DNA of 64,000 nt. Origin: Rhodothermales bacterium (GTDB lineage: Bacteria; Bacteroidota; Rhodothermia; Rhodothermales; JANQRZ01). Under the pieces are notes generated by a model. That model ran no database searches. It saw only the letters and a list, made by a program, of their open reading frames with translations, and had not been told where the DNA came from. Of this stretch, positions 1-64,000 are shown in pieces. Location of the stretch: contig JANQRZ010000003.1 in NCBI GenBank assembly GCA_028284265.1, positions 62,001-126,000 on the forward strand, read 5' to 3'. Numbering within the stretch: the first letter of the stretch is position 1; the number at the start of each line of letters is the position of its first letter. The translations under genes were made by a program, and so were the position numbers.

Positions 1-67
1 GCGTGCGCGCTATATTCGGCGGACGCTTGGACACGCTGCCCTCATTCGCTAACGCACCGCCCGCCCC

Positions 68-1822
68 ATGGAAACCTTTGAGCATATCGTCGAACGACTC
101 GAATACTTCGTCTGGTCGTGGCCGGAAATCGGAGGCGAACTGTCGTTCATCGTTCTCGCGCTCCTCGGAACGGGCGTCTTTCTGACGCTTCGCCTCGCAT
201 TCGTCCAGCTTCGCTACCTCGGGCACGGCATTGCCGTCACGACGGGCAAGTACGACGACCCCGACGAGCCGGGCGACGTGCCGCACTTCCAGGCGCTCAC
301 GACGGCCCTCTCGGCGACAGTCGGGATCGGCAACATCGCAGGCGTGGCGATTGCGATTCACTGGGGTGGGCCGGGCGCGCTCTTCTGGATGTGGGTCACC
401 GCGCTCCTCGGCATGGCGGTGAAGTATTCCGAGGTCACGCTCGCGCAGCACTACCGCGTCGTCGAGTTTCCCGACGGCGATGGCAAAGCGTGGGAAGGCT
501 CGGTCTCGGGCGGGCCGATGTACTACATCGAGAAGGGCCTCGGCCCAGCGTGGAAGCCGCTCGCCGTGTTCTTCGCCGGGGCGCTCATGATTACGAGCTT
601 CCTGACCGGCAACGCCGTCCAGGCCAACACCGTCGCCGACATCGTCAACACCGAGTTTGGCATCGCCACCTGGATCACGGGTCTCATCACGGCGGCGGTC
701 GTCGGCATGGTCATCATCGGCGGGATCGGGCGGATCGGTAAAGTGACCGGCGTGCTCGCGCCCGCGATGGCGCTGATCTACGTGCTGGGTGCGCTCGTCA
801 TCATCTTCGCCAACATCACTGAGGTCCCGGCAGCGTTCGCTCTCATTCTCACCGAAGCGTTCAACCCGTCGGCAGGCGTGGCGGGCACGGGGACCGGTGT
901 TTTCCTTCTCACGATGATGTGGGGCGTTCGGCGCGGGTTGTTCTCGAACGAGGCAGGGCAGGGGTCGGCCCCGATTGCTCACGCCGCGGCCAAGACCGAC
1001 GAGCCGGTCAGCGAGGGCGTCGTCGCGCTCCTCGAACCGCTCATCGACACGATCATCATCTGCACGATGACCGGCCTCGTCATCCTCACGACCGGCGTCT
1101 GGAACACCCCGATCCCGACGGCGATGGACTTGGGTTCGGGCGACATTACTTACGTGGCTCCCGACGAGCGCGGAGTCTTTGCGGGCGGCGAGCCGGAGGC
1201 TGAGATTTTCGTCGAGGGCGGCATCCCGCGCTACGAAGAGGGTGAGCGCGCCTTTGCGTGGCACGATGTGGCGGTCGAGCAACTCTGGATCGACGAGGAC
1301 CGGACGACGCCGTTCTCGGGCCGGATTCTGACCGGCGAGGGACAGGCTGTGGACGCCGAGGGTAATGCCTACACGATGCTCTTCGGTGATGCGGTCGAGA
1401 CCGCTGCACCGCTGACGAGTGCAGCCTTTGAACTCGGCCTCGGGCAGTTCGGCCTCGGCGGCCTCGGTAAACTCATCGTGCTCGTTTCGGTCCTGCTGTT
1501 CGCCATCTCGACGAGCATCTCGTGGAGCTACTACGGCGACCGCTGCGCCAACTACCTCTTCGGCTCGAAGGGCATCCTGCCGTTCAAGGCGGTCTTCGTG
1601 GTGATGCACTTCGTCGGTGCGGTGGCGAGCCTCGCGACGATCTGGATCATCGGCGACATCGCGCTCGGCATGGTGACGTTCCCGAACCTGATCGCGCTCA
1701 TCATGCTCTCGGGCGTCGTGGCGAAGCTCACCAAGAGCTACTTCGAGCGCAAGCCATGGATCGAGAACGCTGAGGTCCACAAGCGCGTCGTGGCCGAGAA
1801 GAAGGCCGGGAAACAGAAATAA
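68..1822 (+). CDS. Sodium:alanine/glycine symporter, AGCS family
   Basis: Predicted inner-membrane carrier importing alanine or glycine with Na+. The protein (584 residues) has many hydrophobic helices. The family signature ALSATVGIGNIAGVA lies at about residues 80-94, and a second conserved loop (FSNEAGQGSAPIAHA) at about 291-305. A hydrophilic acidic stretch of roughly 90 residues (about 355-450) interrupts the usual helix pattern, so it is longer than compact members of about 450 residues. The C-terminus is lysine-rich, as expected for a cytoplasmic tail. The start at 68 gives a first helix at residues 25-45. upp follows on the same strand 26 bases downstream. Confidence 0.93.
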   Translation: METFEHIVERLEYFVWSWPEIGGELSFIVLALLGTGVFLTLRLAFVQLRYLGHGIAVTTGKYDDPDEPGDVPHFQALTTALSATVGIGNIAGVAIAIHWGGPGALFWMWVTALLGMAVKYSEVTLAQHYRVVEFPDGDGKAWEGSVSGGPMYYIEKGLGPAWKPLAVFFAGALMITSFLTGNAVQANTVADIVNTEFGIATWITGLITAAVVGMVIIGGIGRIGKVTGVLAPAMALIYVLGALVIIFANITEVPAAFALILTEAFNPSAGVAGTGTGVFLLTMMWGVRRGLFSNEAGQGSAPIAHAAAKTDEPVSEGVVALLEPLIDTIIICTMTGLVILTTGVWNTPIPTAMDLGSGDITYVAPDERGVFAGGEPEAEIFVEGGIPRYEEGERAFAWHDVAVEQLWIDEDRTTPFSGRILTGEGQAVDAEGNAYTMLFGDAVETAAPLTSAAFELGLGQFGLGGLGKLIVLVSVLLFAISTSISWSYYGDRCANYLFGSKGILPFKAVFVVMHFVGAVASLATIWIIGDIALGMVTFPNLIALIMLSGVVAKLTKSYFERKPWIENAEVHKRVVAEKKAGKQK

Positions 1823-1848
1823 ACCTCGTAGCAGGGGCACGGTGCACC

Positions 1849-2484
1849 ATGCCCCTGCCTCCGCTTATGCTCACCGTCGTCGATCACCCGCTGCTCCGGC
1901 GCGACCTCACGATTCTCCGGGACCGGACCACGCCGCACGGCCAGTTCCGCCGGACGGTCAATGACGCCGCCGCCATCCTCGCCTACGAAGCGCTGCGCGA
2001 CCTGCCGCTCGTCGAGCGGTCCATCGAGACGCCGCTGGAGGAGACGACGGGCTACTATTTCCAAGACGAGTTCGTCGTGGTGCCGGTGCTGCGCGCCGGG
2101 CTGGGACTAGTGGATGGGTTCGTCCGGTTCGTGCCCGAGGCGCGGGTGGGGCACGTCGGGATGGAGCGCGACGAGGCGACCCACGAGCCGCGCGACTACT
2201 ACGCCAAGATTCCGCCGCTTGACGAGCGGACCATCGTGTTTGTCGTGGACCCGATGCTGGCGACGGGCGGCAGTGCCGATGCAGCAATCTCTTTCCTCAA
2301 GGAACGGGGCGCGACACGCCTCCGGTTCGTCTGCCTGGTAGCTGCACCCGAGGGGGTCCGGCACCTCGAAGCGCGGCACCCGGAGATCGACATTTTCGCC
2401 GCCACGCTCGACCGGGAACTGGACCAGAACGCCTACATCCGTCCCGGCCTCGGCGATGCGGGCGACCGGATTTTCGGAACCTAG
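1849..2484 (+). CDS. upp: Uracil phosphoribosyltransferase
   Basis: Pyrimidine salvage enzyme: uracil plus PRPP gives UMP and pyrophosphate in the cytoplasm. Length (211 residues) is normal for the family. The PRPP-binding loop reads VVDPMLATGGSADAAI, and the N-terminal half carries VPVLRAGLGLVDGF, both hallmarks of Upp; the C-terminal uracil-binding segment is IRPGLGDAGDRIFGT. An AGGGGC tract upstream of the ATG may be the ribosome site. A second in-frame ATG at 1867 (MLTVVDHP) is an alternative start matching where many Upp proteins begin. The stop overlaps the end of the convergent kinase gene by four bases. Confidence 0.95.
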   Translation: MPLPPLMLTVVDHPLLRRDLTILRDRTTPHGQFRRTVNDAAAILAYEALRDLPLVERSIETPLEETTGYYFQDEFVVVPVLRAGLGLVDGFVRFVPEARVGHVGMERDEATHEPRDYYAKIPPLDERTIVFVVDPMLATGGSADAAISFLKERGATRLRFVCLVAAPEGVRHLEARHPEIDIFAATLDRELDQNAYIRPGLGDAGDRIFGT

Positions 2485-3752
2485 CCGTCGTCTGCGGCAA
2501 GGGGGAGGCAGATGTGGAACGTGCTGCCTTGGTCGAGGCCGTCGCTCTCCGCCCACAGGTCGCCTCGGTGGAGACGCACGAAGGCACGGGCAATGGTTAG
2601 GCCCATGCCCATGCCTTCGTGTCCGCGTGTGAGAGGGTCATCTACTTGGTAGAACGCCTTGAAGATCTTCCGGCAGTCCGTCTCGGTGAGGCCTGCACCC
2701 GAGTCTTGCACGCGCACATGGGCATGGCCTTGCTCCTCGTAGAGCGTGACGCGCACGGCTCCGTCGGCGGGTGTGAAGGCGAGGGCGTTCTTGAAGAGGC
2801 TGACCAAGGCCAGTTGGAGGCGGCGCGGATCAGCCGCCACCCAGAGCGACCGCTCTGGCATATCGAGCACAGCGTTCAGGTTTGTGCTTGTCGCTCCGGC
2901 TTTGGCCCATGCCTCGTGGACCATGTCCTGAAGCGCGGTCGGGACGAGGAGCAGTTCAGCCGTCTCTTCCTGAAGAAAGCTCATTTCTTCGAGTGTTTCG
3001 ACGATCTCTTGCATCCGCTCGCCTGCGTCCATGATGTCGTCCACAAAAGGAACCATTTGCGAACGGGCCTCTTCCCGGAGGACAGCGCCGGACCCGAGGA
3101 TGATCGCAAGTGGGGTGCGAAGCTCATGAGAGGCGAGCGACATGAAGTCGCTTTTTAACTGGTCTAGCTTGGCAAGGCGGTCGTGGGCCTCGCGGAGTTC
3201 GCGGCGCTGCCGGACATTTTCAATCGCCACCGCAGCTTGAGCGGCGATGAGCAGCAGGGTTTCCACATCGTCCTCGGTGAACGCACCTGATGCCGGGTTG
3301 AGTACCTCAAACACGCCGATAGGCTCTCCGCCGATACACATCGGGACACCGAGCAGGGCCTCGGTCTGGACGCCGGTCTTCTCCGCTACACCATCGAAGT
3401 GCCGATGGTCTTCTGCGGTGTTGGAGACCACGACCGGTCGGTTCTCGCGGAAGATGGTGCCCGCAATACTGCCGTCTAGGGGCACAGGGATTTCGGCGAG
3501 GATGTCTGCCTTCGCGCCCGTCGCAGCCACGAAGCGGAGGCGCTGCTCGGTCTCATCGTAGAGCAGGAGGGAGGCGGCGGTGCAGCCCAGCACCTCCGTC
3601 GCCGTGTCTATGATGTAGAGGAGCAATTCCTCGGGGTCGCGCAAGGTGTTGAGCGCGATGCTGATGTCTAGTAGTCGTCGGGCGCGGTGCAGGGTCGGGC
3701 GCGACGGACGGCTCAGGATGGTGTTGAGCGGCGTGTTAAGCATGGGGTTCAT
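2481..3752 (-). CDS. GAF-domain sensor histidine kinase
   Basis: Cytoplasmic two-component sensor kinase; no membrane helix is seen. An N-terminal GAF domain (about residues 30-185) precedes a short coiled coil and the HisKA box ASHELRTPL (phospho-acceptor His about residue 209). The ATPase domain follows with an N box (LFKNALAFTP), G1 (DSGAGLTETD) and G2 (GHEGMGMGLTIA). No receiver domain or cognate regulator gene is adjacent. The chosen ATG overlaps the end of the DUF3095 gene by 17 bases; an ATG at 3743 (8-base overlap) is equally possible. The overlap implies translational coupling. The ligand of the GAF domain is unknown. Confidence 0.9.
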   Translation of the reverse strand: MNPMLNTPLNTILSRPSRPTLHRARRLLDISIALNTLRDPEELLLYIIDTATEVLGCTAASLLLYDETEQRLRFVAATGAKADILAEIPVPLDGSIAGTIFRENRPVVVSNTAEDHRHFDGVAEKTGVQTEALLGVPMCIGGEPIGVFEVLNPASGAFTEDDVETLLLIAAQAAVAIENVRQRRELREAHDRLAKLDQLKSDFMSLASHELRTPLAIILGSGAVLREEARSQMVPFVDDIMDAGERMQEIVETLEEMSFLQEETAELLLVPTALQDMVHEAWAKAGATSTNLNAVLDMPERSLWVAADPRRLQLALVSLFKNALAFTPADGAVRVTLYEEQGHAHVRVQDSGAGLTETDCRKIFKAFYQVDDPLTRGHEGMGMGLTIARAFVRLHRGDLWAESDGLDQGSTFHICLPLAADDG

Positions 3753-4923
3753 GCGGGGTGAGAAGAGCGCGGGTGCGGCGCTTAAGGTCGGTGGCGGCGC
3801 TCGTATAGCCGCCGCCTGCCCCATCGACGAAGTGGACCTGCTGGCCCATGCGCTCGTGGACGAGGCAGGTCATCACGGCGCGATCCGAGACATGGAGGCC
3901 GTAGGCAAGCTCACCGTGGCGGTAGAGCCGGTCAAGGAAGTCTTCCAAGCGGCGGCGCTGCGTGGGCGTTCCGGCGAGCACCATCCGCAGCGTATCGTCG
4001 AACTTGCGGTAGTCCGTGGCGTCGCGGAGCAGGATAGGGTACTGCCCCCAGTCCGTCTCGCTCGTTTTGAGCTGGAGCCGGATGAGCGCCATGCCGAGGA
4101 GGTTGAGTGTCCAGAGGGTGGCCCGTTGCTGCCACTGCCTCGGGCGCGGTGTGCGAAGCCGGACCTCGGGGGCGAACCGGCGCGGGTTCCAACTCAGCCG
4201 GAGCCGGTCGAGCGAGATCGGATGCGGCGTTGCGTCGGTTCCATAGATACGCTCGATGGCCTCGACGGCCTCACGGTATACAGCGTGGTGAGTCGAGGTC
4301 TCTTCCCCTACAGCGGAGATGAGGATGGTCACGGTCTCGCTGCGTCCTCGGATATCCTGCCAGCGGCATTCCAGCCCTTCATAGAGGTCGGTGTCTGGCT
4401 CGGGGAAGGTACCAGTCACGGTATAGCACGGCCCGGTCTCCGGCGACTTGACGAGGCGATCAGCATGAGTGAGGCCGCCGCCGGTGAACATCGCCTGCGT
4501 ATAGTTCTCGGACACCGCCAGTCGTGCTACTCGCACTGCATAGCCCTCGGCCCGCACGTCAGCGACCGGCACGATCCCGACGCGGAGCGTCAGGTTGAGC
4601 GTCTCGCGTGCGTGGGTGCGAAGCGTCGAGAGGGCGGCCTGCGTCCGGTCCAGCAGTGAGGGTGGGATGACGAGCGTAGCCCCGTCGCCGCCGAAGACGA
4701 AGGGCACCTTTGTTTCACCTGCGAGGTTCAGTACGGCTGCAATCGAGGCCGCGCCGACGTAGTTCACGTCGCGGTAGCGCCCCGCCTGCACCGCCGCCGT
4801 CGAACCTTCCACATCGGTCACCACTACGAGCCAGTCGTCAGGTAACGGTGTGTAGTGGTTCGGGTTGGTGATGTCAGCGAAGTGCTGGAGAGCAGGCAGG
4901 CGCGCATAAAAATCGTCGCTCAC
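3736..4923 (-). CDS. DUF3095 family protein, nucleotide-cyclase-like
   Basis: A 395-residue soluble protein of the DUF3095 family, recognised by its N-terminus (FYARLPALQHFADITNPNHY) and the segment WLVVVTDVEGSTAAV. That segment, with VPFVFGGDGATLVIP about 40 residues later, resembles the two metal-binding aspartate regions of class III nucleotide cyclases (TDxxGST and GGDG). The cyclase relation is inferred from these motifs; no activity is claimed. It is translationally coupled to the GAF histidine kinase downstream, which suggests a signalling pair. The argC-like gene lies 71 bases upstream on the same strand. Confidence 0.85.
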   Translation of the reverse strand: MSDDFYARLPALQHFADITNPNHYTPLPDDWLVVVTDVEGSTAAVQAGRYRDVNYVGAASIAAVLNLAGETKVPFVFGGDGATLVIPPSLLDRTQAALSTLRTHARETLNLTLRVGIVPVADVRAEGYAVRVARLAVSENYTQAMFTGGGLTHADRLVKSPETGPCYTVTGTFPEPDTDLYEGLECRWQDIRGRSETVTILISAVGEETSTHHAVYREAVEAIERIYGTDATPHPISLDRLRLSWNPRRFAPEVRLRTPRPRQWQQRATLWTLNLLGMALIRLQLKTSETDWGQYPILLRDATDYRKFDDTLRMVLAGTPTQRRRLEDFLDRLYRHGELAYGLHVSDRAVMTCLVHERMGQQVHFVDGAGGGYTSAATDLKRRTRALLTPHEPHA

Positions 4924-4994
4924 CGTGGTGCGGAACCGTCGCAGTTTGTTTGCAAGAATGCGGTCCTATTGAGATCGGCATTCCCGCGACAGTC

Positions 4995-6035
4995 TTAAGG
5001 TGCGGTTCCGCCCACAACACCGGCTTGCGTCGGGGGTAGCAGTCCTGCCATCTCAGGCAGGCCGAGGACGAGATTGAGGTTCTGCACGGCTTGCCCCGGC
5101 CCGCCTTTCAGCAGATGGTCCAGCGCGAATCCGACCACCAAGCGCTCGTTGCGGAAGACCCAGCCGAGGTCGCAGAAGGGCGTGTGGATCGTGTAGCGCA
5201 TATCTGGGAGCGAGCCGGGCCAGCATCGCACCGAGGGTGTGTCAGCGTAAGCCGCCTCAAACCAGTCGTTCACGTCGCGCCACCCGAGGCTGTCCGGTAG
5301 TGTGACATGCACCGTGCCCCACAGCCCCCGTGACCACGGTGCCACACACGGCACAAGGGCGATGTGGACGTGCTCGCCGAGCACAGCGACGGCTTCCGGC
5401 ACTTCCGCGTGCTCCAAGGCCTCAAACGGAACAAGGGTGTCGTTGTGCTGGGCGGTTGCTTCGTCCGTGCCTGCGGTGCCGATCATCGCGGTGGCGGTAG
5501 CGTCCACGGCATCGAGATGGCGGGCGAGCGGCCAGAGCGCGAGCGCGAGGCCCGTCGCAAAAGCACCGGGGTTGGCGATGAAGCGGACCGACTCGGGGTA
5601 TGGGCCGGTGATCTCTGGTAACCCGTAGTGAAAGGACGGTATCAGGTCAGGGGCCGGGTGGTGATACTGGTGCCACGCGGGGTAGACGACCTCTGACTGG
5701 GCGCGAAAGTCCGGGCTGAGATCGACGAGAGGACCGTCGAAGCCTTGGTCGATGAGGTCGGCGACCGTGTGGGCGGCTTTGCCGTGCCCCGCCGTGCAGA
5801 AGATCGCGTCGAGGTCTTCCCATGTCGTCGAGAAGTGGAGGTCGGTCTGGTCCCGAAGCGTGGGATGGGCCGCCCAGAGCGGCTGCCCGTCGAGGACCCG
5901 GCTCGTGACGCGGGTGAGTTTGATGGACGGGTGGCCGAGGAGCAGGCGGATCAACTCGCCGCCGACCGGCCCGGAGCCGTGGAGGATGCCAACCCGGTAG
6001 CTGGCGCGGGGGATACGGAGGGTGGTAGGTTCCAT
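4995..6035 (-). CDS. argC: ArgC-family N-acetyl-gamma-glutamyl-phosphate reductase homologue lacking the catalytic Cys
   Basis: 346 residues with the ArgC fold: an N-terminal nucleotide-binding segment (GILHGSGPVGGELIRLL, residues 16-32), LVDLSPDFR, SFHYGLPEIT, and a C-terminal KGGPGQAVQNLNLVLGLPE block typical of the family. ArgC enzymes reduce N-acetylglutamyl phosphate through a thiol in NPGC[YF]. Here residues 155-159 are NPGAF, with codon gct for Ala158, so the nucleophile is absent. The later ArgC GSTGAG-type motif is also changed (GTAGTDEAT), while a histidine in EHAEVPE remains. No other arginine gene is in the window. The start at 6035 was chosen because sequence further upstream shows no family similarity. 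The family is clear, the activity doubtful. Confidence 0.85.
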   Translation of the reverse strand: MEPTTLRIPRASYRVGILHGSGPVGGELIRLLLGHPSIKLTRVTSRVLDGQPLWAAHPTLRDQTDLHFSTTWEDLDAIFCTAGHGKAAHTVADLIDQGFDGPLVDLSPDFRAQSEVVYPAWHQYHHPAPDLIPSFHYGLPEITGPYPESVRFIANPGAFATGLALALWPLARHLDAVDATATAMIGTAGTDEATAQHNDTLVPFEALEHAEVPEAVAVLGEHVHIALVPCVAPWSRGLWGTVHVTLPDSLGWRDVNDWFEAAYADTPSVRCWPGSLPDMRYTIHTPFCDLGWVFRNERLVVGFALDHLLKGGPGQAVQNLNLVLGLPEMAGLLPPTQAGVVGGTAP

Positions 6036-6173
6036 GCAGGCGAAGGGCAGAGGCACCGGACGATAGCCCGCCGTTCCCTTCGTGTCAAGGCGTTGGGGAA
6101 GCTGTTTGAAAAGAAAGCGCTTCCGAGGGAAACACGGCGTCGGGTATATGGTCTTCCCGACTCCCAAGGCGCT

Positions 6174-6872
6174 TCATTCCAACCTTGTGGCGACGGTGAT
6201 CTCGCGTTTGCCGGGCGGCCCGGCGCGCTTCTCGACGACGAACCCTGCCTCCGCGAGCGCCCGCCGCACCGACCCCTTCGCCGAGTACGTTGCCAGCCGA
6301 CCACCGGGGCGGAGCGCTTCGTGCAAGCGGTGCAAGAAAAGTGCGGTCCACAGCTCCGGGTTGGCGTCGGGACTGAAGGCGTCGAGGTAGACAGCGTCGA
6401 AGCCACCAGGTAGCGCCACCTCCGTCGCGTCACCAATGAGCAGGACGAGTTTCACGGGGCCGAATTGTGCTTCATACTCACCCTCCTGTACGCCATCAGA
6501 TAGTGTGCGCCGCCATGCGATCAAGCTTGCTGCCGGTGCCCTGCCGAGATACTCTCTGTGGTTGAGTGTGGCGAGGGTGGAGGCCGGAAGCACGTCGCGT
6601 TCGAGGGCGACGAACGTAAGCGGCGTATCTGTGGTGATTGCCTGCTTCGCTGTCAGCAAAAAGTTTAGCCCCGTCCCGAAGCCGACCTCTAGCACCCGCG
6701 TGGGCTCTCCGGCACCGAGTCGCTCCGCCGTGCCCGTCGCGTCTAGGAAGACATGCTGGGCCTCGACGCCTGCGCCGTGCATCGAGTGATACGTCTGCCC
6801 GTAGCGCAGGCTGAACAAGGTGTCGAACCCGTCGCCCGTTCGTCTCGGTCCGGCTTCATCCGCTGTCGCCAT
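6174..6872 (-). CDS. mnmD: tRNA 5-methylaminomethyl-2-thiouridine(34) methyltransferase
   Basis: 232-residue SAM-dependent methyltransferase of the MnmC N-terminal-domain family, found alone (MnmD) rather than fused to the FAD oxidase of MnmC. It completes the wobble-uridine side chain on some tRNAs. Visible motifs: an N-terminal TLFSLRYGQTYHSMHGAG, SAM motif I VLEVGFGTGLNFLLT, and VYLDAFSPDANPELWT, the family's acidic substrate motif. The start at 6872 (MATADEAGPRR) overlaps the end of pgl by 17 bases, so the two are probably coupled. Frames extending further upstream are shadow of pgl and were excluded. Confidence 0.9.
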   Translation of the reverse strand: MATADEAGPRRTGDGFDTLFSLRYGQTYHSMHGAGVEAQHVFLDATGTAERLGAGEPTRVLEVGFGTGLNFLLTAKQAITTDTPLTFVALERDVLPASTLATLNHREYLGRAPAASLIAWRRTLSDGVQEGEYEAQFGPVKLVLLIGDATEVALPGGFDAVYLDAFSPDANPELWTALFLHRLHEALRPGGRLATYSAKGSVRRALAEAGFVVEKRAGPPGKREITVATRLE

Positions 6873-7581
6873 ACGCGGCCTCGTCCACGAACCAGAGCAG
6901 CCGCTCCTGTGCGCCGACCCGCTCGGCGGGCGGCGATCGATCCGGGTCGCGGAAGACGGAGTGTACGGCGTCGGCCTTGCTCTCGCCCGAGACGAGGAAG
7001 AGGACGGTGCGAGCGGCGTTGAGGATCGGAAAGGTGAGCGAAATGCGCTCGCGCACCGGACTGGTCGGCGGGGCATCGGTCGCTACTACCCAGCGCTCGG
7101 TTTCGTTCAGTGCGTCGCGCTCGGGGAAGAGGGAGGCGATGTGGCCGTCGCCACCCATACCGAGCAGGACGAGGTCGAAGGCAGGTGGTCCATCGCCGAA
7201 GTAGTCGCGGAGCATCTGTTCGTAGGCGCGAGCGTCAGCCTCGGGCGTGTCGCTGGTCGGGATCGGATAGATCTGTGTGTCGGGGATGGGGAGGTCGTCC
7301 AGCAGGGTTTCGTGGGCGAAGCGGGTGTTGCTGTCGTCGTCGTCGGGTGGGACGTATCGTTCGTCGCCCCAGAAAATGTGGACGCGCTGCCAGTCGAGCG
7401 CATCGTGGTAGTGCGTGGCGAGGCGTTGGTAGAGCGCCTTTGGCGTGGAGCCACCCGTGAGCACGAATGAGGCTCTGCCCCGCTCGGCTACCGCCGTCCG
7501 CAGGGTCTCCGTCACAGTCTCCGCTGCGGCGCGTGCGAGGTGGACTGGGCTGGCAAAGGTGAAGACCTCGGGCGGGATCAT
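6856..7581 (-). CDS. pgl: 6-phosphogluconolactonase
   Basis: Second enzyme of the oxidative pentose phosphate pathway: hydrolyses 6-phosphogluconolactone to 6-phosphogluconate. At 241 residues it has the usual length of the DevB/Pgl type. Recognisable segments are FVLTGGSTPKALYQRL, VHIFWGDERYVPPDD and DLVLLGMGGDGHIASLFP, which form the sugar-phosphate site. It follows zwf on the same strand with a 120-base gap holding a polypurine hairpin element, and overlaps mnmD at its 3' end. Co-location with zwf and gnd confirms the role. Confidence 0.95.
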   Translation of the reverse strand: MIPPEVFTFASPVHLARAAAETVTETLRTAVAERGRASFVLTGGSTPKALYQRLATHYHDALDWQRVHIFWGDERYVPPDDDDSNTRFAHETLLDDLPIPDTQIYPIPTSDTPEADARAYEQMLRDYFGDGPPAFDLVLLGMGGDGHIASLFPERDALNETERWVVATDAPPTSPVRERISLTFPILNAARTVLFLVSGESKADAVHSVFRDPDRSPPAERVGAQERLLWFVDEAAYGDSG

Positions 7582-7586
7582 GGGTC

Positions 7587-7698
7587 AGAAAAAAGAGGGA
7601 AGAGAAAGGGAAGATAGAAGAGAGAGTCGAGAGGAACGAGACGATGCGATGACGAGGCGCTATCTCTTCTTTCTTCTCCCTCTGCTCTTTCTCTTCTC
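7587..7698. repeat. Polypurine/polypyrimidine imperfect inverted repeat, copy 1
   Basis: Between zwf and pgl. The left arm (7587-7626) is almost pure purine and the right arm (7660-7698) almost pure pyrimidine on the plus strand, so they can fold into a long imperfect hairpin in the zwf-pgl transcript. The right arm shares ctatctcttct and ctccctct, in the same order, with the element at 25501-25581, which makes these two copies of one family. Confidence 0.6.
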
Positions 7699-7701
7699 CA
7701 T

Positions 7702-9153
7702 TCAAACGGCGAACTCCTCTTCGGGCGTCGCTTTCCGGCGGTCGGCAACGAACATTGGAGCGACGTTCGTCGGTCCCCACGTCCCCGACTTGTAATCCTG
7801 AACCGGGATGTCGGCGTCGAGGAGTGGCTCGAAGAGTGCCCACGCGGCCTCGGTCTCATCGGCGTGGACGAAGAGGGTCTGGTCGCCCGTGGCGACATCG
7901 GCGAGCAGCGTCTCGTAGGCCGTCGGGAGCGGCCCGAAGGCGTTTTCGTAGTCGAAGTGGAACTGCTGGCTCGACAGGTCGAACCCGTCGCCGGGTGTCT
8001 TGACCTCAACGCCGAGCGTGAAGCCTTCGTGCGGCTGAAGCTGGATGCGGAGCACGTTGCGGCTGATCGAGCAGTGGCCCGGCCCGCCGAAGAGTTGGAC
8101 CGGCGGCGAGCGGAAATAGACATCTATCTGGGTCAGACGCTTCGGGAGGCGTTTGCCGGTGCGAAGCACGAACGGCACGCCCTGCCAGCGCCAGTTCTCC
8201 ACGTAGAGTCGGAGCGCGGCGAACGTCTCGGTCGTCGAGTCGGGCGGCGTGTCCTCGTGGTCCTTGTAACCCTCGTGCTCTTCGCCCTCCCCGTCGCCCG
8301 CTGTGTACTGCCCGAAGATCACATCGCGGACATCGATAGGGGCAATCGAGTGCAGCACCTTCACCTTCTCGCGGCGGATCGATTCGGCGTCGAAGCGGGC
8401 AGGAGGCTCCATCGCGGCGAGCGTCACGAGTTGGGTCAGGTGGTTCTGCACCATGTCGCGGAGCGTGCCCGATTTATCGAAGTACCCGGCACGGCCTTCG
8501 ACGCCAATCGACTCGGCGACGGTGATCTCGACACGGTCAATGTGCATCCGGTCCCAGACCGATTCGAAGATGGCGTTGGCGAACCGGAAGACGAGGAGGT
8601 TCTGGACGGTCTCTTTCCCGAGGTAGTGGTCGATGCGGTAGATCTGCTCCTCGTCGAAGTAGGTGTGGACGAGCGCGTTGAGCTGCTGCGCCGATTCGAG
8701 GTCATGCCCGAACGGCTTCTCGACGACGAGACGGGTCCAGCCGTCGCGCTGCTCGGCCTCGTCCTGCTCGCCGATTTCTTGGATCGATTTCTCGAAGGCC
8801 GAGGGCGGGATGGCGAGGTAGTAGATGCGGTTGCCAGATAGATCCAACTCGTGCTCTAGCTTGGTCGCCCGCTCGAAGATGGGGTCGAGTTCGCCGTCTT
8901 TGCCGACCTGACAGTAGGCGATGCACTCGTCGCACCACACGTCGGCGGCTTCGCCGCCGAGGCCTTCGTCTTCGAGCGCTTCGCGGAAGGTGTCGCGGAG
9001 CTTCTGGTCGTCCCAGTTCGACCGGCCCACGCCGAGGACGGCTACGCGGCCTGCGTCTTCGCGGTCTACGATGCCCCGGTAGACCGCCGGGATGAGCTTG
9101 CGCTTGGCGAGGTCACCGGTCGCGCCGAGGAGGATGAAGAGGCAGGAGTCCAT
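7702..9153 (-). CDS. zwf: Glucose-6-phosphate 1-dehydrogenase
   Basis: First step of the oxidative pentose phosphate pathway: glucose-6-phosphate plus NAD(P)+ to 6-phosphogluconolactone. 483 residues, normal for the family. The N-terminal coenzyme fingerprint is LLGATGDLAKRKLIP, and the active-site signature RIDHYLGKETVQN lies in the middle of the chain. The start MDSCLFILLGATGD at 9153 puts the Rossmann strand at the extreme N-terminus, as is usual; an ATG seven codons upstream is less likely. It sits in the run gnd, DUF4348 gene, zwf, pgl, all minus strand. Confidence 0.97.
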   Translation of the reverse strand: MDSCLFILLGATGDLAKRKLIPAVYRGIVDREDAGRVAVLGVGRSNWDDQKLRDTFREALEDEGLGGEAADVWCDECIAYCQVGKDGELDPIFERATKLEHELDLSGNRIYYLAIPPSAFEKSIQEIGEQDEAEQRDGWTRLVVEKPFGHDLESAQQLNALVHTYFDEEQIYRIDHYLGKETVQNLLVFRFANAIFESVWDRMHIDRVEITVAESIGVEGRAGYFDKSGTLRDMVQNHLTQLVTLAAMEPPARFDAESIRREKVKVLHSIAPIDVRDVIFGQYTAGDGEGEEHEGYKDHEDTPPDSTTETFAALRLYVENWRWQGVPFVLRTGKRLPKRLTQIDVYFRSPPVQLFGGPGHCSISRNVLRIQLQPHEGFTLGVEVKTPGDGFDLSSQQFHFDYENAFGPLPTAYETLLADVATGDQTLFVHADETEAAWALFEPLLDADIPVQDYKSGTWGPTNVAPMFVADRRKATPEEEFAV

Positions 9154-9202
9154 GGTCGAGGGTCGGGAGGTCAAGGGTCGGGAGCCAGGGTTACGGTATC
9201 AC

Positions 9203-9646
9203 TCATGTGCTGTGATCGACAAATCGGACGAGATACCATCTTCCCTCTCGTTTCTCGAAGTAAAATGCCACCGATACCCCGGTCTCGTTTCCCGTGAAGT
9301 GAAGCACACGCTGACCTGTATCGCGCAGCGTGCGATCAAAGTTGTCGTAGATCTGGCTCGTGGTGTTACCGTCGAAGCACTGTTCATAAGAGAGCCTCAG
9401 CCATTTAGCTCCCTCATCAACGTCAAGCTGTTCTGTCACGACAGCGAGATCATTGTCATAATCAAGGTACTCTACCTCAACTGGCCACACCACGCGCTCT
9501 AGCCGGAACTCTTCGTCAGTGCAGAAGAGCGAAAGGAAGTGAGTGAATGACTCGGGCTGTGCCGAGGTAGGTGGAGGTATCATGGCGGATATCAGTAATA
9601 GAAATCCGAGACCGTGCAGGCTCATGCTACGTGACACGGTAGACAT
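9203..9646 (-). CDS. Exported DUF4348-like protein
   Basis: A 147-residue protein with an N-terminal signal peptide (hydrophobic LHGLGFLLLISAM, likely cut after PTSAQ near residue 30) and a small domain beginning ESFTHFLSLFCTDEEFRLER. That pattern, ending in a GRWYLVRF strand, resembles the DUF4348 family of secreted Bacteroidota proteins; the assignment is from memory of the motif. Its start lies two bases after the gnd stop and it is 49 bases from zwf, so it belongs to the pentose phosphate operon although its predicted location is outside the cytoplasm. Function unknown. Confidence 0.75.
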   Translation of the reverse strand: MSTVSRSMSLHGLGFLLLISAMIPPPTSAQPESFTHFLSLFCTDEEFRLERVVWPVEVEYLDYDNDLAVVTEQLDVDEGAKWLRLSYEQCFDGNTTSQIYDNFDRTLRDTGQRVLHFTGNETGVSVAFYFEKREGRWYLVRFVDHST

Positions 9647-9648
9647 CC

Positions 9649-10593
9649 TTACCCCTCGCCAGTTTCGGAGTTGGCACCAGAGACGGCGGTCTTCAGTGCA
9701 TGGCCGCCGAACTGGTTGCGGAGCGCGGCGAGGAGCCGGTTGTAGAACGCCCGGTCGTCGCGCGACTGGATGCGCTCGATGAGCGAGTGCGTCAGCACCG
9801 GCGCGGGGATGTTGAGGTCCATCGCCTCCTGCACCGTCCACCGGCCCATGCCCGAGTCGGCGACGTAGGGGGCGATGTCGTTGAGACCGGGGCCGTCTTC
9901 CCGAAGCGCATTCTCGACGAGTTCGAGCAGCCATGAGCGGATCACGCTGCCGTGCTGCCAGATGTTGGAAATCTGCACCGTGTCGAGGTCGAACTCCTCC
10001 TTGGCTGTCATCAGCGCGAAGCCTTCGGCGTAGGCCTGCATCAGGCCGTACTCAATGCCGTTATGGATCATCTTGACGAAGTGCCCGGAGCCGCTCGGTC
10101 CCATGTGGCCCCAGCCTTTGTTCTTGGCTGGAGCGAGCGTTTCGAAGACCGGGCGCAGGTGCTCGACGGGTGCGTCCGCGCCGCCGACCATCAGGCAGTA
10201 GCCACCTTCTAGCCCCCACACGCCGCCGCTCACGCCGCAGTCGATGTAGTGCGCGCCGACGTTTTCCTGTAGCTCCTTCGCTCGGCGCATCGAGTCTTGG
10301 TAGTACGAGTTGCCGCCGTCCACGACGATACTGTTTTCGCTCAGGTGTGGCTTGAGGTCGGCGAGCACCTTGTCCACGATGTGGCCTGCCGGGACCATCA
10401 GCCAGAAGATGCGCGGCGATTCCAGCTTGTCTACCAGTTCATCGAGCGAGGCCGCGGTGCCGACGCCGTCGCTGGCGAGTTGGGTGCGCTCTTCTGGGTC
10501 GAGGTCGAAGCCGATGGGGGTGTGGCCGTCGCGGTGGAGGCGGCGCGCGATGCCGCCGCCCATCTTCCCGAGGCCGATGATGCCGAGGTTCAT
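9649..10593 (-). CDS. gnd: 6-phosphogluconate dehydrogenase, decarboxylating (short form)
   Basis: Oxidative decarboxylation of 6-phosphogluconate to ribulose-5-phosphate. The 314-residue length marks the short GntZ/YqeC-type enzyme rather than the ~470-residue classical Gnd. Residues 1-20 hold the nucleotide site GLGKMGGGIARRLH, the next strand ends GFDLD (an acidic residue there usually favours NAD+), and the signature VDGGNSYYQDSMRR and DCGVSGGVWGLE follow. It is the first pentose phosphate gene of this minus-strand run, upstream of the DUF4348 gene, zwf and pgl. Confidence 0.94.
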   Translation of the reverse strand: MNLGIIGLGKMGGGIARRLHRDGHTPIGFDLDPEERTQLASDGVGTAASLDELVDKLESPRIFWLMVPAGHIVDKVLADLKPHLSENSIVVDGGNSYYQDSMRRAKELQENVGAHYIDCGVSGGVWGLEGGYCLMVGGADAPVEHLRPVFETLAPAKNKGWGHMGPSGSGHFVKMIHNGIEYGLMQAYAEGFALMTAKEEFDLDTVQISNIWQHGSVIRSWLLELVENALREDGPGLNDIAPYVADSGMGRWTVQEAMDLNIPAPVLTHSLIERIQSRDDRAFYNRLLAALRNQFGGHALKTAVSGANSETGEG

Positions 10594-10713
10594 GGGGTGA
10601 AGGATGAGGTGAGAGAAGCCGAAAGATGCGACACCGCGTGCTCTCGTGTGTCACGGGTCCATCACCTTCTCAACGCCGCCGGTCCCGCAGTGGTCCCTGT
10701 TCTGGCTGGCTGT

Positions 10714-11469
10714 TCAGAATGTGACGGCGAGGCCGTTGCGGAGGCTGAGGTCGAAGCGGTCGAGGTCGCCGGGCGGTTCGCTGTCGTAGCGCAGGTTCAT
10801 CGCGATGCGGAGGGCGACGAACCGGGTGAGTTGCACGTTCAGCCCGGCCTCGTTGAGCACCCGGTAGTCCGCGAACCGGTCGAAGCGCGGCTGCACATAG
10901 ACCGTGTTGACGAGCGTGACGAGGTCGGTCACTTCGACCTTGAGGACGAAATAGTTGCTCCATCGCCCGACGGTTGTTTCTGGATCGACGAGCACTTCTT
11001 TTCGGTCGAGTAGTTCGTATTCGAGCATTGGCGTCGTGCCGACGAAGGCGGCGGCGGTGCTGTCGCGGTAGAGCTTGAGGCGGACGCCCGCGCCCGCGAG
11101 GTAGCGCCGCGTGAGGAGCTGTGACTCGTCGCGCTCGGTCTGGACGAACGCCTCGGGACGAATCCACTCCTGTCCCGGAATGCGGAGGACGGTCCGAAGA
11201 TGGGCAAAGCCGCTGTTGAGGAATACGCGGTCCTCGGCCTCGCTGAACTCGATGTTGCCGATCAGGAACGAGGCGAGGTTGCCGGTACGGAGGTCCACCC
11301 GCCCGCGCAGCCCGAGGTCGACCACATCGACGTTGCCGGTGCGGAAGAGAGCATTCGCCGCTGCCGTTGCGCTCAGGCCGTCCACGTCCTCGGCGATCCG
11401 CATTTTCTCCGTGTTGACTTGGGCGAGAGCAGCCGGGGCGAGGAGCAACAGGAACGTGAGAAACCGCAT
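10714..11469 (-). CDS. DUF481 outer-membrane beta-barrel protein
   Basis: 251 residues with a clear signal peptide (MRFLTFLLLLAPAALAQ, cut near residue 16) and a body of alternating amphipathic strands ending in an aromatic residue (GLAVTF), as outer-membrane barrels do. The central segment FAHLRTVLRIPGQEWIRPEA and the internal strand pattern match DUF481 (salt-stress-induced YdiY-like) proteins. It lies six bases after the mechanosensitive channel gene on the same strand, so both envelope proteins are probably co-transcribed. Substrate unknown. Confidence 0.8.
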   Translation of the reverse strand: MRFLTFLLLLAPAALAQVNTEKMRIAEDVDGLSATAAANALFRTGNVDVVDLGLRGRVDLRTGNLASFLIGNIEFSEAEDRVFLNSGFAHLRTVLRIPGQEWIRPEAFVQTERDESQLLTRRYLAGAGVRLKLYRDSTAAAFVGTTPMLEYELLDRKEVLVDPETTVGRWSNYFVLKVEVTDLVTLVNTVYVQPRFDRFADYRVLNEAGLNVQLTRFVALRIAMNLRYDSEPPGDLDRFDLSLRNGLAVTF

Positions 11470-11475
11470 GGCGAT

Positions 11476-12492
11476 CTATGCTTCGGCTTGAGGTTGCGCG
11501 CTGGACCCGCTGCCGGGTTTCATGAACGGTGCATCCTGAAACGCCTGCGCCTCGTCGATGAACAGTTGGAGGTGCGGGAACGGAATCTCGATGTCGGCCT
11601 CGCGCAGGGCCTCGCGCACCTTCTCGATGTATTCGAGCCGGACAGCCACCTCGAGCTTCGGGTCTTTGAGGAACAGCCGAAGCTCCATGTCCACGCTGGA
11701 TGCGTTCATCGCCGTCACCACGACTTGCGGTGGATAGTCCGGGTGTAACCGCCCGTCGCTCTCGGTCAGTTTCAGCACCACCTCGCGCGCTTCCTGTGGA
11801 TACTCCTTGTACGCGATGCCGAAGGGGACGGTGATTCGCAGCACGCCGAGCAGCGTGTGGTTGATGAGCTTTTGCTGGATCATGTGCGCGTTTGGGAGCA
11901 CCGCCACTTCGTTGTTGAGCGTGCGGATGCGCGTCGAGCGGAGCGTGATCTCCTGCACCGCCCCGAAGGTGCCCTCGACCTCGACGTTGTCGCCGACGCG
12001 GAAGGGTTGGTCGAGTAGGATCGTGATGCCGGAGATGAAGTTCTCCAGCGTGTCCCTGGCCGCAAAGCCGAGCGCGATGCCCGCGATCCCGAGGCCCGCG
12101 ATCAACGCGCCGACGTTCATCCCGAGTTGGTCGAGGACGACGATCGCAGCGAAGGAGTACATAACCAGCCGGAACGACTTGATCACAAGCTGCCGGACAC
12201 CGAGGCCGACCCGGCGGCTGCGGCGGAGGCCACGCTCCAGCAAACTCGCCACCACCCGGTAGACCAGCACGAACAGCAGAAGTGTGATCAGTGCCGGAAT
12301 CAGTCCATCGACGACGAAGTGGATGAGGGCCGTCGAGAGCTGCTCGTAGACATCCTCGAACCGTCCCTCGCGTAGCGCGCGCCCGGTCTCTTGCAGGTTC
12401 TCCGTAATCAGACTGATCGCGTTGGTCGTGTCCGCAACGGCGGAGTCAGCTACAGCGGGTGCCTCGAGGGTCGCGTTGGTGGAGTCTTGCAT
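11476..12492 (-). CDS. MscS-family mechanosensitive ion channel
   Basis: Small-conductance mechanosensitive channel homologue, 338 residues, inner membrane. Hydrophobic helices lie at about residues 55-78 and 95-115, followed by the pore-lining helix GLGIAGIALGFAARDTLENF and the beta domain with DQPFRVGDNVEVEGTFGAV. The cytoplasmic alpha/beta domain ends near residue 310, and a short Ser/Gln-rich tail follows. The start at 12492 (MQDSTNATL) was preferred because upstream codons lie in the folD tail. It is the first of three MscS homologues in this window and sits between folD (13 bases) and the DUF481 gene. Confidence 0.93.
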   Translation of the reverse strand: MQDSTNATLEAPAVADSAVADTTNAISLITENLQETGRALREGRFEDVYEQLSTALIHFVVDGLIPALITLLLFVLVYRVVASLLERGLRRSRRVGLGVRQLVIKSFRLVMYSFAAIVVLDQLGMNVGALIAGLGIAGIALGFAARDTLENFISGITILLDQPFRVGDNVEVEGTFGAVQEITLRSTRIRTLNNEVAVLPNAHMIQQKLINHTLLGVLRITVPFGIAYKEYPQEAREVVLKLTESDGRLHPDYPPQVVVTAMNASSVDMELRLFLKDPKLEVAVRLEYIEKVREALREADIEIPFPHLQLFIDEAQAFQDAPFMKPGSGSSAQPQAEA

Positions 12493-12505
12493 CGGCACGG
12501 GAGGG

Positions 12506-13402
12506 CTAGGCTTCCACGGCAGTATGCTCGTGCCGACGGCGGGCCGCGTCGAGCGTGTTCTTGAGCAGCATCGCAATCGTCATCGGGCCGACGCCGCCGG
12601 GGACCGGCGTGATCCAGCCCGCGATCTCCTTCGCCGCCTCGAAGTCCACGTCCCCCACGAGTCGGTAGCCGCGCTCGCGTGAGGCGTCCTCCACGCGGTT
12701 GATCCCGACGTCAATCACCGCTGCGCCAGGCTTGACCATGTCCGCCGTCACAAAGTGGGGGCGACCAATCGCGGCGACGAGAATGTCGGCCTGCCGGGCG
12801 ATCTCGGCGAGGTTCTTCGTCCGGCTGTGGCAGACGGTGACGGTGGCATCGGTGCCGCGTTTCAGGAAGAGATTCGCCATCGGCTTGCCAACGATGTTGC
12901 TTCGCCCGATTACGACCGCGTGCGCGCCGCTCGTCTCGATCCCGCTTCGCTCCAGCATTTCGATGATACCGGCAGGCGTGCAGGGCACGAACCCGGCCTC
13001 GCCGATCACAAGCCGACCAGCGTTCTCCGGGTGGAAGCCGTCCACGTCCTTGTCTGGGTCCAGCGCGTGGATCACCTTCGAGTCGTCGATGTGGTCCGGC
13101 AGCGGAAGCTGGACGAGGATGCCATCCACGGTCGGGCTGGTGTTCAGTTCGTCGATGAGGGCGAGCAGGTCGAGCTCCGAGATGTCCGCGGGGAGATGGA
13201 TCGTCTCGCTATCGACCCCTGCTTCGGACGCGGCGCGGATTTTGGCGCGGACGTAGGACGCGGAGGCGGGGTGGTCGCCGACGAGGACGACGCGGAGGGC
13301 CGGAGGCGCGTGACCGGCTTGCGTCCAATCCTCGACACCGGCGCGCACGTCGGCGCGCACGGCAGCGGCGATAGCTTTTCCGTCGATCAGTTGGGCGGAC
13401 AT
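12506..13402 (-). CDS. folD: Bifunctional methylenetetrahydrofolate dehydrogenase/cyclohydrolase
   Basis: Interconverts 5,10-methylene-, 5,10-methenyl- and 10-formyl-tetrahydrofolate in one-carbon metabolism. 298 residues, typical length. Signatures are [14 protein letters not shown]-like ([18 protein letters not shown]), [20 protein letters not shown], the NADP site [17 protein letters not shown], and the C-terminal [20 protein letters not shown]. It starts the minus-strand run that continues with the MscS and DUF481 genes. The divergent asd gene begins 127 bases away, so that gap should hold both promoters. Confidence 0.97.
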
Positions 13403-13529
13403 AGGGGTAGGGGGCAGAGAGCAAAGGGCAGAGAGCAGAAACTACTTCCGATTGGGGTGCCCGAACAGACCGGTAGGTGTGGCGTTTCGTATTCTCAGTC
13501 AGCCCATCACCCAATCAGCGAGTCACTCA

Positions 13530-14585
13530 ATGAAAGTCGGAATCCTTGGCGCGACGGGTGCCGTCGGCCAGAAGTTCGTCGAACTCCTCGACGGGCATCC
13601 CCATTTTGAGATCGAAGCCCTCGCCGCGTCAGAACGCTCGGCGGGCCGGCCCTACCGCGAGGCGTCGAACTGGATCGGTGCCCGCGAGATGCCTGCGGCG
13701 GTCGCCGACCGCGAGGTCGTCCTCGCCGAACCGGACGCGCTTGCCGACTGCGACTTTGTGTTCTCCGGCCTCGACGCCTCGGCAGCCGAGGTCCTCGAAC
13801 ACCGCTTCGCCGAGGCAGGCATTCCGGTGATCTCGAACGCCCGCACGCACCGGATGGACCCCGACGTGCCGCTCCTCATCCCCGAGGTCAACCCCGACCA
13901 CACGGCCCTCATCGACCGGCAGACCACGCCGGGCTGGATCGTCACGAACCCGAACTGCTCGACGGTTGGCCTCGTGATGGCGCTCAAGCCGCTCGTCGAT
14001 GCGTTCGGGGTGGAGGCAGTGAGCGTGGTGACGATGCAGGCGCTCTCCGGGGCGGGCTACCCCGGCGTCTCATCGCTTGATGTGCTTGGCAACGTCGTCC
14101 CATTCATCGGGGGGGAGGAGGACAAGCTAGTTCACGAGCCGCGTAAGCTTCTTGGCTCGCTCGAAGACGGTGCGATCCGCCCCTACGAGATGACGGTCTC
14201 GGCGCAGTGTAACCGCGTCCCCGTGCTCGACGGGCACCTCGAATGCGTCTCGGTCAAACTCGGCACGGCGGCCTCGCCCGAGGAGGTGGCGGAGGTGATG
14301 GCCTCCTTCGAGTCGCCGCTGGCGGGCATGGACCTGCCGACGGCTCCGGCTCGCCCCGTCCGGGTGTTCGAGGACGAGCGTTTTCCGCAGCCGCGTCGTC
14401 ACGTCGAAGCCGAGGGCGGGATGCAGGTCAGCGTCGGGCGCGTCCGGGCGTGCGCCTTGCTTGATGTCAAGTTCGTCGTGCTGTCGCACAACACGATCCG
14501 GGGCGCTGCCGGGGGAGCCATCCTCAACGCCGAGCTATTACAGGCGCAGGGGCGACTCATGCCGCGTGCCGTCGCTGCCGCGTGA
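13530..14585 (+). CDS. asd: Aspartate-semialdehyde dehydrogenase (archaeal/fungal type)
   Basis: Reduces aspartyl phosphate to aspartate semialdehyde for lysine, threonine and methionine synthesis. 351 residues beginning MKVGILGATGAVGQKFVELL (NADP site). The catalytic cysteine lies in TNPNCSTVGLVMALKPL and the substrate histidine region is VPVLDGHLECVSVKL. The sequence pattern (SGLDASAAEVLEHRFA, GNVVPFIGGEEDKL) is that of the archaeal/fungal Asd branch rather than the usual bacterial UsgA-like form. The ATG at 13530 was chosen because the nucleotide motif must be N-terminal. Its stop overlaps the GNAT gene start by four bases (GTGA). Confidence 0.95.
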   Translation: MKVGILGATGAVGQKFVELLDGHPHFEIEALAASERSAGRPYREASNWIGAREMPAAVADREVVLAEPDALADCDFVFSGLDASAAEVLEHRFAEAGIPVISNARTHRMDPDVPLLIPEVNPDHTALIDRQTTPGWIVTNPNCSTVGLVMALKPLVDAFGVEAVSVVTMQALSGAGYPGVSSLDVLGNVVPFIGGEEDKLVHEPRKLLGSLEDGAIRPYEMTVSAQCNRVPVLDGHLECVSVKLGTAASPEEVAEVMASFESPLAGMDLPTAPARPVRVFEDERFPQPRRHVEAEGGMQVSVGRVRACALLDVKFVVLSHNTIRGAAGGAILNAELLQAQGRLMPRAVAAA

Positions 14586-15076
14586 GCGCGGCGTTTACCA
14601 TCCGCCGTGCCCGCACCGAGGATGTCGACGAGGCGGTCGCGCTCTGGAGCCAGCTTCAGGGCGAGCACCGCGCCCTCGACGCTCGCCACCGTCCGAGCGC
14701 CTCGGCCCGCGACCGCTGGCGCAACGACTTCCGTGTCTGGGTAGCGGGTGACGAGCACCGGGTTTTCGTAGCGGAGCGCGATGGGGAGGTGGTAGGCCTC
14801 GTGACGGCGCACCCGTTCTGGCCCCCGCCGGTCTACGAGCAGGAGATGGAGGTCTACGTCACCGAACTCATCGTGCGGTCGGACCAACGGAGCCGCAGCA
14901 TCGGGGCCGCGTTGCTGGAAGCCGTGCGGGCGTGGGCGTGGAGTCAGGGTGTGACCCAGATTCGGGCAGGCGTCCTCAGTCGGAACACGCGAGGCCGGGC
15001 GTTCTGGGCACGCGAAGGCGCGGACGACCTGTTCACAACGGTCACGCTGGCTATCGAGCCATCGAACGAAAGGTGA
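14582..15076 (+). CDS. GNAT family N-acetyltransferase
   Basis: 164-residue acyl-CoA-dependent acetyltransferase. The fold is visible as an N-terminal FTIRRARTEDVDEAVALWSQ strand-helix, a central VYVTELIVRSDQRSRSIGAALLEAVR containing a variant acetyl-CoA loop (RSRSIG for the usual RxxGxG), and the C-terminal RAGVLSRNTRGRAFWAREGA. Start is GTG within GTGA overlapping the asd stop, indicating coupling. The substrate cannot be told from sequence; proximity to asd does not prove a role in amino-acid metabolism. Confidence 0.87.
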   Translation: MSAAFTIRRARTEDVDEAVALWSQLQGEHRALDARHRPSASARDRWRNDFRVWVAGDEHRVFVAERDGEVVGLVTAHPFWPPPVYEQEMEVYVTELIVRSDQRSRSIGAALLEAVRAWAWSQGVTQIRAGVLSRNTRGRAFWAREGADDLFTTVTLAIEPSNER

Positions 15077-15192
15077 CCCTTTCGTGAAGCTGTGGTTTGT
15101 TGTGTGGGCATAGCATCCGAAGCAAGGAACGCCACCCCTCATCGCTCGTGTGAAGGCCCGATCTGTCCTTTCCACCCTCCGCCAAATCCATT

Positions 15193-15732
15193 ATGCCTTT
15201 CCGCCTTTTCCTCCTTTTTGGCGTCGCGCTTCTCCTCGCGGTGCCTGCCTCCGCGCAGCAACGCGCCAACGACGAAGCACGCACTAGCCCGAACGCCATG
15301 ATCGGTCAGACCATCGGCACGACCAATGTCAAGGTGACCTACGGCCGTCCGAGTGTCCGGGGCCGCGCCATCTTCGGCGACCTCGTGCCCTACGGTGCCA
15401 TCTGGCGCACCGGTGCCAACGAAGCCACCACCATCACCTTCTCCAACGATGTCATGATCGAGGGTGAGGCCCTTGCTGCAGGCACCTACGGTCTCTTCAC
15501 GGTCCCCGGCGAAGACGAGTGGGCTATCGTCTTCAACAGCGTGTCCGAGCAGTGGGGGGGCTATAACTACAGCGCAGACAGCGACGTGCTCCGCGTGATG
15601 GTTGCGCCGAGCATGGGCGCGATGGACGAGATGATGACCTTCTCCTTCGACGCAGTGACTGAAACGGAGGCTACCCTCACGCTGCACTGGGACGAGGTCG
15701 AGGTACCGATCATGATTTCGACCGGCTCGTGA
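15193..15732 (+). CDS. Exported DUF2911 protein
   Basis: 179 residues with a signal peptide (hydrophobic core FLLFGVALLLAVPASA, cut near residue 22). The mature part shows the DUF2911 pattern: KVTYGRPSVRGRAIFGDLVPYGAIWRTGANEATTI-type sequence, then LAAGTYGLFTVPGEDEWAIVFN. DUF2911 proteins are common exported proteins of Bacteroidota without a defined function. The gene overlaps the following lipoprotein start (GTGA). A 116-base gap separates it from the GNAT gene. Confidence 0.9.
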   Translation: MPFRLFLLFGVALLLAVPASAQQRANDEARTSPNAMIGQTIGTTNVKVTYGRPSVRGRAIFGDLVPYGAIWRTGANEATTITFSNDVMIEGEALAAGTYGLFTVPGEDEWAIVFNSVSEQWGGYNYSADSDVLRVMVAPSMGAMDEMMTFSFDAVTETEATLTLHWDEVEVPIMISTGS

Positions 15733-16526
15733 TCCGTTCGTCATCCATTGCAGTCGGTGCGCTTGTCGTACTGATTCTCGCGGGCTGTGCCGAGTCGGAT
15801 ACGACCGATCCGGTGCAGCCCGCTGCTGTTGATGCCGCTACCGATACGGCTGCCGTAGCTGTGATCGAGCGCGCACGAGCAGCGCACGGGTCTGATCTGC
15901 TTGATGCTGCCGAGGTCACGTTCAGCTTTCGCGGCGTGCCCTTCCGCATCGAGCGTGAGGGCGGGCGCTTTACCTATACCCGGACGTGGCAGGATTCCAC
16001 CGGAAGCGTCCGCGACGTGCTCGACAACGACGGGGTCCGTCGCACGGTTGACGGGGTGCCTGTCGCGCTCGATGAGCAAGCTGCGCTACCCGCCGAGGAG
16101 AACGTCAACTCGGTCGTCTACTTTGCGCTGTTGCCCCACGGCCTCGCTGATGCCGCTGTGCAGCCCCGGTATCTCGGCGTCGATTCGCTCGGTGGCGAGG
16201 TGTATGACCTCGTTGAAGTCACATTCCAACAGGAGGGGGGCGGGCGCGATTATCAGGACCGTTTCCTCTATTGGGTCCACCACGAGCAGGACACAGTCGA
16301 TTACCTCGCCTACTCCTATGAAGTCAACGGCGGCGGGGCGCGTTTCCGTCGAGCCATAAACGCTCGTACCGTCGGTGGCATCCATTTCGCCGACTACGAG
16401 AATTATTCTGCCGAGCCGCTGGAGCCGTCGCTTGAGGCCCTCGGTCGTATGTGGGAAGCCGACTCGCTGGTGCTCCTCTCCGAGATCGTGTTGGCGGACG
16501 TGGAGGTGCGGCGTCTAAGGCGGTAG
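15729..16526 (+). CDS. Lipoprotein, DUF6503-like
   Basis: 265 residues from a GTG start that overlaps the DUF2911 stop. Signal and lipobox are clear: ALVVLILAGC with Cys20, so it should be a lipid-anchored periplasmic or outer-membrane protein. The body has HGSDLLDAAEVTFSFRG near residue 55 and later FLYWVHHEQDTVDYLAYSY; these resemble the DUF6503 group of Bacteroidota lipoproteins, stated from memory. Probably one transcription unit with the DUF2911 gene. No catalytic motif is seen. Confidence 0.8.
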   Translation: MIRSSSIAVGALVVLILAGCAESDTTDPVQPAAVDAATDTAAVAVIERARAAHGSDLLDAAEVTFSFRGVPFRIEREGGRFTYTRTWQDSTGSVRDVLDNDGVRRTVDGVPVALDEQAALPAEENVNSVVYFALLPHGLADAAVQPRYLGVDSLGGEVYDLVEVTFQQEGGGRDYQDRFLYWVHHEQDTVDYLAYSYEVNGGGARFRRAINARTVGGIHFADYENYSAEPLEPSLEALGRMWEADSLVLLSEIVLADVEVRRLRR

Positions 16527-16791
16527 TGCTGTTCGTACAGTGTTTCGCGCATCGGTGCCGGGGAAACCCTGTGGGGCGAACACATAGTCTCACCGCTAGG
16601 TCGGTATGTGCGAGGATACCTACGTTGCGGCTGCATCTCTATGTGCAGGAGGTCTGACCGGTCCCCGCTGGTTCCCCTCTCAGGTGCTTCCGCTGCACCC
16701 CTTCTGCTGTTACCATCAGAGGCCGGTCCCTTTCCCCGCGGGCTGGCCTCTGGTTATAGAGCGATACGGTCTGTCCGTGACGGTGGGCCAC

Positions 16792-16822
16792 AAAAAAGCC
16801 TGAGCCGGACGCGCCGACTCGG
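16792..16822 (-). terminator. Possible rho-independent terminator (minus strand)
   Basis: On the minus strand a GC-rich stem (arms 16813-16822 and 16799-16808, one mismatch and one G-T pair) is followed by six T. No minus-strand gene ends close by, so either it stops read-through from the tRNA side or it belongs to an unrecognised small RNA. Confidence 0.35.
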
Positions 16823-16903
16823 GTCGAAACCTCCAACTCCTTACTCCTGGTTGTATCGGTTCATGACCGTCGTCATGTCCTCACGGACAAAGATGATTGC
16901 TAC

Positions 16904-16932
16904 TTGCAGCTTTGCCATGAATAGTATATACT
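16904..16932 (+). promoter_or_regulatory. Sigma70-like promoter of the GH16-like gene
   Basis: TTGCAG at 16904-16909 and TATACT at 16927-16932, 17 bases apart, 46 bases before the ATG at 16979. The spacing and -10 match are good; it is not of the Bacteroidota TTTG/TAnnTTTG type. Confidence 0.5.
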
Positions 16933-16978
16933 GTTCCTCAATACAACCCTTTCAACACTCACAACGCGAGAATAAGTT

Positions 16979-19186
16979 ATGCTGAATAGAACACTGAGGA
17001 TATGTCATATTGCGCGGCTTTTGCCAATTGTTTTTCTTGTATTGATTTTCTTCGTATCGAAAAACGCAGTTGGACAAACAACGCTTCCAGAATACTTGTT
17101 CGATGATTTTGATTATGGCGCGAGTGCTGGAGATGATCTACTAGGAGCTAGAGCGACCTCAAATACTTGCGACCTCAGCAGCAGCCCGCTACTTAGAGAG
17201 AGCGAGTGGCGTATCAAAACCGGGTCTACAGCGTTTGACTCTACGATGAGGATGTGGTACTTGGACTCTTGGTTTGATGGTAAAGCTAGCCTCCCCATAT
17301 CTAACCCGCCGGACGGGGGGGCAGCGGGGGTAGTTAAGTTCGTAGATAGCCTCGACGTGCCGACAGGGTATAGCAACTATACGACAGATACCACGTCAGG
17401 CATACGCATTTTCCTTTCTCCGGGCGAGTATCCAACCACGCAAAATTGGGCGACGAGAATTTTGTCAGGCTTTACTGCCGAATACGGGACGTGGGCAGCG
17501 CGAGTTAAATTCGTGGATATTCATACATTCAATCCATCGAATCCGTCCAACGAGCCACGCACCCATCACGGATTCTGGTTACAGTCTGAAAATAGCACAG
17601 GGTCCAACCCAAATGAACCCGAATCTACTAGGTCAGGGAGGTGGGATGAGTTAGATCACGAGTTCAGCAACTGGTTCGGCACCTACGATACGGGCACCGA
17701 AACAATACCTGGCCTTGCCACGGGCATTTATCCTAACGCCAATACATTGAGTGGGAGTCCCGGTTTCGGCAATGCACATGTAGGTATGACGGCTCCGTAT
17801 GCAGACTACCAACCTCCGGGCGGCTGCGACGAAAGCGTTGAAGACTGCCGGTCATGTTTTCTCTCCTACTACGATGGGATTGATGCATCTTCCGAGCTAA
17901 ATCCTGCTAGAGGACAGATCATACCTGAGGATAGCACACTCTCCTACCCTCTATGTCTCGATTATTTTCTCGGAGAGGGCACGGGACAAGTTGACAAATA
18001 TGCATACTTGTGGATTCGCTCCACCCCTGAGGAGGTATCATTCAGGATTGTTATTTACTTTGAGGCTCAAGGGGGACATCCTCATGCAGGGCAGGTAACG
18101 GCCATGAGAGCGTATACAAGAAACCCGCAGAGCTGGAACAACGAGGTCAATGTGTCTGGTGAACCACCATACAAGTTTAAGGGTATGCCGTCGCGTCCTT
18201 TGTCAGTAAAGTTTAGCAATACGCTAGCAGCGGGGGTAGATAGTTCTTTTGAATTTATTGACCTAGGTAGTCCTCTAAACTTTGATATTGATTGGGTTTA
18301 CTATACACCAGAGTATGATCCCCAGGTAGTGTCTCTAGGTGTGATAAAGGATGATGTTAACACTATTAAATCTTCTGCTATTGACGATGTGAATAGGGAG
18401 TTGAGAGTCTCTTTACCACTTAGCAATAGTGCTTTTAATTCGGTCAATTTCACGCTTACCCCAGAGGAGTACGATTTCGATCCCAGTACCATGTACAACT
18501 GCATGGAACTGAAGAACGATTCCATCTTCCCAATCTCAATAGAGAAGGTGGATTCTAATGTCCATGCACCTAATACAGATAGTAGGTACGTATGGGAATT
18601 AGACCTTCCCTTGGAAAGGGGAGGGTTTTTGGTAAAGTGGAACGTATACAAGAGGCTCTTCAGTGGCGGTGCGTGGAAGCCTGCGCTCTCGGACTCGACA
18701 TCAGGAGCCGTGCTAGTCACTGGCGGTGACGCTAGCTATCCTCATGGTATCTTAGTCAAGGCTACTGTTCAGGCAACGATACCAGACAAGTTTGTTACTT
18801 CGAGTGATAGTATTGCTGGGTATACATATCCAGTGAGTGACACGACGTCTTACTTTCCTAATGCATCTAGGATTCAGGATCAGGGCAAGGGTGGGTCGTC
18901 AAGTGGCTATGTCACAGAGATGCAGATCTTCCCGACGATTGCTGCATCTGACGCAACGATCGCACTGGCGCTGGCTACATCAAGCGATATCGTCCTCCGA
19001 GCTTATGATGTCCTAGGACGCCGGGTCATCGACCAAAGCCACGCGGGCCTAGCGTTGGGAGAACACGACTTACAACTCAATGTGAGCGCGCTTGCCAGCG
19101 GAGTGTACTTCGTAAATGTTGATATCAAGCCCTTGGAGAATGGGCAGGCCACAACGCTTAGGCGGCGGGTGGTCGTTGTGAGGTAG
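16979..19186 (+). CDS. GH16-like secreted protein with T9SS type A sorting domain
   Basis: 735 residues: signal peptide (LLPIVFLVLIFFVSKNAVG), a concanavalin-like region, then a C-terminal sorting domain. The first part matches the family 16 glycoside hydrolase layout: EYGTWAARVKFVD, a HHGFWLQ strand, then WDELDHEF, whose Glu224, Asp226 and Glu228 fit the ExDxE catalytic motif, and a closing FDIDWVYYTPEY strand. Residues from about 655 (MQIFPTIAASDATIALALA, YDVLGRRVID, ASGVYFVNVD, RRVVVVR) form a type A T9SS signal. Codons such as AGA, AGG and ATA and low GC (25 of 60 in 18301-18360) contrast with neighbours. GH16 is inferred from motifs; the substrate, perhaps a beta-glucan or galactan, is unknown. 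Confidence 0.8.
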   Translation: MLNRTLRICHIARLLPIVFLVLIFFVSKNAVGQTTLPEYLFDDFDYGASAGDDLLGARATSNTCDLSSSPLLRESEWRIKTGSTAFDSTMRMWYLDSWFDGKASLPISNPPDGGAAGVVKFVDSLDVPTGYSNYTTDTTSGIRIFLSPGEYPTTQNWATRILSGFTAEYGTWAARVKFVDIHTFNPSNPSNEPRTHHGFWLQSENSTGSNPNEPESTRSGRWDELDHEFSNWFGTYDTGTETIPGLATGIYPNANTLSGSPGFGNAHVGMTAPYADYQPPGGCDESVEDCRSCFLSYYDGIDASSELNPARGQIIPEDSTLSYPLCLDYFLGEGTGQVDKYAYLWIRSTPEEVSFRIVIYFEAQGGHPHAGQVTAMRAYTRNPQSWNNEVNVSGEPPYKFKGMPSRPLSVKFSNTLAAGVDSSFEFIDLGSPLNFDIDWVYYTPEYDPQVVSLGVIKDDVNTIKSSAIDDVNRELRVSLPLSNSAFNSVNFTLTPEEYDFDPSTMYNCMELKNDSIFPISIEKVDSNVHAPNTDSRYVWELDLPLERGGFLVKWNVYKRLFSGGAWKPALSDSTSGAVLVTGGDASYPHGILVKATVQATIPDKFVTSSDSIAGYTYPVSDTTSYFPNASRIQDQGKGGSSSGYVTEMQIFPTIAASDATIALALATSSDIVLRAYDVLGRRVIDQSHAGLALGEHDLQLNVSALASGVYFVNVDIKPLENGQATTLRRRVVVVR

Positions 19187-19251
19187 CCAAGCCAGATTGG
19201 TCCGTCCTCTACCTTGCCATTCGGCCTAGCCTAGCAACACACAGATGATAG

Positions 19252-19283
19252 AAAAAGCCCTCGCAGGTATACCTGCGAGGGCT
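19252..19283 (-). terminator. Rho-independent terminator of tRNA-Gly
   Basis: A 28-base perfect palindrome (19256-19283) made of AGCCCTCGCAGGTA and its reverse complement, followed on the minus strand by a T run (19252-19256), directly after the tRNA CCA end. Confidence 0.9.
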
Positions 19284-19289
19284 TGGTCG

Positions 19290-19365
19290 TGGAGCGGAAC
19301 ACGGGACTCGAACCCGCGACCTCAACCTTGGCAAGGTTGCGCTCTACCAGCTGAGCTAGTTCCGC
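19290..19365 (-). tRNA. tRNA-Gly (anticodon GCC)
   Basis: Full cloverleaf on the minus strand: acceptor GCGGAAC pairs with GTTCCGC, D arm GCTC/GAGC, anticodon stem CAACC/GGTTG with loop TTGCCAA (anticodon GCC), T arm with GGTTCGAGTCC, discriminator T and an encoded CCA. The U discriminator and body closely match bacterial tRNA-Gly. It has its own promoter (19378-19407) and terminator (19252-19283), so it is a single-gene unit. Confidence 0.97.
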
Positions 19366-19377
19366 TTGCGAACACCC

Positions 19378-19407
19378 AAACTACGATTTCCACGGCCCTG
19401 CTGTCAA
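19378..19407 (-). promoter_or_regulatory. Promoter of tRNA-Gly
   Basis: On the minus strand TTGACA (complement of 19402-19407) is followed after 18 bases by TAGTTT (complement of 19378-19383), 12 bases before the tRNA 5' end. The -10 also reads TAGTTTGG, close to the Bacteroidota TAnnTTTG form. It overlaps the last codons of the upstream regulator gene. Confidence 0.7.
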
Positions 19408-19976
19408 GCAGCCGAGTCCCCGTCGGCGTCATAGATCGTCAGCATTCGACGGATCTCCATCTGGATGCGGCGTCGGTATGCTGGCGGCCCCACAACCTCC
19501 ACGTTGTGCCCTCGGGAAAGCACGTAGGTCAGGAACTCGTCGAGGCTGTGCGGGGCAAAGTGGGCGTCCACTGTCCCGTCTGGGTTCATCGCCTCATCGT
19601 CGATCTGACCGCCGCGTTTGCGGTAGGACTGAATAACGTCTGCCGAGAACCGGACGTGCACAGGGGTGCCCTCGCTCGCGTTGGGTTGGCCGTTGAGCAG
19701 AACCGGTGCAAGGCTCGGAAAGGCCAGAAACGGAAGCGCGGCGTGCTCGTCGTCGAGTACATAGGATCGCTGCACCGGGTCGTACTCCACGCGGAGACTC
19801 AGTACCTCGCGCAGATGCGTGAGGTCGCGGGCGATGGTGCGGCGTGAGACGCCTAGTGCCTCTGCGGCGAGGTTGGTCGTCAGGCGCTCGCCGGAGCGGA
19901 GCCATTCGACGAGGCGGTGAAGGCGCTCCGCAGTCGGGTAGCCGTCGCGCGTTGGGCGGCGGGGAGCAGGAGGCAT
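19404..19976 (-). CDS. HTH transcriptional regulator with WYL-type C-terminal region
   Basis: 190-residue cytoplasmic DNA-binding protein. A DeoR-like helix-turn-helix occupies about residues 10-60 (LTTNLAAEALGVSRRTIARDL), and the rest resembles the effector part of YafY/WYL regulators, ending in the WCX-like ALSRGHNVEVVGPPAYRRRI-type segment (LSRGHNVEVVGPPAYRR). It is shorter than typical 300-residue members, with no complete WYL core visible. The start at 19976 was chosen because upstream codons look non-coding. The tRNA-Gly promoter overlaps its stop. It is divergent from the DinB gene. Confidence 0.8.
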   Translation of the reverse strand: MPPAPRRPTRDGYPTAERLHRLVEWLRSGERLTTNLAAEALGVSRRTIARDLTHLREVLSLRVEYDPVQRSYVLDDEHAALPFLAFPSLAPVLLNGQPNASEGTPVHVRFSADVIQSYRKRGGQIDDEAMNPDGTVDAHFAPHSLDEFLTYVLSRGHNVEVVGPPAYRRRIQMEIRRMLTIYDADGDSAA

Positions 19977-20179
19977 GGGGAGCAGGAGAAGGCCAAGCGG
20001 GAAACGCCTCGGCCAGGTGAAGACATATGTGAGGAACGCTAGCGAATCTACGCAACGCCCTTGGTCTTGCTCAACCATTTCGCCGTTCGTGCGTGGGACC
20101 GCGCCGGGGCAGAAATAGGTGCCCTGTTGCCACCTCGGTTGGCGGTACCTTTAGAGCGATTGCCACGCTCAATTCCGCC

Positions 20180-20710
20180 ATGTCGCACCTCGTCATCCCA
20201 CGCCCCGCATCGGGGGAGTACGCCTCGTATTACGCCACGTATCTCGACGCTGTCCCGAACGGCGACCTGCTCCGGTTGCTCGAAGAGCAGGGAGCCGAGA
20301 TGCTCGACCTGCTGCGCGCTTTCGGTGAGGCGCGGGGCGGTCACCGCTACGCCCCCGGCAAGTGGAGCGTCAAGGAGGTGGTCGGCCACGTCACGGATAC
20401 CGAGCGCATCTTTGCCTGCCGTGCCCTACGCATCGCACGCGCCGATACCACGCCGATCCCCGGCTTCGAGCAGAACGGCTACGTCGCCGCCGCCGGGTTC
20501 GACCGTCGCTCGCTCGCCGACCTCGCCGAGGAGTTTGCCGACGTGCGGAAGGCGACGCTGAAGCTGTTCACCGGCCTCGATGCGCCTGCCCTCCAGCGCG
20601 CCGGGGTGGCCAGTGGACACGGCGTGACCGTCCGGGCTATGGCGTGGATCATTGCCGGGCACGAGCAGCACCACGCCCAGATTCTGCGCGAGCGCTACCT
20701 GCCGGAATAG
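20180..20710 (+). CDS. DinB family protein
   Basis: 176-residue four-helix DinB/YfiT-like metal-binding protein. The histidines expected to hold the metal are in the helix KWSVKEVVGHVTDTERIF (about residue 64) and the C-terminal IIAGHEQHHAQILRERY. DinB-fold enzymes act mostly as thiol-dependent transferases or hydrolases in small-molecule detoxification; the substrate here is unknown. Start at 20180 (MSHLVIPRP) gives the usual length. Its final codons and stop overlap the 5' end of a tRNA-Gly fragment. Confidence 0.9.
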   Translation: MSHLVIPRPASGEYASYYATYLDAVPNGDLLRLLEEQGAEMLDLLRAFGEARGGHRYAPGKWSVKEVVGHVTDTERIFACRALRIARADTTPIPGFEQNGYVAAAGFDRRSLADLAEEFADVRKATLKLFTGLDAPALQRAGVASGHGVTVRAMAWIIAGHEQHHAQILRERYLPE

Positions 20711-20753
20711 CTCTAGCCGGTAGAGCGCCACCTTGCCAAGGTTGAGGTCGCGG
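20703..20753 (+). pseudogene. Truncated tRNA-Gly(GCC) fragment in inverted orientation
   Basis: From cggaatagctc to gaggtcgcgg this matches the intact tRNA-Gly at 19290-19365 in the opposite orientation: over the 46 bases from tagctc there is one inserted base and two substitutions. D arm, anticodon arm with TTGCCAA loop, and variable region are present; the T arm and 3' acceptor are missing, and one substitution breaks an anticodon-stem pair. It cannot make a tRNA. It overlaps the DinB stop codon. Confidence 0.85.
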
Positions 20754-20828
20754 TGACGGGCAGAAGCCAGCGCTGACAGAACCTCCGCCCGTCCTATCGG
20801 TAGAGGAGGAACACCGACCGGTCTGCTT

Positions 20829-21260
20829 ATGCTTCAGCGCGTGCTCACCGCCTATCGCCACCGCCGCCGCGAGCGGCAGGTACTCTCCGTCACCCTCGAC
20901 GCAGCCCGCCTCCGGGCCGGTCGCGGTGCCTCCTACCTCGATGCCGCCGACCCCGGTTGGCACGCGCGCCTCGACGCGGCCTCGCTGGAACTGAGCGACG
21001 GGTCGCACTGCGTCCTCGGCCAACTGCACGGCGAGTTCCGGCAGGGCCTATTCCGCGCGCGCATCCTCGACCTGTCGAGTGCCCCGCTCGCCAGCCTCTC
21101 GCCCGTGGACCTCGGCTTTCAGGCCCGGCGCGACCTCGGCGACGAGATCGAAGCGCTCGACTACGCCTACCTCACGCGGGCGTGGCGCGAGGAGATCGCC
21201 AGCCGGACAGAGTCAAAGCGCTTGGCATCGCGGGTTCCGTCTCAGCCAGTCGCGGCCTGA
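20829..21260 (+). CDS. Conserved hypothetical protein with CVLGQL motif
   Basis: 143 residues, soluble, no signal peptide. Distinctive parts are GASYLDAADPGWHARLDAAS and LSDGSHCVLGQLHGEF, followed by GFQARRDLGDEIEALD and AWREEIASR. Small proteins with a similar PGW...CVLGQL...LGF pattern occur in actinobacteria and phages as uncharacterised ORFs (from memory); I know no function. The stop TGA shares its A with the ATG of the next gene, so the two should be co-translated. Confidence 0.7.
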   Translation: MLQRVLTAYRHRRRERQVLSVTLDAARLRAGRGASYLDAADPGWHARLDAASLELSDGSHCVLGQLHGEFRQGLFRARILDLSSAPLASLSPVDLGFQARRDLGDEIEALDYAYLTRAWREEIASRTESKRLASRVPSQPVAA

Positions 21261-22183
21261 TGCGCGGGGTACTCCTGCTGCTCCTCGCGCTGGTGGCGAG
21301 CGGGTGCTCGCTGGTTTACAGTCTCGGCATTGGGCTGGTCTACGAAGGCCCTGAGCTACCCGACGCACAGGTCGTCCACGACATCCGCTACCTCGACGGC
21401 TCAGACGACCCGAAGCACCGGCTCGACCTGTTTCTGCCGACGCCCGACAGCGTCCGCACCGAGCCGTGGCCGACGGTGATCTTCGTCCACGGCGGCGGCT
21501 GGACCGAGGGCGACAAAGACCTCGCGTTCGGTGGGGTCGAGATTTACGGCAACATCGGGCGCTACTTCGCCAGCCGAGGCATCGGCGCGGTGACGGTCAA
21601 CTACCGGCTGCTGCACGGCGTGACGTGGCCGGAGCAGATCGAGGACGTAGCGGCGGCGGTTGAATGGGTCGGCGAGCACATCGCGCTCTACGGCGGCGAC
21701 CCCGAGGCGCTGTTTCTGATGGGCCACTCCGCCGGGGGCCAACTCGCCACCCGCGTCGCGCTCGATCCCGAGGCGCTGCCAAGGACCGATGCCTTCGACG
21801 TGTGCGGCGTCATCGCCGTCAGCGGCGCGGCCTACGACCTCACTGACGAGGAGACCTACGCCCTCAGCAACGATCCCGCCTACTACGGTCGCCGCTTCAA
21901 CCCGACCGGCACCGACGCCGACTGGCAGGCCGACGCTTCCCCGATCCGCTTCGCCTCCTCCGACGCGCCGGCGTTCTTGATTATCTATGCCGGAGGTGAG
22001 AGCAGAGCCTTGCAGCGCCAGTCACAGTTGCTCGATACGGCGCTCACCGAGGCCGGAGCCGAGAGCACCGTCATCATCGTCCCCGGCCAGAGCCACGAGC
22101 GCATCCTCCTCGCCCTCAGCCGCGACGACGAGACCGCTGGTCCGGCGATGCTCGGCTTTGTAAGGGAGAAGGAATGCCTTTGA
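21260..22183 (+). CDS. Alpha/beta hydrolase lipoprotein (esterase-like)
   Basis: 307 residues. The N-terminus is a lipoprotein signal (MRGVLLLLLALVASGCS, Cys at about 16). The hydrolase domain has the oxyanion motif VIFVHGGGWTEGD, the nucleophile elbow MGHSAGGQLATR with Ser, and a C-terminal His in PGQSHERIL, as in carboxylesterases of the HSL/BD-FAE type. Expected to be an envelope-anchored ester hydrolase; the substrate is unknown. Its ATG overlaps the preceding stop (TGATG). An upstream extension would run into the 143-residue gene in another frame and was rejected. Confidence 0.9.
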   Translation: MRGVLLLLLALVASGCSLVYSLGIGLVYEGPELPDAQVVHDIRYLDGSDDPKHRLDLFLPTPDSVRTEPWPTVIFVHGGGWTEGDKDLAFGGVEIYGNIGRYFASRGIGAVTVNYRLLHGVTWPEQIEDVAAAVEWVGEHIALYGGDPEALFLMGHSAGGQLATRVALDPEALPRTDAFDVCGVIAVSGAAYDLTDEETYALSNDPAYYGRRFNPTGTDADWQADASPIRFASSDAPAFLIIYAGGESRALQRQSQLLDTALTEAGAESTVIIVPGQSHERILLALSRDDETAGPAMLGFVREKECL

Positions 22184-22238
22184 TGAGGACGCGGTATTTT
22201 GTCGTCCACTCTGCCTGCCCTGAAAACGATGGGGCATA

Positions 22239-22838
22239 GTGGTAGCTCACTATAATCAATCGTTCTGCTACCCCTCTGGTGTGCGTAATCGTACGTCCTT
22301 AATTGTTGCCTTTTGCGCTGCTGCATCCGTGATAGCCGCTACGCTCGGATGGGCCAATGCGGACTTCCTTCCCTATGACCTCAGTGTACTTTCCGATGTC
22401 TCCCCCAGCCTCATACGTGTCGTTTCGGCATTTGCTTCTTTCTGGGCTGCGTTTGGGCTAGTGTCGACTCTTTACTCGCTAAGGCAGGTCTCCGTATTCA
22501 CATCGGATCGCAAAGGCTACTTGAGAGCCTCGTTCAGCCTCATTTGGGTTGGGGTCTGGTTTTGCTCTGTCTTTATCGGTTCTCGTCTCCAAGACACCCG
22601 CATATCAGCCGAGTTAGAGGCGAACGGCGTAGTAACAGAGGCCCTCGTGACGGAGCGGCGGGTTGAGAGACGTATGAGGCGAAGAAGGCGCGAGCTTCGT
22701 GTGTACTACCGCTACTCTACGCCTCAGGGCTTCGTAAATGAGTCGGAGTGGGAGCGAGAAGCCCAGACGGGTGGGCGAAATCTCATCCGCGTTCGATACT
22801 CCACTCGCTACCCTAAAGTCAACCGGGTTGAGCAGTGA
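22239..22838 (+). CDS. Membrane protein with DUF3592-like C-terminus
   Basis: 199 residues from a GTG start (an alternative GTG begins VRNRTSLIV). Three hydrophobic helices lie at about residues 20-42, 58-80 and 95-112, followed by an arginine-rich region (RRVERRMRRRRRELRVYYRY) and strands ending NLIRVRYSTRYPKVNRVEQ. The final pattern, a variable strand pair ending in VrYxxxxP, resembles DUF3592 membrane proteins. Base composition is somewhat lower in GC than its neighbours. No operon partner is obvious; the GIY-YIG gene is 21 bases downstream. Confidence 0.6.
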   Translation: MVAHYNQSFCYPSGVRNRTSLIVAFCAAASVIAATLGWANADFLPYDLSVLSDVSPSLIRVVSAFASFWAAFGLVSTLYSLRQVSVFTSDRKGYLRASFSLIWVGVWFCSVFIGSRLQDTRISAELEANGVVTEALVTERRVERRMRRRRRELRVYYRYSTPQGFVNESEWEREAQTGGRNLIRVRYSTRYPKVNRVEQ

Positions 22839-22859
22839 GCGTCACTTTCGGCTTCAAGC

Positions 22860-23150
22860 ATGGGAAGCTACTACGTCTACATCGTGTCCAACCGCTACCG
22901 GACTGTGTTGTACACGGGCATGACCAGCGACCTCCAGCGCTGGCTCGTCGAGCATAAGAGCGGCACAGGCAGCCGATTCACTTCGCAATACCGCGTTCGT
23001 GATCTGCTCTACTCCGAGGAGCACCGCCAAGCAACCGATGCCATCGCACGCGAGAAAGAAATCAAACGGTGGCGGCGCGAGAAAAAGCTGGCCCTGATCC
23101 GTACCCAGAACCCGGACTTGATCGATCTCGCGGCTGACCTCAACCGCTAA
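22860..23150 (+). CDS. GIY-YIG nuclease family protein
   Basis: 96-residue stand-alone GIY-YIG domain of the UPF0213/YhbQ-like type. Here the signature is YVYIVSN then LYTGMTSDLQRWLVEHKSG, with Arg and the later REKEIKRWRREKKLALI helix that typifies this small subfamily. Some members cut or process nucleic acids, but most are uncharacterised. The length is normal. It ends just before an intergenic palindromic repeat and faces rnr. Confidence 0.9.
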   Translation: MGSYYVYIVSNRYRTVLYTGMTSDLQRWLVEHKSGTGSRFTSQYRVRDLLYSEEHRQATDAIAREKEIKRWRREKKLALIRTQNPDLIDLAADLNR

Positions 23151-23159
23151 TCATTCCCC

Positions 23160-23249
23160 CTGTCATTTCGAACGAAGTGAGAAATCCCCTTCGGTGAGGT
23201 GAATTGCAAGGTAGGAGATTTCTCCTCGCTGCGCTCGTCGAAATGACAG
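23160..23249. repeat. Intergenic palindromic repeat (TGTCATTTCGA type)
   Basis: Outer arms CTGTCATTTCGA (23160-23171) and TCGAAATGACAG (23238-23249) are perfect inverted repeats, with inner arms gagaaatc and gatttctc. It lies between the convergent GIY-YIG and rnr genes and could act as a bidirectional terminator. Elements of this type are dispersed in many genomes. Confidence 0.75.
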
Positions 23250-23285
23250 GTGTTTAGGTTGGCGTCTGGCGTCTGGCGTCTGCTC

Positions 23286-25415
23286 TCACTCGGCGAAGGC
23301 GAGGTCGATCTTGCGGGTCTCGACGTTGGCCGCGGCGACTTGGACTTTGACGGGGTCACCCAATCGGATGGTGCGGCGGGTGTGGACGCCGACGAGGGTG
23401 TAGCTCCGTTCGTCGTACTCGTAGTGGTCGTCGTCCATGTCGCGGACGTGGACCAAGCCTTCCGCCAGCAGCCGCGTCATCTCGACGAACACGCCGAACT
23501 TCGTCACGCCGGTCACCACGCCCTCGAACACATCGCCGACGTGTTCGCTGACGTACTCGACGACCTTCAGCTTGGTCGACTCGCGCTCGGCCTCGACGGC
23601 CTGCCGCTCCATCTGCGAGCAGTGGTCGCACGCCTCCTCCAGCGCGTCCTCGCCGATGCTCTGGCCGCCCGCGCCGTAGTGCTTGAGCAGGCGGTGCGCG
23701 ATCAGGTCGGGGTAGCGGCGGATGGGCGAGGTGAAGTGCGAGTAGTGGCCGAACCCGAGGCCATAGTGCCCGATGTTCTGCGGCGAGTAGACCGCCTTCG
23801 ACATCGCCCGAAGTGCGGCAACTTGCACGACCGCGCCTTCGGGCGACCCCTTGACGTGTTCGAGGAGCGCGTTGAGGTCTTTGCGGTCTACGCTGCCGTC
23901 CTTGCCCGTCGGAAGCTGGTAGCCGAAGGCCTTGACGTAGTCGCGGAGGGCCTGGATTTTCTCGGCGTCGGGGCGGTCGTGGATGCGGTAGACGAACGGC
24001 TTGGCGTTGCGTCCCTTCCCGATGTGCTCCGCAACGGTGCGGTTGGCGAGCAGCATCAGCTCCTCGATCAGCCGGTTGGCCTCCTTCCGGTCCTTGCGGA
24101 CGATCTCGACGGGCGTGCCTTTGTCGTCGAGGATGATCTTCACCTCGGCGGTGTCGAAGTCGATGGAGCCTTGCCGCTTGCGCTTCTTGGTGAGCGTCCG
24201 GGCGAGCTTAGCGGCGAGAAGCACGTCGTCCTTCAGCGGGTGCTCCTGCGTGCCGCCGTCGATGATCGCCTGCGCCTCGTCGTAGGTGAAGCGCTGCTTC
24301 GAGTGGATGACCGTCTCGCGGACTTCGTAGCTCTTGACCGCGCCGTGCGGCGAGACCTCCATGATGCACGAGTAGGCGAGCTTGTCCTCGTGGGGGCGAA
24401 GCGAGCAGACGCCGTTCGAGAGCTTTTCGGGGAGCATCGGGATGACGCGGTCCACGAGGTAGGTGCTCGTCGCGCGCTCATAGGCTTCGGCATCGAGGAG
24501 CGTGCCCTGCTTGACGTAGTAGGCCACATCGGCGATGTGGACGCCGAGTTCGAGGTTGCCGTTTTCTAGGCGCTCGATGTGGACGGCGTCGTCGAAGTCC
24601 TTGGCGTCGTCGGGGTCGATGGTGAAGATGGCCTTGTCGCGAAGGTCGAGGCGGCGTTCGATCTCGGAGGCCGGAATCTCCAGCGGGATATCCGCCGCTT
24701 CTTTTTCGACCTCCTTCGGGAAGTCCGACTTGATGCCTTGGCTCAGGGCGACAGCGAGGACCGCGACGCCCGGATCGTCGGCTTTGCCCAGAACCTCCAG
24801 CACCTTGCCTTCGGGCGAGGCTTTCGGGTCGGTGTAGGTGTCGATGGAGACGACCACCTTGTCGCCCTCCGTCGCGCCGTTGAAGTTTTCCTCGGCGATA
24901 TAGATGTCCTTCGTCAGCTTCTGGTCGTCGGGCTTGACGAAGGCGAAGTGGCCCATCTTGTCGAACGTCCCGACGGTCCGGGTACGCCCGCGTTGGAGCA
25001 CCTCGACGATCTCGGCTTCGCGGTGGCGGTCGCTCCGCTTGCCGCGCACCGAGGCCGCGAGCGAGACCCGGACGCGGTCGCCGTCGAGTGCGGTGCCGAT
25101 GCGCGTCGCCGGGATGAACACGTCGTTGCTCTGGCCTTCGACGGTGACGAACCCGTAGCCCTGTGGGTGCATCTGCAAGATACCCTCGGCCCCGTGCAGT
25201 TCGCGCTTCGACTGGTGCTGGAAGCGCCCGCCTTTGACTTTGCGGACGAGGCCCGCGTCGTCGAGTTCGGAGAGGACGTTGCGGAAGAGGTAGTAGCGCT
25301 TGTTGTCTTTGATGCTGAGGCGCTTGCCGATCTCCTTTGGGCGGAAGGCGGTTTTGCCATTGTTGCGGAGGAGGTCGAGGATTTGTCGCTTGAGGTGGGC
25401 GCGGGTGTCGGGCAT
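23286..25415 (-). CDS. rnr: Ribonuclease R
   Basis: 3'-5' exoribonuclease degrading structured RNA. 709 residues: N-terminal winged helix (ILDLLRNNGKTAFRPKEIGK), two cold-shock OB domains (GILQMHPQGYGFV near residue 80), the RNB catalytic domain with FTIDPDDAKDFDDAVH (metal-binding aspartates, about residues 270-285), and a C-terminal S1 domain (GVVTGVTKFGVFVEM). The basic C-terminal tail of E. coli RNase R is absent; the chain ends soon after S1 at RKIDLAFAE. A strong terminator lies immediately upstream of its ATG, so rnr is transcribed separately from the gene before it. Confidence 0.96.
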   Translation of the reverse strand: MPDTRAHLKRQILDLLRNNGKTAFRPKEIGKRLSIKDNKRYYLFRNVLSELDDAGLVRKVKGGRFQHQSKRELHGAEGILQMHPQGYGFVTVEGQSNDVFIPATRIGTALDGDRVRVSLAASVRGKRSDRHREAEIVEVLQRGRTRTVGTFDKMGHFAFVKPDDQKLTKDIYIAEENFNGATEGDKVVVSIDTYTDPKASPEGKVLEVLGKADDPGVAVLAVALSQGIKSDFPKEVEKEAADIPLEIPASEIERRLDLRDKAIFTIDPDDAKDFDDAVHIERLENGNLELGVHIADVAYYVKQGTLLDAEAYERATSTYLVDRVIPMLPEKLSNGVCSLRPHEDKLAYSCIMEVSPHGAVKSYEVRETVIHSKQRFTYDEAQAIIDGGTQEHPLKDDVLLAAKLARTLTKKRKRQGSIDFDTAEVKIILDDKGTPVEIVRKDRKEANRLIEELMLLANRTVAEHIGKGRNAKPFVYRIHDRPDAEKIQALRDYVKAFGYQLPTGKDGSVDRKDLNALLEHVKGSPEGAVVQVAALRAMSKAVYSPQNIGHYGLGFGHYSHFTSPIRRYPDLIAHRLLKHYGAGGQSIGEDALEEACDHCSQMERQAVEAERESTKLKVVEYVSEHVGDVFEGVVTGVTKFGVFVEMTRLLAEGLVHVRDMDDDHYEYDERSYTLVGVHTRRTIRLGDPVKVQVAAANVETRKIDLAFAE

Positions 25416-25432
25416 AGGGGTGAGGCAATCAG

Positions 25433-25480
25433 AAAAGGGCGAACACGCGGGGTACGGGCAGCCCGTCCGCGTGTTCGCCC
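25433..25480 (-). terminator. Rho-independent terminator upstream of rnr
   Basis: A 14-bp perfect stem, GGGCGAACACGCGG (25437-25450) with its complement (25467-25480), followed on the minus strand by TTTT (25433-25436). It should end transcription from the endonuclease-like gene at 25590-26732. Confidence 0.75.
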
Positions 25481-25500
25481 TTCGCAGAGGGTTCGCGTGG

Positions 25501-25581
25501 GAGAAAAGAGAGAGGAGACGGAAAAGAAGGAGGAGAGAGCGGCTCTCTTTTCTATCTCTTCTCGCTCCTCCCTCTTTTCTC
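25501..25581. repeat. Polypurine/polypyrimidine imperfect inverted repeat, copy 2
   Basis: Left arm nearly all purine (25501-25539), right arm nearly all pyrimidine (25543-25581). The outer ten bases GAGAAAAGAG/CTCTTTTCTC and inner AGAGAG/CTCTCT pair perfectly around CGG. It shares ctatctcttct and ctccctct with the element at 7587-7698. It lies just 3' of the gene ending at 25590 and before the GC-rich terminator. Confidence 0.65.
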
Positions 25582-25589
25582 TACGATCC

Positions 25590-26732
25590 TTAGTTTTGTA
25601 TCCGAAGCGTTGCCACGACGCCTGCGTGGTCGCTCGGCCACAGCATCGTGCCGTTGGCATCCACGCGGTCGCCTGCTTCTTCGCCGAGCACCTCAGCCGC
25701 CGTGGCTTCCACATCACCCCGGTAGAGGATCAGGTCGATGCGGGAGGCGAGGGAGGAGGTGGCGTTCGTAAGGTCGTCGGCTTGGCAGCAGGTGTTGCCG
25801 GTGGCTCCGGCCTCGGCGGCGGCGTCCGTGTAGGAGTTCGTGAGGAGGCCGTAGGTGGTGCCTGTGAACGGGAGCGGGTCGGGGAGGGTGATGACCGTGC
25901 CCGACCCGTCTGCCGCGCTGTTGAAGTCACCGACGAGGACCACGGGCTGCGTTGCGGTGAGCAGCGCACCGATCAGTTCGCCCGCTTGGGCGGCTTGGGC
26001 AAGCGCCGCGCCCTGCGGGTTGCCGTCGTCCACTTCGAGGTGGGTGTTGACGAACGTGAACGTTGCACCGTCGACCGTCGCCTGCACGGAGTTGTAGCCG
26101 CGCGTGAACGGAACATCATCGCCGCCAATCGGCACGGGGGCAGCGATGGCGAAGTTGGCTTCCACGGCTCCGGTGGTCTGCACGTCGGAGCGAGCGAGGA
26201 TCACGTCGTAGTCGGTGAGGCGGATGTCGGTGAACGTCTGCCCATCCACCGTGGAAGGAAGCTCCACGTCGGCGTTCTCGGTTTGGGCCGCGACGTTGTA
26301 ATTCAGGCCGCGGCTGGTGAGCGCAGCTTGGAGGATGGCGAGGAAGTCGAAGGCGACATCAGTAGCCGGTGTCGCCGCTCCGCCGGGGAGGTTGTCGCCC
26401 GGTGTCTGGGTCCGGTAGAGCGAGACCTCTTGCAGCCCGATGAGGTCGGGGTTATTGGCTTGGATGAAGTCGGCGATGGCTTCGGCACGGGCGGGGAAAT
26501 TGGTGGCCTGTACGCTCCCGAAGAGTTGGGCCGCCACGACGGGTACTTGCGTGGGGTCGATCCCGATGAGGTCGAAGAGGTTGGCTCCGAGGTAGAGGTT
26601 ATAGGTCATCACCTTGACGTCGGCGGCGTCGCCATCGTCCCCGTCGCTGTCACAGGCAGGAAGGATGAAGAGAAAGGACAGCAGGAGCGTGGCGAGGCCG
26701 AGGGGCCGCGCATAGCGTTGAATGTTTTCCAT
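25590..26732 (-). CDS. Endonuclease/exonuclease/phosphatase-family lipoprotein
   Basis: 380 residues. Lipoprotein signal LLSFLFILPAC with Cys27 and an acidic linker (DSDGDDGDAAD). The DNase I-like phosphodiesterase fold is complete: KVMTYNLYLGA (start strand), IGLQEV (Glu, metal), FVNTHLEVD, VVLVGDFNS (Asp and Asn) and RIDLIL ... WPSDHAGVV (catalytic Asp-His). Such secreted members hydrolyse phosphodiesters or phosphomonoesters (DNA, lipids, inositol phosphates); the substrate here is not told by sequence. It is followed by a polypurine hairpin and a terminator before rnr. Confidence 0.9.
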   Translation of the reverse strand: MENIQRYARPLGLATLLLSFLFILPACDSDGDDGDAADVKVMTYNLYLGANLFDLIGIDPTQVPVVAAQLFGSVQATNFPARAEAIADFIQANNPDLIGLQEVSLYRTQTPGDNLPGGAATPATDVAFDFLAILQAALTSRGLNYNVAAQTENADVELPSTVDGQTFTDIRLTDYDVILARSDVQTTGAVEANFAIAAPVPIGGDDVPFTRGYNSVQATVDGATFTFVNTHLEVDDGNPQGAALAQAAQAGELIGALLTATQPVVLVGDFNSAADGSGTVITLPDPLPFTGTTYGLLTNSYTDAAAEAGATGNTCCQADDLTNATSSLASRIDLILYRGDVEATAAEVLGEEAGDRVDANGTMLWPSDHAGVVATLRIQN

Positions 26733-27012
26733 GTTGATGGGCTGTGGGTGGGAGAATCACGAGGAAACGGCATGCTGTTTCCGCAACCAAGATAGGCACA
26801 CCACGAAGCTCCGAACCGCTCGTATTCTCGGGTGCAGTTCGTGCAGGCTGCTCCTCGCCGAGTGCATTGTGGAATGCAGCCTCATCGTGCGCGGCAGCAG
26901 AGAGCCTTGCACTCCGGCGGCGGGCTACAAGCTCGTCTCGAACGAGCCGCTCAAAAGGTTCTGCTATGACCAGTACCCCGGCCCGATGGCCGAGGCTCCG
27001 TGAGCTAGCGGG

Positions 27013-27348
27013 TCAGACCTTCCCGCCAAACATCCCCATGAACTTGGTGGCAAAGGGCACCGAGCCTTTCAGCTTCACCTTGCCCGATATCATCGCCATC
27101 ATCGGGTTCGTCTGCCCGTTCTCCACACTGAGCCAGACGTCGGCGGGCGCATCGAGCGTCAGCGTGGGATCGTCGGCGGTGCCTTCGGTGACATCCACTT
27201 GGCCGTCGTGGACGTGGATGATATAGTGGCCGCCGCCCTCGCCGCTGAGGTTCATCTGGACTTGCTCGTCCACGCCCTCGGCTTTCTCCGGAACGAAACG
27301 GGCGGGATAGGAGGCGAGGACGTCGTCGATGGAGCTATAGCGGGCCAT
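27013..27348 (-). CDS. SCP2 sterol-binding domain protein
   Basis: 111-residue single-domain protein. The sequence HYIIHVHDGQVDVTEG then DPTLTLDAPADVWLSVENGQ and AMISGKVKLKGSVPFATKF is the SCP2 fold that binds lipids or acyl chains. Bacterial stand-alone members are cytoplasmic and of uncertain role. The gap of about 280 bases to the upstream lipoprotein gene contains short hairpins but no gene I can support. The DUF3999 gene lies 54 bases upstream in its transcription direction. Confidence 0.92.
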   Translation of the reverse strand: MARYSSIDDVLASYPARFVPEKAEGVDEQVQMNLSGEGGGHYIIHVHDGQVDVTEGTADDPTLTLDAPADVWLSVENGQTNPMMAMISGKVKLKGSVPFATKFMGMFGGKV

Positions 27349-27402
27349 GGAGAGAAGGGGCGAGAGTGAGATGAACGCGGGCGGGCAAGATACGGCTCGC
27401 TG

Positions 27403-28755
27403 CTAGGCAGGCGGATGCTCGGTGCGAAGCTGGCGGAGGAGCCGTAGCGCCATCCAGCCGAGCAGCGCGACGCCGAGTACAAGCACACCCCAGAGGAGAA
27501 TACGCCGAACCGGAACTTCCGTCGGCGCGAGCAAGGCAGAGGGGCCGGCTACCTCCACGCGCTCGCCGGTGCGGGCGGGGGCGATGAGGGAGCGGCCTTC
27601 CACGCGGGGCACGCCCCCGAGCACCGTCGCAGGCGGCAGCGCGACCGACTCGGCGGCATGGTGTCCGAAGACGAGGCGGAACGGTCCCTCGCCACGGGCC
27701 ACGAAAAGAACGGTTTCCGGCACGTAGCCGATTTCCAGCGCAGGCGGCTCGGGGCCGAGCGCGCCCTCCGGCTCCACACGCAGCCGCCATGCTTGGGCAG
27801 CGGTCGGATCGAACGAAAAGTCAGGGGTCGTCAGTTCAGTGCCGTCGATGCGAAGGCGGTAGACAGGGCCGGACGCGCGGAATCGCCACGGGCCATCGTC
27901 CTGCATGGAGGCGTGGAGGTCGGCCTCGGCGAGCGTGTTGACTTCGGGCAGGCTGATGCGTGCGCCGTCCGCGGGCACGCGGGCATCGAGGCGAAAGGTG
28001 TAGGTGGAGCCGCTCGTGTCGAGTCGCTCGGCGGGGAGCCATGTCCGCGCCATCGGCTGCTCGGCTTCCGTGACCTCAGCCTCGATGCGCATGAGGGAAG
28101 GGAGGGTCTCGTCTTCGGGCCACGTCAGGCGCAGGAACCGAGGCTTGGTCAGGGCATCGGGTGTGACGGTGCGGCGGATGAGCCGCTGGTCGCCCTGCTG
28201 GAGATCGGCGAGGGTGGCATTGCGCACCCACGGCGTCCACTGGGCGAGATCGGTGCTCGTCGCAATCGACACCGAGGTGACGAAGTCCGGCGCGTCGTCG
28301 GCCCACGAGAAGGTGAGGCGTCGGATCGGGTAGTCGAGCGCTCGGGCGTCGAGGAGGTAGGCCGTCCGCGGTCGGCCCGGTCGGTCGGATCGCGGGGCGA
28401 GCTCGATGACGGTGCCCGAGGCATCGCGCCGGATGGAGAGGGCCGGGTCGTCGGTGGCGCGCGTCGTATCGCTCAGGGCGAAGAACGGGAGCGCGACGGT
28501 TCGCGTGGCCGCTGCTCCTCGCGGCGTGTGCTCGATGGCGTGCGGCACGGCATCGCCGCTGCCGTTGACGACACGGAGGTCGCCGAGGTCGTGCCGTGTG
28601 ACGGCGCGGTAGACGAACGGCGGCACCGGCACCCGGTAGATCGGCCCGTCGCCGTCCAGCGCGAGGTCGGTCTGGTAGGCAAACTCTGACGGTGTTGGCT
28701 GGGCCACCGCTGGTGCAGCGAGAAGAAGCAGAGCGACAGCTAGGAAGCAGAACAT
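27403..28755 (-). CDS. DUF3999 family membrane-anchored protein
   Basis: 450 residues. Signal peptide MFCFLAVALLLLAAPAVAQ, a long beta-rich periplasmic part (for example YRVPVPPFVYRAVTRHDLGDL), and one C-terminal helix (RILLWGVLVLGVALLGWMAL) with a short basic tail. This layout matches DUF3999. In other genomes DUF3999 genes sit next to DUF2339 genes, as here, where the DUF2339 gene is just upstream; an envelope role for the pair is inferred. A palindromic repeat lies between them. The start at 28755 was chosen because longer frames read through that repeat. Confidence 0.88.
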   Translation of the reverse strand: MFCFLAVALLLLAAPAVAQPTPSEFAYQTDLALDGDGPIYRVPVPPFVYRAVTRHDLGDLRVVNGSGDAVPHAIEHTPRGAAATRTVALPFFALSDTTRATDDPALSIRRDASGTVIELAPRSDRPGRPRTAYLLDARALDYPIRRLTFSWADDAPDFVTSVSIATSTDLAQWTPWVRNATLADLQQGDQRLIRRTVTPDALTKPRFLRLTWPEDETLPSLMRIEAEVTEAEQPMARTWLPAERLDTSGSTYTFRLDARVPADGARISLPEVNTLAEADLHASMQDDGPWRFRASGPVYRLRIDGTELTTPDFSFDPTAAQAWRLRVEPEGALGPEPPALEIGYVPETVLFVARGEGPFRLVFGHHAAESVALPPATVLGGVPRVEGRSLIAPARTGERVEVAGPSALLAPTEVPVRRILLWGVLVLGVALLGWMALRLLRQLRTEHPPA

Positions 28756-28828
28756 CAAGGGAGAGAAGGGAAGAGACGCTGTCAGAACCTGAAGCAAATC
28801 TTTGGGAGGCTGACTCCGAGCCTTTACA

Positions 28829-28905
28829 CCCGTCATCCCCGCGCAGGCGGGGACCCACAGGATGCGCTGAACGATGGGTCCCGGATCGTGGTCCGGGATG
28901 ACGGT
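28829..28905. repeat. Intergenic palindromic repeat (CCGTCATCCC type)
   Basis: Outer arms CCGTCATCCC (28830-28839) and GGGATGACGG (28895-28904) plus inner gggaccca/tgggtccc arms. It separates the DUF2339 and DUF3999 genes on the same strand. The consensus CGTCATCCCCGCG...GCGGGGACCCA is a widespread dispersed bacterial repeat. Confidence 0.75.
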
Positions 28906-28937
28906 TTGATGGGAAATAATATCCATCGACATCGGAG

Positions 28938-31763
28938 TCAATCATCAAGGGGAAGTAGGGGAGCAGCGCCGGTCTCCTCTGGTTCATCACCGTTTGGCTT
29001 ATCCTCCTCCGGTTCGTCGAGGCGGGGTGGGGCGGGCGAGAAATACCCGATCAGCAGCACCAGCACACCGACGCCCACGAATGAGACGATCCGGGCCAGC
29101 GTCCCCGCGTTCGAGAGGTCGATGACGAACAGCTTGACGCCGACGAGCGCGAGGAGCGCAGCCCCGACGAACCACGGCGTCCGCAGCCGGAACCGCGTCG
29201 CCGCGAGCATCACCGCCATCGCCAAGAGCGCCCACGTAATCGAGAGCGCCGTCTGGAATAGGGTCGAGTCGAAGAGGCCCTGCTCGGTAAACGGCACGTC
29301 CGCAAGGTGGTGGACCGTCCGCGCCACGAGGCCGCTGACAGCGACGAAGATGCCGAGGCTGAGAGCGCTGTAGAGAATCGTGCGAACCGAAGAATCCGGC
29401 GGCGGCTCGGCCTGCACCATACGGCGGACGTAGACCGTGAGTACGAGGAGCGCACCGATCTGCGCGAGGTCGAATGGGTTGAGGAGCGGGAGGTACGGCA
29501 GCGGGTCGGGGTCGCCTGTGCTGTACAGGTTCGTCAGCACCGACCAGAAGAGGAGGGCGATGGCGAGGCCGCCCGCACCGAGCCGGAGGTAGGCCGCACG
29601 GTGCGTCTCCATCCACCGAGCAAACAGAACTGGTGGGTTCAACACCAGTGCGAGGAATCCCGCGAGCACCACGCCGACGCCCGCTTCGGACCAGCCCACC
29701 TCGCCGACCCATCGGTCCAGCGCCCACGCTACCTCAGTCGCGACGACGAGCGCGACGAGCCAGAGCGACAGCGCGTGGGCGATGCCCAACCTTCGCGGCT
29801 CCGACACGCCTTCGCGTCGCCACAGGATGTAGCCGAGGGCCGCAATCGCAGCGGGCCACGCGAGCCAGCCGAGGTGAGAGAATAGGTGGTTGTTGAACAA
29901 CATGGCTGTCGGGACGAGAAACCATCCTGCCCCGAGCAGCAGGGGGAGCGAGATAGCTCCCGCCGTCTTCCACCGCAGCGCACGTCCGATCTCTACCAAC
30001 GCCACCGCCGAGGCCGAGAAGAACGTCAGCCACGCGCTCGGCATGAAGTCATCTGGCAACAGGTCGGCGATGAGCGTGATGCCGGTCATGCTCCAGAGGA
30101 AGACGGCACCCAGCAGGAGCGGCGTGCTCACCCCGTGCTCCAGCGGACGCACAACATCGGCGCGGGCGTGGAGCCAGTAGGCCGACGCGCCGAGCGCGAG
30201 TGCAGCCAGCCAGCCCGAGAGTCGGACACCGAGCGGCACCGCCTCGAAGACATCCACATTCTCGTTAAAGAGAATAGCCACGGCGATGAGTTGCAGGGCA
30301 AGGCCGGAGAGCCGGAGCCACAGCCGCCGCTGCCGCACGCCGGTCCACACCAGCGCCGCTCCTTCGAGCGCCCACAGCGCTCCGCTCCACACTGCGTCGA
30401 GTGCAAATGGGATCGTGAGCGTAGCGAAGGTCAGCCCGATGGCGACGAAGGCTTCGACGAGGGGTCGTGCTTCTTCTCGCCGTGCCCGGAACAGGAGGGT
30501 CGCCGTGCCTAGGTAGACCAGCGCGAGCGCGAACGAACTCCACGCTCGCCCGAACTCGAACGGATCGACGAGCACCGCCTGCAGGGCGAACGCGACGGTC
30601 GGCAGGCCAAAGACGAGCGGGCCGTCGATGGGGCCGGCGAGGCGCGTCGGGCGGCGGCGTGTGGCGAGGACTGGGATGGCGAAGTAGAGCGCGAAGAACA
30701 GAATCAGGAACGGCTCGGTCGAGGCGAAGAGGCCCGGCTCGTACCGCAACCCGCCCCAGATGCCGCCGATCAGGAAGGTGCAGACGAACCCGACGAGGTA
30801 GAGCGAGCGCCACGCCTTGAAATACGCGATACCAAAGACACCGAGGTTGAGCACGGTGTAGTACGAGAACAGCATGACGTGGTCGCCCTGCCCGGTCGAG
30901 GCGAGAATGGGTGCGGCGAACCCGCCAAGCACACCGACGACTGCCAGCACGGGCGCGTTCTGCACAATCGCCAGCACCGCCGAGAAGGTCGCAATCGCCA
31001 CCAGCACGATGAACGCAGGAAGAGGCGGGATGACGTCGTAGAGTTGGAAGGCCGCGAAGACGGTCAGGTACATCACCGCCACGCCGCCGCCTTGGAGCGT
31101 CATTGCGTAGACCTCGGCGCGCCGCCGGAGGAACCAGCCCGCGCCGACGAGGCCCAGCCCGGCGAGCGTCGTACCCAGCAGCCGCACCTCAATCGGGAAA
31201 TAGCCCTGCTCCGAGACGTAGCGGATCAGAAAGAACAGCCCGACGAACAGGATGCCGATGCCGATGCGGGCCAGCGGGTTGCCACCCGTCAGCAGCGCCC
31301 AGGCCTGTGCCGGGAGCGATGGCTCGCTCGGTGCCGATGGCGTGGGGACGGCGGGTGCTTCGTCGGCAGTGACCCGACGGGCGCGGCGACGCATCGCCGC
31401 CCGGCGTGCCCGCTCCTCGGGCGTACTGTCGTCTGTGTCTGGCTCGTCAGCCGCGATGCCCTCCGGCTCCGATAGTGCTACCTCTTCCACCTCGCCGAGC
31501 GCTGGAGCGACCCTATCGGCTTCTGTTTCGCTCGCGGTCGGTGTGGCCTTCGCTGCCTCAGGCCGTGGGTGAGCGACGCGGCGCTCTAAGTCGTCGACGC
31601 GCTCGGTCAGGGTCTGGACGGCCCCGCGCGCGTCGAGGTAGAGCGCGACGATGAGGCCGATCACCGCCCCGATGAACATCAGGGGGACGAGGCCATCGTA
31701 GGGGTCGTAGGCGGCTACTCCGATGGCAGCCCCCAGCAGGGTCAGCAGGATACGGCGAATCAT
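28938..31763 (-). CDS. DUF2339 polytopic membrane protein
   Basis: 941 residues. Two N-terminal helices (MIRRILLTLLGAAIGVAAY, GLVPLMFIGAVIGLIVALY), a short coiled coil (QTLTERVDDLERRV), an acidic disordered linker (about residues 70-180), then many closely spaced hydrophobic helices to the end and a Pro/Glu-rich tail. The segment GGNPLARIGIGILFVGLFFLIRY is the diagnostic start of DUF2339. The family is large, inner-membrane and uncharacterised. The start at 31763 was chosen because codons upstream read through an intergenic repeat. It is the first gene of a two-gene unit with DUF3999. Confidence 0.92.
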   Translation of the reverse strand: MIRRILLTLLGAAIGVAAYDPYDGLVPLMFIGAVIGLIVALYLDARGAVQTLTERVDDLERRVAHPRPEAAKATPTASETEADRVAPALGEVEEVALSEPEGIAADEPDTDDSTPEERARRAAMRRRARRVTADEAPAVPTPSAPSEPSLPAQAWALLTGGNPLARIGIGILFVGLFFLIRYVSEQGYFPIEVRLLGTTLAGLGLVGAGWFLRRRAEVYAMTLQGGGVAVMYLTVFAAFQLYDVIPPLPAFIVLVAIATFSAVLAIVQNAPVLAVVGVLGGFAAPILASTGQGDHVMLFSYYTVLNLGVFGIAYFKAWRSLYLVGFVCTFLIGGIWGGLRYEPGLFASTEPFLILFFALYFAIPVLATRRRPTRLAGPIDGPLVFGLPTVAFALQAVLVDPFEFGRAWSSFALALVYLGTATLLFRARREEARPLVEAFVAIGLTFATLTIPFALDAVWSGALWALEGAALVWTGVRQRRLWLRLSGLALQLIAVAILFNENVDVFEAVPLGVRLSGWLAALALGASAYWLHARADVVRPLEHGVSTPLLLGAVFLWSMTGITLIADLLPDDFMPSAWLTFFSASAVALVEIGRALRWKTAGAISLPLLLGAGWFLVPTAMLFNNHLFSHLGWLAWPAAIAALGYILWRREGVSEPRRLGIAHALSLWLVALVVATEVAWALDRWVGEVGWSEAGVGVVLAGFLALVLNPPVLFARWMETHRAAYLRLGAGGLAIALLFWSVLTNLYSTGDPDPLPYLPLLNPFDLAQIGALLVLTVYVRRMVQAEPPPDSSVRTILYSALSLGIFVAVSGLVARTVHHLADVPFTEQGLFDSTLFQTALSITWALLAMAVMLAATRFRLRTPWFVGAALLALVGVKLFVIDLSNAGTLARIVSFVGVGVLVLLIGYFSPAPPRLDEPEEDKPNGDEPEETGAAPLLPLDD

Positions 31764-32075
31764 AGGCGTAGCGGCAGAGGTCGTCCGTCGTAAGAAGATA
31801 GACCCTGTGTCTCTTTCTCTTCCTATCGCGGTTTCTTGGTATCGCGCCAGACGACGTAGATTCTGATCATCCTCACTCCATCGCAAACTCAACGGGATGT
31901 CATCTCGACCGAGCGCAGACACCATGTGTCGGAGCGAGTGGAGAGATCTTTTCGGGCACAGTCTCGGCATACCTCAGAAACTTTGCCTGAAGAGATCCCT
32001 CGACTTCGCTCGGGATGACGAGACTCAAGGAGGTTTGCGGGGGAGCACCCTACACATTCCCTTGACTCTCAGTCC
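31764..32075. other. Divergent intergenic region with a palindromic repeat
   Basis: No gene supported. It separates the divergent DUF2339 and M28 peptidase genes and should hold both promoters; I see no clear promoter match. Its middle is occupied by the repeat listed at 31894-32025. Confidence 0.6.
31894..32025. repeat. Intergenic palindromic repeat (GATGTCATCTCGA type)
   Basis: Imperfect inverted arms: gggatgtcatctcgaccgag on the left and ctcgacttcgctcgggatga on the right, with inner agagatct and agagatcc segments. It is related in design to the repeat at 23160-23249 (outer TGTCATYTCGA, inner GAGARATC) but longer and less symmetrical. Confidence 0.65.
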
Positions 32076-33440
32076 ATGCGCTCGCTCGCCTTCCTGCTTC
32101 TCCTCATTGCCGCCCCCCTCGTCGCCCAGCCTGCGCTCGACATCGAGCCGTACCGCGTTGCCGCCGACCGCATCATCGAAGCCGCCCTCGCCGACAGCGC
32201 GGCCTTCGAGCGACTCGCCGAGATGGTGGACGCCTACCCCCGCCGCCTCAGCGGCAGTGTGATGCTGGAGGAATCCATCGACTGGATGCTCGCCGAAATG
32301 AGCGCCGATGGGTTCGAGAACGTGCGCGGTGAGGAGGTGATGGTGCCGCACTGGGTGCGCGGCGAGGAGTCGGTGACGCTCATCGAGCCTCGGCGGGAGG
32401 AACTGGCGATGCTTGGGATTGGCAACAGCGTCGGGACGCCGCCGGAGGGGATCACTGCCGAGGTGCTGGTCGTCGGTTCGTTCGAGGAACTGGAGGCGCG
32501 GCGGACCGAGGCTGAGGGCAAGATCGTCCTGTTCAACGTGCCGTTCACGACCTACGGCGAGACCGTGCAATACCGCACCCGAGGCGCGAACGAGGCGGCA
32601 CGCTACGGAGCCGTCGCGTCGATGCTGCGCTCGGTCGGGCCGGTCTCGCTCCAGACGCCCCACACGGGGATGCTCCGCTATGAGGAAGGCCTAGCGCAGA
32701 TTCCCCACGCTGCGCTCACCATCGAGGGGGCTGAATTTCTACAGCGTCTCGCTGACCGGGGCGAGCGAATCGTGGTCACGCTCAAGATGGAAGCTCAGAT
32801 GTTACCCGATGCCGTCAGTCGCAACGCCATCGGCGAACTGGTCGGGCGCGAACACCCTGACGAGATCGTCGTCATCGGCGGGCACATCGACTCGTGGGAC
32901 GTGGGGCAGGGCGCGATGGACGATGCGGGCGGCGTGGTGGTGACGTGGGAGGCGGTGCGGCTGCTGAAAGCGCTAGGGTTACGGCCCCGGCGGACGATCC
33001 GCGTCGTCGGCTGGACCAACGAGGAGAACGGCTTGGCGGGCGGCAACGCCTACCGCGATGCCTACGCCGACGACCTCGACAACCACATCCTCGCCGCCGA
33101 GATCGACGGTGGTGTGTTCGCCCCACTCGGTCTCGGCGTGACGGCGAGTGACGCCGCGTTCGCGCTCGTCGAACCCATCGGCGAGTTGATGCGGCCCGTG
33201 CTGGAAGAGGGTGCCCCCGGCATCACGCGTGGCGGCGGGGGGGCCGACATCGGCCCGCTGATGCGCGAGGGCGTCCCCGGTGCAGGCTTCCGCGTCGTCG
33301 GCGACACCTATTTCTGGTATCACCACACAGAGGCGGACACGCTCGACAAGCTCGACGCCAACGAGGTGCAGCGGTGCGTGGCGGCGATGGCGATCTTCGC
33401 CTACGTCGTCGCCGAGATGCCGGAGCGCCTGCCGCGCTGA
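32076..33440 (+). CDS. Secreted M28 family zinc metallopeptidase with PA domain
   Basis: 454 residues. Signal peptide [18 protein letters not shown]; a protease-associated (PA) insert around residues 120-215 ([34 protein letters not shown]); then the M28 dizinc peptidase core: [19 protein letters not shown] (His and Asp ligands, about 268-286), [16 protein letters not shown] (catalytic Glu-Glu), a later AEIDGG Asp, and the final His ligand in [16 protein letters not shown]. The full ligand set looks intact, so it is predicted active as an aminopeptidase or carboxypeptidase outside the cytoplasm. Two PA-domain/T9SS genes follow on the same strand. Confidence 0.95.
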
Positions 33441-33464
33441 GGTGGAGGGATCGGGCAGTAGTGC

Positions 33465-33493
33465 TTGACTTTGGAGGGTCAGGGCCTTTACTT
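33465..33493 (+). promoter_or_regulatory. Possible promoter of the PA/T9SS tandem genes
   Basis: TTGACT (33465-33470) and TTTACT (33487-33492) with a 16-base spacer, about 55 bases before the ATG at 33548. A good -35 with a weak -10; tentative. Confidence 0.35.
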
Positions 33494-33547
33494 GTGGAGA
33501 GATATGCCACACAATGCGTGGCCTGCTTCGCACCAAGCCGCCTGTCT

Positions 33548-35158
33548 ATGACCCTTCGCTACTGTTACCTCATACTTCTCTTCTTCGCTCCGGCGCTTGT
33601 CCTCGCGCAGGACAGCGTCAACGTCGTCATCGGTGATGTGGTCGCTGGTGGGTGGGAAGCCAACTTCGGTGCCCAATTCACCTTCGGCGAAGACATCGGG
33701 CCGCTGCCGCTGGTCCCGGTCGAAGGCGACGGCACCACCGCGCCTCCCGATCAGGGCTGCGATCCGCTCGTCAACGGCGACGAGATCGAAGGCAACATCG
33801 CCTGGATCTCGCGCGGCTCGTGTGCCTTCGTCCTGAAGGTGCAGAACGCTGCCGCGGCCGGGGCTGTAGCCGTCCTCGTGCATAACGACGAACGCAACCC
33901 GGATGACTTCCCGATCTTCATTCCACCCGGTTTCTGCACGGAAGACGGTGAGCCGCCGGAAGGTGGCTGTTCTGCCCCCGCCGCGTTCGTCACCTACCAG
34001 AGCCACCTCGCCATCGAGGCGGAGATGAAGCTCGGCGAACTCGCTACGATCTCCTGTCCGCTAGAGGACCGATGTCTCGTGCCGCCAGAGCCGCCGGCAG
34101 CCGCAGACATCACGAGTAGCACGGTAGCCTCGACGATCTTTGCAGACGGCTTCATCGGCAAGGACTTCTCCTTCGGCAACGGGCAGGGCTTCGCCTTCAA
34201 CGGCGAGCAGGGGCTTTTCGTCAGCACGTTGCTCGTTAGTATCGGCGGCGACGTGACGGGAAATCCGTATGACGGTGCCTCCGAATACGAAGAGGGAACC
34301 GCTGCTCCGTTGTCGGCTCCGTTCCCGGCTCCGTTTACTACTGCCGAGGCGGGTGCTCAGACGACGTTCTCGTCTGACAACGTGGATGTCACGCTGTCGG
34401 GCTATGGGTATGATGGTTTCGTCATCTACGATGTGAAGGTCACCAACGCCTCTGGTGGTTCGCTCGATGACGTGTACCTCGGCCTCTTCGCCGACTTCGA
34501 CGCAGGCACGACGACCTCGGTCGACGACAACGCGGGTTTCAACGAGAACCTCAACCTCGCCTACGTCTACGACCCGGTGGAGGCGGCTCCGTATTTCGGT
34601 GTTCTGAGCTTGGGCGACGAAGACGTATCCGGCTATAGCCTCGACGCGACGACGGCGGACGATGCCCAACTGTTCGATGTACTGACGACGGCGAATCCGC
34701 CTGCTTCCGATCCGGCGGAGCGAGCGGCTGTCGTCGGCGTCGGGCCGTACGACGTGGCCGCTGGGAAGATGATGACGGTGCGCTTCGCGCTCGTGGCCGG
34801 GGAGGACGAGGCGGACCTGTTCGAGAATGCGATGCTCGCGAAGCTCAGTGCCGGTTGCGGGATTTGCCCTTCGGTCGAGAAGACGACAGAGGCCGGTCGG
34901 TTCGTGCTGGAGACACCGTACCCGAACCCTGCCGAGCAGCGGGCGACCGTGCGCTTTATCCTGCCCGAGGCCGCAGCGGTGCAAGTGGTGGTCTACGACG
35001 TGCTCGGGCGCGAGGTGACTGTGCTCGCCGAGGGTGTCCGTCTGGCAGGCGAGCAGGCGGTGACGCTCGACACGGCGGGCCTGCCGAGCGGGGTCTACGT
35101 CGTGCGCCTCGACGCTGGAGTCGTCCAACTCACGCAGCGGCTTACGATCATTCGATAA
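33548..35158 (+). CDS. Secreted PA-domain protein with T9SS type A sorting domain (paralogue 1)
   Basis: 536 residues. Signal peptide ([15 protein letters not shown]), then a protease-associated domain: [54 protein letters not shown] central beta-rich region has paired motifs [17 protein letters not shown] and [16 protein letters not shown]. The final 75 residues are a complete type A sorting domain ([53 protein letters not shown]). It is predicted to be cell-surface or secreted. A PA domain without a peptidase domain suggests a binding role. The next gene, 11 bases downstream, is a close paralogue. Confidence 0.92.
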
Positions 35159-35169
35159 CGGAGTGCTTT

Positions 35170-36657
35170 ATGAAGCGGATTCGCTACCTCGCATTTCTCT
35201 TAGCTCTTGTTCCGACGCTTGTTCTCGCGCAGGACAGTCTTATCGTCGTCATCGATGGCGCTGAGTACGGTGCTTGGGAGGCCAACTTCGGTGCCCAGTT
35301 CGATGAAGACAGTGATATTGGCCCGCTCCCGCTGATTGCGGTCGTAAGCGACGGCACTACCGCGCCTGCTGACCAAGGCTGCGACCCGCTTGTCAATGGC
35401 GACGATGTCAAAGGCAACATCGCGTGGATCGCGCGTGGGTCGTGCGCCTTCGTCGTGAAGGTGCAGAACGCTGTCGCTGCCGGTGCTGTGGCCGTCCTCG
35501 TCCACAACGACGACCGTAACGAGCCGCCGGAGGACTTCTCGCTCGTCTTCATGGGCGGTGACTGCACGGTAGACGGTGAACCGCCGGACGGTGGCTGCTC
35601 CATTCCGGCAGCCTTTGTCTCGTACCGCAGCCACCTCGCCATCGAGACTCCGCTCGAGTTCGGAGATGAAGCCACGATCGAATGTGTCGTGTGCACCACG
35701 CCGCCGCCGCCGCCGATTCCTGCCAACATCATCGGCAGCACGGTGGCCTCGACGATCTACTCGGACGGCTTCATCGGCAACTCCTTCGGCAACGGCCTCG
35801 GTTTCACCTTCTACGGTGAACAGGGGCTGTTCATCGGCACCGTCCTCGTCGGGATCGACGGTGAGGTGATGGGGAATCCGTATGATGGAGCCTCCGAGTT
35901 TGAACACGGAGATGCTATCCAATTCACGCCTCCGTTCCCGGCTCCGTTCGGCAGTGCTGAGGCGGGTGCTCAGGCGATGTTCTCGTCTGATGAGGTAGCC
36001 ATCACGCTGTCGGGCTATGCGTACGATGCTGCTATCGTCTATGACATGAACGTCGCCAACATCTCCGGTGGCGATCTCGATGACGTGTACCTCGGCCTCT
36101 TTGCCGACTTCGATACAGGCACGAACGCTACGAATGATGACGATGCTGGCTTCAGTAAATTCCAGAACTTGGTCTATGTCTACGACGAAGCTGAGGGGTC
36201 TGCGTACTTCGGGATCGCATCGCTCACCGAGGACCTCTCGGGCTATAGCACCGACGCGACGACAGCCGACGACGCCGAACTGTTCGAGGCGATGACGACA
36301 GAGATCGAACCCGAAGATGATCCTGCGGAGCGTGCCGCGGTCATCGGTGTTGGGCCGTTTGACATAGCCGCCGGTGAAACGAAGATTGTCCGGTTTGCTA
36401 TGGTAGCTGGTGTCGATGAACTAGACATCATCGCCAACACACAAGGGCTTATCTGCGTCAGTTGTCCCCCCAGCGTCGAGGGCGAGACCCCGGAAGGCAC
36501 CTACGTGCTGGAGTCCGTCTACCCGAACCCGCTCTCGTCGGAGACGACGGTTGGGTTCACGCTGCCAGTTGCGCAGTCGGTGCGGGTGGCGGTCTACGTC
36601 GTGCGGTTGGAGGCGGGCACTATCCAACTCACGCAGAGGATCACGGTGATTCGGTAG
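35170..36657 (+). CDS. Secreted PA-domain protein with internally deleted T9SS sorting domain (paralogue 2)
   Basis: 495 residues, the same architecture as the preceding gene: signal peptide (LAFLLALVPTLVLAQ), PA domain ([40 protein letters not shown]), central beta region with SGYAYDAAIVYDMNVAN and [16 protein letters not shown]. The sorting domain begins normally (VYPNPLSSETTVGFTLP, VRVAVY) but jumps straight to VVRLEAGTIQLTQRITVIR. The 34 residues between VY and VVRL in paralogue 1 are missing, in frame. Whether the remainder still directs T9SS export is uncertain. The tandem arrangement and shared motifs point to local duplication. Confidence 0.92.
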   Translation: MKRIRYLAFLLALVPTLVLAQDSLIVVIDGAEYGAWEANFGAQFDEDSDIGPLPLIAVVSDGTTAPADQGCDPLVNGDDVKGNIAWIARGSCAFVVKVQNAVAAGAVAVLVHNDDRNEPPEDFSLVFMGGDCTVDGEPPDGGCSIPAAFVSYRSHLAIETPLEFGDEATIECVVCTTPPPPPIPANIIGSTVASTIYSDGFIGNSFGNGLGFTFYGEQGLFIGTVLVGIDGEVMGNPYDGASEFEHGDAIQFTPPFPAPFGSAEAGAQAMFSSDEVAITLSGYAYDAAIVYDMNVANISGGDLDDVYLGLFADFDTGTNATNDDDAGFSKFQNLVYVYDEAEGSAYFGIASLTEDLSGYSTDATTADDAELFEAMTTEIEPEDDPAERAAVIGVGPFDIAAGETKIVRFAMVAGVDELDIIANTQGLICVSCPPSVEGETPEGTYVLESVYPNPLSSETTVGFTLPVAQSVRVAVYVVRLEAGTIQLTQRITVIR

Positions 36658-36676
36658 CGCGGGCGTATTTTGGGCC

Positions 36677-37180
36677 ATGTGCCGCCGACTCCTTCCCGTC
36701 CTCCTCTTCGCTCTTCTCTTCGCCGCCTGCCAGCGCGAGGCCGACCGGGTACGTCCCGACGAACCCGCTCCCGCCGCTGACACACTCGCTGCCGATTCCT
36801 CACAGGCTGTCGCCATCGACACGACCGAGGTTGCGCCGCTCGAACAGGACCCGGCGAAGCTCGCCGCGCTCAACACGGCGCTCGACACGCTCGAAGCCTT
36901 CATCGTGGTGCTCGAACGGGTCGAGGGGCCGATCAATGCGTGGAACCAAGCGGCGGAGGCCGCCCGGCTGCTGCGCTACCTCGAACGGAACCAAGCGGCG
37001 TTCATGATGGAGGAGCCGGAAGCAGAGGCTGCCCGTCGCTACCCGGAACAGGTTGCCCGGCTGAACCGGTTGGAGGCGCGCCGCGAGACCGAGTTGAAGC
37101 GGATCGGCGAGGACCGGATTGCGGCGCAGGTGCTCGTCGAGGAGATGGCGAAGGCAGACGCCGAAGCGGCAGGCCGCTAA
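36677..37180 (+). CDS. Small alpha-helical lipoprotein
   Basis: 167 residues. Signal with lipobox MCRRLLPVLLFALLFAAC (Cys18), an acidic Ser/Thr/Ala-rich linker to about residue 55, then charged helix (LAALNTALDTLEAFIVVLE, RLLRYLERNQAAF, RLEARRETELKRIGEDRI) likely to form a coiled coil. No family recognised. It follows the PA/T9SS tandem by 19 bases and ends 7 bases from a convergent small membrane protein gene. Confidence 0.75.
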   Translation: MCRRLLPVLLFALLFAACQREADRVRPDEPAPAADTLAADSSQAVAIDTTEVAPLEQDPAKLAALNTALDTLEAFIVVLERVEGPINAWNQAAEAARLLRYLERNQAAFMMEEPEAEAARRYPEQVARLNRLEARRETELKRIGEDRIAAQVLVEEMAKADAEAAGR

Positions 37181-37187
37181 CGCTGTT

Positions 37188-37472
37188 CTATCGCACGCGG
37201 TGGGGCGACCAGCGCGCCCGCACCCGCTGCTGTGGCAGCGGTGCCCGGTCGCAGCGATGCGGCGACGGGGGAACGGTCGGCAAGGGCGATTCCGGCTCGG
37301 GCGGCGGCGGCGGGTCCTCGGGACCGTCCTCGCCACGCCGCCGGACGAAGTGCCATGCGTAGATCCCTACGAGGAAGGGCATCACGCCGAAGAAAAGGAA
37401 GAGAGCGCCTAGCATGAGAGCGGCTGCCCGGTTCAGGTACATACGGATCAGAGAGGAACCAAAATACGTCAT
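37188..37472 (-). CDS. Small membrane protein with proline-rich tail
   Basis: 94 residues (84 if the start is the internal ATG at 37442). One or two hydrophobic helices (AAALMLGALFLFFGVMPFLVGIYAWHF) followed by a basic stop-transfer RRR and a Pro/Glu-rich tail (PEDPPPPPEPESPLP). It is similar in outline to small Bacteroidota membrane proteins of unknown role; no family recognised. Convergent with the lipoprotein gene. The arginine-rich C-terminus lies in GC-rich DNA and could be spurious coding. Confidence 0.4.
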   Translation of the reverse strand: MTYFGSSLIRMYLNRAAALMLGALFLFFGVMPFLVGIYAWHFVRRRGEDGPEDPPPPPEPESPLPTVPPSPHRCDRAPLPQQRVRARWSPHRVR

Positions 37473-37622
37473 CGCTTCACAGAATGTTCTCAGGTCGGAT
37501 AGATTTTGCCGGACCCCGCGATGCGTCGCCGTAGGCCCTGCACCGATTGATACCTAGACCGTAGTTTCAGCCTCGACCGCTCGCTAGCGGTCAGCCCCTT
37601 CGGACACCAGACCCCGCCTGCT

Positions 37623-38312
37623 ATGAACCTCCGTTCCTACCTCGCCGAATTCATCGGCACGTTCTTCCTCGTCTTCTCGGGCACCGCCGCAATCCTCGGC
37701 TCTGTCCTCACGGGCTACGATGGCACCGTCGCTATCCCGTTCGCCTTTGGCCTCGCGCTCGTGGTTGGCATTTTCGCGGTCGGGCACATCAGCGGGGCGC
37801 ACTTCAACCCGGCGGTGACGATTGCCTTTGCCGTCGGGCGGCACTTCCCGTGGAGCCAGGTCGGGCCGTACCTCGGTGCCCAGTTGCTCGGCGGCGTTGC
37901 CGCGAGCGGTGTACTCGCCCTCGCCTTTGGCGGAGCCGACGGGTTCACGGCGGGGCCGACGGTGCCGGGCGAAGCGGCTATAGCCCTCGGTACCGTCATG
38001 CCGGTGCTCATCGCCGAGTTCTTCGCCACGTTCCTGCTGATGTTCGTCATCACCGCCGTTGCCACGGACACGCGGATCGTGGGCGTCCCGGCGGGTCTCG
38101 CGATTGGCTTCACCGTTGCCACGATGGCCTTTGCTGTAGGATGGGTCGGCGGCGGCTCATTCAACCCGGCCCGCTCGTTTGGCCCCGCGCTCGTGGACGG
38201 GACCTGGACGATGCACTGGCTCTACTGGGTCGGCCCGATCCTCGGAGCCATCGCTGCGGTGACCACCTACAACTTCATTCGCGGCAGCGACTCCGACGGT
38301 CCTGCTGTATGA
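37623..38312 (+). CDS. Aquaporin (MIP family, AqpZ-like)
   Basis: 229-residue inner-membrane water channel. Both half-helix NPA motifs are intact: VGHISGAHFNPAVTIAF near residue 60 and GGSFNPARSFGPALVDG near 180, the second with the selectivity-filter Arg. The AqpZ-like HISG..HFNPAVT context and the short loops favour water over glycerol, an inference. Six hydrophobic helices are visible. It is convergent with the ATPase gene of the MscS operon (47-base gap), placing three channel genes side by side. Confidence 0.95.
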   Translation: MNLRSYLAEFIGTFFLVFSGTAAILGSVLTGYDGTVAIPFAFGLALVVGIFAVGHISGAHFNPAVTIAFAVGRHFPWSQVGPYLGAQLLGGVAASGVLALAFGGADGFTAGPTVPGEAAIALGTVMPVLIAEFFATFLLMFVITAVATDTRIVGVPAGLAIGFTVATMAFAVGWVGGGSFNPARSFGPALVDGTWTMHWLYWVGPILGAIAAVTTYNFIRGSDSDGPAV

Positions 38313-38359
38313 CGACGGAAGCTGAGTCGGGGTCGGGAGCCAAAGAGTCCGACCCCGAC

Positions 38360-41300
38360 TCAGAGCATATTCTTCGCCCGGAGCGCGTTGGTGACCGGGG
38401 CGACGACGAGCGGATGGAGGCGGTACCGGGCTTCCTCCTGCACCGTTTTTACCGGAGGGGTTGCCGACCCGTTGCGGCGGGCCGAGAGTGTGGCATCTGG
38501 TCCGTCGGTACGCTGGATGAGGCGGAGGTTGTGGAGCGACTCGAAGATGAGGAAGCTCTCCTCGCGGCTGGTGCGGAAGATGCGGTCGTGCTCGGCGAGG
38601 CTGAGGCTGCCGTGCTGGAGGAGCGCTTTGAGCGCGAACGAGCGCGGAAGGTCGAACCCGCTGACGAAGCTGAAGTCGAGCGGACGGACAGAGCCTAGGG
38701 AGAGCGTCTCGGTGGCGGCCTCATCGGTGTCGCGTTGGACATCGGCGGCGCGGAGCCAGTAGAGGAGGGCGAGGCGGAGGTTGGGACCGCTGGCCCGGTA
38801 GAGGCTGTCGAAGAAGTCGCTGCGGAGGATGGCTTGCTTGGCTTCGGTCGTCTCGGCCTTGTTCAGTCGCCGGGCCAAGAGCGGAGTCGGTTCCGTCGGT
38901 TCGGCGAAGGTGAGCGGGAGACCGCTTCGGGCGTGGCGCTTCGTGAGTGCCGTCTCAACCTCGTCGCGCGTGAGCGGAGGGAGCGTCACCGTATCCACGA
39001 GGCCGGTGATCTGCGGAGCCGTCCGCTCCACAAACTGCCACCCCGGTAGCACGGCGGTGCCCACCCACATCACGCGGGTGTCGGTGCGGGAGAGGAAGAT
39101 CAGCGTCCGCTCGATCAGGTCCAGTCCGTCGGGGGCGCGGAGGATGAGGTGTTGCAGGCCTTCGAGCAGGCAGACGTACCGCCGGTCGGCGTAGGCGCTG
39201 GAGAGCAGGAGCGATTCCAGCATCTCGAAGGTGCGGATCGTGTCCCCCAGGCCGAGGGCTTCGGCGATCCGTGAGGCCATCGCTTCCTCGGACTCGATGC
39301 GCTCGGTGAGGACAAGCCGCGCCGGGTTGTCATCCTGAAAAATGGTGGACTCGATGACGTTGAGGAACGAGGTGCGCCCGCCGCCCGGCTCGGCGGTGAC
39401 GACGAGGGTGCTCGTGTCGCGGCCCGCGCGCCAGCGCTCGACTTGCTCGGCGATGCGAGTTAGCTCTGCTGCCCGGCCCACAAAGAGGGTGGGGTCGGTG
39501 ACCGGCTTGAACGAGAAGAGGCGGCGGTAGACGAGTGGGAGGCCGGTGTGGAGGGTCGCAGACTCGGCGAGGGCATCGAGCGTGCGGCGTCGGTCGGAGG
39601 CGCTCTGCTCGGCCAGTCCCGCCGCCTGCTGCCCCATCTCAACGAGCCGCTTGGCTTTGCCGCGTCCGAAGCGGAACCACTTCTGGAGCGCGGTGCGCGA
39701 CTGCTCGCCGAGGGCCGCCGCCTGAGCTTTCAGGCGCTCAATCGTCTGACTCGTCCGTGCTTTGAGGTCAAGGAGTCCGGCGGCGACGAGGTTCTCAGCG
39801 TTCGAGCGGTTGTGCAGCGTGGTCCAGCTTCCTTCGAAGATTTCGGTAGCCCGGCGCACGAACGCCTGCCACGGCTCAGCCAGCGGTGCGGCGACCCCAA
39901 CCAGCCGCTCCTCGGCGCGGGCGAGGCCGTCCACTGTCAGTTCGCGGGCGTTGGCGAGAACGTCGGTCTCTTCCTCCTCGGGATCGTCAGGCTCCAGAGG
40001 GGCCTCGGTACCCTCCAGTTCTTCAATCGCCGTTTCGATGTTGAAGCGGACGATGTCGCGGACGTTCTCGGCCTCGACGAGGGCGGTGAGGATGGGCTGT
40101 CGCAGCGACTCGGCACTCTTGACAAGGCGGGCTGCGAACTCCTCGCTCAACGTGGAGCCGACGATCTTGCGAAGCTCGACCTCGGCAGCAGCACCGGGAT
40201 GGCCGGCATGGTCCGGCCCGAGGCGGGCGTGCAGCGTGACGCGCTCGGGCAGTGGGCGGACCATCTCGGTGAGGCGTGTCCGCGTGGCGGCGACGGCCTC
40301 CTCGACGGCGCGCTCCAGCGAGATCGGCTGGAGCGCCGGGAGCATGGTGCGGTCGAGGTGGGTGAGGGCGCGGCGGAGTAGGTCGCGCAGGGCCTCGGCG
40401 AGAGGAGTGGGGGCGTTATGCTGGTCGCAGGCGGTAGCTGCTTCGGCTCGTAACGCCTTTAGTTCTTCGGCGGCGCGCTCCACAGTAGTCTGCACCGGTA
40501 GCACGACGGCTTCGGCGACGCGGTCCACGAGCACGTTCACCTCGTCGATGAGTTGGCCGCGCAGGTTGAGTAGCAGGCCGTCCACCCCGAGCCGCCGGAT
40601 GATGTTGCGGTGCCAGCCGCTCCAGCGCTCCACGGCGGCGCGAAGCTCGCCAATCGGATCGCCATCGCCGGGTCGCACCGGGCGGTCGCTGTCGTAGCCA
40701 CTGCGGCGGACCCGCTCGGCGAGGCGGTCTCGGGCCGCATCGAGGCCTGCTTCATCTACCGGAGGCAGCGTAAACACCGCTTCGTGCAGCGCCACATCGA
40801 GGTCCTGCACGACCTCGCGCACGCGCCGCACCTTCGCCATGAGTTCGGCCTCTTCGGGCGAAACGGTCTCCTCGGGCGGGACCTCCTCAACCGGAGCAAT
40901 TTCAGCCTCCCCGTCTATCGTCTCACCGTCCACCGCCTCGCCGCCCTCTGCCTGCTGTTCGCTGTCTGCTGCCTGTTGCGCTTCCGGCCACGCGATGGCT
41001 TCTGCTGTGTGGAAGCGCGGTCGGTCGAGGCCGGACTCCAGTCGGAGCAGGTCGCCCGCCCACGCGGCGAAGGCGGCTTCGATCTGGGCTACGCACTTCC
41101 CGATCTCGGTCTGCACCAGTTCGTGGTCGGTGAGCAGGAGACGCGGGATGCGGAGCTGTGCCTGCTCGGTCAGGAGGGCGCGGATCGGGACGGTTTGCGC
41201 GTGCGCCGGTGCCGCGCGCGGCGTTTTTCCGATGACCCGACGGAGGCCGTTGGTGATGCCGAGGCCGACGGTGCGGGTGCGCCGCCGCGATCGCTCGCCC

Positions 41301-41773
41301 AGCTTACGAGCAATCAGCGCGAGGCTGTCGCCTGCTTCTGTCTCGACCAGCCCCGCCGGTTCGGGGCGGACCAACGCCTCGGGTGCGTCCTCGGCTTCGA
41401 GAACGAGGGCGTCGGCGTGGGTCTCATAGAGGCCGCCGAGTTCGTTGCCGAGGTCGAGGTCCCGAAGGCGCTCGCGGAAGGTCGTGTAGATGTCCTTCAT
41501 CGCTGCCCGGTACGTCGTCAGGGCGTCCCACAATATTTCGGGCGGTCGGGGCGGATCGTCGAGCGGTCGGTCGAAGCCGTGGGTCGTCATCTCACGGCGA
41601 TGCGCCTCGGCGGTCTCGGCGATCAGCCGTTGCAGCGGCTCGCTGGCTTCGCTCCCGACGGCCTCACGCAGCGTGCCGACGGCTTCGCGTGCGCTCCGGT
41701 CGAACGCATCGAGGCGGTCGTGTAGCTCGGCCTCGGCGTCGAGCCAAGCGTTAGGGGGGAGCGGCTCGGTCAT
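38360..41773 (-). CDS. Giant P-loop (AAA/STAND-like) protein with long helical N-terminus
   Basis: 1137 residues, no membrane helix or signal peptide. About 750 residues of charged alpha-helix come first (for example DVLANARELTVDGLARAEERL), with an acidic disordered linker near 268-310. An ATPase module begins at about 765 (DPTLFVGRAAELTRIAEQVE); its P-loop is VVTAEPGGGRTSFLN, with Arg where Walker A has Lys. A Walker B-like strand reads RYVCLLEGLQHL, and a sensor-like strand RVMWVGTAVLPG. The C-terminus (about 1050-1137) resembles a winged helix (SFALKALLQHGSLSLAEHDR, RLHPLVVAPVTNAL). It starts in an ATGA overlap with the MscS gene upstream. I recognise no named family; regulator of, or adaptor for, the channels is an inference. 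Confidence 0.75.
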   Translation of the reverse strand: MTEPLPPNAWLDAEAELHDRLDAFDRSAREAVGTLREAVGSEASEPLQRLIAETAEAHRREMTTHGFDRPLDDPPRPPEILWDALTTYRAAMKDIYTTFRERLRDLDLGNELGGLYETHADALVLEAEDAPEALVRPEPAGLVETEAGDSLALIARKLGERSRRRTRTVGLGITNGLRRVIGKTPRAAPAHAQTVPIRALLTEQAQLRIPRLLLTDHELVQTEIGKCVAQIEAAFAAWAGDLLRLESGLDRPRFHTAEAIAWPEAQQAADSEQQAEGGEAVDGETIDGEAEIAPVEEVPPEETVSPEEAELMAKVRRVREVVQDLDVALHEAVFTLPPVDEAGLDAARDRLAERVRRSGYDSDRPVRPGDGDPIGELRAAVERWSGWHRNIIRRLGVDGLLLNLRGQLIDEVNVLVDRVAEAVVLPVQTTVERAAEELKALRAEAATACDQHNAPTPLAEALRDLLRRALTHLDRTMLPALQPISLERAVEEAVAATRTRLTEMVRPLPERVTLHARLGPDHAGHPGAAAEVELRKIVGSTLSEEFAARLVKSAESLRQPILTALVEAENVRDIVRFNIETAIEELEGTEAPLEPDDPEEEETDVLANARELTVDGLARAEERLVGVAAPLAEPWQAFVRRATEIFEGSWTTLHNRSNAENLVAAGLLDLKARTSQTIERLKAQAAALGEQSRTALQKWFRFGRGKAKRLVEMGQQAAGLAEQSASDRRRTLDALAESATLHTGLPLVYRRLFSFKPVTDPTLFVGRAAELTRIAEQVERWRAGRDTSTLVVTAEPGGGRTSFLNVIESTIFQDDNPARLVLTERIESEEAMASRIAEALGLGDTIRTFEMLESLLLSSAYADRRYVCLLEGLQHLILRAPDGLDLIERTLIFLSRTDTRVMWVGTAVLPGWQFVERTAPQITGLVDTVTLPPLTRDEVETALTKRHARSGLPLTFAEPTEPTPLLARRLNKAETTEAKQAILRSDFFDSLYRASGPNLRLALLYWLRAADVQRDTDEAATETLSLGSVRPLDFSFVSGFDLPRSFALKALLQHGSLSLAEHDRIFRTSREESFLIFESLHNLRLIQRTDGPDATLSARRNGSATPPVKTVQEEARYRLHPLVVAPVTNALRAKNML

Positions 41774-42993
41774 GCGTCGGCAGGCGGGTCGGCGGCGGCT
41801 TCGGAGGGCGTGACGATGGGGCTGGGCGGCTCGCCGTCAGCCGGAGTCGTGGCTTTCGCCCGTGCCTCTTGGTCGGCTTCAACGACCTCGTCGAGGTAGT
41901 CGTGCAGCGTGGACATCGGGGTGAGCAGGCCGTGCCGGATGAACTCGGCCTTGGCGGCCTCGGTCACGTCGCTCATCAGCAGGAACTCGTAGCGCGTGTC
42001 GAGGACGTAGGCTTTCACCTTGAGGAGGAGCAAAAAAGTCTCCTTGAACTCGTCCTTGGCGATGACTACGATGGGCTTGTTGAGGTAGACGTACTTCGAG
42101 TTGGCGGCGGCTTCGTAGGCGATCCGCTTGGCGAGCGCCACGTCCACCCACCCCGGCAGGTACAGTTCAGTCACGACCTGCAGGTTCAGCTCGCCCGCAT
42201 TCGCGTTCGACACCTGCCCGTCCACGATCTGGGCATTCGGCACCGAGACGAGGTTATCGTCCGGCGTCACGATGCGGGTCGAGCGGAGGCCAATCGAGAC
42301 CACCTCGCCGTAGGTGCCGCCGACGGCGATTTTGTCGCCGACTTGGAACGGTTGGTCGAGGATAATGACGATACCGCCGAAGATGTTCTTGAGCACCTCC
42401 TGCGCTGCGAAGCCGACGGCCACACCGATAGCGGCGGCGGCGGCGAGCAGGCTGTTGGCGGGAATCTGGAAGATCGCCGCGATGACGAGATAGACCGCGA
42501 GCGCCCAGACGAGCAGCCGGACGATCGGGACGAGGCGTTTGTAGAACAGCCGCCGTTCGGCAGTGCGGGCCGCGAGCGCTTCGAGCAACCAGACCAGTCC
42601 TCGCAGCAGGTAGAGTGCCGCGATGAGCAACAGGATCGAGACCAGCAGCTTCGGCACGAAGTTCTGGATGGCGTCCTTCGCTTCCTGCCCGACCCGCTCG
42701 ACGGTTTCTTGGGCCGTGTTCCGTCGGGCGGTCGTGTCGCGGACGACGATGGTATCGACCCGCGCCGGGCGCTCGGCGAGGGCGCGGGCGAGGCTGTCGT
42801 TCTGCGCCGCGAGGCCGACGATGGCGGCGCGCAGCATGGCAAGTTCGCCCGTCAGGCTGTCTTCGGGGACCACCTCCACTGGCGGCGGTGGGTTCGCAGG
42901 AGCCGTCGTGTCAGCCGGAGCTTGGGCCGCAACGGGACCTGCCGCCCCGAGGAGGGCGGCGAGCAGGACGAGGCAGGCGAACCGAGAAATCAT
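41770..42993 (-). CDS. MscS-family mechanosensitive channel with signal peptide and linker
   Basis: 407 residues. Signal peptide (CLVLLAALLGAAGPVAAQ), a periplasmic Pro-rich linker and coiled coil (LTGELAMLRAAIVGLAAQND), then three helices around residues 125-215. The pore helix and MscS core read AAAAAIGVAVGFAAQEVLKN and ILDQPFQVGDKIAVGGTYGEV. The C-terminal cytoplasmic domain ends in an acidic/proline tail. It lies 11 bases after the other MscS gene and overlaps the ATPase gene by four bases (ATGA). The start at 42993 was chosen for the clean signal peptide. Confidence 0.92.
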   Translation of the reverse strand: MISRFACLVLLAALLGAAGPVAAQAPADTTAPANPPPPVEVVPEDSLTGELAMLRAAIVGLAAQNDSLARALAERPARVDTIVVRDTTARRNTAQETVERVGQEAKDAIQNFVPKLLVSILLLIAALYLLRGLVWLLEALAARTAERRLFYKRLVPIVRLLVWALAVYLVIAAIFQIPANSLLAAAAAIGVAVGFAAQEVLKNIFGGIVIILDQPFQVGDKIAVGGTYGEVVSIGLRSTRIVTPDDNLVSVPNAQIVDGQVSNANAGELNLQVVTELYLPGWVDVALAKRIAYEAAANSKYVYLNKPIVVIAKDEFKETFLLLLKVKAYVLDTRYEFLLMSDVTEAAKAEFIRHGLLTPMSTLHDYLDEVVEADQEARAKATTPADGEPPSPIVTPSEAAADPPADA

Positions 42994-43004
42994 AGCGGGA
43001 CGCC

Positions 43005-43916
43005 TCAAGGATACGCTGCGTCGGAGGCAGGCCGTTCGCCCTCGCTCTCGATCTGCACGGCCAGCGGCGTGCCGCCGAGTGGGGCCAGTTGGATCGTCTC
43101 GAACGGCATATCGACCCCCGCCTCGGTGAGTACCTTGTAGACCCGCTCGCGCAGCCGAAATCGTTCCGCTTTGTGGGCACGCTCGTCGCGGAGCCACGCC
43201 TGAAGCTCGACCTCCACGTTGTAGTCGTTCAGCGCGGTCACCACCACGCGCGGCGGTGGCTCGTCGAGGAACGCGGGGTCCTCCTGAACCAGACCGAGGA
43301 GAAGGCTTCGCGCCCGCTCGATGGGTTCGTTGACGCCAATCGTGACGGGGATGTCGAGGCGGAGGTGGGGGAAGTTGGTGTACGAGGCGACGGTCGTGTT
43401 GATGATGACCGAGTTGGGGACAGCCAGCATCCTGCCGTCAACGGTCACGACGCGCGTCGAGCGGAGGGTGATCGTATCGACCCGCCCGTAGCTGTCCTCG
43501 ACCTCGACGAGGTCGCCGATGACGAAGGGGCGGTCCCAGAAGATGAGCAGGCCCGAGATCAGGTTCGAGAGCGCGTCGCGGGCGGCGAACCCGACGGTGA
43601 GACCGGCGATGCCGAGGCTGGCGATGACGGCTCCCGTATCGATCCCGACCGCCGCCAGCGCCTGCACCACGCCGAAGGTGAGCAGGAGAAACTTGAACAC
43701 CGTCTTGAGGAAGCTCTCGGAGGTCGCGTCCACGTTCGAGCGGCGGAGCACGAGGCGGAGGCCCCGGTCCAGCACGCGCCACAGCAGGTAGAAGGCGGCG
43801 AGGACCAGCAGACCGACGACGAGGTCTGCTAGGAAGGAGGCAATGGAGGCTCCGAGCAGCTCCGGGTCGAACTCATCCCGAAGGCGGTCGAGGACGCCGC
43901 TGATAAAGCGTTGCAT
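43005..43916 (-). CDS. MscS-family mechanosensitive channel
   Basis: 303 residues, first gene of the three-gene operon. Helices lie at about residues 28-50, 68-85 and 90-115, then the pore helix VIASLGIAGLTVGFAARDAL and the beta domain IFWDRPFVIGDLVEVEDSYGRV. The cytoplasmic alpha/beta domain runs to about 285. It lacks the signal peptide and extra periplasmic part of the following paralogue. The channel should gate on membrane tension; two different MscS subunits in one operon could form separate or mixed channels. Confidence 0.93.
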   Translation of the reverse strand: MQRFISGVLDRLRDEFDPELLGASIASFLADLVVGLLVLAAFYLLWRVLDRGLRLVLRRSNVDATSESFLKTVFKFLLLTFGVVQALAAVGIDTGAVIASLGIAGLTVGFAARDALSNLISGLLIFWDRPFVIGDLVEVEDSYGRVDTITLRSTRVVTVDGRMLAVPNSVIINTTVASYTNFPHLRLDIPVTIGVNEPIERARSLLLGLVQEDPAFLDEPPPRVVVTALNDYNVEVELQAWLRDERAHKAERFRLRERVYKVLTEAGVDMPFETIQLAPLGGTPLAVQIESEGERPASDAAYP

Positions 43917-44018
43917 AGGCGGGCAGGCGGCAGGGCACGAACCCTGCTAGGATAAACCGGCGCTCCAACACCGTCAAGTAACGCGGGATCCCGACGCTGT
44001 TCGCTGCTCTCACATTTC

Positions 44019-46703
44019 CTATCGCAGAAGCAGCACCTTCATCGCTTGCCGCCACCCGTCGGCCTCCAGCACGACGAGGTAGACGCCGCTTGCCAGTCGC
44101 GCCCCGTTGAGGGTAGCACGGTGCGTCCCTGCTACCATCTCACCGTCTTCGAGCACCGCCACCTCACGGCCTAGCACATCGATGACCGAGAGACGCACAC
44201 GGCCCGCTTGCCCGACCTCAAACGGTACCGTCGTGCTCGACCGGAACGGATTGGGGTAGGCTGCGCCGAGTGAAAAGCCCGTTGGCTGTCCCGGCCCTTG
44301 GTCTTCGGCACTAACAGGCAGCAGGCGCTCGTTGGCGTCGAAGCGGATTACGGTGCCGACGGGCGGCGTAGCGCCGTCGCCCGCGAGGTCGGCTAGTTGG
44401 ATACCGTCGAGGCCGCCGACGGGGGCAACGAAGCGGGCATCGGCACCCCGGTAGCAGAAGTCGATGTAGTACCCTTGGCTTCGTGCGTTGCACATCGGGT
44501 CGTCCTGCGTGTCGCCGTCGTTCTCCGGGTCGTAGGTCGCGCCCGCGCCGCCGAAGCCGTTGGCGGCGGCCTCGAACAGGGCATAGCCATTTGGGCGGTC
44601 CGGCATCGTCCAGAGGACGCGATGCGTGGCGTTCAGCGTGAGGGTGTCGTCGCCCGCGATGACGGCTTGCTCGGCCGTGTAGGCATTGGCCCAGTTGGCT
44701 ATCGGGTCCTGACCGCTCGGGGCGCGGAGAACCGGAATCATACGGACTTCATCGGTGTCGTCGTCTTTAGCTCCGGTGTTCCACAGCTCGAAGGGGACGC
44801 TCGTGATGAGGTTGGTGCCGCCGGGGACCGCGACCGAGTAGACGCCGAGGCAGGCACCGGGCGAGGCGCAGGTATCGGTGAAGCGCATCTCGAAGTCGTC
44901 GCCCTCAATCGTGTTCTCGTTGCGGAGGAGGTCGTCGAGATCGGTGTCGGGGTTGGTGAGGACGTAGTCGGCGGTCGCGTTGGGGTCGAGCCAGACCGTG
45001 TTGCCGCCGTAGCGGTCGCAGCCGGGGTCGCCCGCGTCGGGGCAGACTGCACCGCTGGGGTTGGCGACCTCGACGATCCCGCTGCCGCTGCCGAAGCCGT
45101 CGGCCTCGTAGCGGTAGAACGTGAACGAGCGCACGTCGGAGAAGTCGCCCGTCAGCAGGCCACGCGCGGTCGCCTGCACGCGCCACGAGTAGGTCGCCAG
45201 TTCGTTGATCTCGCCCTCGAAGACGAAGCTGGTCTCGGCGGAATAGAAGACCTCGCGCTCGGCGAAGTCCGCATCGCTGGCGACCTCGATGCGGTAGCTA
45301 TCTGTCTCCGGCGCCGCCGTCCACGAAAGCGGCACCTCCACGTCTACGAACGTCGCACCCTCGTCGGGCGTGAGCAGGGTCGGTGTGCCGAGGAAGCCGG
45401 GGCCGGGCGGCGTCGGACCGGGGACGAAGAGGGTGCCCGCGTCGTAGCGCGTCTGCACGGCGTCGGACGCTGCTTGCAGCAGGGCGACCGAGGCGAGGCG
45501 GTCGTCACCCTGCCGGAAGAGGAGGGCGAGGTCGAACGTCTTTGCTTCGCCGGGAGCCAGCGTGAAAGCAGGCGACGAGATGATGTTGCGCCGGTCGCCG
45601 GATGGATTCGGGACGCCCGTGCCGTCTGGATTCTCTTCGCTCCAGAACTGCCCGGTCACAGGGTCGCCGGGGAAAACCCACACGGTGGTATCGCCATCGG
45701 TCATGTACCCGTCGCCGCCTTCGGTAACTGGCGTCCCGTCGCCCCACCTACCTTGCATGAAGTTGTATTTGAGTGTGCCGGTGTCTGGGTCGCCGATTGC
45801 AGGATCAGCCGCTCCTTGGAAGTAGGTTGCGGTGTCGCCACCGGTGAGGAGGTCGTAGCCTATCGCCGGTGGTGTGGGATAGACGCCATCTTCCTCCGCT
45901 TCGTTATAGGAAAAGGCCATCGAGCGTGTCGAATCGCTCCCGATGAAGTCGTCGGCGGCATCGCCGAGATCAGAGTCTGCGAAGAAGGTGAAGCGAGCCT
46001 CTTCGAACGGGACGCTGTTCCGGTTCACCAACTCGTAGCGGTAGAACGTGTGTCGGTCCAGCGCTAACTCGCCCGAGGCAAACGCCGTCACCCGCACTTC
46101 CAGTCCAAGCGGCTCGGTCCTGCTCTCTCGGTGCTCGTTGCCGACATCGTTCATCACCCAGAACGCCGTCTGGTGCCCGTAGACCAGCGGACGGTCGCCT
46201 GCCGCGAGGTCGTAGTTGTCCGGGGTCCCGTCGCCGTCCACGACCGCCGCGCCTAGCTCGACGGGCCACTCGGCGAGGTCGGCTGTGGCGATGCCTGTGT
46301 CGTCGTACTGCTGGAGGTCGAAGACGCTGACGTTCCAGATGCGGTCGTAGGCCGAACAGTCGTTGGGATTCGGCAGCGTGCCGTCCTCGTTCAGCGGTCC
46401 CGGCCAGAACTCGAAGTCATCATACCGCGAGCCTGCCGCCCGGAGATCGCCGTTGACGAGGCCCGCGACCCAGAGGCCGGAAGCGAAGATGGGCGGTGTG
46501 CGGTCACCCTTGGGGACGAGATAGCCGAGGCCATTCGTGGTGGAGCCGCCATAGAAGAGACTGCCCGTGTTGAAGAGCTTGGCCTGCACGTCGCCGATGT
46601 TGAGGTCGGTCTCAGCGGTGCCGAGGTCGCAGTCGCCCGGCGTCTGGGCAAGGGCAGCGGGTGAGAGGGCGACAGCGGCGAGGAGGAGCGGCAGAAGGCG
46701 CAT
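44019..46703 (-). CDS. Large secreted protein with fibronectin-like region and T9SS type A sorting domain
   Basis: 894 residues. Signal peptide MRLLPLLLAAVALSPAALAQ; an N-terminal beta-rich region with GGSTTNGLGYLVPKGDRTPP and ASGLWVAGLVNGDLR, a pattern I know from large exported Bacteroidota proteins; a fibronectin III-like segment near residues 455-525 (VPLSWTAAPETDSYRIEVAS, LATYSWRVQATARG); and a complete C-terminal sorting domain (YPNPFRSSTTVPFEVG, SVIDVLGREVAVLEDG, ASGVYLVVLEADG, MKVLLLR). No catalytic motif is visible; probably a surface protein. It stands alone between MscS and receiver-like genes. Confidence 0.9.
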   Translation of the reverse strand: MRLLPLLLAAVALSPAALAQTPGDCDLGTAETDLNIGDVQAKLFNTGSLFYGGSTTNGLGYLVPKGDRTPPIFASGLWVAGLVNGDLRAAGSRYDDFEFWPGPLNEDGTLPNPNDCSAYDRIWNVSVFDLQQYDDTGIATADLAEWPVELGAAVVDGDGTPDNYDLAAGDRPLVYGHQTAFWVMNDVGNEHRESRTEPLGLEVRVTAFASGELALDRHTFYRYELVNRNSVPFEEARFTFFADSDLGDAADDFIGSDSTRSMAFSYNEAEEDGVYPTPPAIGYDLLTGGDTATYFQGAADPAIGDPDTGTLKYNFMQGRWGDGTPVTEGGDGYMTDGDTTVWVFPGDPVTGQFWSEENPDGTGVPNPSGDRRNIISSPAFTLAPGEAKTFDLALLFRQGDDRLASVALLQAASDAVQTRYDAGTLFVPGPTPPGPGFLGTPTLLTPDEGATFVDVEVPLSWTAAPETDSYRIEVASDADFAEREVFYSAETSFVFEGEINELATYSWRVQATARGLLTGDFSDVRSFTFYRYEADGFGSGSGIVEVANPSGAVCPDAGDPGCDRYGGNTVWLDPNATADYVLTNPDTDLDDLLRNENTIEGDDFEMRFTDTCASPGACLGVYSVAVPGGTNLITSVPFELWNTGAKDDDTDEVRMIPVLRAPSGQDPIANWANAYTAEQAVIAGDDTLTLNATHRVLWTMPDRPNGYALFEAAANGFGGAGATYDPENDGDTQDDPMCNARSQGYYIDFCYRGADARFVAPVGGLDGIQLADLAGDGATPPVGTVIRFDANERLLPVSAEDQGPGQPTGFSLGAAYPNPFRSSTTVPFEVGQAGRVRLSVIDVLGREVAVLEDGEMVAGTHRATLNGARLASGVYLVVLEADGWRQAMKVLLLR

Positions 46704-46824
46704 GACCGTGGACCATCGGGTGAGCAGGATACAGGCATCATAGGGGATAGCGGCACCAAGGTCAATCCCGTATTCCTTGCCCTGCGTCTGTCACCATACT
46801 CTATCGGGGAGCACGGCGCGATAC

Positions 46825-46860
46825 AAAAAGGCCTCCGGTGCGTGGTGTACACCGGAGGCC
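46825..46860 (-). terminator. Rho-independent terminator of the receiver-like gene
   Basis: Stem GGCCTCCGGTG (46830-46840) pairs perfectly with CACCGGAGGCC (46850-46860) around a nine-base loop, followed on the minus strand by TTTTT (46825-46829), about 120 bases after the stop at 46981. Confidence 0.85.
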
Positions 46861-46980
46861 GGGTGCGAACGTAGACAGCCAAGGAGGCCGGGCGCTGGCT
46901 CGCACGATGGTGGGGAGCGCCTGTCTGGGGGCTGCTCAGGTATCCTCGGTAGTGGCGAGAGGATGCCAGAGGCCCGGAGC

Positions 46981-47547
46981 TTACATGCCGCTTGCTCGGG
47001 AGCGGCTCGCCATCGCGTGGACTGTGCTGCGTAGCATATCGGGCATCACGGGAATGGAGAGGACCACGTCCGGCATCGCCGACGGTGAGCATTTAAGTTG
47101 GGCGTTCGGGTCCTGCGACAGGAGCAGGAACGGGACGCCCGCCAGAGGTCCGTTGGGTTCACGCAGCTTGAGCAGCGAAAAGCGGGTGCGCTCCAACGTG
47201 ACGAGGTCGGCGATCACAAGGTCGGGGCGCGAGAAAGAAGGCTGCCCGATGTGGTGGTGTACGTCGGCGGTGTCGTCGAGGGTGTAGGAGGCGCTGAGGC
47301 AGGCGCAGAGGTAGAGGCGCAGCGTCGGCGCGTTCGAGTAGAGCAGCAGGCGCGGCGTTCCGGTGGTGCTGGTGTTGGCTCGTGTTTCTTGGGGCGTCGC
47401 CGGAGGGCGGATGGGGTCTGGTGCGTCCGACCCCAAGTCGGAGTGCAGGTGGCGCAGGGCTACGCGCAGCCGGGGCGACGGCGCGTAGGCTCCGTGGGAG
47501 GCCTCAATCACAGCAAGGCCGAGTTGATCGAGTTGTGCGTTGGACAT
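46981..47547 (-). CDS. Receiver-like protein (degenerate response regulator)
   Basis: 188 residues. The first 65 are polar with a Pro/Thr-rich linker. Residues from about 66 resemble a receiver fold: RLLLYSNAPTLRLYLCACLS (first strand-helix), RPDLVIADLVTLERTRFSLL (strand 3 with a possible acceptor Asp), GVPFLLLSQDPNA and a final helix MPDMLRSTVHAMA. The acidic pair expected at the end of strand 1 is replaced by SN, so phosphorylation is doubtful. It lies downstream of the hybrid two-component gene, same strand, 248 bases apart. The assignment is fold-level only. Confidence 0.65.
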   Translation of the reverse strand: MSNAQLDQLGLAVIEASHGAYAPSPRLRVALRHLHSDLGSDAPDPIRPPATPQETRANTSTTGTPRLLLYSNAPTLRLYLCACLSASYTLDDTADVHHHIGQPSFSRPDLVIADLVTLERTRFSLLKLREPNGPLAGVPFLLLSQDPNAQLKCSPSAMPDVVLSIPVMPDMLRSTVHAMASRSRASGM

Positions 47548-47795
47548 GCAGCGAACAATGGGAGAGCGGTGGGGGGAGAGAGCCGTGCCGTGGGAGGAGC
47601 CAATAATCCGATATTCCTCGCCGCTTGCTCTACCACAGAACGTTCTGACTACACCACGATCCGCTCATGATCGGATTGTGCAAGCGATGGAGCGCTACGT
47701 ACGGGAAGGCAGAAAATCGCCCATTCCGGCGTGCTACGCACTCCTCATGCGCGAGCTAACCAATCCAGCCGGAGCATCCGATCCGGTCGGGCCTT

Positions 47796-50700
47796 TTACG
47801 TGCTCTCGTCGTCTTGGGCGGACGAGGGCACGAGCATCTCGCCCTCATAGGCCGACGGTACGACGCCGTACACGTCGCGGAAGGCGCGCGTGAAATACGA
47901 CACGCTGTTGAACCCCACCGAGTAGGCTATCTCGGCGACGGTGCCCGTCTCGCGCTCCAGCAGCCCCGCCGCTTGGCGCAGGCGGTAGCGGCGGATTAGC
48001 TCCGTCGGGGATAGGCCGAACAGCTCTTGCGTTTTGCGGCGGAGGTGGGCCGGACTCAGCCCGACCGCCTCGGCCAGCGGGCCAGCGGAAAAGTCTCCGT
48101 CCGCAAACTGTCCGTGGACGATCTCGTGGAGTTGCGACCGGAGCGCGTCGTCGGCAGCGGGGAGGTCGGCAAAGGCGTCTTCGAAGGGCAGCTCGGGCGG
48201 TGCCGGTGCGTCAAGGCGCTCCCGCCACGCGCGGCGCGAGGCGAGGAGGTTGTCGATCCGCGCCCGCAACTCCGGCGCGTAGAACGGCTTCACCACGAAG
48301 TCGTCGGCCCCGGTTTCGAGGCCCTGTACCTTGCTCACCGCCGCGCCATCGGCGGTCAGAAGGATTACCGAGACGAACTGGAGGGCGGGGTCCTCCTTGA
48401 TGGCTGTGGACAGTTCATAGCCATCGAGCCCCGGCATCCGCACATCGGAGATCACGAGGTCGGGCACAATGGCGCGGGCTTTCGCCAAGCCTTCCGTGCC
48501 ATTGGCGGCTTGGACCACATGGAAGGACGGGGCGAGGAGGTCGTGGATGTAGCCGCGCACGTCGTCGTTATCGTCCACGACGAGGATGGTGGTACTGTCT
48601 TCGGGCGACGTGTCCGGCGCGGGGGCTTCGAGGCTACGGAAGAGAAGCTCCGGGTTGTCGCCGAGCGCGAACTCTGCGAGGGGCGCGGCTTCGCCGCTGA
48701 GGGCTTGGCGCGGCCACTCCATCGTGAAGGTGGTGCCTGCGCCGAGGGTGCTTTCGACGTGGATCTCGCCGCCGTGAGCGCGGGCGATCTCGCGCACGAG
48801 GGCCAGCCCAATGCCCGTGCCCGGCTCCTCCATCGTCGCCCGCTCGAAGCGGTCGAAGACGTGCTCTAGGTGCTCCGGGGCGATGCCGGTGCCGGTGTCC
48901 TCCACCGAGAGCGTCACGTTCTGCTCCGACGCTGACAGAGCGACGTGAACCCGCCCGCCTTCCGGCGTGAACTTGAGTGCGTTGCCGAGCAGGTTGAACA
49001 GCACGACCTCCAGCATCGCCGGGTCGGCGGTGACATCGAGCGGTGCGTCCGGCACGGTCACGGTGAGCGTCTGCTCCCGGTCGCGGGCGAGGTCCTGAAA
49101 GGCGTGTACCACCCCCTCAACGAACTCGGCGAGGTCGAACCGGCGCGGTTGGAGCGGCGCGCCGCCGCTCTCCAGTCGGGCAAGGTCGAGGATCTGGTTG
49201 AAGAAGAACAGCAGGCGGTGCGCGTTGCGCCGTACGAGTGTCAGCGCGCGCCGCGTACTAGGGTCGAGGTCGGTTTCGAGCAGTTGTTCGACGGGGCTGA
49301 GGATGAGCGTCAGCGGGGTGCGCGTCTCGTGGCTGAGGTCGGCGAAGAGGCGGCGTTGCTGCGCACTCTGGGTGAGGAGCGCGTTCGCCTGCTGCTCGGT
49401 CAATTCCTTCTCGGCCTGAAGAGCCGCGGTGCGCTCTCGGACGAGGTGGCGCAACTCAGCCTCGCGCCGACGGATCGCTTGGGAGCGGTAAAACAGCGCC
49501 ACGCCGAGGGCGGTCACGGCAAATACGAGCGCGAGCAGGCGGAACCACCATGTCGCCCACAGCGGCGGGCGGATCGAGAAGGCGAGCAGAGCCGCATCCT
49601 CGCTCCACACCCCGAATGGATTGGCGGCCCGGAGGTAGAACGTGTAGTCGCCGGGGGGCAAGTTGGTGTAGCGGACCTGAGGCCGGGCGATGATGTCGCT
49701 CCAGCCCGTGTCATATCCTTGCAGTCGGTACTGGAAGCGGTTGAGCGCTGGGTTGCTGAAGTGCAGCGCGGTATACCGGAACGTGAGCGTGTTCTGGTCC
49801 GGGTCGAGCGGTTCGCTGAACGTCTCGCCGTTGATGTGGGTGGGCAGTCCGTTGATGAGAAAGCCGGAGAGGGCAAGGCGTGGCGGCATCTGGTTGTCCA
49901 CGAGCGCCGCCGGGGCGAACACATTGAGGCCTTGGATACCGCCAAAGAGAAGCACCCCGCTCGCCGAGCGGGCGTAGGCCCCCCGGTTGAACTCGTGGGA
50001 TTGCAGACCCCGGTCCACCGCGTAGGTGATAAACGTTTCCGTCTCCGGGTCGAAGCGCGTCAGCCCTTGGTTGGTACTGAGCCAGAGATGCCCCCGGGCG
50101 TCACCGAGGACGCCATTGATGAAGTTGTCCGGCAGGCCGCTGTTCTGCGAAGTGTAGCGTACTACGGTACCGGTCTCGGGGTCGAAGCGGTTTAGACCGG
50201 CGAGCGTCCCAAGCCAGAGGATGCCGTCACGGTCGGCCCAGATGCTCTGCACATTGTCGGACGAGACCGACGTGGCGTCGCCGGGGAGGGGACGGTAGGC
50301 CGTCGTGTCGCCCGTGCCGAGGTCGTACCGAACAAGGCCCTGTCCGCTGGTCGCCAGCCAGAAAGCATCATCCTCAGTATGCAGGCGGTGGACAGGGAAC
50401 GGAGCGTCCGGCGTGCCGAGGACGGGCGTGAAGCGTCCGCTCTCCGGGTCGAGTCTGCCGAAGGTCGGGTGGCCCACCCAGCGTCGCTCCTGCGGGTCCT
50501 CGAAGAGAAACGTGGGTGCGGGCGTGGCCGCATAGTCTTCTGGTATCGGGTAGCGTCGCAGGAGGCGGCCCGTCTGTGCATCGCGACGCTCATACCGATC
50601 TTGGAAAGATGCCCATAGCGTGCCCGATCGGTCGAGGCTGAGGCCCCACGCCGTCTGCTCCGCGCCGAAGAGGTTTTGGGTGGTCGCATCGAAGGGCGGG

Positions 50701-51872
50701 TCGGGGAGCCGCTCGATGGCGCGGGTGCGAAGGTCCATCCGAGCGATGCCTCCGCGCGCAGTCCCAATCCAAGCGGTCGTCGCGTCTGCCACGATGGAGC
50801 GGACAAACGGGTTAGCCAAGGTACTTGGGTCGTCCTGAACGAAGGAGTACAGCGGGAAGCGACTCGTAAGAAGGTCGGCATAGATGATCCCGGTGCCGTT
50901 CGTGCCGAGCCAGAGTACCCCATCAGAACTGGTGAAGATCGAGACGAAGGGCAGGAGGCCGGGCAGGCTCGGGAGGTCCACGTAGGTATCGAGCAGGAGC
51001 GTTCCCGTCCCGGTGTCGGGATCGAAGAAGGTCATGCCGTCCCGCGAGAGCACCAGCAGCGACCGCTCGCCGTAGGTCACGAAGCTCTGGATCAACCCAT
51101 CCACCACCGAGCGGAAATCATCGAACTGCTGCGTGATGGGGTCGTAGCGCAGCAGGCCCTCCGTCGTGCCCACCCAGAGGTGACCGCTTTGGGCCAGCAG
51201 AAATCGGGTCGGGGCGTAGGCACTGGGGTCAGAACGCGCTGGGGGCAATGGAATCGACTCCCACGTTTCTGCCTCGGCATCGATGCGGAGGAGCGTGCCT
51301 TCCGCGCCGGTCCAGACCGTCGAGCCGATGGCGAGGACGGTGCTCTGCACCGCGTGGGGGCCGAGCGGTACGCGGCGAGCCTCGCCCGTGGCAGGGTCTA
51401 GACGGGTCAGGCGTTCAGCCCCGACCGTCCAGAGCGCCCCATCGTCGGTCTCAGCGATGCCCTGTATGCGGTGGGGTACTCCTTCGTCTTCGGGCGAGGC
51501 CGCGAACGGATAGTGGTGGAAGGTGCCGTCCGGGCGGAAGCGTGCCAAGCCAAGATTCTGGGTCCCTGCCCAGAGGGTGCCGTCTCGGGTCACCGTGAGG
51601 GCGAGCACCGTCATCTCAGGGAGCGAAGCGGGGTCGTTCGGGTCTGGCTGGAAAACCGTCACCTCGTGCCCGTCAAAGCGTGCCAGCCCACCGACTGTCC
51701 CGAACCACATGTAGCCCGTGCTGTCTTGGGCCATGCTGGTTACGAAGTTCTGGGGCAGTCCGTCTTCGTTCGTGAGGTGGTGGAACCACAACCCTTCCGG
51801 CGCTTCGTCAAGCGGGGCTTGGGCGAGCACACCTCCCCCAGCAAGCACGACAGCAAGGACCAATGCCGCCAT
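47796..51872 (-). CDS. Hybrid two-component system regulator (propeller sensor, kinase, receiver, AraC HTH)
   Basis: About 1358 residues in one chain. Signal sequence (ALVLAVVLAGGGVLAQ); two-component-regulator propeller repeats over about residues 30-690 (for example GTLWAGTQNLGLARF, HLWLSTNQGLTRFDPETE); a Y_Y_Y domain (VRYTNLPPGDYTFYLRAANP); membrane helix near 775; HisKA box FADLSHETRTPLTLILSP (His about 846); HATPase N box LFNLLGNALKFTPEGG; receiver ILVVDDNDDVRGY with acceptor in LVISDVRMPG (about 1142); and a C-terminal AraC HTH (IAYSVGFNSVSYFTRAFRD). In gut Bacteroides such proteins sense glycans and activate polysaccharide genes; no SusC/D pair is in this window. A Bacteroidota promoter precedes it. 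Confidence 0.96.
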   Translation of the reverse strand: MAALVLAVVLAGGGVLAQAPLDEAPEGLWFHHLTNEDGLPQNFVTSMAQDSTGYMWFGTVGGLARFDGHEVTVFQPDPNDPASLPEMTVLALTVTRDGTLWAGTQNLGLARFRPDGTFHHYPFAASPEDEGVPHRIQGIAETDDGALWTVGAERLTRLDPATGEARRVPLGPHAVQSTVLAIGSTVWTGAEGTLLRIDAEAETWESIPLPPARSDPSAYAPTRFLLAQSGHLWVGTTEGLLRYDPITQQFDDFRSVVDGLIQSFVTYGERSLLVLSRDGMTFFDPDTGTGTLLLDTYVDLPSLPGLLPFVSIFTSSDGVLWLGTNGTGIIYADLLTSRFPLYSFVQDDPSTLANPFVRSIVADATTAWIGTARGGIARMDLRTRAIERLPDPPFDATTQNLFGAEQTAWGLSLDRSGTLWASFQDRYERRDAQTGRLLRRYPIPEDYAATPAPTFLFEDPQERRWVGHPTFGRLDPESGRFTPVLGTPDAPFPVHRLHTEDDAFWLATSGQGLVRYDLGTGDTTAYRPLPGDATSVSSDNVQSIWADRDGILWLGTLAGLNRFDPETGTVVRYTSQNSGLPDNFINGVLGDARGHLWLSTNQGLTRFDPETETFITYAVDRGLQSHEFNRGAYARSASGVLLFGGIQGLNVFAPAALVDNQMPPRLALSGFLINGLPTHINGETFSEPLDPDQNTLTFRYTALHFSNPALNRFQYRLQGYDTGWSDIIARPQVRYTNLPPGDYTFYLRAANPFGVWSEDAALLAFSIRPPLWATWWFRLLALVFAVTALGVALFYRSQAIRRREAELRHLVRERTAALQAEKELTEQQANALLTQSAQQRRLFADLSHETRTPLTLILSPVEQLLETDLDPSTRRALTLVRRNAHRLLFFFNQILDLARLESGGAPLQPRRFDLAEFVEGVVHAFQDLARDREQTLTVTVPDAPLDVTADPAMLEVVLFNLLGNALKFTPEGGRVHVALSASEQNVTLSVEDTGTGIAPEHLEHVFDRFERATMEEPGTGIGLALVREIARAHGGEIHVESTLGAGTTFTMEWPRQALSGEAAPLAEFALGDNPELLFRSLEAPAPDTSPEDSTTILVVDDNDDVRGYIHDLLAPSFHVVQAANGTEGLAKARAIVPDLVISDVRMPGLDGYELSTAIKEDPALQFVSVILLTADGAAVSKVQGLETGADDFVVKPFYAPELRARIDNLLASRRAWRERLDAPAPPELPFEDAFADLPAADDALRSQLHEIVHGQFADGDFSAGPLAEAVGLSPAHLRRKTQELFGLSPTELIRRYRLRQAAGLLERETGTVAEIAYSVGFNSVSYFTRAFRDVYGVVPSAYEGEMLVPSSAQDDEST

Positions 51873-51961
51873 CGGTCGTACAGAGCAGGCGAGTCGTGGG
51901 TGGGGTGAACAGGGCACAACGAAGGAGCCGCGAGGGGTGAACCATGCCACGATCAGTAAAA

Positions 51962-51993
51962 CAAACGTACAACATAAGGGTGCACAGGACAAG
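51962..51993 (-). promoter_or_regulatory. Bacteroidota-type promoter of the hybrid two-component gene
   Basis: On the minus strand CTTG (complement of 51990-51993), a 20-base spacer and TACGTTTG (complement of 51962-51969) fit the Bacteroidota consensus TTTG-N19/21-TAnnTTTG. It lies about 90 bases upstream of the start at 51872 in the divergent gap. Confidence 0.6.
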
Positions 51994-52071
51994 AGGTATT
52001 TCTGATGCCTTGGTGGCTTGTGGAACGCGGCGCTCTGCTTGTGCTACAACGGTCGGTCTATCTTTTGCACT

Positions 52072-52917
52072 ATGCCTTCTTTGTCCTCACCACATCGTGC
52101 CACCCGCTATGCCGTGCCGCTCCGCGAGGGTGGCTCGCTCCCGGCTATCGTCGAGACCGAGGGCGGCAATCTGTTCGTCGTCAAGTTTCGCGGGGCGGGG
52201 CAGGGGGCACCCGCACTCATCGCCGAGCTGATCGTCGGGCAACTGGCGCAGCACCTTGGGCTACCCGTACCGGAACTGGCGGTTGTCGAACTGGATGAGG
52301 GCTTCGGGCGGACGGAGCCGGACCCGGAGATTCAGGACATCCTGCGCGGCAGCCGGGGCGCGAACGTCGGCCTGCGTTATCTCGACGGGGCGTTCACCTA
52401 CGACCCCGTCGCGGCTGCCGACCTCCTCACGCCGGACCGCGCCGCCGACATCGTCTGGCTCGACGCGCTCTCGACCAACATCGACCGGACGGCGCGCAAC
52501 CCGAACCTCCTCGTGTGGCAGGACGAGGTCTGGCTGATCGACCACGGCGCGGCACTCTACTTCCACCACGACTGGCCGAGCATGACCGAGGCCCGCGCCC
52601 GCGCCGCCTTCGCACCGATCAAGGACCACGTCTTGCTTCCGCGCGCTGCGAGCATCGCAGAGGCTGATGCCCGCCTCGCCCCGCACCTCACGGAGGAGGT
52701 GGTGCATGATGTGCTCGCCGCTATCCCGGATGCGCTGCTGATGGACGCGCCACCCGGCCGGACGCCGCCTTTCGAGACCGCCGAGTCCAACCGGCAGGCA
52801 TACGTCGATTATTTCCGCACCCGGCTTGCTGCGCCCCGTTCCTTTGCCGAGGAGGCCGAGCGAGCGCGCCAAACCGTGCAGTCTGCCACCCCGGAATCGC
52901 TGCCGTACCGACGATGA
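52072..52917 (+). CDS. HipA-like kinase family protein
   Basis: 281 residues, a compact HipA-type kinase fold without the N-subdomain-1 and HipB partner of classical hipBA. Visible parts: nucleotide strand LREGGSLPAIVETEGGNLFVVKF, helix LIAELIVGQLAQHLGLPVPE, catalytic loop DALSTNIDRTARNPNLLVW (Asp and Asn of the HipA DRxxxN pattern) and metal-binding LIDHGAALYFH. Phosphotransfer looks possible; the target is unknown. It overlaps the DUF3037 gene by four bases (ATGA). HipA-like/DUF3037 pairs recur across bacteria (from memory). It is divergent from the hybrid two-component gene. Confidence 0.9.
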   Translation: MPSLSSPHRATRYAVPLREGGSLPAIVETEGGNLFVVKFRGAGQGAPALIAELIVGQLAQHLGLPVPELAVVELDEGFGRTEPDPEIQDILRGSRGANVGLRYLDGAFTYDPVAAADLLTPDRAADIVWLDALSTNIDRTARNPNLLVWQDEVWLIDHGAALYFHHDWPSMTEARARAAFAPIKDHVLLPRAASIAEADARLAPHLTEEVVHDVLAAIPDALLMDAPPGRTPPFETAESNRQAYVDYFRTRLAAPRSFAEEAERARQTVQSATPESLPYRR

Positions 52918-53312
52918 GCGTGCCCACCGAAAACCGGCTACACGACTACGACTACGCCACAGTGCGCGTCGTGCCGTGCGTGCACCGGGGCGACTTCGTG
53001 ACGGTGGGCGTGGTGCTTCACGCCCGGACGGCAGGCTTCCTCGCCGCTCGTCTCCGACGCGATGCCGACTGGCTCACGGCTCGCTGCCCCAGCCTCGACA
53101 TGGATTTGCTCGATCGCTACCTTGCGGCCTACGAGCGCGTCGCCGAGGGCGGGGTCGGGGCGGGGCCGGTTGGCCTCTACCCGCCGAGCGAGCGGTTCCA
53201 CTGGCTTACGGCTCCTCGCAGCGCAGCGCTCCAGACTTCGCCCGTCCACACAGGGCGCTCGCCCGACCCCGCCGCCGTGCTGGAGCGATTGTTCGAGCAG
53301 CACGCCGGATAG
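52914..53312 (+). CDS. DUF3037 protein
   Basis: 132 residues. The start YDYATVRVVPCVHRGDFVTVGVVLHAR and the later FHWLTAPRSAALQTSPVHTG are the hallmarks of DUF3037, a small cytoplasmic family of unknown function. The ATG lies within ATGA at the end of the HipA-like kinase gene, so the two products are made together and may act together. It ends one base from the convergent CadC-like gene. Confidence 0.92.
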   Translation: MSVPTENRLHDYDYATVRVVPCVHRGDFVTVGVVLHARTAGFLAARLRRDADWLTARCPSLDMDLLDRYLAAYERVAEGGVGAGPVGLYPPSERFHWLTAPRSAALQTSPVHTGRSPDPAAVLERLFEQHAG

Positions 53313-53313
53313 G

Positions 53314-55383
53314 CTAGTCTCGCGACCGCTCGATGAGTACGAGGTCGCTCTCGATCCGCTCAGTGCGGGCGACGACGAGGGTGCGCCCGTCCGGCGTCGC
53401 CGTTAGTCCAACCTCGCGCAGCGGAACGTTTGAAGCGTCGAAGGCGACAGAGAGGGTCTCGGTTTCAGGGTCAAGACGGAGCACGCGGGCCTCGGCTTCG
53501 GTTCGGTCTACCCAGAACAGGCCCGCCTCAGTGGCGGCCCAGTTTCCCCAGTCGAGGGCCGAGAGGCGGTCGGTCACGAGGCGCACTGGACCGCCTTCGA
53601 CCGGCCTCGCCCACAGGCCTGGCTCAAAGTAGCGCGTGAAATAGAGTGTCGCGCCGTCGGGCGATTCCATCGCGGCGAAGCCTTTGTCGGTCGTGACCTG
53701 AACCGGCGGCCCGCCCTCGGTTGGCACCTTCCAGACCTGCCACGTCCCAGTGCGGTCGGAGCCGAAATAGACCCAGTACCCGTCGCGTGAGGGACGCGGG
53801 GCCACGTCGTAGCCCTCGGCATCGGTCAGCGGTTGCAGCGTGCCCCCCTCGGACTCGACGGTGTAGATGGCGGCGTGTCCGTCGCGCTGCACCTCGAAGG
53901 CGATCCGTCGCCCATCGGGGAACCACGCTGGGGCACCGAGGCCCGCCCCGCCGAAGTCCGTCAGGCGTAGCGGCTCTGATCCATCGCGCCGGGTCACCCA
54001 CAGTTCGTTCGTCCCGGACCGATCCGAGATAAACGCGAGGCGCGAGCCGTCCGGCGAAAGCGCAGGCTCGCGGTCGGCAGCGGTGGAGACGACGAGCGGT
54101 CGTGTGCCGAAGTCCCCGCTGTCTATTGGCGTCGCTTCCCACAGATTAACCTCTAGCGTCCACGACTCGATCACGGCTCGGTCGGTGTGGGTAGTGAGCG
54201 AACCCGGATCACGGAGCGCAGGCAGGGCGGCACGTTCGATGGGGTCTCCGTCACGCGGCACGCGCCAGAGGTTGATCGCCCCCTCGCGGCGCGCTGAGAA
54301 GAGGAGGCTTTGGTGGTCGCCTGCCCACCCGAAGCCCCGAATCCGCCCTTCCTCATCGGTCAGTTGAAACGATGTTGTACGGTCAGGCGGCAGCAGATAG
54401 AGGTTCTCGACGCCGCTCTGGCTGTGGCGGACGAACGCGAGGCTACCGTCCGGAGCCGCCGCCGGGATGAGGTCGCCGAGCGCGCCGTCGGGGGGTGTCG
54501 TGAGGACCTGACGTTCGCCGGTAGCGAGGTTGAGGCGGAGGAGTTGGTAGGGAGCCGTTACGGTGTCGCGGTCCACCACGATCACGGCGTCGGCGTCCGG
54601 TGCCCACGCGAGGCCATAGGGTGAGACGGTGGTCTCGGTCCGTCGGCGCGGTGTGCCACCGGGCACCGGCAGCGTGTAGACGCCGCAGCGGAGATCGACA
54701 CACCGCAGGAAGGCCAGCGCTTGCCCGTCCGGTCGCCACACCGGCAGGATGTCGTTGGCGCGAGCATCGGTGAGTTGGAGGGGCGATTCAGCGTCGAGGT
54801 GCTGGACGAACAGGTGGTAGAACATGCTGTCGCGGTCGCGGGCCGCGAAGGCGAGGCGCTGCCCGGACGGGTCGAGCGCGGGGTAGCGTTCGATACCCGC
54901 CGCGCGCGTGATCGGTCGGACCGAGGCAGTTGGTTCGGGCGTTGGCGCTCGCTGGAGGAAGAGGACGAGCGCCACCATCACCGCGAGCGCACTGAGACCG
55001 AACGCGAGAACGAGGAAGCCACGGGACACCGTCGGCGGAGTAGCGATGGGGTGGGGTGTCGGCGTGGCTTCAGTCACGGGCGCGACGAGGCGGTAGCCGG
55101 TACGCGGGATCGTCTCGATATAGGCCGGGTTGCGCGAGTCGTCGCCGAGGACGCGGCGGAGCTTCGACACGGTCCCGCTGAGGGCGTCGTCGGTGACGAC
55201 GGTGCCGGGCCAGATGCGCTCCAACAGGTCGTCGCGCGAGACAGCCTCGCCCGGACGCTCGGCCAGTGCGACGAGCACCTCCATCATCTTCGGCTCAACG
55301 CGCACCGCCTCGCCGTCGCGCACGAGTTCGTTGGCCGCCGTGTCGGCGAGCCAGGCACCAATCTTCAGTCGGGGTGACGGCAT
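53314..55383 (-). CDS. CadC-like membrane transcriptional regulator with PD40 propeller
   Basis: 689 residues. An OmpR/CadC winged helix occupies residues 1-105 (VRVEPKMMEVLVALAERPGE, VSKLRRVLGDD, YIETIPRTGYRLVAPV). A Pro/Thr linker and one membrane helix follow (RGFLVLAFGLSALAVMVALV, about 122-145), then a TolB/WD40-like propeller of PD40 repeats to the end (for example LSPDGSRLAFISDRSGTNEL). The N-terminal DNA-binding domain should be cytoplasmic and the propeller periplasmic, so it is a one-component regulator sensing outside the inner membrane. The divergent target may be the T9SS gene at 55566 (inference). Confidence 0.92.
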   Translation of the reverse strand: MPSPRLKIGAWLADTAANELVRDGEAVRVEPKMMEVLVALAERPGEAVSRDDLLERIWPGTVVTDDALSGTVSKLRRVLGDDSRNPAYIETIPRTGYRLVAPVTEATPTPHPIATPPTVSRGFLVLAFGLSALAVMVALVLFLQRAPTPEPTASVRPITRAAGIERYPALDPSGQRLAFAARDRDSMFYHLFVQHLDAESPLQLTDARANDILPVWRPDGQALAFLRCVDLRCGVYTLPVPGGTPRRRTETTVSPYGLAWAPDADAVIVVDRDTVTAPYQLLRLNLATGERQVLTTPPDGALGDLIPAAAPDGSLAFVRHSQSGVENLYLLPPDRTTSFQLTDEEGRIRGFGWAGDHQSLLFSARREGAINLWRVPRDGDPIERAALPALRDPGSLTTHTDRAVIESWTLEVNLWEATPIDSGDFGTRPLVVSTAADREPALSPDGSRLAFISDRSGTNELWVTRRDGSEPLRLTDFGGAGLGAPAWFPDGRRIAFEVQRDGHAAIYTVESEGGTLQPLTDAEGYDVAPRPSRDGYWVYFGSDRTGTWQVWKVPTEGGPPVQVTTDKGFAAMESPDGATLYFTRYFEPGLWARPVEGGPVRLVTDRLSALDWGNWAATEAGLFWVDRTEAEARVLRLDPETETLSVAFDASNVPLREVGLTATPDGRTLVVARTERIESDLVLIERSRD

Positions 55384-55565
55384 GGGGACGGGTACGATGA
55401 GCAGCGCGAAAAGCTACACCGCCCCGTCGTGCCGAACAGGGCAAAAATGAGCCACAGGCCGCGTCGGTAGGGTTTCATCAGTGAATCGTCAGGTGTCCGA
55501 CAGGCGGCAGCAAGCACAGGAAGGATAGTCTTGCGACTCCGTTTCATCAATCTCCCGACCTATCC

Positions 55566-57332
55566 ATGTCCCGACGCTGCTGCACTCTGTTCGTCCTTCT
55601 TTTCGTCGCTCCGCTTCCCGCGCTCGCTCAGGTACGCTACGTCGATGCCGACGCGGCGGGGGCCGCCACCGGCACGTCGTGGGCCGACGCTTTTGCCGAT
55701 CTGCAAAGCGCCCTCGCCGCTGCCGAAGCCGGGGATGATATCTGGGTCGCCGAGGGCACCTACACGCCCACCGATGGCACCGACCGGCTGGCGACGTTCC
55801 TGCTGAAGTCGGGCGTGGCGCTCTACGGCGGGTTCGACGGCACCGAGACCACCCGCGTTGAGCGCGACTGGGTCGCCCACGAGACGATTCTTTCTGGCGA
55901 TATCGGGACGCCCGGCGAGAAGACCGACAATAGCTACCACGTTGTCACGGGTAACGGGACCGACGCCACGGCCGTTCTCGACGGCTTCACGGTGACGGCG
56001 GCCTATGCCGATGGCGCGTTCCCGCGCAACCGGGGCGGTGGAATGCGGAACGTCAACGGCAGCCCGACTGTCCGGCACGTCACCCTCCGCGAGAATGAGG
56101 CCCGGACCAGCAACTTCGCCTCCATCGGTGCCGGGATGTTCAACGACCAGGGCAGCAGCCCGCTGCTCGAAGACGTGCACTTCGAGCGGAACGTGGCCGA
56201 GCGGCAGTCGGGCGGTCTCGGCAACCGCAACGGCAGCAACCCGACGCTTCGCCGCGTCGTCTTTTTCGAGAACGAGGCCGGGGTGCTCGGCGGCGGCATG
56301 ACGAACGAGTCGGGCAGCGCGCCCGTGCTGATCGACGTGCAGTTCATCCGCAACCGTTCGGGCGGGTGGACCGGTGGGCTCGACAACTACCAGGCCAGCC
56401 CGTCGCTCTACAATGTCATTTTCCACGGCAACGAGTGCGCGAACTACGGCTGCGGCATGACGAATGACACGGGAGCCAACGCGCTCATCGTGAACGCGCT
56501 CTTCGTCGGCAACCGCAAGCTCGACGGGGGCGAGACCGGGGCTGCGGGATTGCAGAACAACAGCAGTTCGCCCACGCTGGTCGGGGTGACGTTCGCGGGC
56601 AACGAGGCTCCGGACGGACTGGCAGGCGGCCTCGGGCATCGGGGTACCGGCACGGTCACGCTCCGCAACGTTGTCTTCTGGGGGAACGGGACTGAACTGG
56701 TCGATGAGGCAGGCGGGGCGCTCGACGTGAGCCACGCGCTCGTCGAGGGCGGCTTCGCTGGGGGCACGGCTGTGCTCGACGCCGATCCACTCTTCGTCCG
56801 CCCGCCCTCGCCCGGTACCGATGCGACGTGGGGCACACCCGACGACGATTACGGCGACCTCCGCCTCAGCATTGGCTCGCCCGCTCTCGATGCGGGCGAT
56901 GCCGCCCATCTTCCCGCCGACCTCGTTGACCTCGATGAGGACGATGACACCGATGAAGTCATCCCTCTAGACCTCGACGGTGAAGCGCGTGTCGTCGATG
57001 CAGCGCTCGATCTCGGGCCATATGAAGGCGGCGTCACGGTATCCACCGAGTCCGGCAGCGCAGCGCCCGAGCTGAGGCTCGATGTGCCTTATCCCAATCC
57101 GACCCGAGGCGAGGTAGTTGTCGGATTCACGCTGGCCTCGGCGGGGCACGTTCGCCTCGCTGTCTACGACACGCTCGGTCGGCGCGTGGCGTTGCTCTCC
57201 GACGGACCCTACGCAGCCGGGGACCACACCGTCTTTTCCTCCCTGAGCACGCTCGCGTCCGGTTCATATGTCGCCGTACTCCATGCGGACGGGCACCAGC
57301 AGGTCCGGCCCTTCGCCCTCCTACGCCCCTAA
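55566..57332 (+). CDS. Secreted right-handed beta-helix protein with T9SS type A sorting domain
   Basis: 588 residues. Signal peptide (LFVLLFVAPLPALAQ), then VRYVDADAAGAATGTSWADA, the opening typical of pectin-lyase-fold proteins that list events as repeats. Short repeated rungs follow (GGGMRNVNGSPTVRHVTL, GGLGNRNGSNPTLRRVVF, GGGMTNESGSAPVLIDVQF and others, about 22-25 residues each, residues 145-390). The sorting domain occupies the last 80 residues (YPNPTRGEVVVGFTLA, AVYDTLGRRVALLSDG, ASGSYVAVLHADG, RPFALLRP). It is likely a surface polysaccharide-binding or adhesive protein; no lyase residues can be assigned. Confidence 0.93.
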   Translation: MSRRCCTLFVLLFVAPLPALAQVRYVDADAAGAATGTSWADAFADLQSALAAAEAGDDIWVAEGTYTPTDGTDRLATFLLKSGVALYGGFDGTETTRVERDWVAHETILSGDIGTPGEKTDNSYHVVTGNGTDATAVLDGFTVTAAYADGAFPRNRGGGMRNVNGSPTVRHVTLRENEARTSNFASIGAGMFNDQGSSPLLEDVHFERNVAERQSGGLGNRNGSNPTLRRVVFFENEAGVLGGGMTNESGSAPVLIDVQFIRNRSGGWTGGLDNYQASPSLYNVIFHGNECANYGCGMTNDTGANALIVNALFVGNRKLDGGETGAAGLQNNSSSPTLVGVTFAGNEAPDGLAGGLGHRGTGTVTLRNVVFWGNGTELVDEAGGALDVSHALVEGGFAGGTAVLDADPLFVRPPSPGTDATWGTPDDDYGDLRLSIGSPALDAGDAAHLPADLVDLDEDDDTDEVIPLDLDGEARVVDAALDLGPYEGGVTVSTESGSAAPELRLDVPYPNPTRGEVVVGFTLASAGHVRLAVYDTLGRRVALLSDGPYAAGDHTVFSSLSTLASGSYVAVLHADGHQQVRPFALLRP

Positions 57333-57372
57333 CTCCGCGCCACGTCTCTTCCTTACCAGAACCCTACGTACT

Positions 57373-58653
57373 ATGCCTCGCATGACTTTCTTTGGGCTGG
57401 CTTTCTCAATAACCCTCATGCTGACCGCTTGCTCGGAGAGCGAGCCGGTCGATCCGCCAGCGAAGATCTTTTCCGTGACGGTGGAGGAGGACACAGCGGA
57501 ACCGGCGCTGCGGCCTACCTCGATCAATCAAGCCGCCACCCTCACGCTTCGGCTTTCCAATGACGACCAGTCGAGCGTCGTGGTGATGCTGGGCTGTGGT
57601 GTGGTCCGGGCCGTTGTCGAGAGGCAGGAAGGCGATATGTGGCGCGAGGTCGGTGAAACGGGGTGCGACGACCCCGGCGAACAGACCATCGCGCCGAGCG
57701 ACACCGTCACCGCCGCGACATGGTTCAGCGTCGGGATGCTCGATGTGGAGGCGCTTGCAGGCACCTATCGCCTTCGCGTACTCGCCGCCGAGAATGACAA
57801 CGCACTACCCGCCGACCTCGTGACGTCGGATGCGTTCGAGATGATCGACACCCCGCTCTACCTATCGCCCGAATCGTTTGCCCCCGGTGTCATCTCGACG
57901 GACGATGAAGAGTGGCGCGTCATCTTCACGCCGGACGGCTCGCGGGCCTACTTCGCCCGGAGTGATCAGTTCTTCCCCTTCTCGCGGCAGGCCACGATCT
58001 ACGAGTCGAACCTCACCGATGGCGTCTGGTCCGCGCCAACGGTCGCTTCGTTCTCGGGTACCTATCCCGACATCGACCCGTTCATCACGCCCGACGGTGC
58101 ACGGCTCTATTTCTCCTCGATCCGGCCTGTTGACGGCGAGGATCGCACCGACCTCGATCTCTGGTTCGTCGAGTGGACCGGGAGCGGGTGGGGCAGCCCG
58201 ATCCACACGGGCGCGGTCAACAGCCCGGCGGATGAGTTGTACGCTTCCATCGACGAGGACGGTGTGCTCTACGTGGCGAGCGATCGGACAGGTGGGGTAG
58301 GCGGCTTCGATATTTATCGCGCCGATCCGCTGGGTGACGGGCGCTACAGCGAGGCCGAGAACGTGGGCGCACCCGTCAACACGACCCGGTGGGAGTTCAA
58401 CCCGGCCATCTCGCGCGACGGTGAGACGCTCGCGTTCACGGGCCTGAACTATCCGGGCGGCGCGGGCTTCGGCGATATCTACGTGACCGAGCGGGAGGGC
58501 ACGGTCTGGGCGACGCCATCTGGTCTCGGTGGGCTCGTCAATACGTCGGCGGACGAGTACCATCCCAGCTTCTCGCCGGACGAGCGTCTCCTCTTTTTCA
58601 TCCGCTACGGGGCGGACGGCGACTTCAACGTGGTCTCGTGGCCGCTGCCGTAA
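57373..58653 (+). CDS. PD40 beta-propeller lipoprotein
   Basis: 426 residues. Signal with lipobox FSITLMLTAC (Cys near 16). An N-terminal beta-sandwich-like part (about residues 25-160) is followed by PD40/TolB-type blades: IFTPDGSRAYFARSD, FITPDGARLYFSSIRP, SIDEDGVLYVASDRTG, ISRDGETLAFTGLNYP and FSPDERLLFFIRYGA. Propellers of this kind bind peptides or ligands; no enzymatic residues are seen. It lies 40 bases after the beta-helix gene and 36 before the aspartic protease gene, consistent with an exported-protein operon. Confidence 0.85.
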   Translation: MPRMTFFGLAFSITLMLTACSESEPVDPPAKIFSVTVEEDTAEPALRPTSINQAATLTLRLSNDDQSSVVVMLGCGVVRAVVERQEGDMWREVGETGCDDPGEQTIAPSDTVTAATWFSVGMLDVEALAGTYRLRVLAAENDNALPADLVTSDAFEMIDTPLYLSPESFAPGVISTDDEEWRVIFTPDGSRAYFARSDQFFPFSRQATIYESNLTDGVWSAPTVASFSGTYPDIDPFITPDGARLYFSSIRPVDGEDRTDLDLWFVEWTGSGWGSPIHTGAVNSPADELYASIDEDGVLYVASDRTGGVGGFDIYRADPLGDGRYSEAENVGAPVNTTRWEFNPAISRDGETLAFTGLNYPGGAGFGDIYVTEREGTVWATPSGLGGLVNTSADEYHPSFSPDERLLFFIRYGADGDFNVVSWPLP

Positions 58654-58689
58654 GGCGTGGCTTTCTCCATTGCGCTAACCTCTCTCTCG

Positions 58690-60105
58690 ATGCGTGCGTG
58701 GTTGTTGTTCACCGTTGTGCTTGGCCTAGCCTGTGGGCAGGCTCCGGCGTCGCCCGAAGCCTCGTCCTCGGCAGGCGAAGCGTGCATACTCTTCCTCCTC
58801 AAGGAGGAGGCGGGTGACCTGTCCATTGAGCGCCTCGTACTCGGCGAAGGTGAGGTGCAGGTCGTGCAGATCGACAGTACGTCTGAAGCGATCACGCTGT
58901 TGACTCCGGTCAGCGTAGGCCGATCCGGCGAGGTGGTGCAGCGGTCTGCCAACCGTTACCTCGTCGTGTCCCGATGCCAGCATGGTACGGTTCGCACGAC
59001 GGTGCGTGTCAACGCGGGCGAAGAGCGCACCTTGCCCCCAACGGTCGACTGGACGCAGCACGACGTACGGGTCAACGTGACGGGCGGCGAAGGTATGCAG
59101 CGGGTGTTTCGGATGCGCGGCGGTGCGCCTGCGGAGATCGCGGACGGTCCCGTGCTTGACCTGTTCGGTGGTCAGCTTCCGCTCCAACCGCGTGACTATG
59201 CGATCACGACCGAAGTGACGGCCCGCGAGGTCCAGCGCAACGTGCAGGGTAGTGCCCCGCTCCACTTCGACGGTCGCCACCTCTTCGTGCAGGCACGACT
59301 GGAGCACGGCGTGGACGGCTGGATGGTGGTAGACTTCGCCGCCTCCGGTACTGTGGTTTCTCGGTCTGCGCTTGCGCCCGACGCACCGGTTGATCCGCTG
59401 GTGATGGTGGAGCATTCGGCAGCAGGAACCCGGCAGGGCGAGGGGAGCATCGACGGAGCAGGGGGGAGGGTGGAGTCCTTTCTCGGCCAGTCGGTGCTCC
59501 CGCGCCTGACAGTGGGTGAGGTGGTGTTTGAGAATGTGCGCGTCGGAGTGCTTGACACGATGCCCGATGTGGGCGGACGTCAGCCTATCGGCATCCTCGG
59601 GCTGGATGTGCTGCGCCGGGCCGACCGCGTGGCGTTCGATATCACCACGGGAGACGTAGGGCGACTGGTGTGGGGTAGTGCGCCGCCGCCGTCGGACGCC
59701 GCTAGCGTTCCGTTTTCGGTGGCCTACGACCATCTTTTCCTACCGGGTCGGGTCGGGACTATCCCGGTCTCGTTTCTGTTCGATACGGGATCGTGGATTT
59801 CCTTCATTACGCCGGGCCTCGCGGAATCTGCCCACCTCCGCATTCTGCGTGATACGTCGGTCGAGATTCGCGGCCTCGACGGTGTTCCCGCGACCGTCCG
59901 CCCGACCGAAGGCGTTGAGATTCACCTCGGCGAAGTCACATTCCCGAATACGACGCTGCATGTGGGCGACCCCGGCGTCTTGCAGCGCTACGGGTTGGGC
60001 GAGGACGGTGGCTTACTAGGCAACGATGTCTGGCAGCGCTTCGGCACCGTCTGGGTAGACTTTGCTGATCGTCATATCTACCTCCCGATAGCCTTGGACG
60101 AATGA
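58690..60105 (+). CDS. Exported two-lobed retropepsin-like aspartic protease
   Basis: 471 residues with a signal or lipobox-like N-terminus (LFTVVLGLACGQ). Two aspartic-protease half-domains are suggested. The second (about residues 345-471) has a clear VSFLFDTGSWISFITP with catalytic Asp365 and a closing GLLGNDVWQRFGTVWVDF. The first (about 195-330) has WMVVDFAASGTVVSRS, where the DTGAS motif is changed to DFAAS, and GILGLDVLRRADRVAFD. The start at 58690 was chosen because an upstream ATG adds a weaker signal. It ends in an ATGA overlap with the SGNH gene. The family is clear at fold level; activity is uncertain. Confidence 0.82.
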   Translation: MRAWLLFTVVLGLACGQAPASPEASSSAGEACILFLLKEEAGDLSIERLVLGEGEVQVVQIDSTSEAITLLTPVSVGRSGEVVQRSANRYLVVSRCQHGTVRTTVRVNAGEERTLPPTVDWTQHDVRVNVTGGEGMQRVFRMRGGAPAEIADGPVLDLFGGQLPLQPRDYAITTEVTAREVQRNVQGSAPLHFDGRHLFVQARLEHGVDGWMVVDFAASGTVVSRSALAPDAPVDPLVMVEHSAAGTRQGEGSIDGAGGRVESFLGQSVLPRLTVGEVVFENVRVGVLDTMPDVGGRQPIGILGLDVLRRADRVAFDITTGDVGRLVWGSAPPPSDAASVPFSVAYDHLFLPGRVGTIPVSFLFDTGSWISFITPGLAESAHLRILRDTSVEIRGLDGVPATVRPTEGVEIHLGEVTFPNTTLHVGDPGVLQRYGLGEDGGLLGNDVWQRFGTVWVDFADRHIYLPIALDE

Positions 60106-60854
60106 ACTCGGTCCCTAGTGCCGTGCCTCGACTCTTGATTCTCGTCGTACTATTGTGTTATACGGGTTGTTCACGGGTGGACTCTGCGCCGGACGGGTCG
60201 CTGCGTGTGCTATTCGTCGGCAACAGCTTGACCTACACGAACGATCTGCCCGGTGTGGTTGCCGCGTTCGGTGAGGCGGGTGAGCGGCCCGTCTCGGTGA
60301 GCGTCATCGCCTATCCGAACTTCTCGCTCGAAGACCACTGGGTGCGGGGCGAGGTGCAGACCGCGCTCGCGTCGGGCGCGTGGGATGTGCTCGTGATGCA
60401 GCAGGGGTCGTCGTCGCTGCCGGAGAATCAGGAACACCTCCGGGTCTGGTCGGAGCGATTCGCAGAGGAAGCCCGAGCGCATGGCACGGCGTCAGCGCTC
60501 TATCAGGTCTGGCCGTCCGATGGGCGACGGAGTGCCTTCCCGGCGGTCGTCGAAGCGTATACAAACGCTGCGGAGGCATCAGGGTCGATGCTGCTTCCTG
60601 CCGGGGAGGCATGGCTTGCGGCCTGGGCGCGCAACCCGTCCCTCGACCTCTACGGCCCAGATGGTTTCCACCCGAGCGAGGCCGGGACGTACCTCGCTGC
60701 GCTCGTCGTCTACGGTGGCCTGACCGGCGCTTTGCTCAACGGTCTACCCGCCCGGCTTGACCTAGAGGGTGGCGGTCGGGTCGAGGTGACAAACGCACAG
60801 GCGCGGCTGATGCAATTGGTAGCGACTGACGTGCTCGCCGGTGCGACACACTAA
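60102..60854 (+). CDS. SGNH/GDSL hydrolase lipoprotein
   Basis: 250 residues. Lipobox LLILVVLLCYTGC (Cys23). SGNH esterase blocks are present: block I VLFVGNSLTYTNDLPGVV with catalytic Ser42, block III-like VLVMQQGSSSLPE, and block V DGFHPSEAGTYLAAL with Asp and His near 187-190. Members of this fold deacylate or deacetylate lipids, sugars or polysaccharides; here the enzyme is tethered in the envelope. It is coupled to the aspartic protease gene by ATGA. It resembles SGNH proteins annotated DUF4886-like, but that is only a recollection. Confidence 0.9.
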   Translation: MNSVPSAVPRLLILVVLLCYTGCSRVDSAPDGSLRVLFVGNSLTYTNDLPGVVAAFGEAGERPVSVSVIAYPNFSLEDHWVRGEVQTALASGAWDVLVMQQGSSSLPENQEHLRVWSERFAEEARAHGTASALYQVWPSDGRRSAFPAVVEAYTNAAEASGSMLLPAGEAWLAAWARNPSLDLYGPDGFHPSEAGTYLAALVVYGGLTGALLNGLPARLDLEGGGRVEVTNAQARLMQLVATDVLAGATH

Positions 60855-60927
60855 CAAACAGGTGCTGCTTATCCTCGTGCTGGAGGCCGTCGCCTAGGCG
60901 GTTTGTCGTCAGTGCCCCAGGGTGTCG

Positions 60928-62307
60928 TTATCGCACGACCGTGACGGTCTTTGTGACGACGCTTGCCCCGTTTCGGAGACGGACCACGTATGATCCGGCG
61001 GCTAAGCCATCCGTGTCCCATTGCACCGAGACCTCGCCTGACTGGACACCGTCTAGCAACGTCGCGACCCGGCGGCCCGTCGCCGAGAATACCTCCAACT
61101 GGATCTCAGTCGATGTGTCGAGGCGGAGGCGGAAGGCGGTCGTTCCTCGTGTCGGATTAGGGCCGACTAGCTCGAATGAGGTATTGATGCCGGGGTCGGG
61201 CGCGGCGGTAGTACCTGTGATGGAGAATGGGTCCGACCAGCGCGGGTCCGTCGCCAGCGTTTCGTCGGTGAGGGTTTCCAGAAAGGCGATCAGCGCAGCC
61301 CGTTCCTGTGGGGAGAAATTGCGGCGGATAGGTTGCCCGCCTGCTCCGCGAAGGCGGATGTCGAGGTTAGGGTTATCCTGGACCCCGGTGGAGTAGTGGT
61401 CGATTACGTCACCAAGCGTGGCGAAGCGACCGTCGTGCATATAGGGTGCGGTGAGCGCGATGTTACGGAGCGAGTTTGTCTTGAAGCGCCCGCCGCCTGC
61501 GCCCTCGTCGGTGACCTCCGCATCAAGCCCGTTGTTACGGGGTTCGTCGCCGACGAAGAGGTCCGTGCGGTGGCACAAGGTGCATCGGCCCGGGCCGAAG
61601 AAGAGCTGGAGTCCGTGGTTTTCCTGTGCGGACAGTCCGTCGAGTGCCTGGCCTAGCGGCGTGGACGGTTCCGCTGCGCGGGCTTGGTCGTACCGCGAAT
61701 TGGGAGCCACGATGGAGCGGATGAATTGCGACAGCGCCCGGCTCATGCGGTCGCTTGTGATGTCCGGCGTCCCGAAGGCGTCCTCGAAGAGGTCCGGGTA
61801 GAAGTCGGTAGCCGCGAGCCGAGCCTGAACCTCTGGCAACGTCATGCCCATCTCGATAGGGTCCTGAATGGGTAGCAGCGTTTGGTGCTCCAGCGTCTCG
61901 GCACGCTCGTCCCAAAAAAATCGGCCACTCCGGTAGAACCGGGCAAAGGCGAGGCCCATCGAGTTGCGCGCCGTCTCGTTGCCCTCGAACCCGAGGCTAA
62001 AGCTCACCGGGTCCGAGAAACCACGATCTTGCAGGTGACACGAGCCACAGGAGACCGTCTCGTTCTGCGAGAGACGGACATCGTAGAACAGCACACGCCC
62101 GAGTGTAGCCCCCGCGTCCGTCACGGGGTTATCGTCGGGGGTATTGTCCTCGATGCTGACGGCTATCGCCTCAAGGTGGGCCGGTAGCGCAATGCCGTCG
62201 TAGTCGTACGGTGTTGCGGGGAGTGTCGGTGTCTTGTCGAGTCGGGTCGAGAAGGCACCGAGCACGACGATGAGTGATCCGAGAAAGAGGACAGCGAGAC
62301 GAGGCAT
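60928..62307 (-). CDS. Di-heme cytochrome c peroxidase (MauG/CcpA family) with T9SS sorting domain
   Basis: 459 residues. Signal anchor ([15 protein letters not shown]), then two c-type heme sites, CGSCH at 87-91 and CTLCH at 242-246. Family segments include [36 protein letters not shown], and [20 protein letters not shown] with the usual distal Met-His region. From about residue 385 there is a type A sorting domain ([50 protein letters not shown]). It should reduce H2O2 or oxidise substrates at the cell surface rather than in the periplasm. Start at 62307; the divergent acnA begins 179 bases away. Confidence 0.93.
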
Positions 62308-62486
62308 GGTATCGGGGAGATGGGAGGAATGTAGGTTTTTGGCAGACAGAGGGCAACCCACTGCATGCGGAAGTGCCCGATAGCCCTCTCGGTTTATCTT
62401 CCGATACGCCGCGTCTTGACAAACAAAGTCGCGGCGGAGCGCGTCTAACACGCATCCTCGTTTCTGATCGACCAGCCCCTCCTCTG

Positions 62487-64000
<1,514 letters not shown>

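Follow-up and report, generated by a model that had tools for sequence, protein, structure and literature searches.

The window analysed here, a 64,000-base stretch of a Rhodothermales genome, carries two adjacent paralogous genes on its forward strand. Paralogue 1 (P1; 33548..35158, +) encodes 536 aa comprising a PA domain, a middle domain and an intact type A T9SS C-terminal sorting domain, and paralogue 2 (P2; 35170..36657, +) encodes 495 aa with the same architecture and a sorting domain shorter by 34 residues. The genes lie in tandem, P2 starting 11 bases beyond the end of P1. A Sec-type signal peptide is recognizable by eye at the N-terminus of both proteins, and Pfam detects the PA domain in P1 (4.2e-14) as well as in P2 (3.6e-15). 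The two share 63% amino acid identity, with differences spread along the whole length, and a third paralogue of the same genome (P3; contig 8) is 68% identical to P2. In a phylogenetic tree P2 grouped with P3 (81% with the protein body only, 64% at full length), too weakly to name the tandem-duplicate pair.

The upstream gene (32076..33440, +), which we take to be an M28-type peptidase, is 74–75% identical to its copy in the same-family genome G002; the peptidase-like gene had no match in the same-genus genome G001, the G002 copy being found at 75% identity. Between the same upstream and downstream neighbours, G002 encodes a single intact homologue (B4) at the matching place, and the downstream small gene of our locus (36677..37180, +), which has a lipoprotein-like start by eye, has a homologue 3' of B4 at 53% identity. 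G001 encodes one full-length homologue, also intact. Separately, G002 holds short relatives (L055, G002:C24:212000-216500, and L059, G002:C16:97500-101000) in which the PA domain is joined directly to the sorting domain and the middle domain is missing; two of these short relatives lie in tandem.

A repeat-bounded, in-frame excision in P2

The sorting domain of P1 contains a 14-nt direct repeat whose copies differ by one mismatch and lie 102 bases apart, start to start. Copy 1 (34990-35003, +; GGTCTACGACGTGC) encodes the VYDV of strand 3, and copy 2 (35092-35105, +; GGTCTACGTCGTGC) encodes the VYVV of strand 6. P2 holds a single fused repeat (36591-36604, +; GGTCTACGTCGTGC) at which strand 3 runs into strand 6, and this is the deletion junction. 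Exact matching thus bore out the first-pass annotation in describing 14-mers 102 bases apart in P1 and one copy in P2; its position for copy 2 was right, and those for copy 1 and the P2 copy were each one base off. The three sites are the only matches to the 14-mer in the 64,000 bases even when one mismatch is allowed, compared with means of 0.00 exact and 0.09 one-mismatch matches in shuffled sequence.

Alignment with seven homologues showed P2 to be short of 34 C-terminal-domain columns. With P1 as a stand-in for the P2 ancestor, the removed segment is bounded by direct repeats of which one copy remains in P2, and the 102-base P1 stretch that has no P2 counterpart is 34990..35091 (+), its exact ends being ambiguous within the repeat. 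Across all 239 offsets in the C-terminal 258 nt of P1, no offset has a longer repeat than the 14 nt found at offset 102 when up to one mismatch is tolerated, and offset 102 also holds the only frame-keeping exact repeat of at least 8 nt; exact repeats that would shift the frame occur in the same 258 nt at offsets 152 (10 nt) and 161 (8 nt). The distance from the strand 3 VY to the strand 6 VY is 34 codons in each of the seven homologues examined, and the P2 ancestor therefore very probably had the same spacing. The two repeat sites match each other less well in P3 than in P1. The full sorting domain is intact in P3, in one same-genus homologue and in four same-family homologues, so that the earlier description of an in-frame, repeat-bounded loss confined to one paralogue holds against P3 and five full-length relatives. 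The excision in P2 is real, well bounded and in frame, and affects one gene of one organism.

The direct repeats stem from the protein itself: VYxV occurs in strand 3 and again in strand 6, written each time in similar codons. The excision is in frame because the two repeats are exactly 34 codons apart. We asked how general this resemblance is by comparing, in the aligned sorting domains of the same genome, all pairs of 7-codon segments separated by 14 codons or more. Among 2,015 segment pairs in 161 intact domains, the strand 3/strand 6 pair ranked second and its one-codon shift first, with mean longest identical runs of 3.98 nt and 3.99 nt, respectively, against 2.30 nt (sd 0.36) for all pairs. 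P1 has the joint longest strand 3/6 run (8 nt, shared with four others) and, at 15/21, the highest identity among the rows listed. Most of these runs are short and just 5 of the 161 domains reach 8 nt, which argues for a mild bias and no strong hotspot.

We sampled 162 type A domain frames from 102 stretches of the genome, a sample built on full-domain matches that a very divergent short form could escape. For 161 of them the length offset ran from -2 to +8 residues; for P2 it was -34. The 102 stretches came mostly from a full-domain search (best 150 matches), together with P2 and 14 places returned by a short-form query (best 150 of 219 candidates). Outside its own genome, no sequence in 148 genomes was more than 51% identical to P2 over its length, and scans of genome contigs and viral sequences returned no close relative. 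Querying 244 class genomes with the P2 tag (best 26 candidates each) gave no whole-query match other than P2 itself. A short-form profile of 13 rows, run against 394 phylum and 238 class genomes with the best 17 or fewer (phylum) and 28 or fewer (class) candidates per genome, matched over the whole query only in P2 among the roughly 150 best rows listed; the partial matches examined, in six genomes (G021, G167, G220, G071, G002 and G008), were all intact domains. Recurrence of the 34-codon excision beyond P2 is thus not shown by these sequences, and our literature searches turned up no account of T9SS tags being lost through repeats. As an observation on the genome as a whole, at least 150 of its type A sorting domains exceed the Pfam cut-off, so that its set of T9SS cargo is very large for a genome of 3.7 Mb.

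Sorting-domain anatomy and predicted consequences for export

The P1 sorting-domain segment (34871..35155, +; 95 aa) matches Por_Secre_tail (PF18962; 5.3e-10) and TIGR04183 (1.7e-10), both above the curated cut-off, and is predicted to form a seven-stranded Ig-like sandwich. An AlphaFold2 model built on an alignment with four other domains of the window has a mean pLDDT of 86.6 and places the seven strands at residues 12-14, 24-31, 35-42, 48-57, 60-67, 74-82 and 85-93. Foldseek put this model among Ig-like folds, with weak hits, not the top ones, to the T9SS tags of mirolase (8qb1; 5.1e-3) and RemA (8gl6_D; 9.3e-3). The shortened P2 segment (36472..36654, +; 61 aa) matched neither PF18962 nor TIGR04183 at E values up to 1. 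Its model has a mean pLDDT of 52.7 and no predicted sandwich, which is weak evidence given a shallow six-row alignment with a long gap. Elsewhere in the window, a sorting-domain-like C-terminus (18905-19183, +) lacks the usual YPNP entry motif.

Compared with the type A sorting domain (TIGR04183/PF18962), P2 shares the YPNP entry, strands 1-2, the start of strand 3, strands 6-7 and motif E, and lacks the strand 3-4 loop that bears motif B, strands 4 and 5 and the turn leading into strand 6. The motif D glycine is gone too, as are the matches to both models. Strand 6 now continues directly from strand 3 and begins with alanine where the intact domain has glycine, so that motif D reads AVY and not GxY. 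In 161 of 161 intact domains of the genome (163 alignment rows, P2 being present twice) motifs B and D both have their glycine; P2 has neither. Motif E, the last strand, is present with its basic residue (TQRITVIR, against TQRLTIIR in P1), and exactly 22 residues remain after the junction, carrying motif D (as AxY) and motif E. The first-pass annotation had proposed that the YPNP motif and the C-terminal strand were kept, as they are. Its list of lost strands, VLGREV and LPSGVY, is partly wrong: strands 4 and 5 are gone, but the LPSGVY strand, strand 6, survives fused to strand 3 without its leading glycine.

The genome encodes SprA (7.0e-80) and a 1413-aa frame with a PorU-like C25 peptidase (5.5e-102), and type IX export is therefore expected to be in use. 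Published work on other type A tags bears on the export of P2. The structure of the translocon shows the tag with nearly 40% of its surface buried against PorV and SprA (PMC10994853). RgpB of Porphyromonas gingivalis is no longer secreted when its strand 3-4 loop is deleted or replaced (PMC11285876); the CTD mutants concerned (692-702 deletion and 695-701:GG) have lost the same loop as P2, and P2 additionally lacks strands 4 and 5. In Prevotella intermedia, natural short CTDs of 43-55 aa retain the counterparts of strands 3, 6 and 7, and with them motifs B, D and E (PMC11969387). These tags are shortened to a length similar to that of P2, but they drop the other sheet and hold motif B, whereas P2 keeps strands 1-2 and, with motif B missing, falls outside the definition of a P. 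intermedia-type short CTD.

Taken together, the sequence, the models and these analogies suggest that P2 has most likely lost normal type IX export. Our preferred account, which we think probable though well short of assured, is a slip deletion between the strand 3 and strand 6 repeats in P2, with predicted loss of the fold and loss of normal type A docking. P1 and P2 are tandem copies of a Sec-exported protein built from PA, middle and type A sorting domains. Replication slippage or single-strand annealing between the short direct repeats would have removed 102 bases in frame from inside P2, joining strand 3 to strand 6 at the cost of strands 4-5, motif B and the glycine of motif D. The excision, its single occurrence in the sample, the repeat bias and the predicted loss of fold are results of the analysis; the fate of the protein is inferred from them. 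P2 would still cross the inner membrane, but its tag would no longer dock with SprA/PorV in the manner of a normal type A tag, and the protein would mostly stay periplasmic or be degraded.

The main rival, conceivable though unlikely, is that the short tag still exports P2, strands 6-7 with motifs D and E being sufficient and the lost part dispensable in this lineage. For HBP35, the C-terminal 22 residues were reported as the minimal region that carries GFP to the surface (PMC3120885; also PMC4804311), and that region, like the 22 residues left in P2, consists of the last two strands with motifs D and E. All 20 positions that are invariant among the homologues are moreover present in the P2 remnant. 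The HBP35 construct, however, is an engineered fusion in another species, and in P2 the motif reads AxY in place of GxY and is preceded by the fused strand 3. Further against a working short tag, RgpB needs motif B (PMC11285876), and the short tags that occur naturally in P. intermedia have kept it (PMC11969387). The motif D glycine of all 161 intact domains is alanine in P2, and no other such form appeared among the sampled domains or the class and phylum matches listed.

Mutational route and evolutionary state of P2

Deletion by slipped mispairing between short direct repeats is a textbook mechanism that leaves one repeat copy behind. The P2 junction resembles it in having a 14-nt imperfect repeat 102 bases apart of which one copy is left, and differs in that the repeat is made by two strands of one domain, so that the reading frame is kept. 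Slippage or annealing between repeats within P2 is the simplest route, a mechanism read from the length of the repeat.

A second route, improbable in our view but a live alternative, is that P1 served as template for a rewriting of the P2 3' end, the exchange entering at the P1 strand 6 repeat from the P2 strand 3 repeat, with the same effect on the protein. Informative sites are positions that distinguish P1 from P3. Past the junction P2 agrees with P1 at 13 of 17 of them, compared with 135 of 308 upstream (Fisher p = 0.011); upstream within the sorting domain, 13 of 37 are P1-like (Fisher p = 0.008). Slippage inside P2 does not predict these P1-like 3' sites. The tract would nevertheless be at most about 70 bases long, the signal is weak in that 8 of 309 windows with the same number of sites also reach 13 and the p values carry no correction for multiple looks, and the flank after P2 is unlike that of P1 by eye. 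The switch from P3-like to P1-like sites at the junction hints at short-tract exchange between the tandem copies. Of the original proposal of recombination between the repeats, the repeat-bounded deletion stands; recombination as the sole route does not, slippage or a P1-templated patch fitting as well or nearly so.

Neither P2 nor its tag remnant shows any sign of decay. By the NG86 method, the P2-P3 pair had a dN of 0.232 and a dS of 0.922, and the P1-P3 pair a dN of 0.238 and a dS of 0.902, giving a pairwise dN/dS for P2-P3 of about 0.25, like that of P1-P3; the kept part of the P2 tag retains 20 of the 20 positions that are invariant in seven other homologues. In light of both results, neither the gene nor the remnant looks decayed. 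With dS at about 0.9, a rough hand estimate is that free drift since the split would have changed well over half of the 20 invariant positions. As none has changed, either the P2 deletion came long after the split or constraint still acts on the remnant, and the two fit the intact remnant equally well.

A further reading is that the deletion was retained because it keeps P2 periplasmic, as a purposeful division of labour after tandem duplication. The gene and remnant are intact and appear to be under constraint, the signal peptide of P2 is intact by eye, and the adjoining P1 keeps a normal tag. We nonetheless consider such purposeful retention doubtful: an intact remnant is just as expected from a young deletion, and no short-form orthologue of P2 was found in 148 genomes. 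An assembly or read artefact is very unlikely even for a 24-contig assembly, because a 14-nt repeat with one mismatch is far below the usual read or k-mer length and cannot be collapsed by usual assemblers, and P2 keeps its frame and differs from P1 throughout.

Significance of the P2 excision

A bolder interpretation than the slip deletion with loss of docking would make P2 a functional, selected type A signal, minimal or re-aimed, that does without motif B and combines strands 1-2 and strand 7 with a strand 3/6 hybrid, and is either exported or held in the periplasm on purpose. Type A tags would then generally have a built-in, in-frame strand 3/6 repeat through which one mutation could switch a cargo from exported to retained. 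We give this perhaps a one-in-several chance of being correct; if it were, and P2 were exported, motifs D and E would suffice in nature. Under the favoured reading of a slip deletion, the mechanism is ordinary and the effect is probably loss of the signal.

For the biology of this organism, the excision is a small private mutation. For the family of type A tags, P2 shows a route to an exact 34-codon in-frame loss, namely two strands of one fold encoded in similar DNA. The published needs of these tags disagree, one report pointing to the last 22 residues in HBP35 (PMC3120885) and another to the motif B loop in RgpB (PMC11285876), which the natural short tags of P. intermedia also have (PMC11969387). 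P2, with 22 residues and without motif B, stands beside P1 with its full tag, and the two form a natural pair of moderate use for testing what a type A signal requires.

Follow-up and report, generated by a model that had tools for sequence, protein, structure and literature searches.

Organization of the locus

The window analyzed here, a 64,000-nucleotide stretch of contig JANQRZ010000003.1 (positions 62,001 to 126,000) of the Rhodothermales bacterium assembly GCA_028284265.1, carries three closely packed open reading frames on the minus strand, which encode two channels of the MscS family (MscS-1 and MscS-2) and a large protein hereafter termed P (Table 1). An earlier note on this DNA had described an 11-nt gap between the first two genes and an ATGA overlap between the last two, and the three frames and both junctions lie exactly where it had placed them: MscS-1 and MscS-2 are joined by CCTTGA-GGCGTCCCGCT-ATG, and MscS-2 and P by GCATGACC. 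The mechanically called MscS-2 frame opens at a GTG at position 43197; the ATG at position 42993, which is followed by a signal peptide, is the likelier start.

The two channel genes are indeed distinct members of the family, as that note had held, the PF00924 beta-domain being detected by Pfam search in both MscS-2 (E = 2.3e-20, 72.9 bits) and MscS-1 (E = 1e-18, 67.6 bits) against a cut-off of 20.2 bits. Both share with the E. coli MscS/MscK/MscM family the combination of this beta-domain with a pore helix, recognized as TM3 from the transmembrane pattern and conserved in the alignment of MscS-2-type partners. MscS-1 covers nearly the whole profile of E. coli MscS, whereas MscS-2 departs from the family by its signal peptide and periplasmic linker and gives no Pfam match to the standard C-terminal vestibule model. 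In around half of the MscS-2-type partners of the same clade, the signal peptide contains a lipobox (LAAC in locus L042, LSGC in L048, for instance), so that their N-terminus is predicted to be lipid-anchored, with a long linker in the periplasm ahead of TM1; the signal peptide of the window protein lacks the lipobox cysteine.

Table 1. Features of the MscS/P locus (window coordinates).
Feature	Position	Strand	Description
Promoter-like site	43949..43977	-	TTGACG-17-TATCCT, weak; 33 nt before MscS-1; consensus scan only
MscS-1	43005..43916	-	303 aa, canonical MscS; PF00924/PF21082/PF21088 matches
MscS-2	41770..42993	-	407 aa; signal peptide, periplasmic linker, 3 TM, beta-domain; ATGA overlap of its stop with the P start
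P	38360..41773	-	ORF, 1137 aa, soluble
P, long-helix domain	39614..41773	-	Residues 1-720; two diverged repeats (~1-300, 300-720)
P, signature PLVYRRLF	39515..39538	-	Residues 746-753, before the P-loop; near-invariant in three alignments
P, AAA+-fold domain	38669..39547	-	Residues ~743-1035, Orc1/Cdc6-like (Foldseek, VIA-align, profiles)
P, degenerate Walker A	39368..39385	-	GGGRTS, residues 797-802; R800 replaces Lys
P, Walker B-like strand	39161..39178	-	LLEGLQHL, ending in Glu871; no canonical D-E pair
P, RHxxSG motif	38921..38938	-	Residues 946-951; R946, H947, S950 and G951 invariant or nearly so
P, C-terminal winged helix	38363..38656	-	Residues ~1040-1137 (model secondary structure, 2d1h profile match, Orc WHD alignment)

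MscS-2 and P form the conserved unit

The proposal that all three genes make up one unit did not survive comparison with a sister species (L039). There, MscS-2 and P come immediately after the homologue of the window gene at 44019-46703, without an intervening MscS-1, and the MscS-1 orthologue (81% identity) sits on a different contig; in the window genome, MscS-1 lies between the 44019-46703 gene and MscS-2. The conserved unit is MscS-2 with P, and MscS-1 is an incidental, lineage-specific neighbor. The overlap between an MscS-2-type gene and P, either ATGA or 8 nt long, is found in nearly all relatives with the MscS-P gene order; its recurrence across phyla indicates that it is not due to chance. 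Some other Rhodothermales have a second, divergently oriented MscS gene beside the MscS-2/P pair, and in loci L066 and L082 an extra MscS gene is also found behind P. On the other side of P, a convergent aquaporin (MIP) gene (37623-38312, plus strand) is kept in the sister species; in many other Rhodothermales the convergent neighbor is a 279-aa gene, and in L046 it encodes a sigma-70-type factor.

P combines a long helical domain with an Orc1/Cdc6-like AAA+ fold

Hydropathy analysis detected no segment of membrane-spanning length in P, in keeping with a soluble protein. The AlphaFold model computed from a 36-sequence alignment (pLDDT 85.9) is nearly all helix up to about residue 717, after which come a P-loop domain of alpha/beta type and a winged helix; this agrees with the architecture originally read from the letters, namely some 750 helical residues, a P-loop module and a winged-helix-like C-terminus. 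The two repeats of the helical domain match each other when aligned half against half (hhalign E = 8.7e-6, probability 83%), and residues 1-720 modelled on their own gave a pLDDT of 87 and a pTM of 0.77. This domain has no structural match in the PDB or among the viral models of BFVD at E ≤ 0.001. VIA rows with Z 8-13 were obtained for designed bundles, catenin, dynamin stalks and BAR domains; as such scores are in the range expected of generic helical arrangements, we claim no kinship for the N-terminal part. A similarity of residues 374-481 to CorA was also discarded, the PDB phmmer E-values of 0.6-1.6 being at chance level for long helices.

The AAA+ domain gave 2v1u as best Foldseek match (E = 4e-7), and VIA-align superimposed P on Orc1/Cdc6 structures (2v1u, 2qby, 1fnn, 7jgr) with Z 15-16 over 238-287 residues. 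Profile searches concur, the AAA part matching ClpB and Cdc6 and the C-terminal end the wHTH regulator 2d1h. P is thus predicted to have the succession of an AAA+ fold and a winged helix that is seen in the Orc1/Cdc6 clade. It differs from these proteins, with which it shares only 12-20% identity, by its 720-aa helical domain, by the absence of a Walker B acid pair and by the loss of the Walker A lysine in its clade; P is, moreover, without link to replication genes.

In Pfam, only sub-threshold AAA_16/AAA_22 matches cover approximately residues 764-907, and no named family was found for P in NCBIfam, PADLOC or PHROGs, which bears out the initial impression that the protein belongs to none. 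Its relatives can be recognized by two signatures, of which one, LPxxYRRLF, precedes the P-loop and the other, RHxxSG, follows the AAA core. We use the succession LPxxYRRLF, P-loop, RHxxSG and winged helix, together with an adjacent MscS gene, to delimit the proposed MscS-linked P family, and the window locus displays all of these elements. In one Balneolota genus (L173-L176), P is reduced to 413-433 aa comprising the AAA+ fold and winged helix; the helical domain is gone and the MscS gene is still adjacent, from which we take the AAA+/winged-helix part to be the irreducible core of P.

The P-loop is eroded in the clade of the window

The sequence GGGRTS of the window protein departs from the Walker A consensus GxxxxGK[ST], and LLEGLQHL departs from the Walker B consensus hhhhDE; in relatives, Asn or Gly rather than Glu usually comes after the Walker B acid (D or E). 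None of the 51 loci in which MscS lies upstream of P, the window clade, has the Walker A lysine, its position being occupied by Arg (22), Val (12), Ile (8), Leu (3), Met (2), His (2), Gln (1) or Ala (1), whereas 46 of the 49 loci with MscS downstream have it. The "ATPase" label first given to this protein is therefore not established: because of this loss, P is classed here as an AAA+-fold protein and not as an active AAA+ ATPase. Judging from these motifs, the window P would hydrolyze ATP poorly and probably not at all.

An MscS gene adjoins P in all judgeable loci

Homologues of P, mostly full length, were found in 23 of 60 related genomes and, with a patchy distribution, in 72 of 394 genomes across the phylum; profile searches extended the family to Gemmatimonadota, Balneolota, Bacteroidota and Myxococcota. 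In total, 117 non-redundant P loci (from Rhodothermota, Balneolota, Bacteroidota, Gemmatimonadota, Myxococcota and others) were assembled, and ORFs were called in all of them and searched for MscS and the P core. An automatic count found a same-strand MscS gene next to P in 100 of the 117 loci, 51 of them with the channel gene upstream of P and 49 with it downstream. Manual inspection settled another five. In L043, L093 and L101 the frames are nested, and L086 has an MscS fragment where its contig ends; L117, whose overlapping ORF is cut by the contig end, was counted as probable only. In the remaining 12, judgement was precluded by contig ends, by masking (L115) or, in L079, by the small size of the P fragment (107 aa). 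An MscS gene therefore adjoins P in 105 of 105 judgeable loci (104 shown, one probable) belonging to at least four phyla, as compared with an estimated chance of ~0.6% for a random gene, given 9 MscS genes among ~3200 genes per genome. The check set beforehand asked whether P homologues from unrelated genera would have MscS genes at their side; they do so in every locus open to judgement, and in unrelated phyla. In the P tree, the loci with the MscS-P order group together in a single supported clade.

An apparent MscS::P fusion in L043 (a frame of 1540-1578 aa) was dismissed: the upstream frame stays open across an MscS gene that is separate from P and overlaps it by ATGA. The L079 fragment (13071-13394), a match to the P C-terminus (E = 5e-14), lies 5 kb behind an intact pair, has no adjacent MscS and is possibly a decayed second copy of P. 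Pairs are also carried by metagenome-assembled genomes titled Gammaproteobacteria or placed in Pseudomonadota (L081, L088, L091, L096 and L097). The two of these that were tested, L081 and L088, nest inside the Gemmatimonadota clade of the P tree; as this could reflect transfer or mis-binning, Gammaproteobacteria were left out of the phylum count.

The two genes are also linked by their joint absence. Twenty Rhodothermales genomes without P yielded only Clp-type AAA matches (E ~1e-6 or weaker), and the MscS-2 type was absent from them as well, their MscS matches being partial, with 24-38% identity and E ≥ 1e-26, whereas the MscS partners of P are 42-82% identical to MscS-2 (42-59% for partners in other genera and phyla). 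MscS-2 and P are thus acquired and lost together. The pairwise distances between P cores and those between their MscS partners are correlated (r = 0.72; 0 of 2000 permutations), in part through shared descent, and the same architecture groups recur in both the P and MscS trees.

Relatives of P are fused to cation transporters and share operons with TrkA and TrkH

In Myxococcota and some Bacteroidota, the P homologue reaches ~1500 aa, with a CPA Na+/H+ exchanger fused at its N-terminus (PF00999, E = 7e-19 to 1e-22), and lies in an operon of the order TrkA-TrkH-[NHE::P]-MscS. In a further branch (L177-L179), the P module is fused to an AA_permease/SLC12-type (K-Cl-like) cation-chloride cotransporter domain, which matches TIGR00930 (E = 6e-118, positions 73-825 of 936) without reaching the whole-protein cut-off. 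The AAA+ module of these three proteins has a canonical P-loop and a small MscS gene lies directly downstream, the encoded channels being unusually small (243-245 aa in L178 and L179). None of the CPA and SLC12-like families searched has a described P-like C-terminus; conversely, the transmembrane domains fused to these distant relatives are absent from the window P. A single cytoplasmic module is thus joined to cation transporters of two unrelated kinds, with MscS as its neighbor in every case, and we conclude that it has its place in osmotic and cation homeostasis. The regulated tension-sensing system suggested at the outset, osmotic or defensive, is accordingly retained in its osmotic half, which the fusions and the TrkA/TrkH operons uphold, and dropped in its defensive half, against which both the defense searches and the stable neighbors speak.

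Discussion

MscS is a textbook channel gated by membrane tension alone, and we know of no studied MscS that has an obligate soluble AAA+-fold partner. MscS, AAA+, CPA, CCC and Trk are all established families. Neither a named model of the libraries searched nor a paper of the open-access literature searched covers the P family, its obligate association with MscS or its fusions to transporters, which may be new; that literature also yielded no report of an MscS with an AAA+ or STAND partner. The closest analogy in plan is offered by the TrkH-TrkA, KtrB-KtrA and Kef-type K+ systems, in which a membrane transporter is combined with a cytoplasmic regulator of nucleotide-binding fold; TrkA and TrkH even share one operon with the P gene in Myxococcota and Bacteroidota. 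P differs from these regulators in that it has an AAA+ fold rather than an RCK/KTN Rossmann fold, is paired with MscS and is not a member of the TrkA family.

P is probably an undescribed regulator of the salt and pressure balance of the cell. More specifically, we favor, with moderate confidence, the view that it is the dedicated cytoplasmic regulatory partner of MscS-2 and represents an undescribed family of modules controlling osmotic and monovalent-cation transport. On the cytoplasmic side, P would bind the vestibule of the MscS-2 heptamer, setting the gating or inactivation of the channel according to the state of the cytoplasm, be it ionic strength, crowding or a bound nucleotide, and solute release through MscS-2 would thereby be matched to K+/Na+ transport. 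Regulation is favored because fusion to complete transporter domains amounts to permanent cytoplasmic attachment. In the window clade, P without the lysine may be a non-hydrolyzing switch or scaffold rather than a motor, since its P-loop is eroded and yet it is as tightly linked to MscS as its relatives with an intact P-loop. We give roughly even chances to a wider reading, that of a hitherto unrecognized bacterial volume-control module in which an Orc/Cdc6-like AAA+ fold is combined with three unrelated transport families (MscS channels, CPA antiporters and cation-chloride cotransporters) and coordinates the release valve with ion uptake or exchange; in one whole clade, the module would have turned into a pseudo-ATPase, gating or scaffolding MscS with no hydrolysis of ATP.

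Regulation of gating would be one way of coupling P to MscS, and a role in assembly, localization or turnover would leave the same genomic traces. P might thus be an assembly, localization or quality-control factor, an AAA-fold chaperone or scaffold that would insert, cluster or stabilize MscS-2 and related transporters and leave their gating untouched. The resemblance of its AAA+ fold to ClpB as well as Orc in profiles, its scaffold-like long helical domain, the overlap of the two genes and the loss of the catalytic lysine, which fits a structural role, are all compatible with such a function. We nevertheless regard it as rather unlikely, as the fused P module, which follows CPA and CCC transporter domains that are themselves complete, is held in a permanent 1:1 attachment that suits a regulatory domain better than a transient assembly factor and, to our knowledge, most other MscS proteins need no assembly factor.

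The winged helix of Orc1/Cdc6 proteins binds DNA and, these being the nearest structural neighbors of P, the winged helix modelled in P could do the same. That P is a DNA-binding AAA+/winged-helix regulator of osmotic-gene transcription, co-encoded with the channel by happenstance, is however improbable, given that its module is joined to a membrane transporter in two fusion branches and that conservation peaks in YRRLF and RHxxSG, not in the winged helix.

P also shares with STAND NTPases (nSTAND1, AAA_16-type) a VGR-type lead-in, a P-loop, a winged helix and a weak profile similarity, which in some relatives takes the form of sub-threshold nSTAND1, nSTAND6 or KAP matches (nSTAND1 at 23.2 bits against a cut-off of 27.1 in one relative, nSTAND6 at E = 0.0099 in one, none for the window P), and one plant NLR resistosome (6j6i) appears in the Foldseek list. 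P differs by lacking a match at curated cut-offs and a visible repeat sensor domain, by its eroded motif and by its ion-transport context. A defense or suicide system, with P as STAND/NLR-like sensor on the strength of its P-loop and winged helix and MscS as membrane-permeabilizing effector, is very improbable: the window P belongs to no PADLOC family and four relatives gave a single match (mads_8, E = 3e-4, ~100 profile positions), no close homologue was found in the phage, plasmid and viral-contig searches, the flanking genes are chromosomal and stable in related genera, the catalytic lysine is lost clade-wide, and the partners in fusions and operons are Na+/H+ and K-Cl transporters and TrkA/TrkH.

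If P regulates MscS-2, many bacteria would control an MscS valve from the inside and tie it to ion uptake, which would amount to a prokaryotic form of cell-volume control. The P family supplies a natural series for the role of the nucleotide, with members whose P-loop is intact, members that have lost the lysine and members that have lost the helical domain, and the relation between MscS-2 and P is directly testable with a two-gene cassette.

Two other minus-strand genes of the window encode proteins with propeller repeats. The first (47796-51992) specifies a 1398-aa hybrid two-component protein with a Reg_prop propeller, Y_Y_Y, HisKA, HATPase and receiver domains and an AraC-type HTH; the second (53314-55383) a 689-aa protein in which an OmpR-type DNA-binding domain is followed by PD40/WD40-like propeller repeats.
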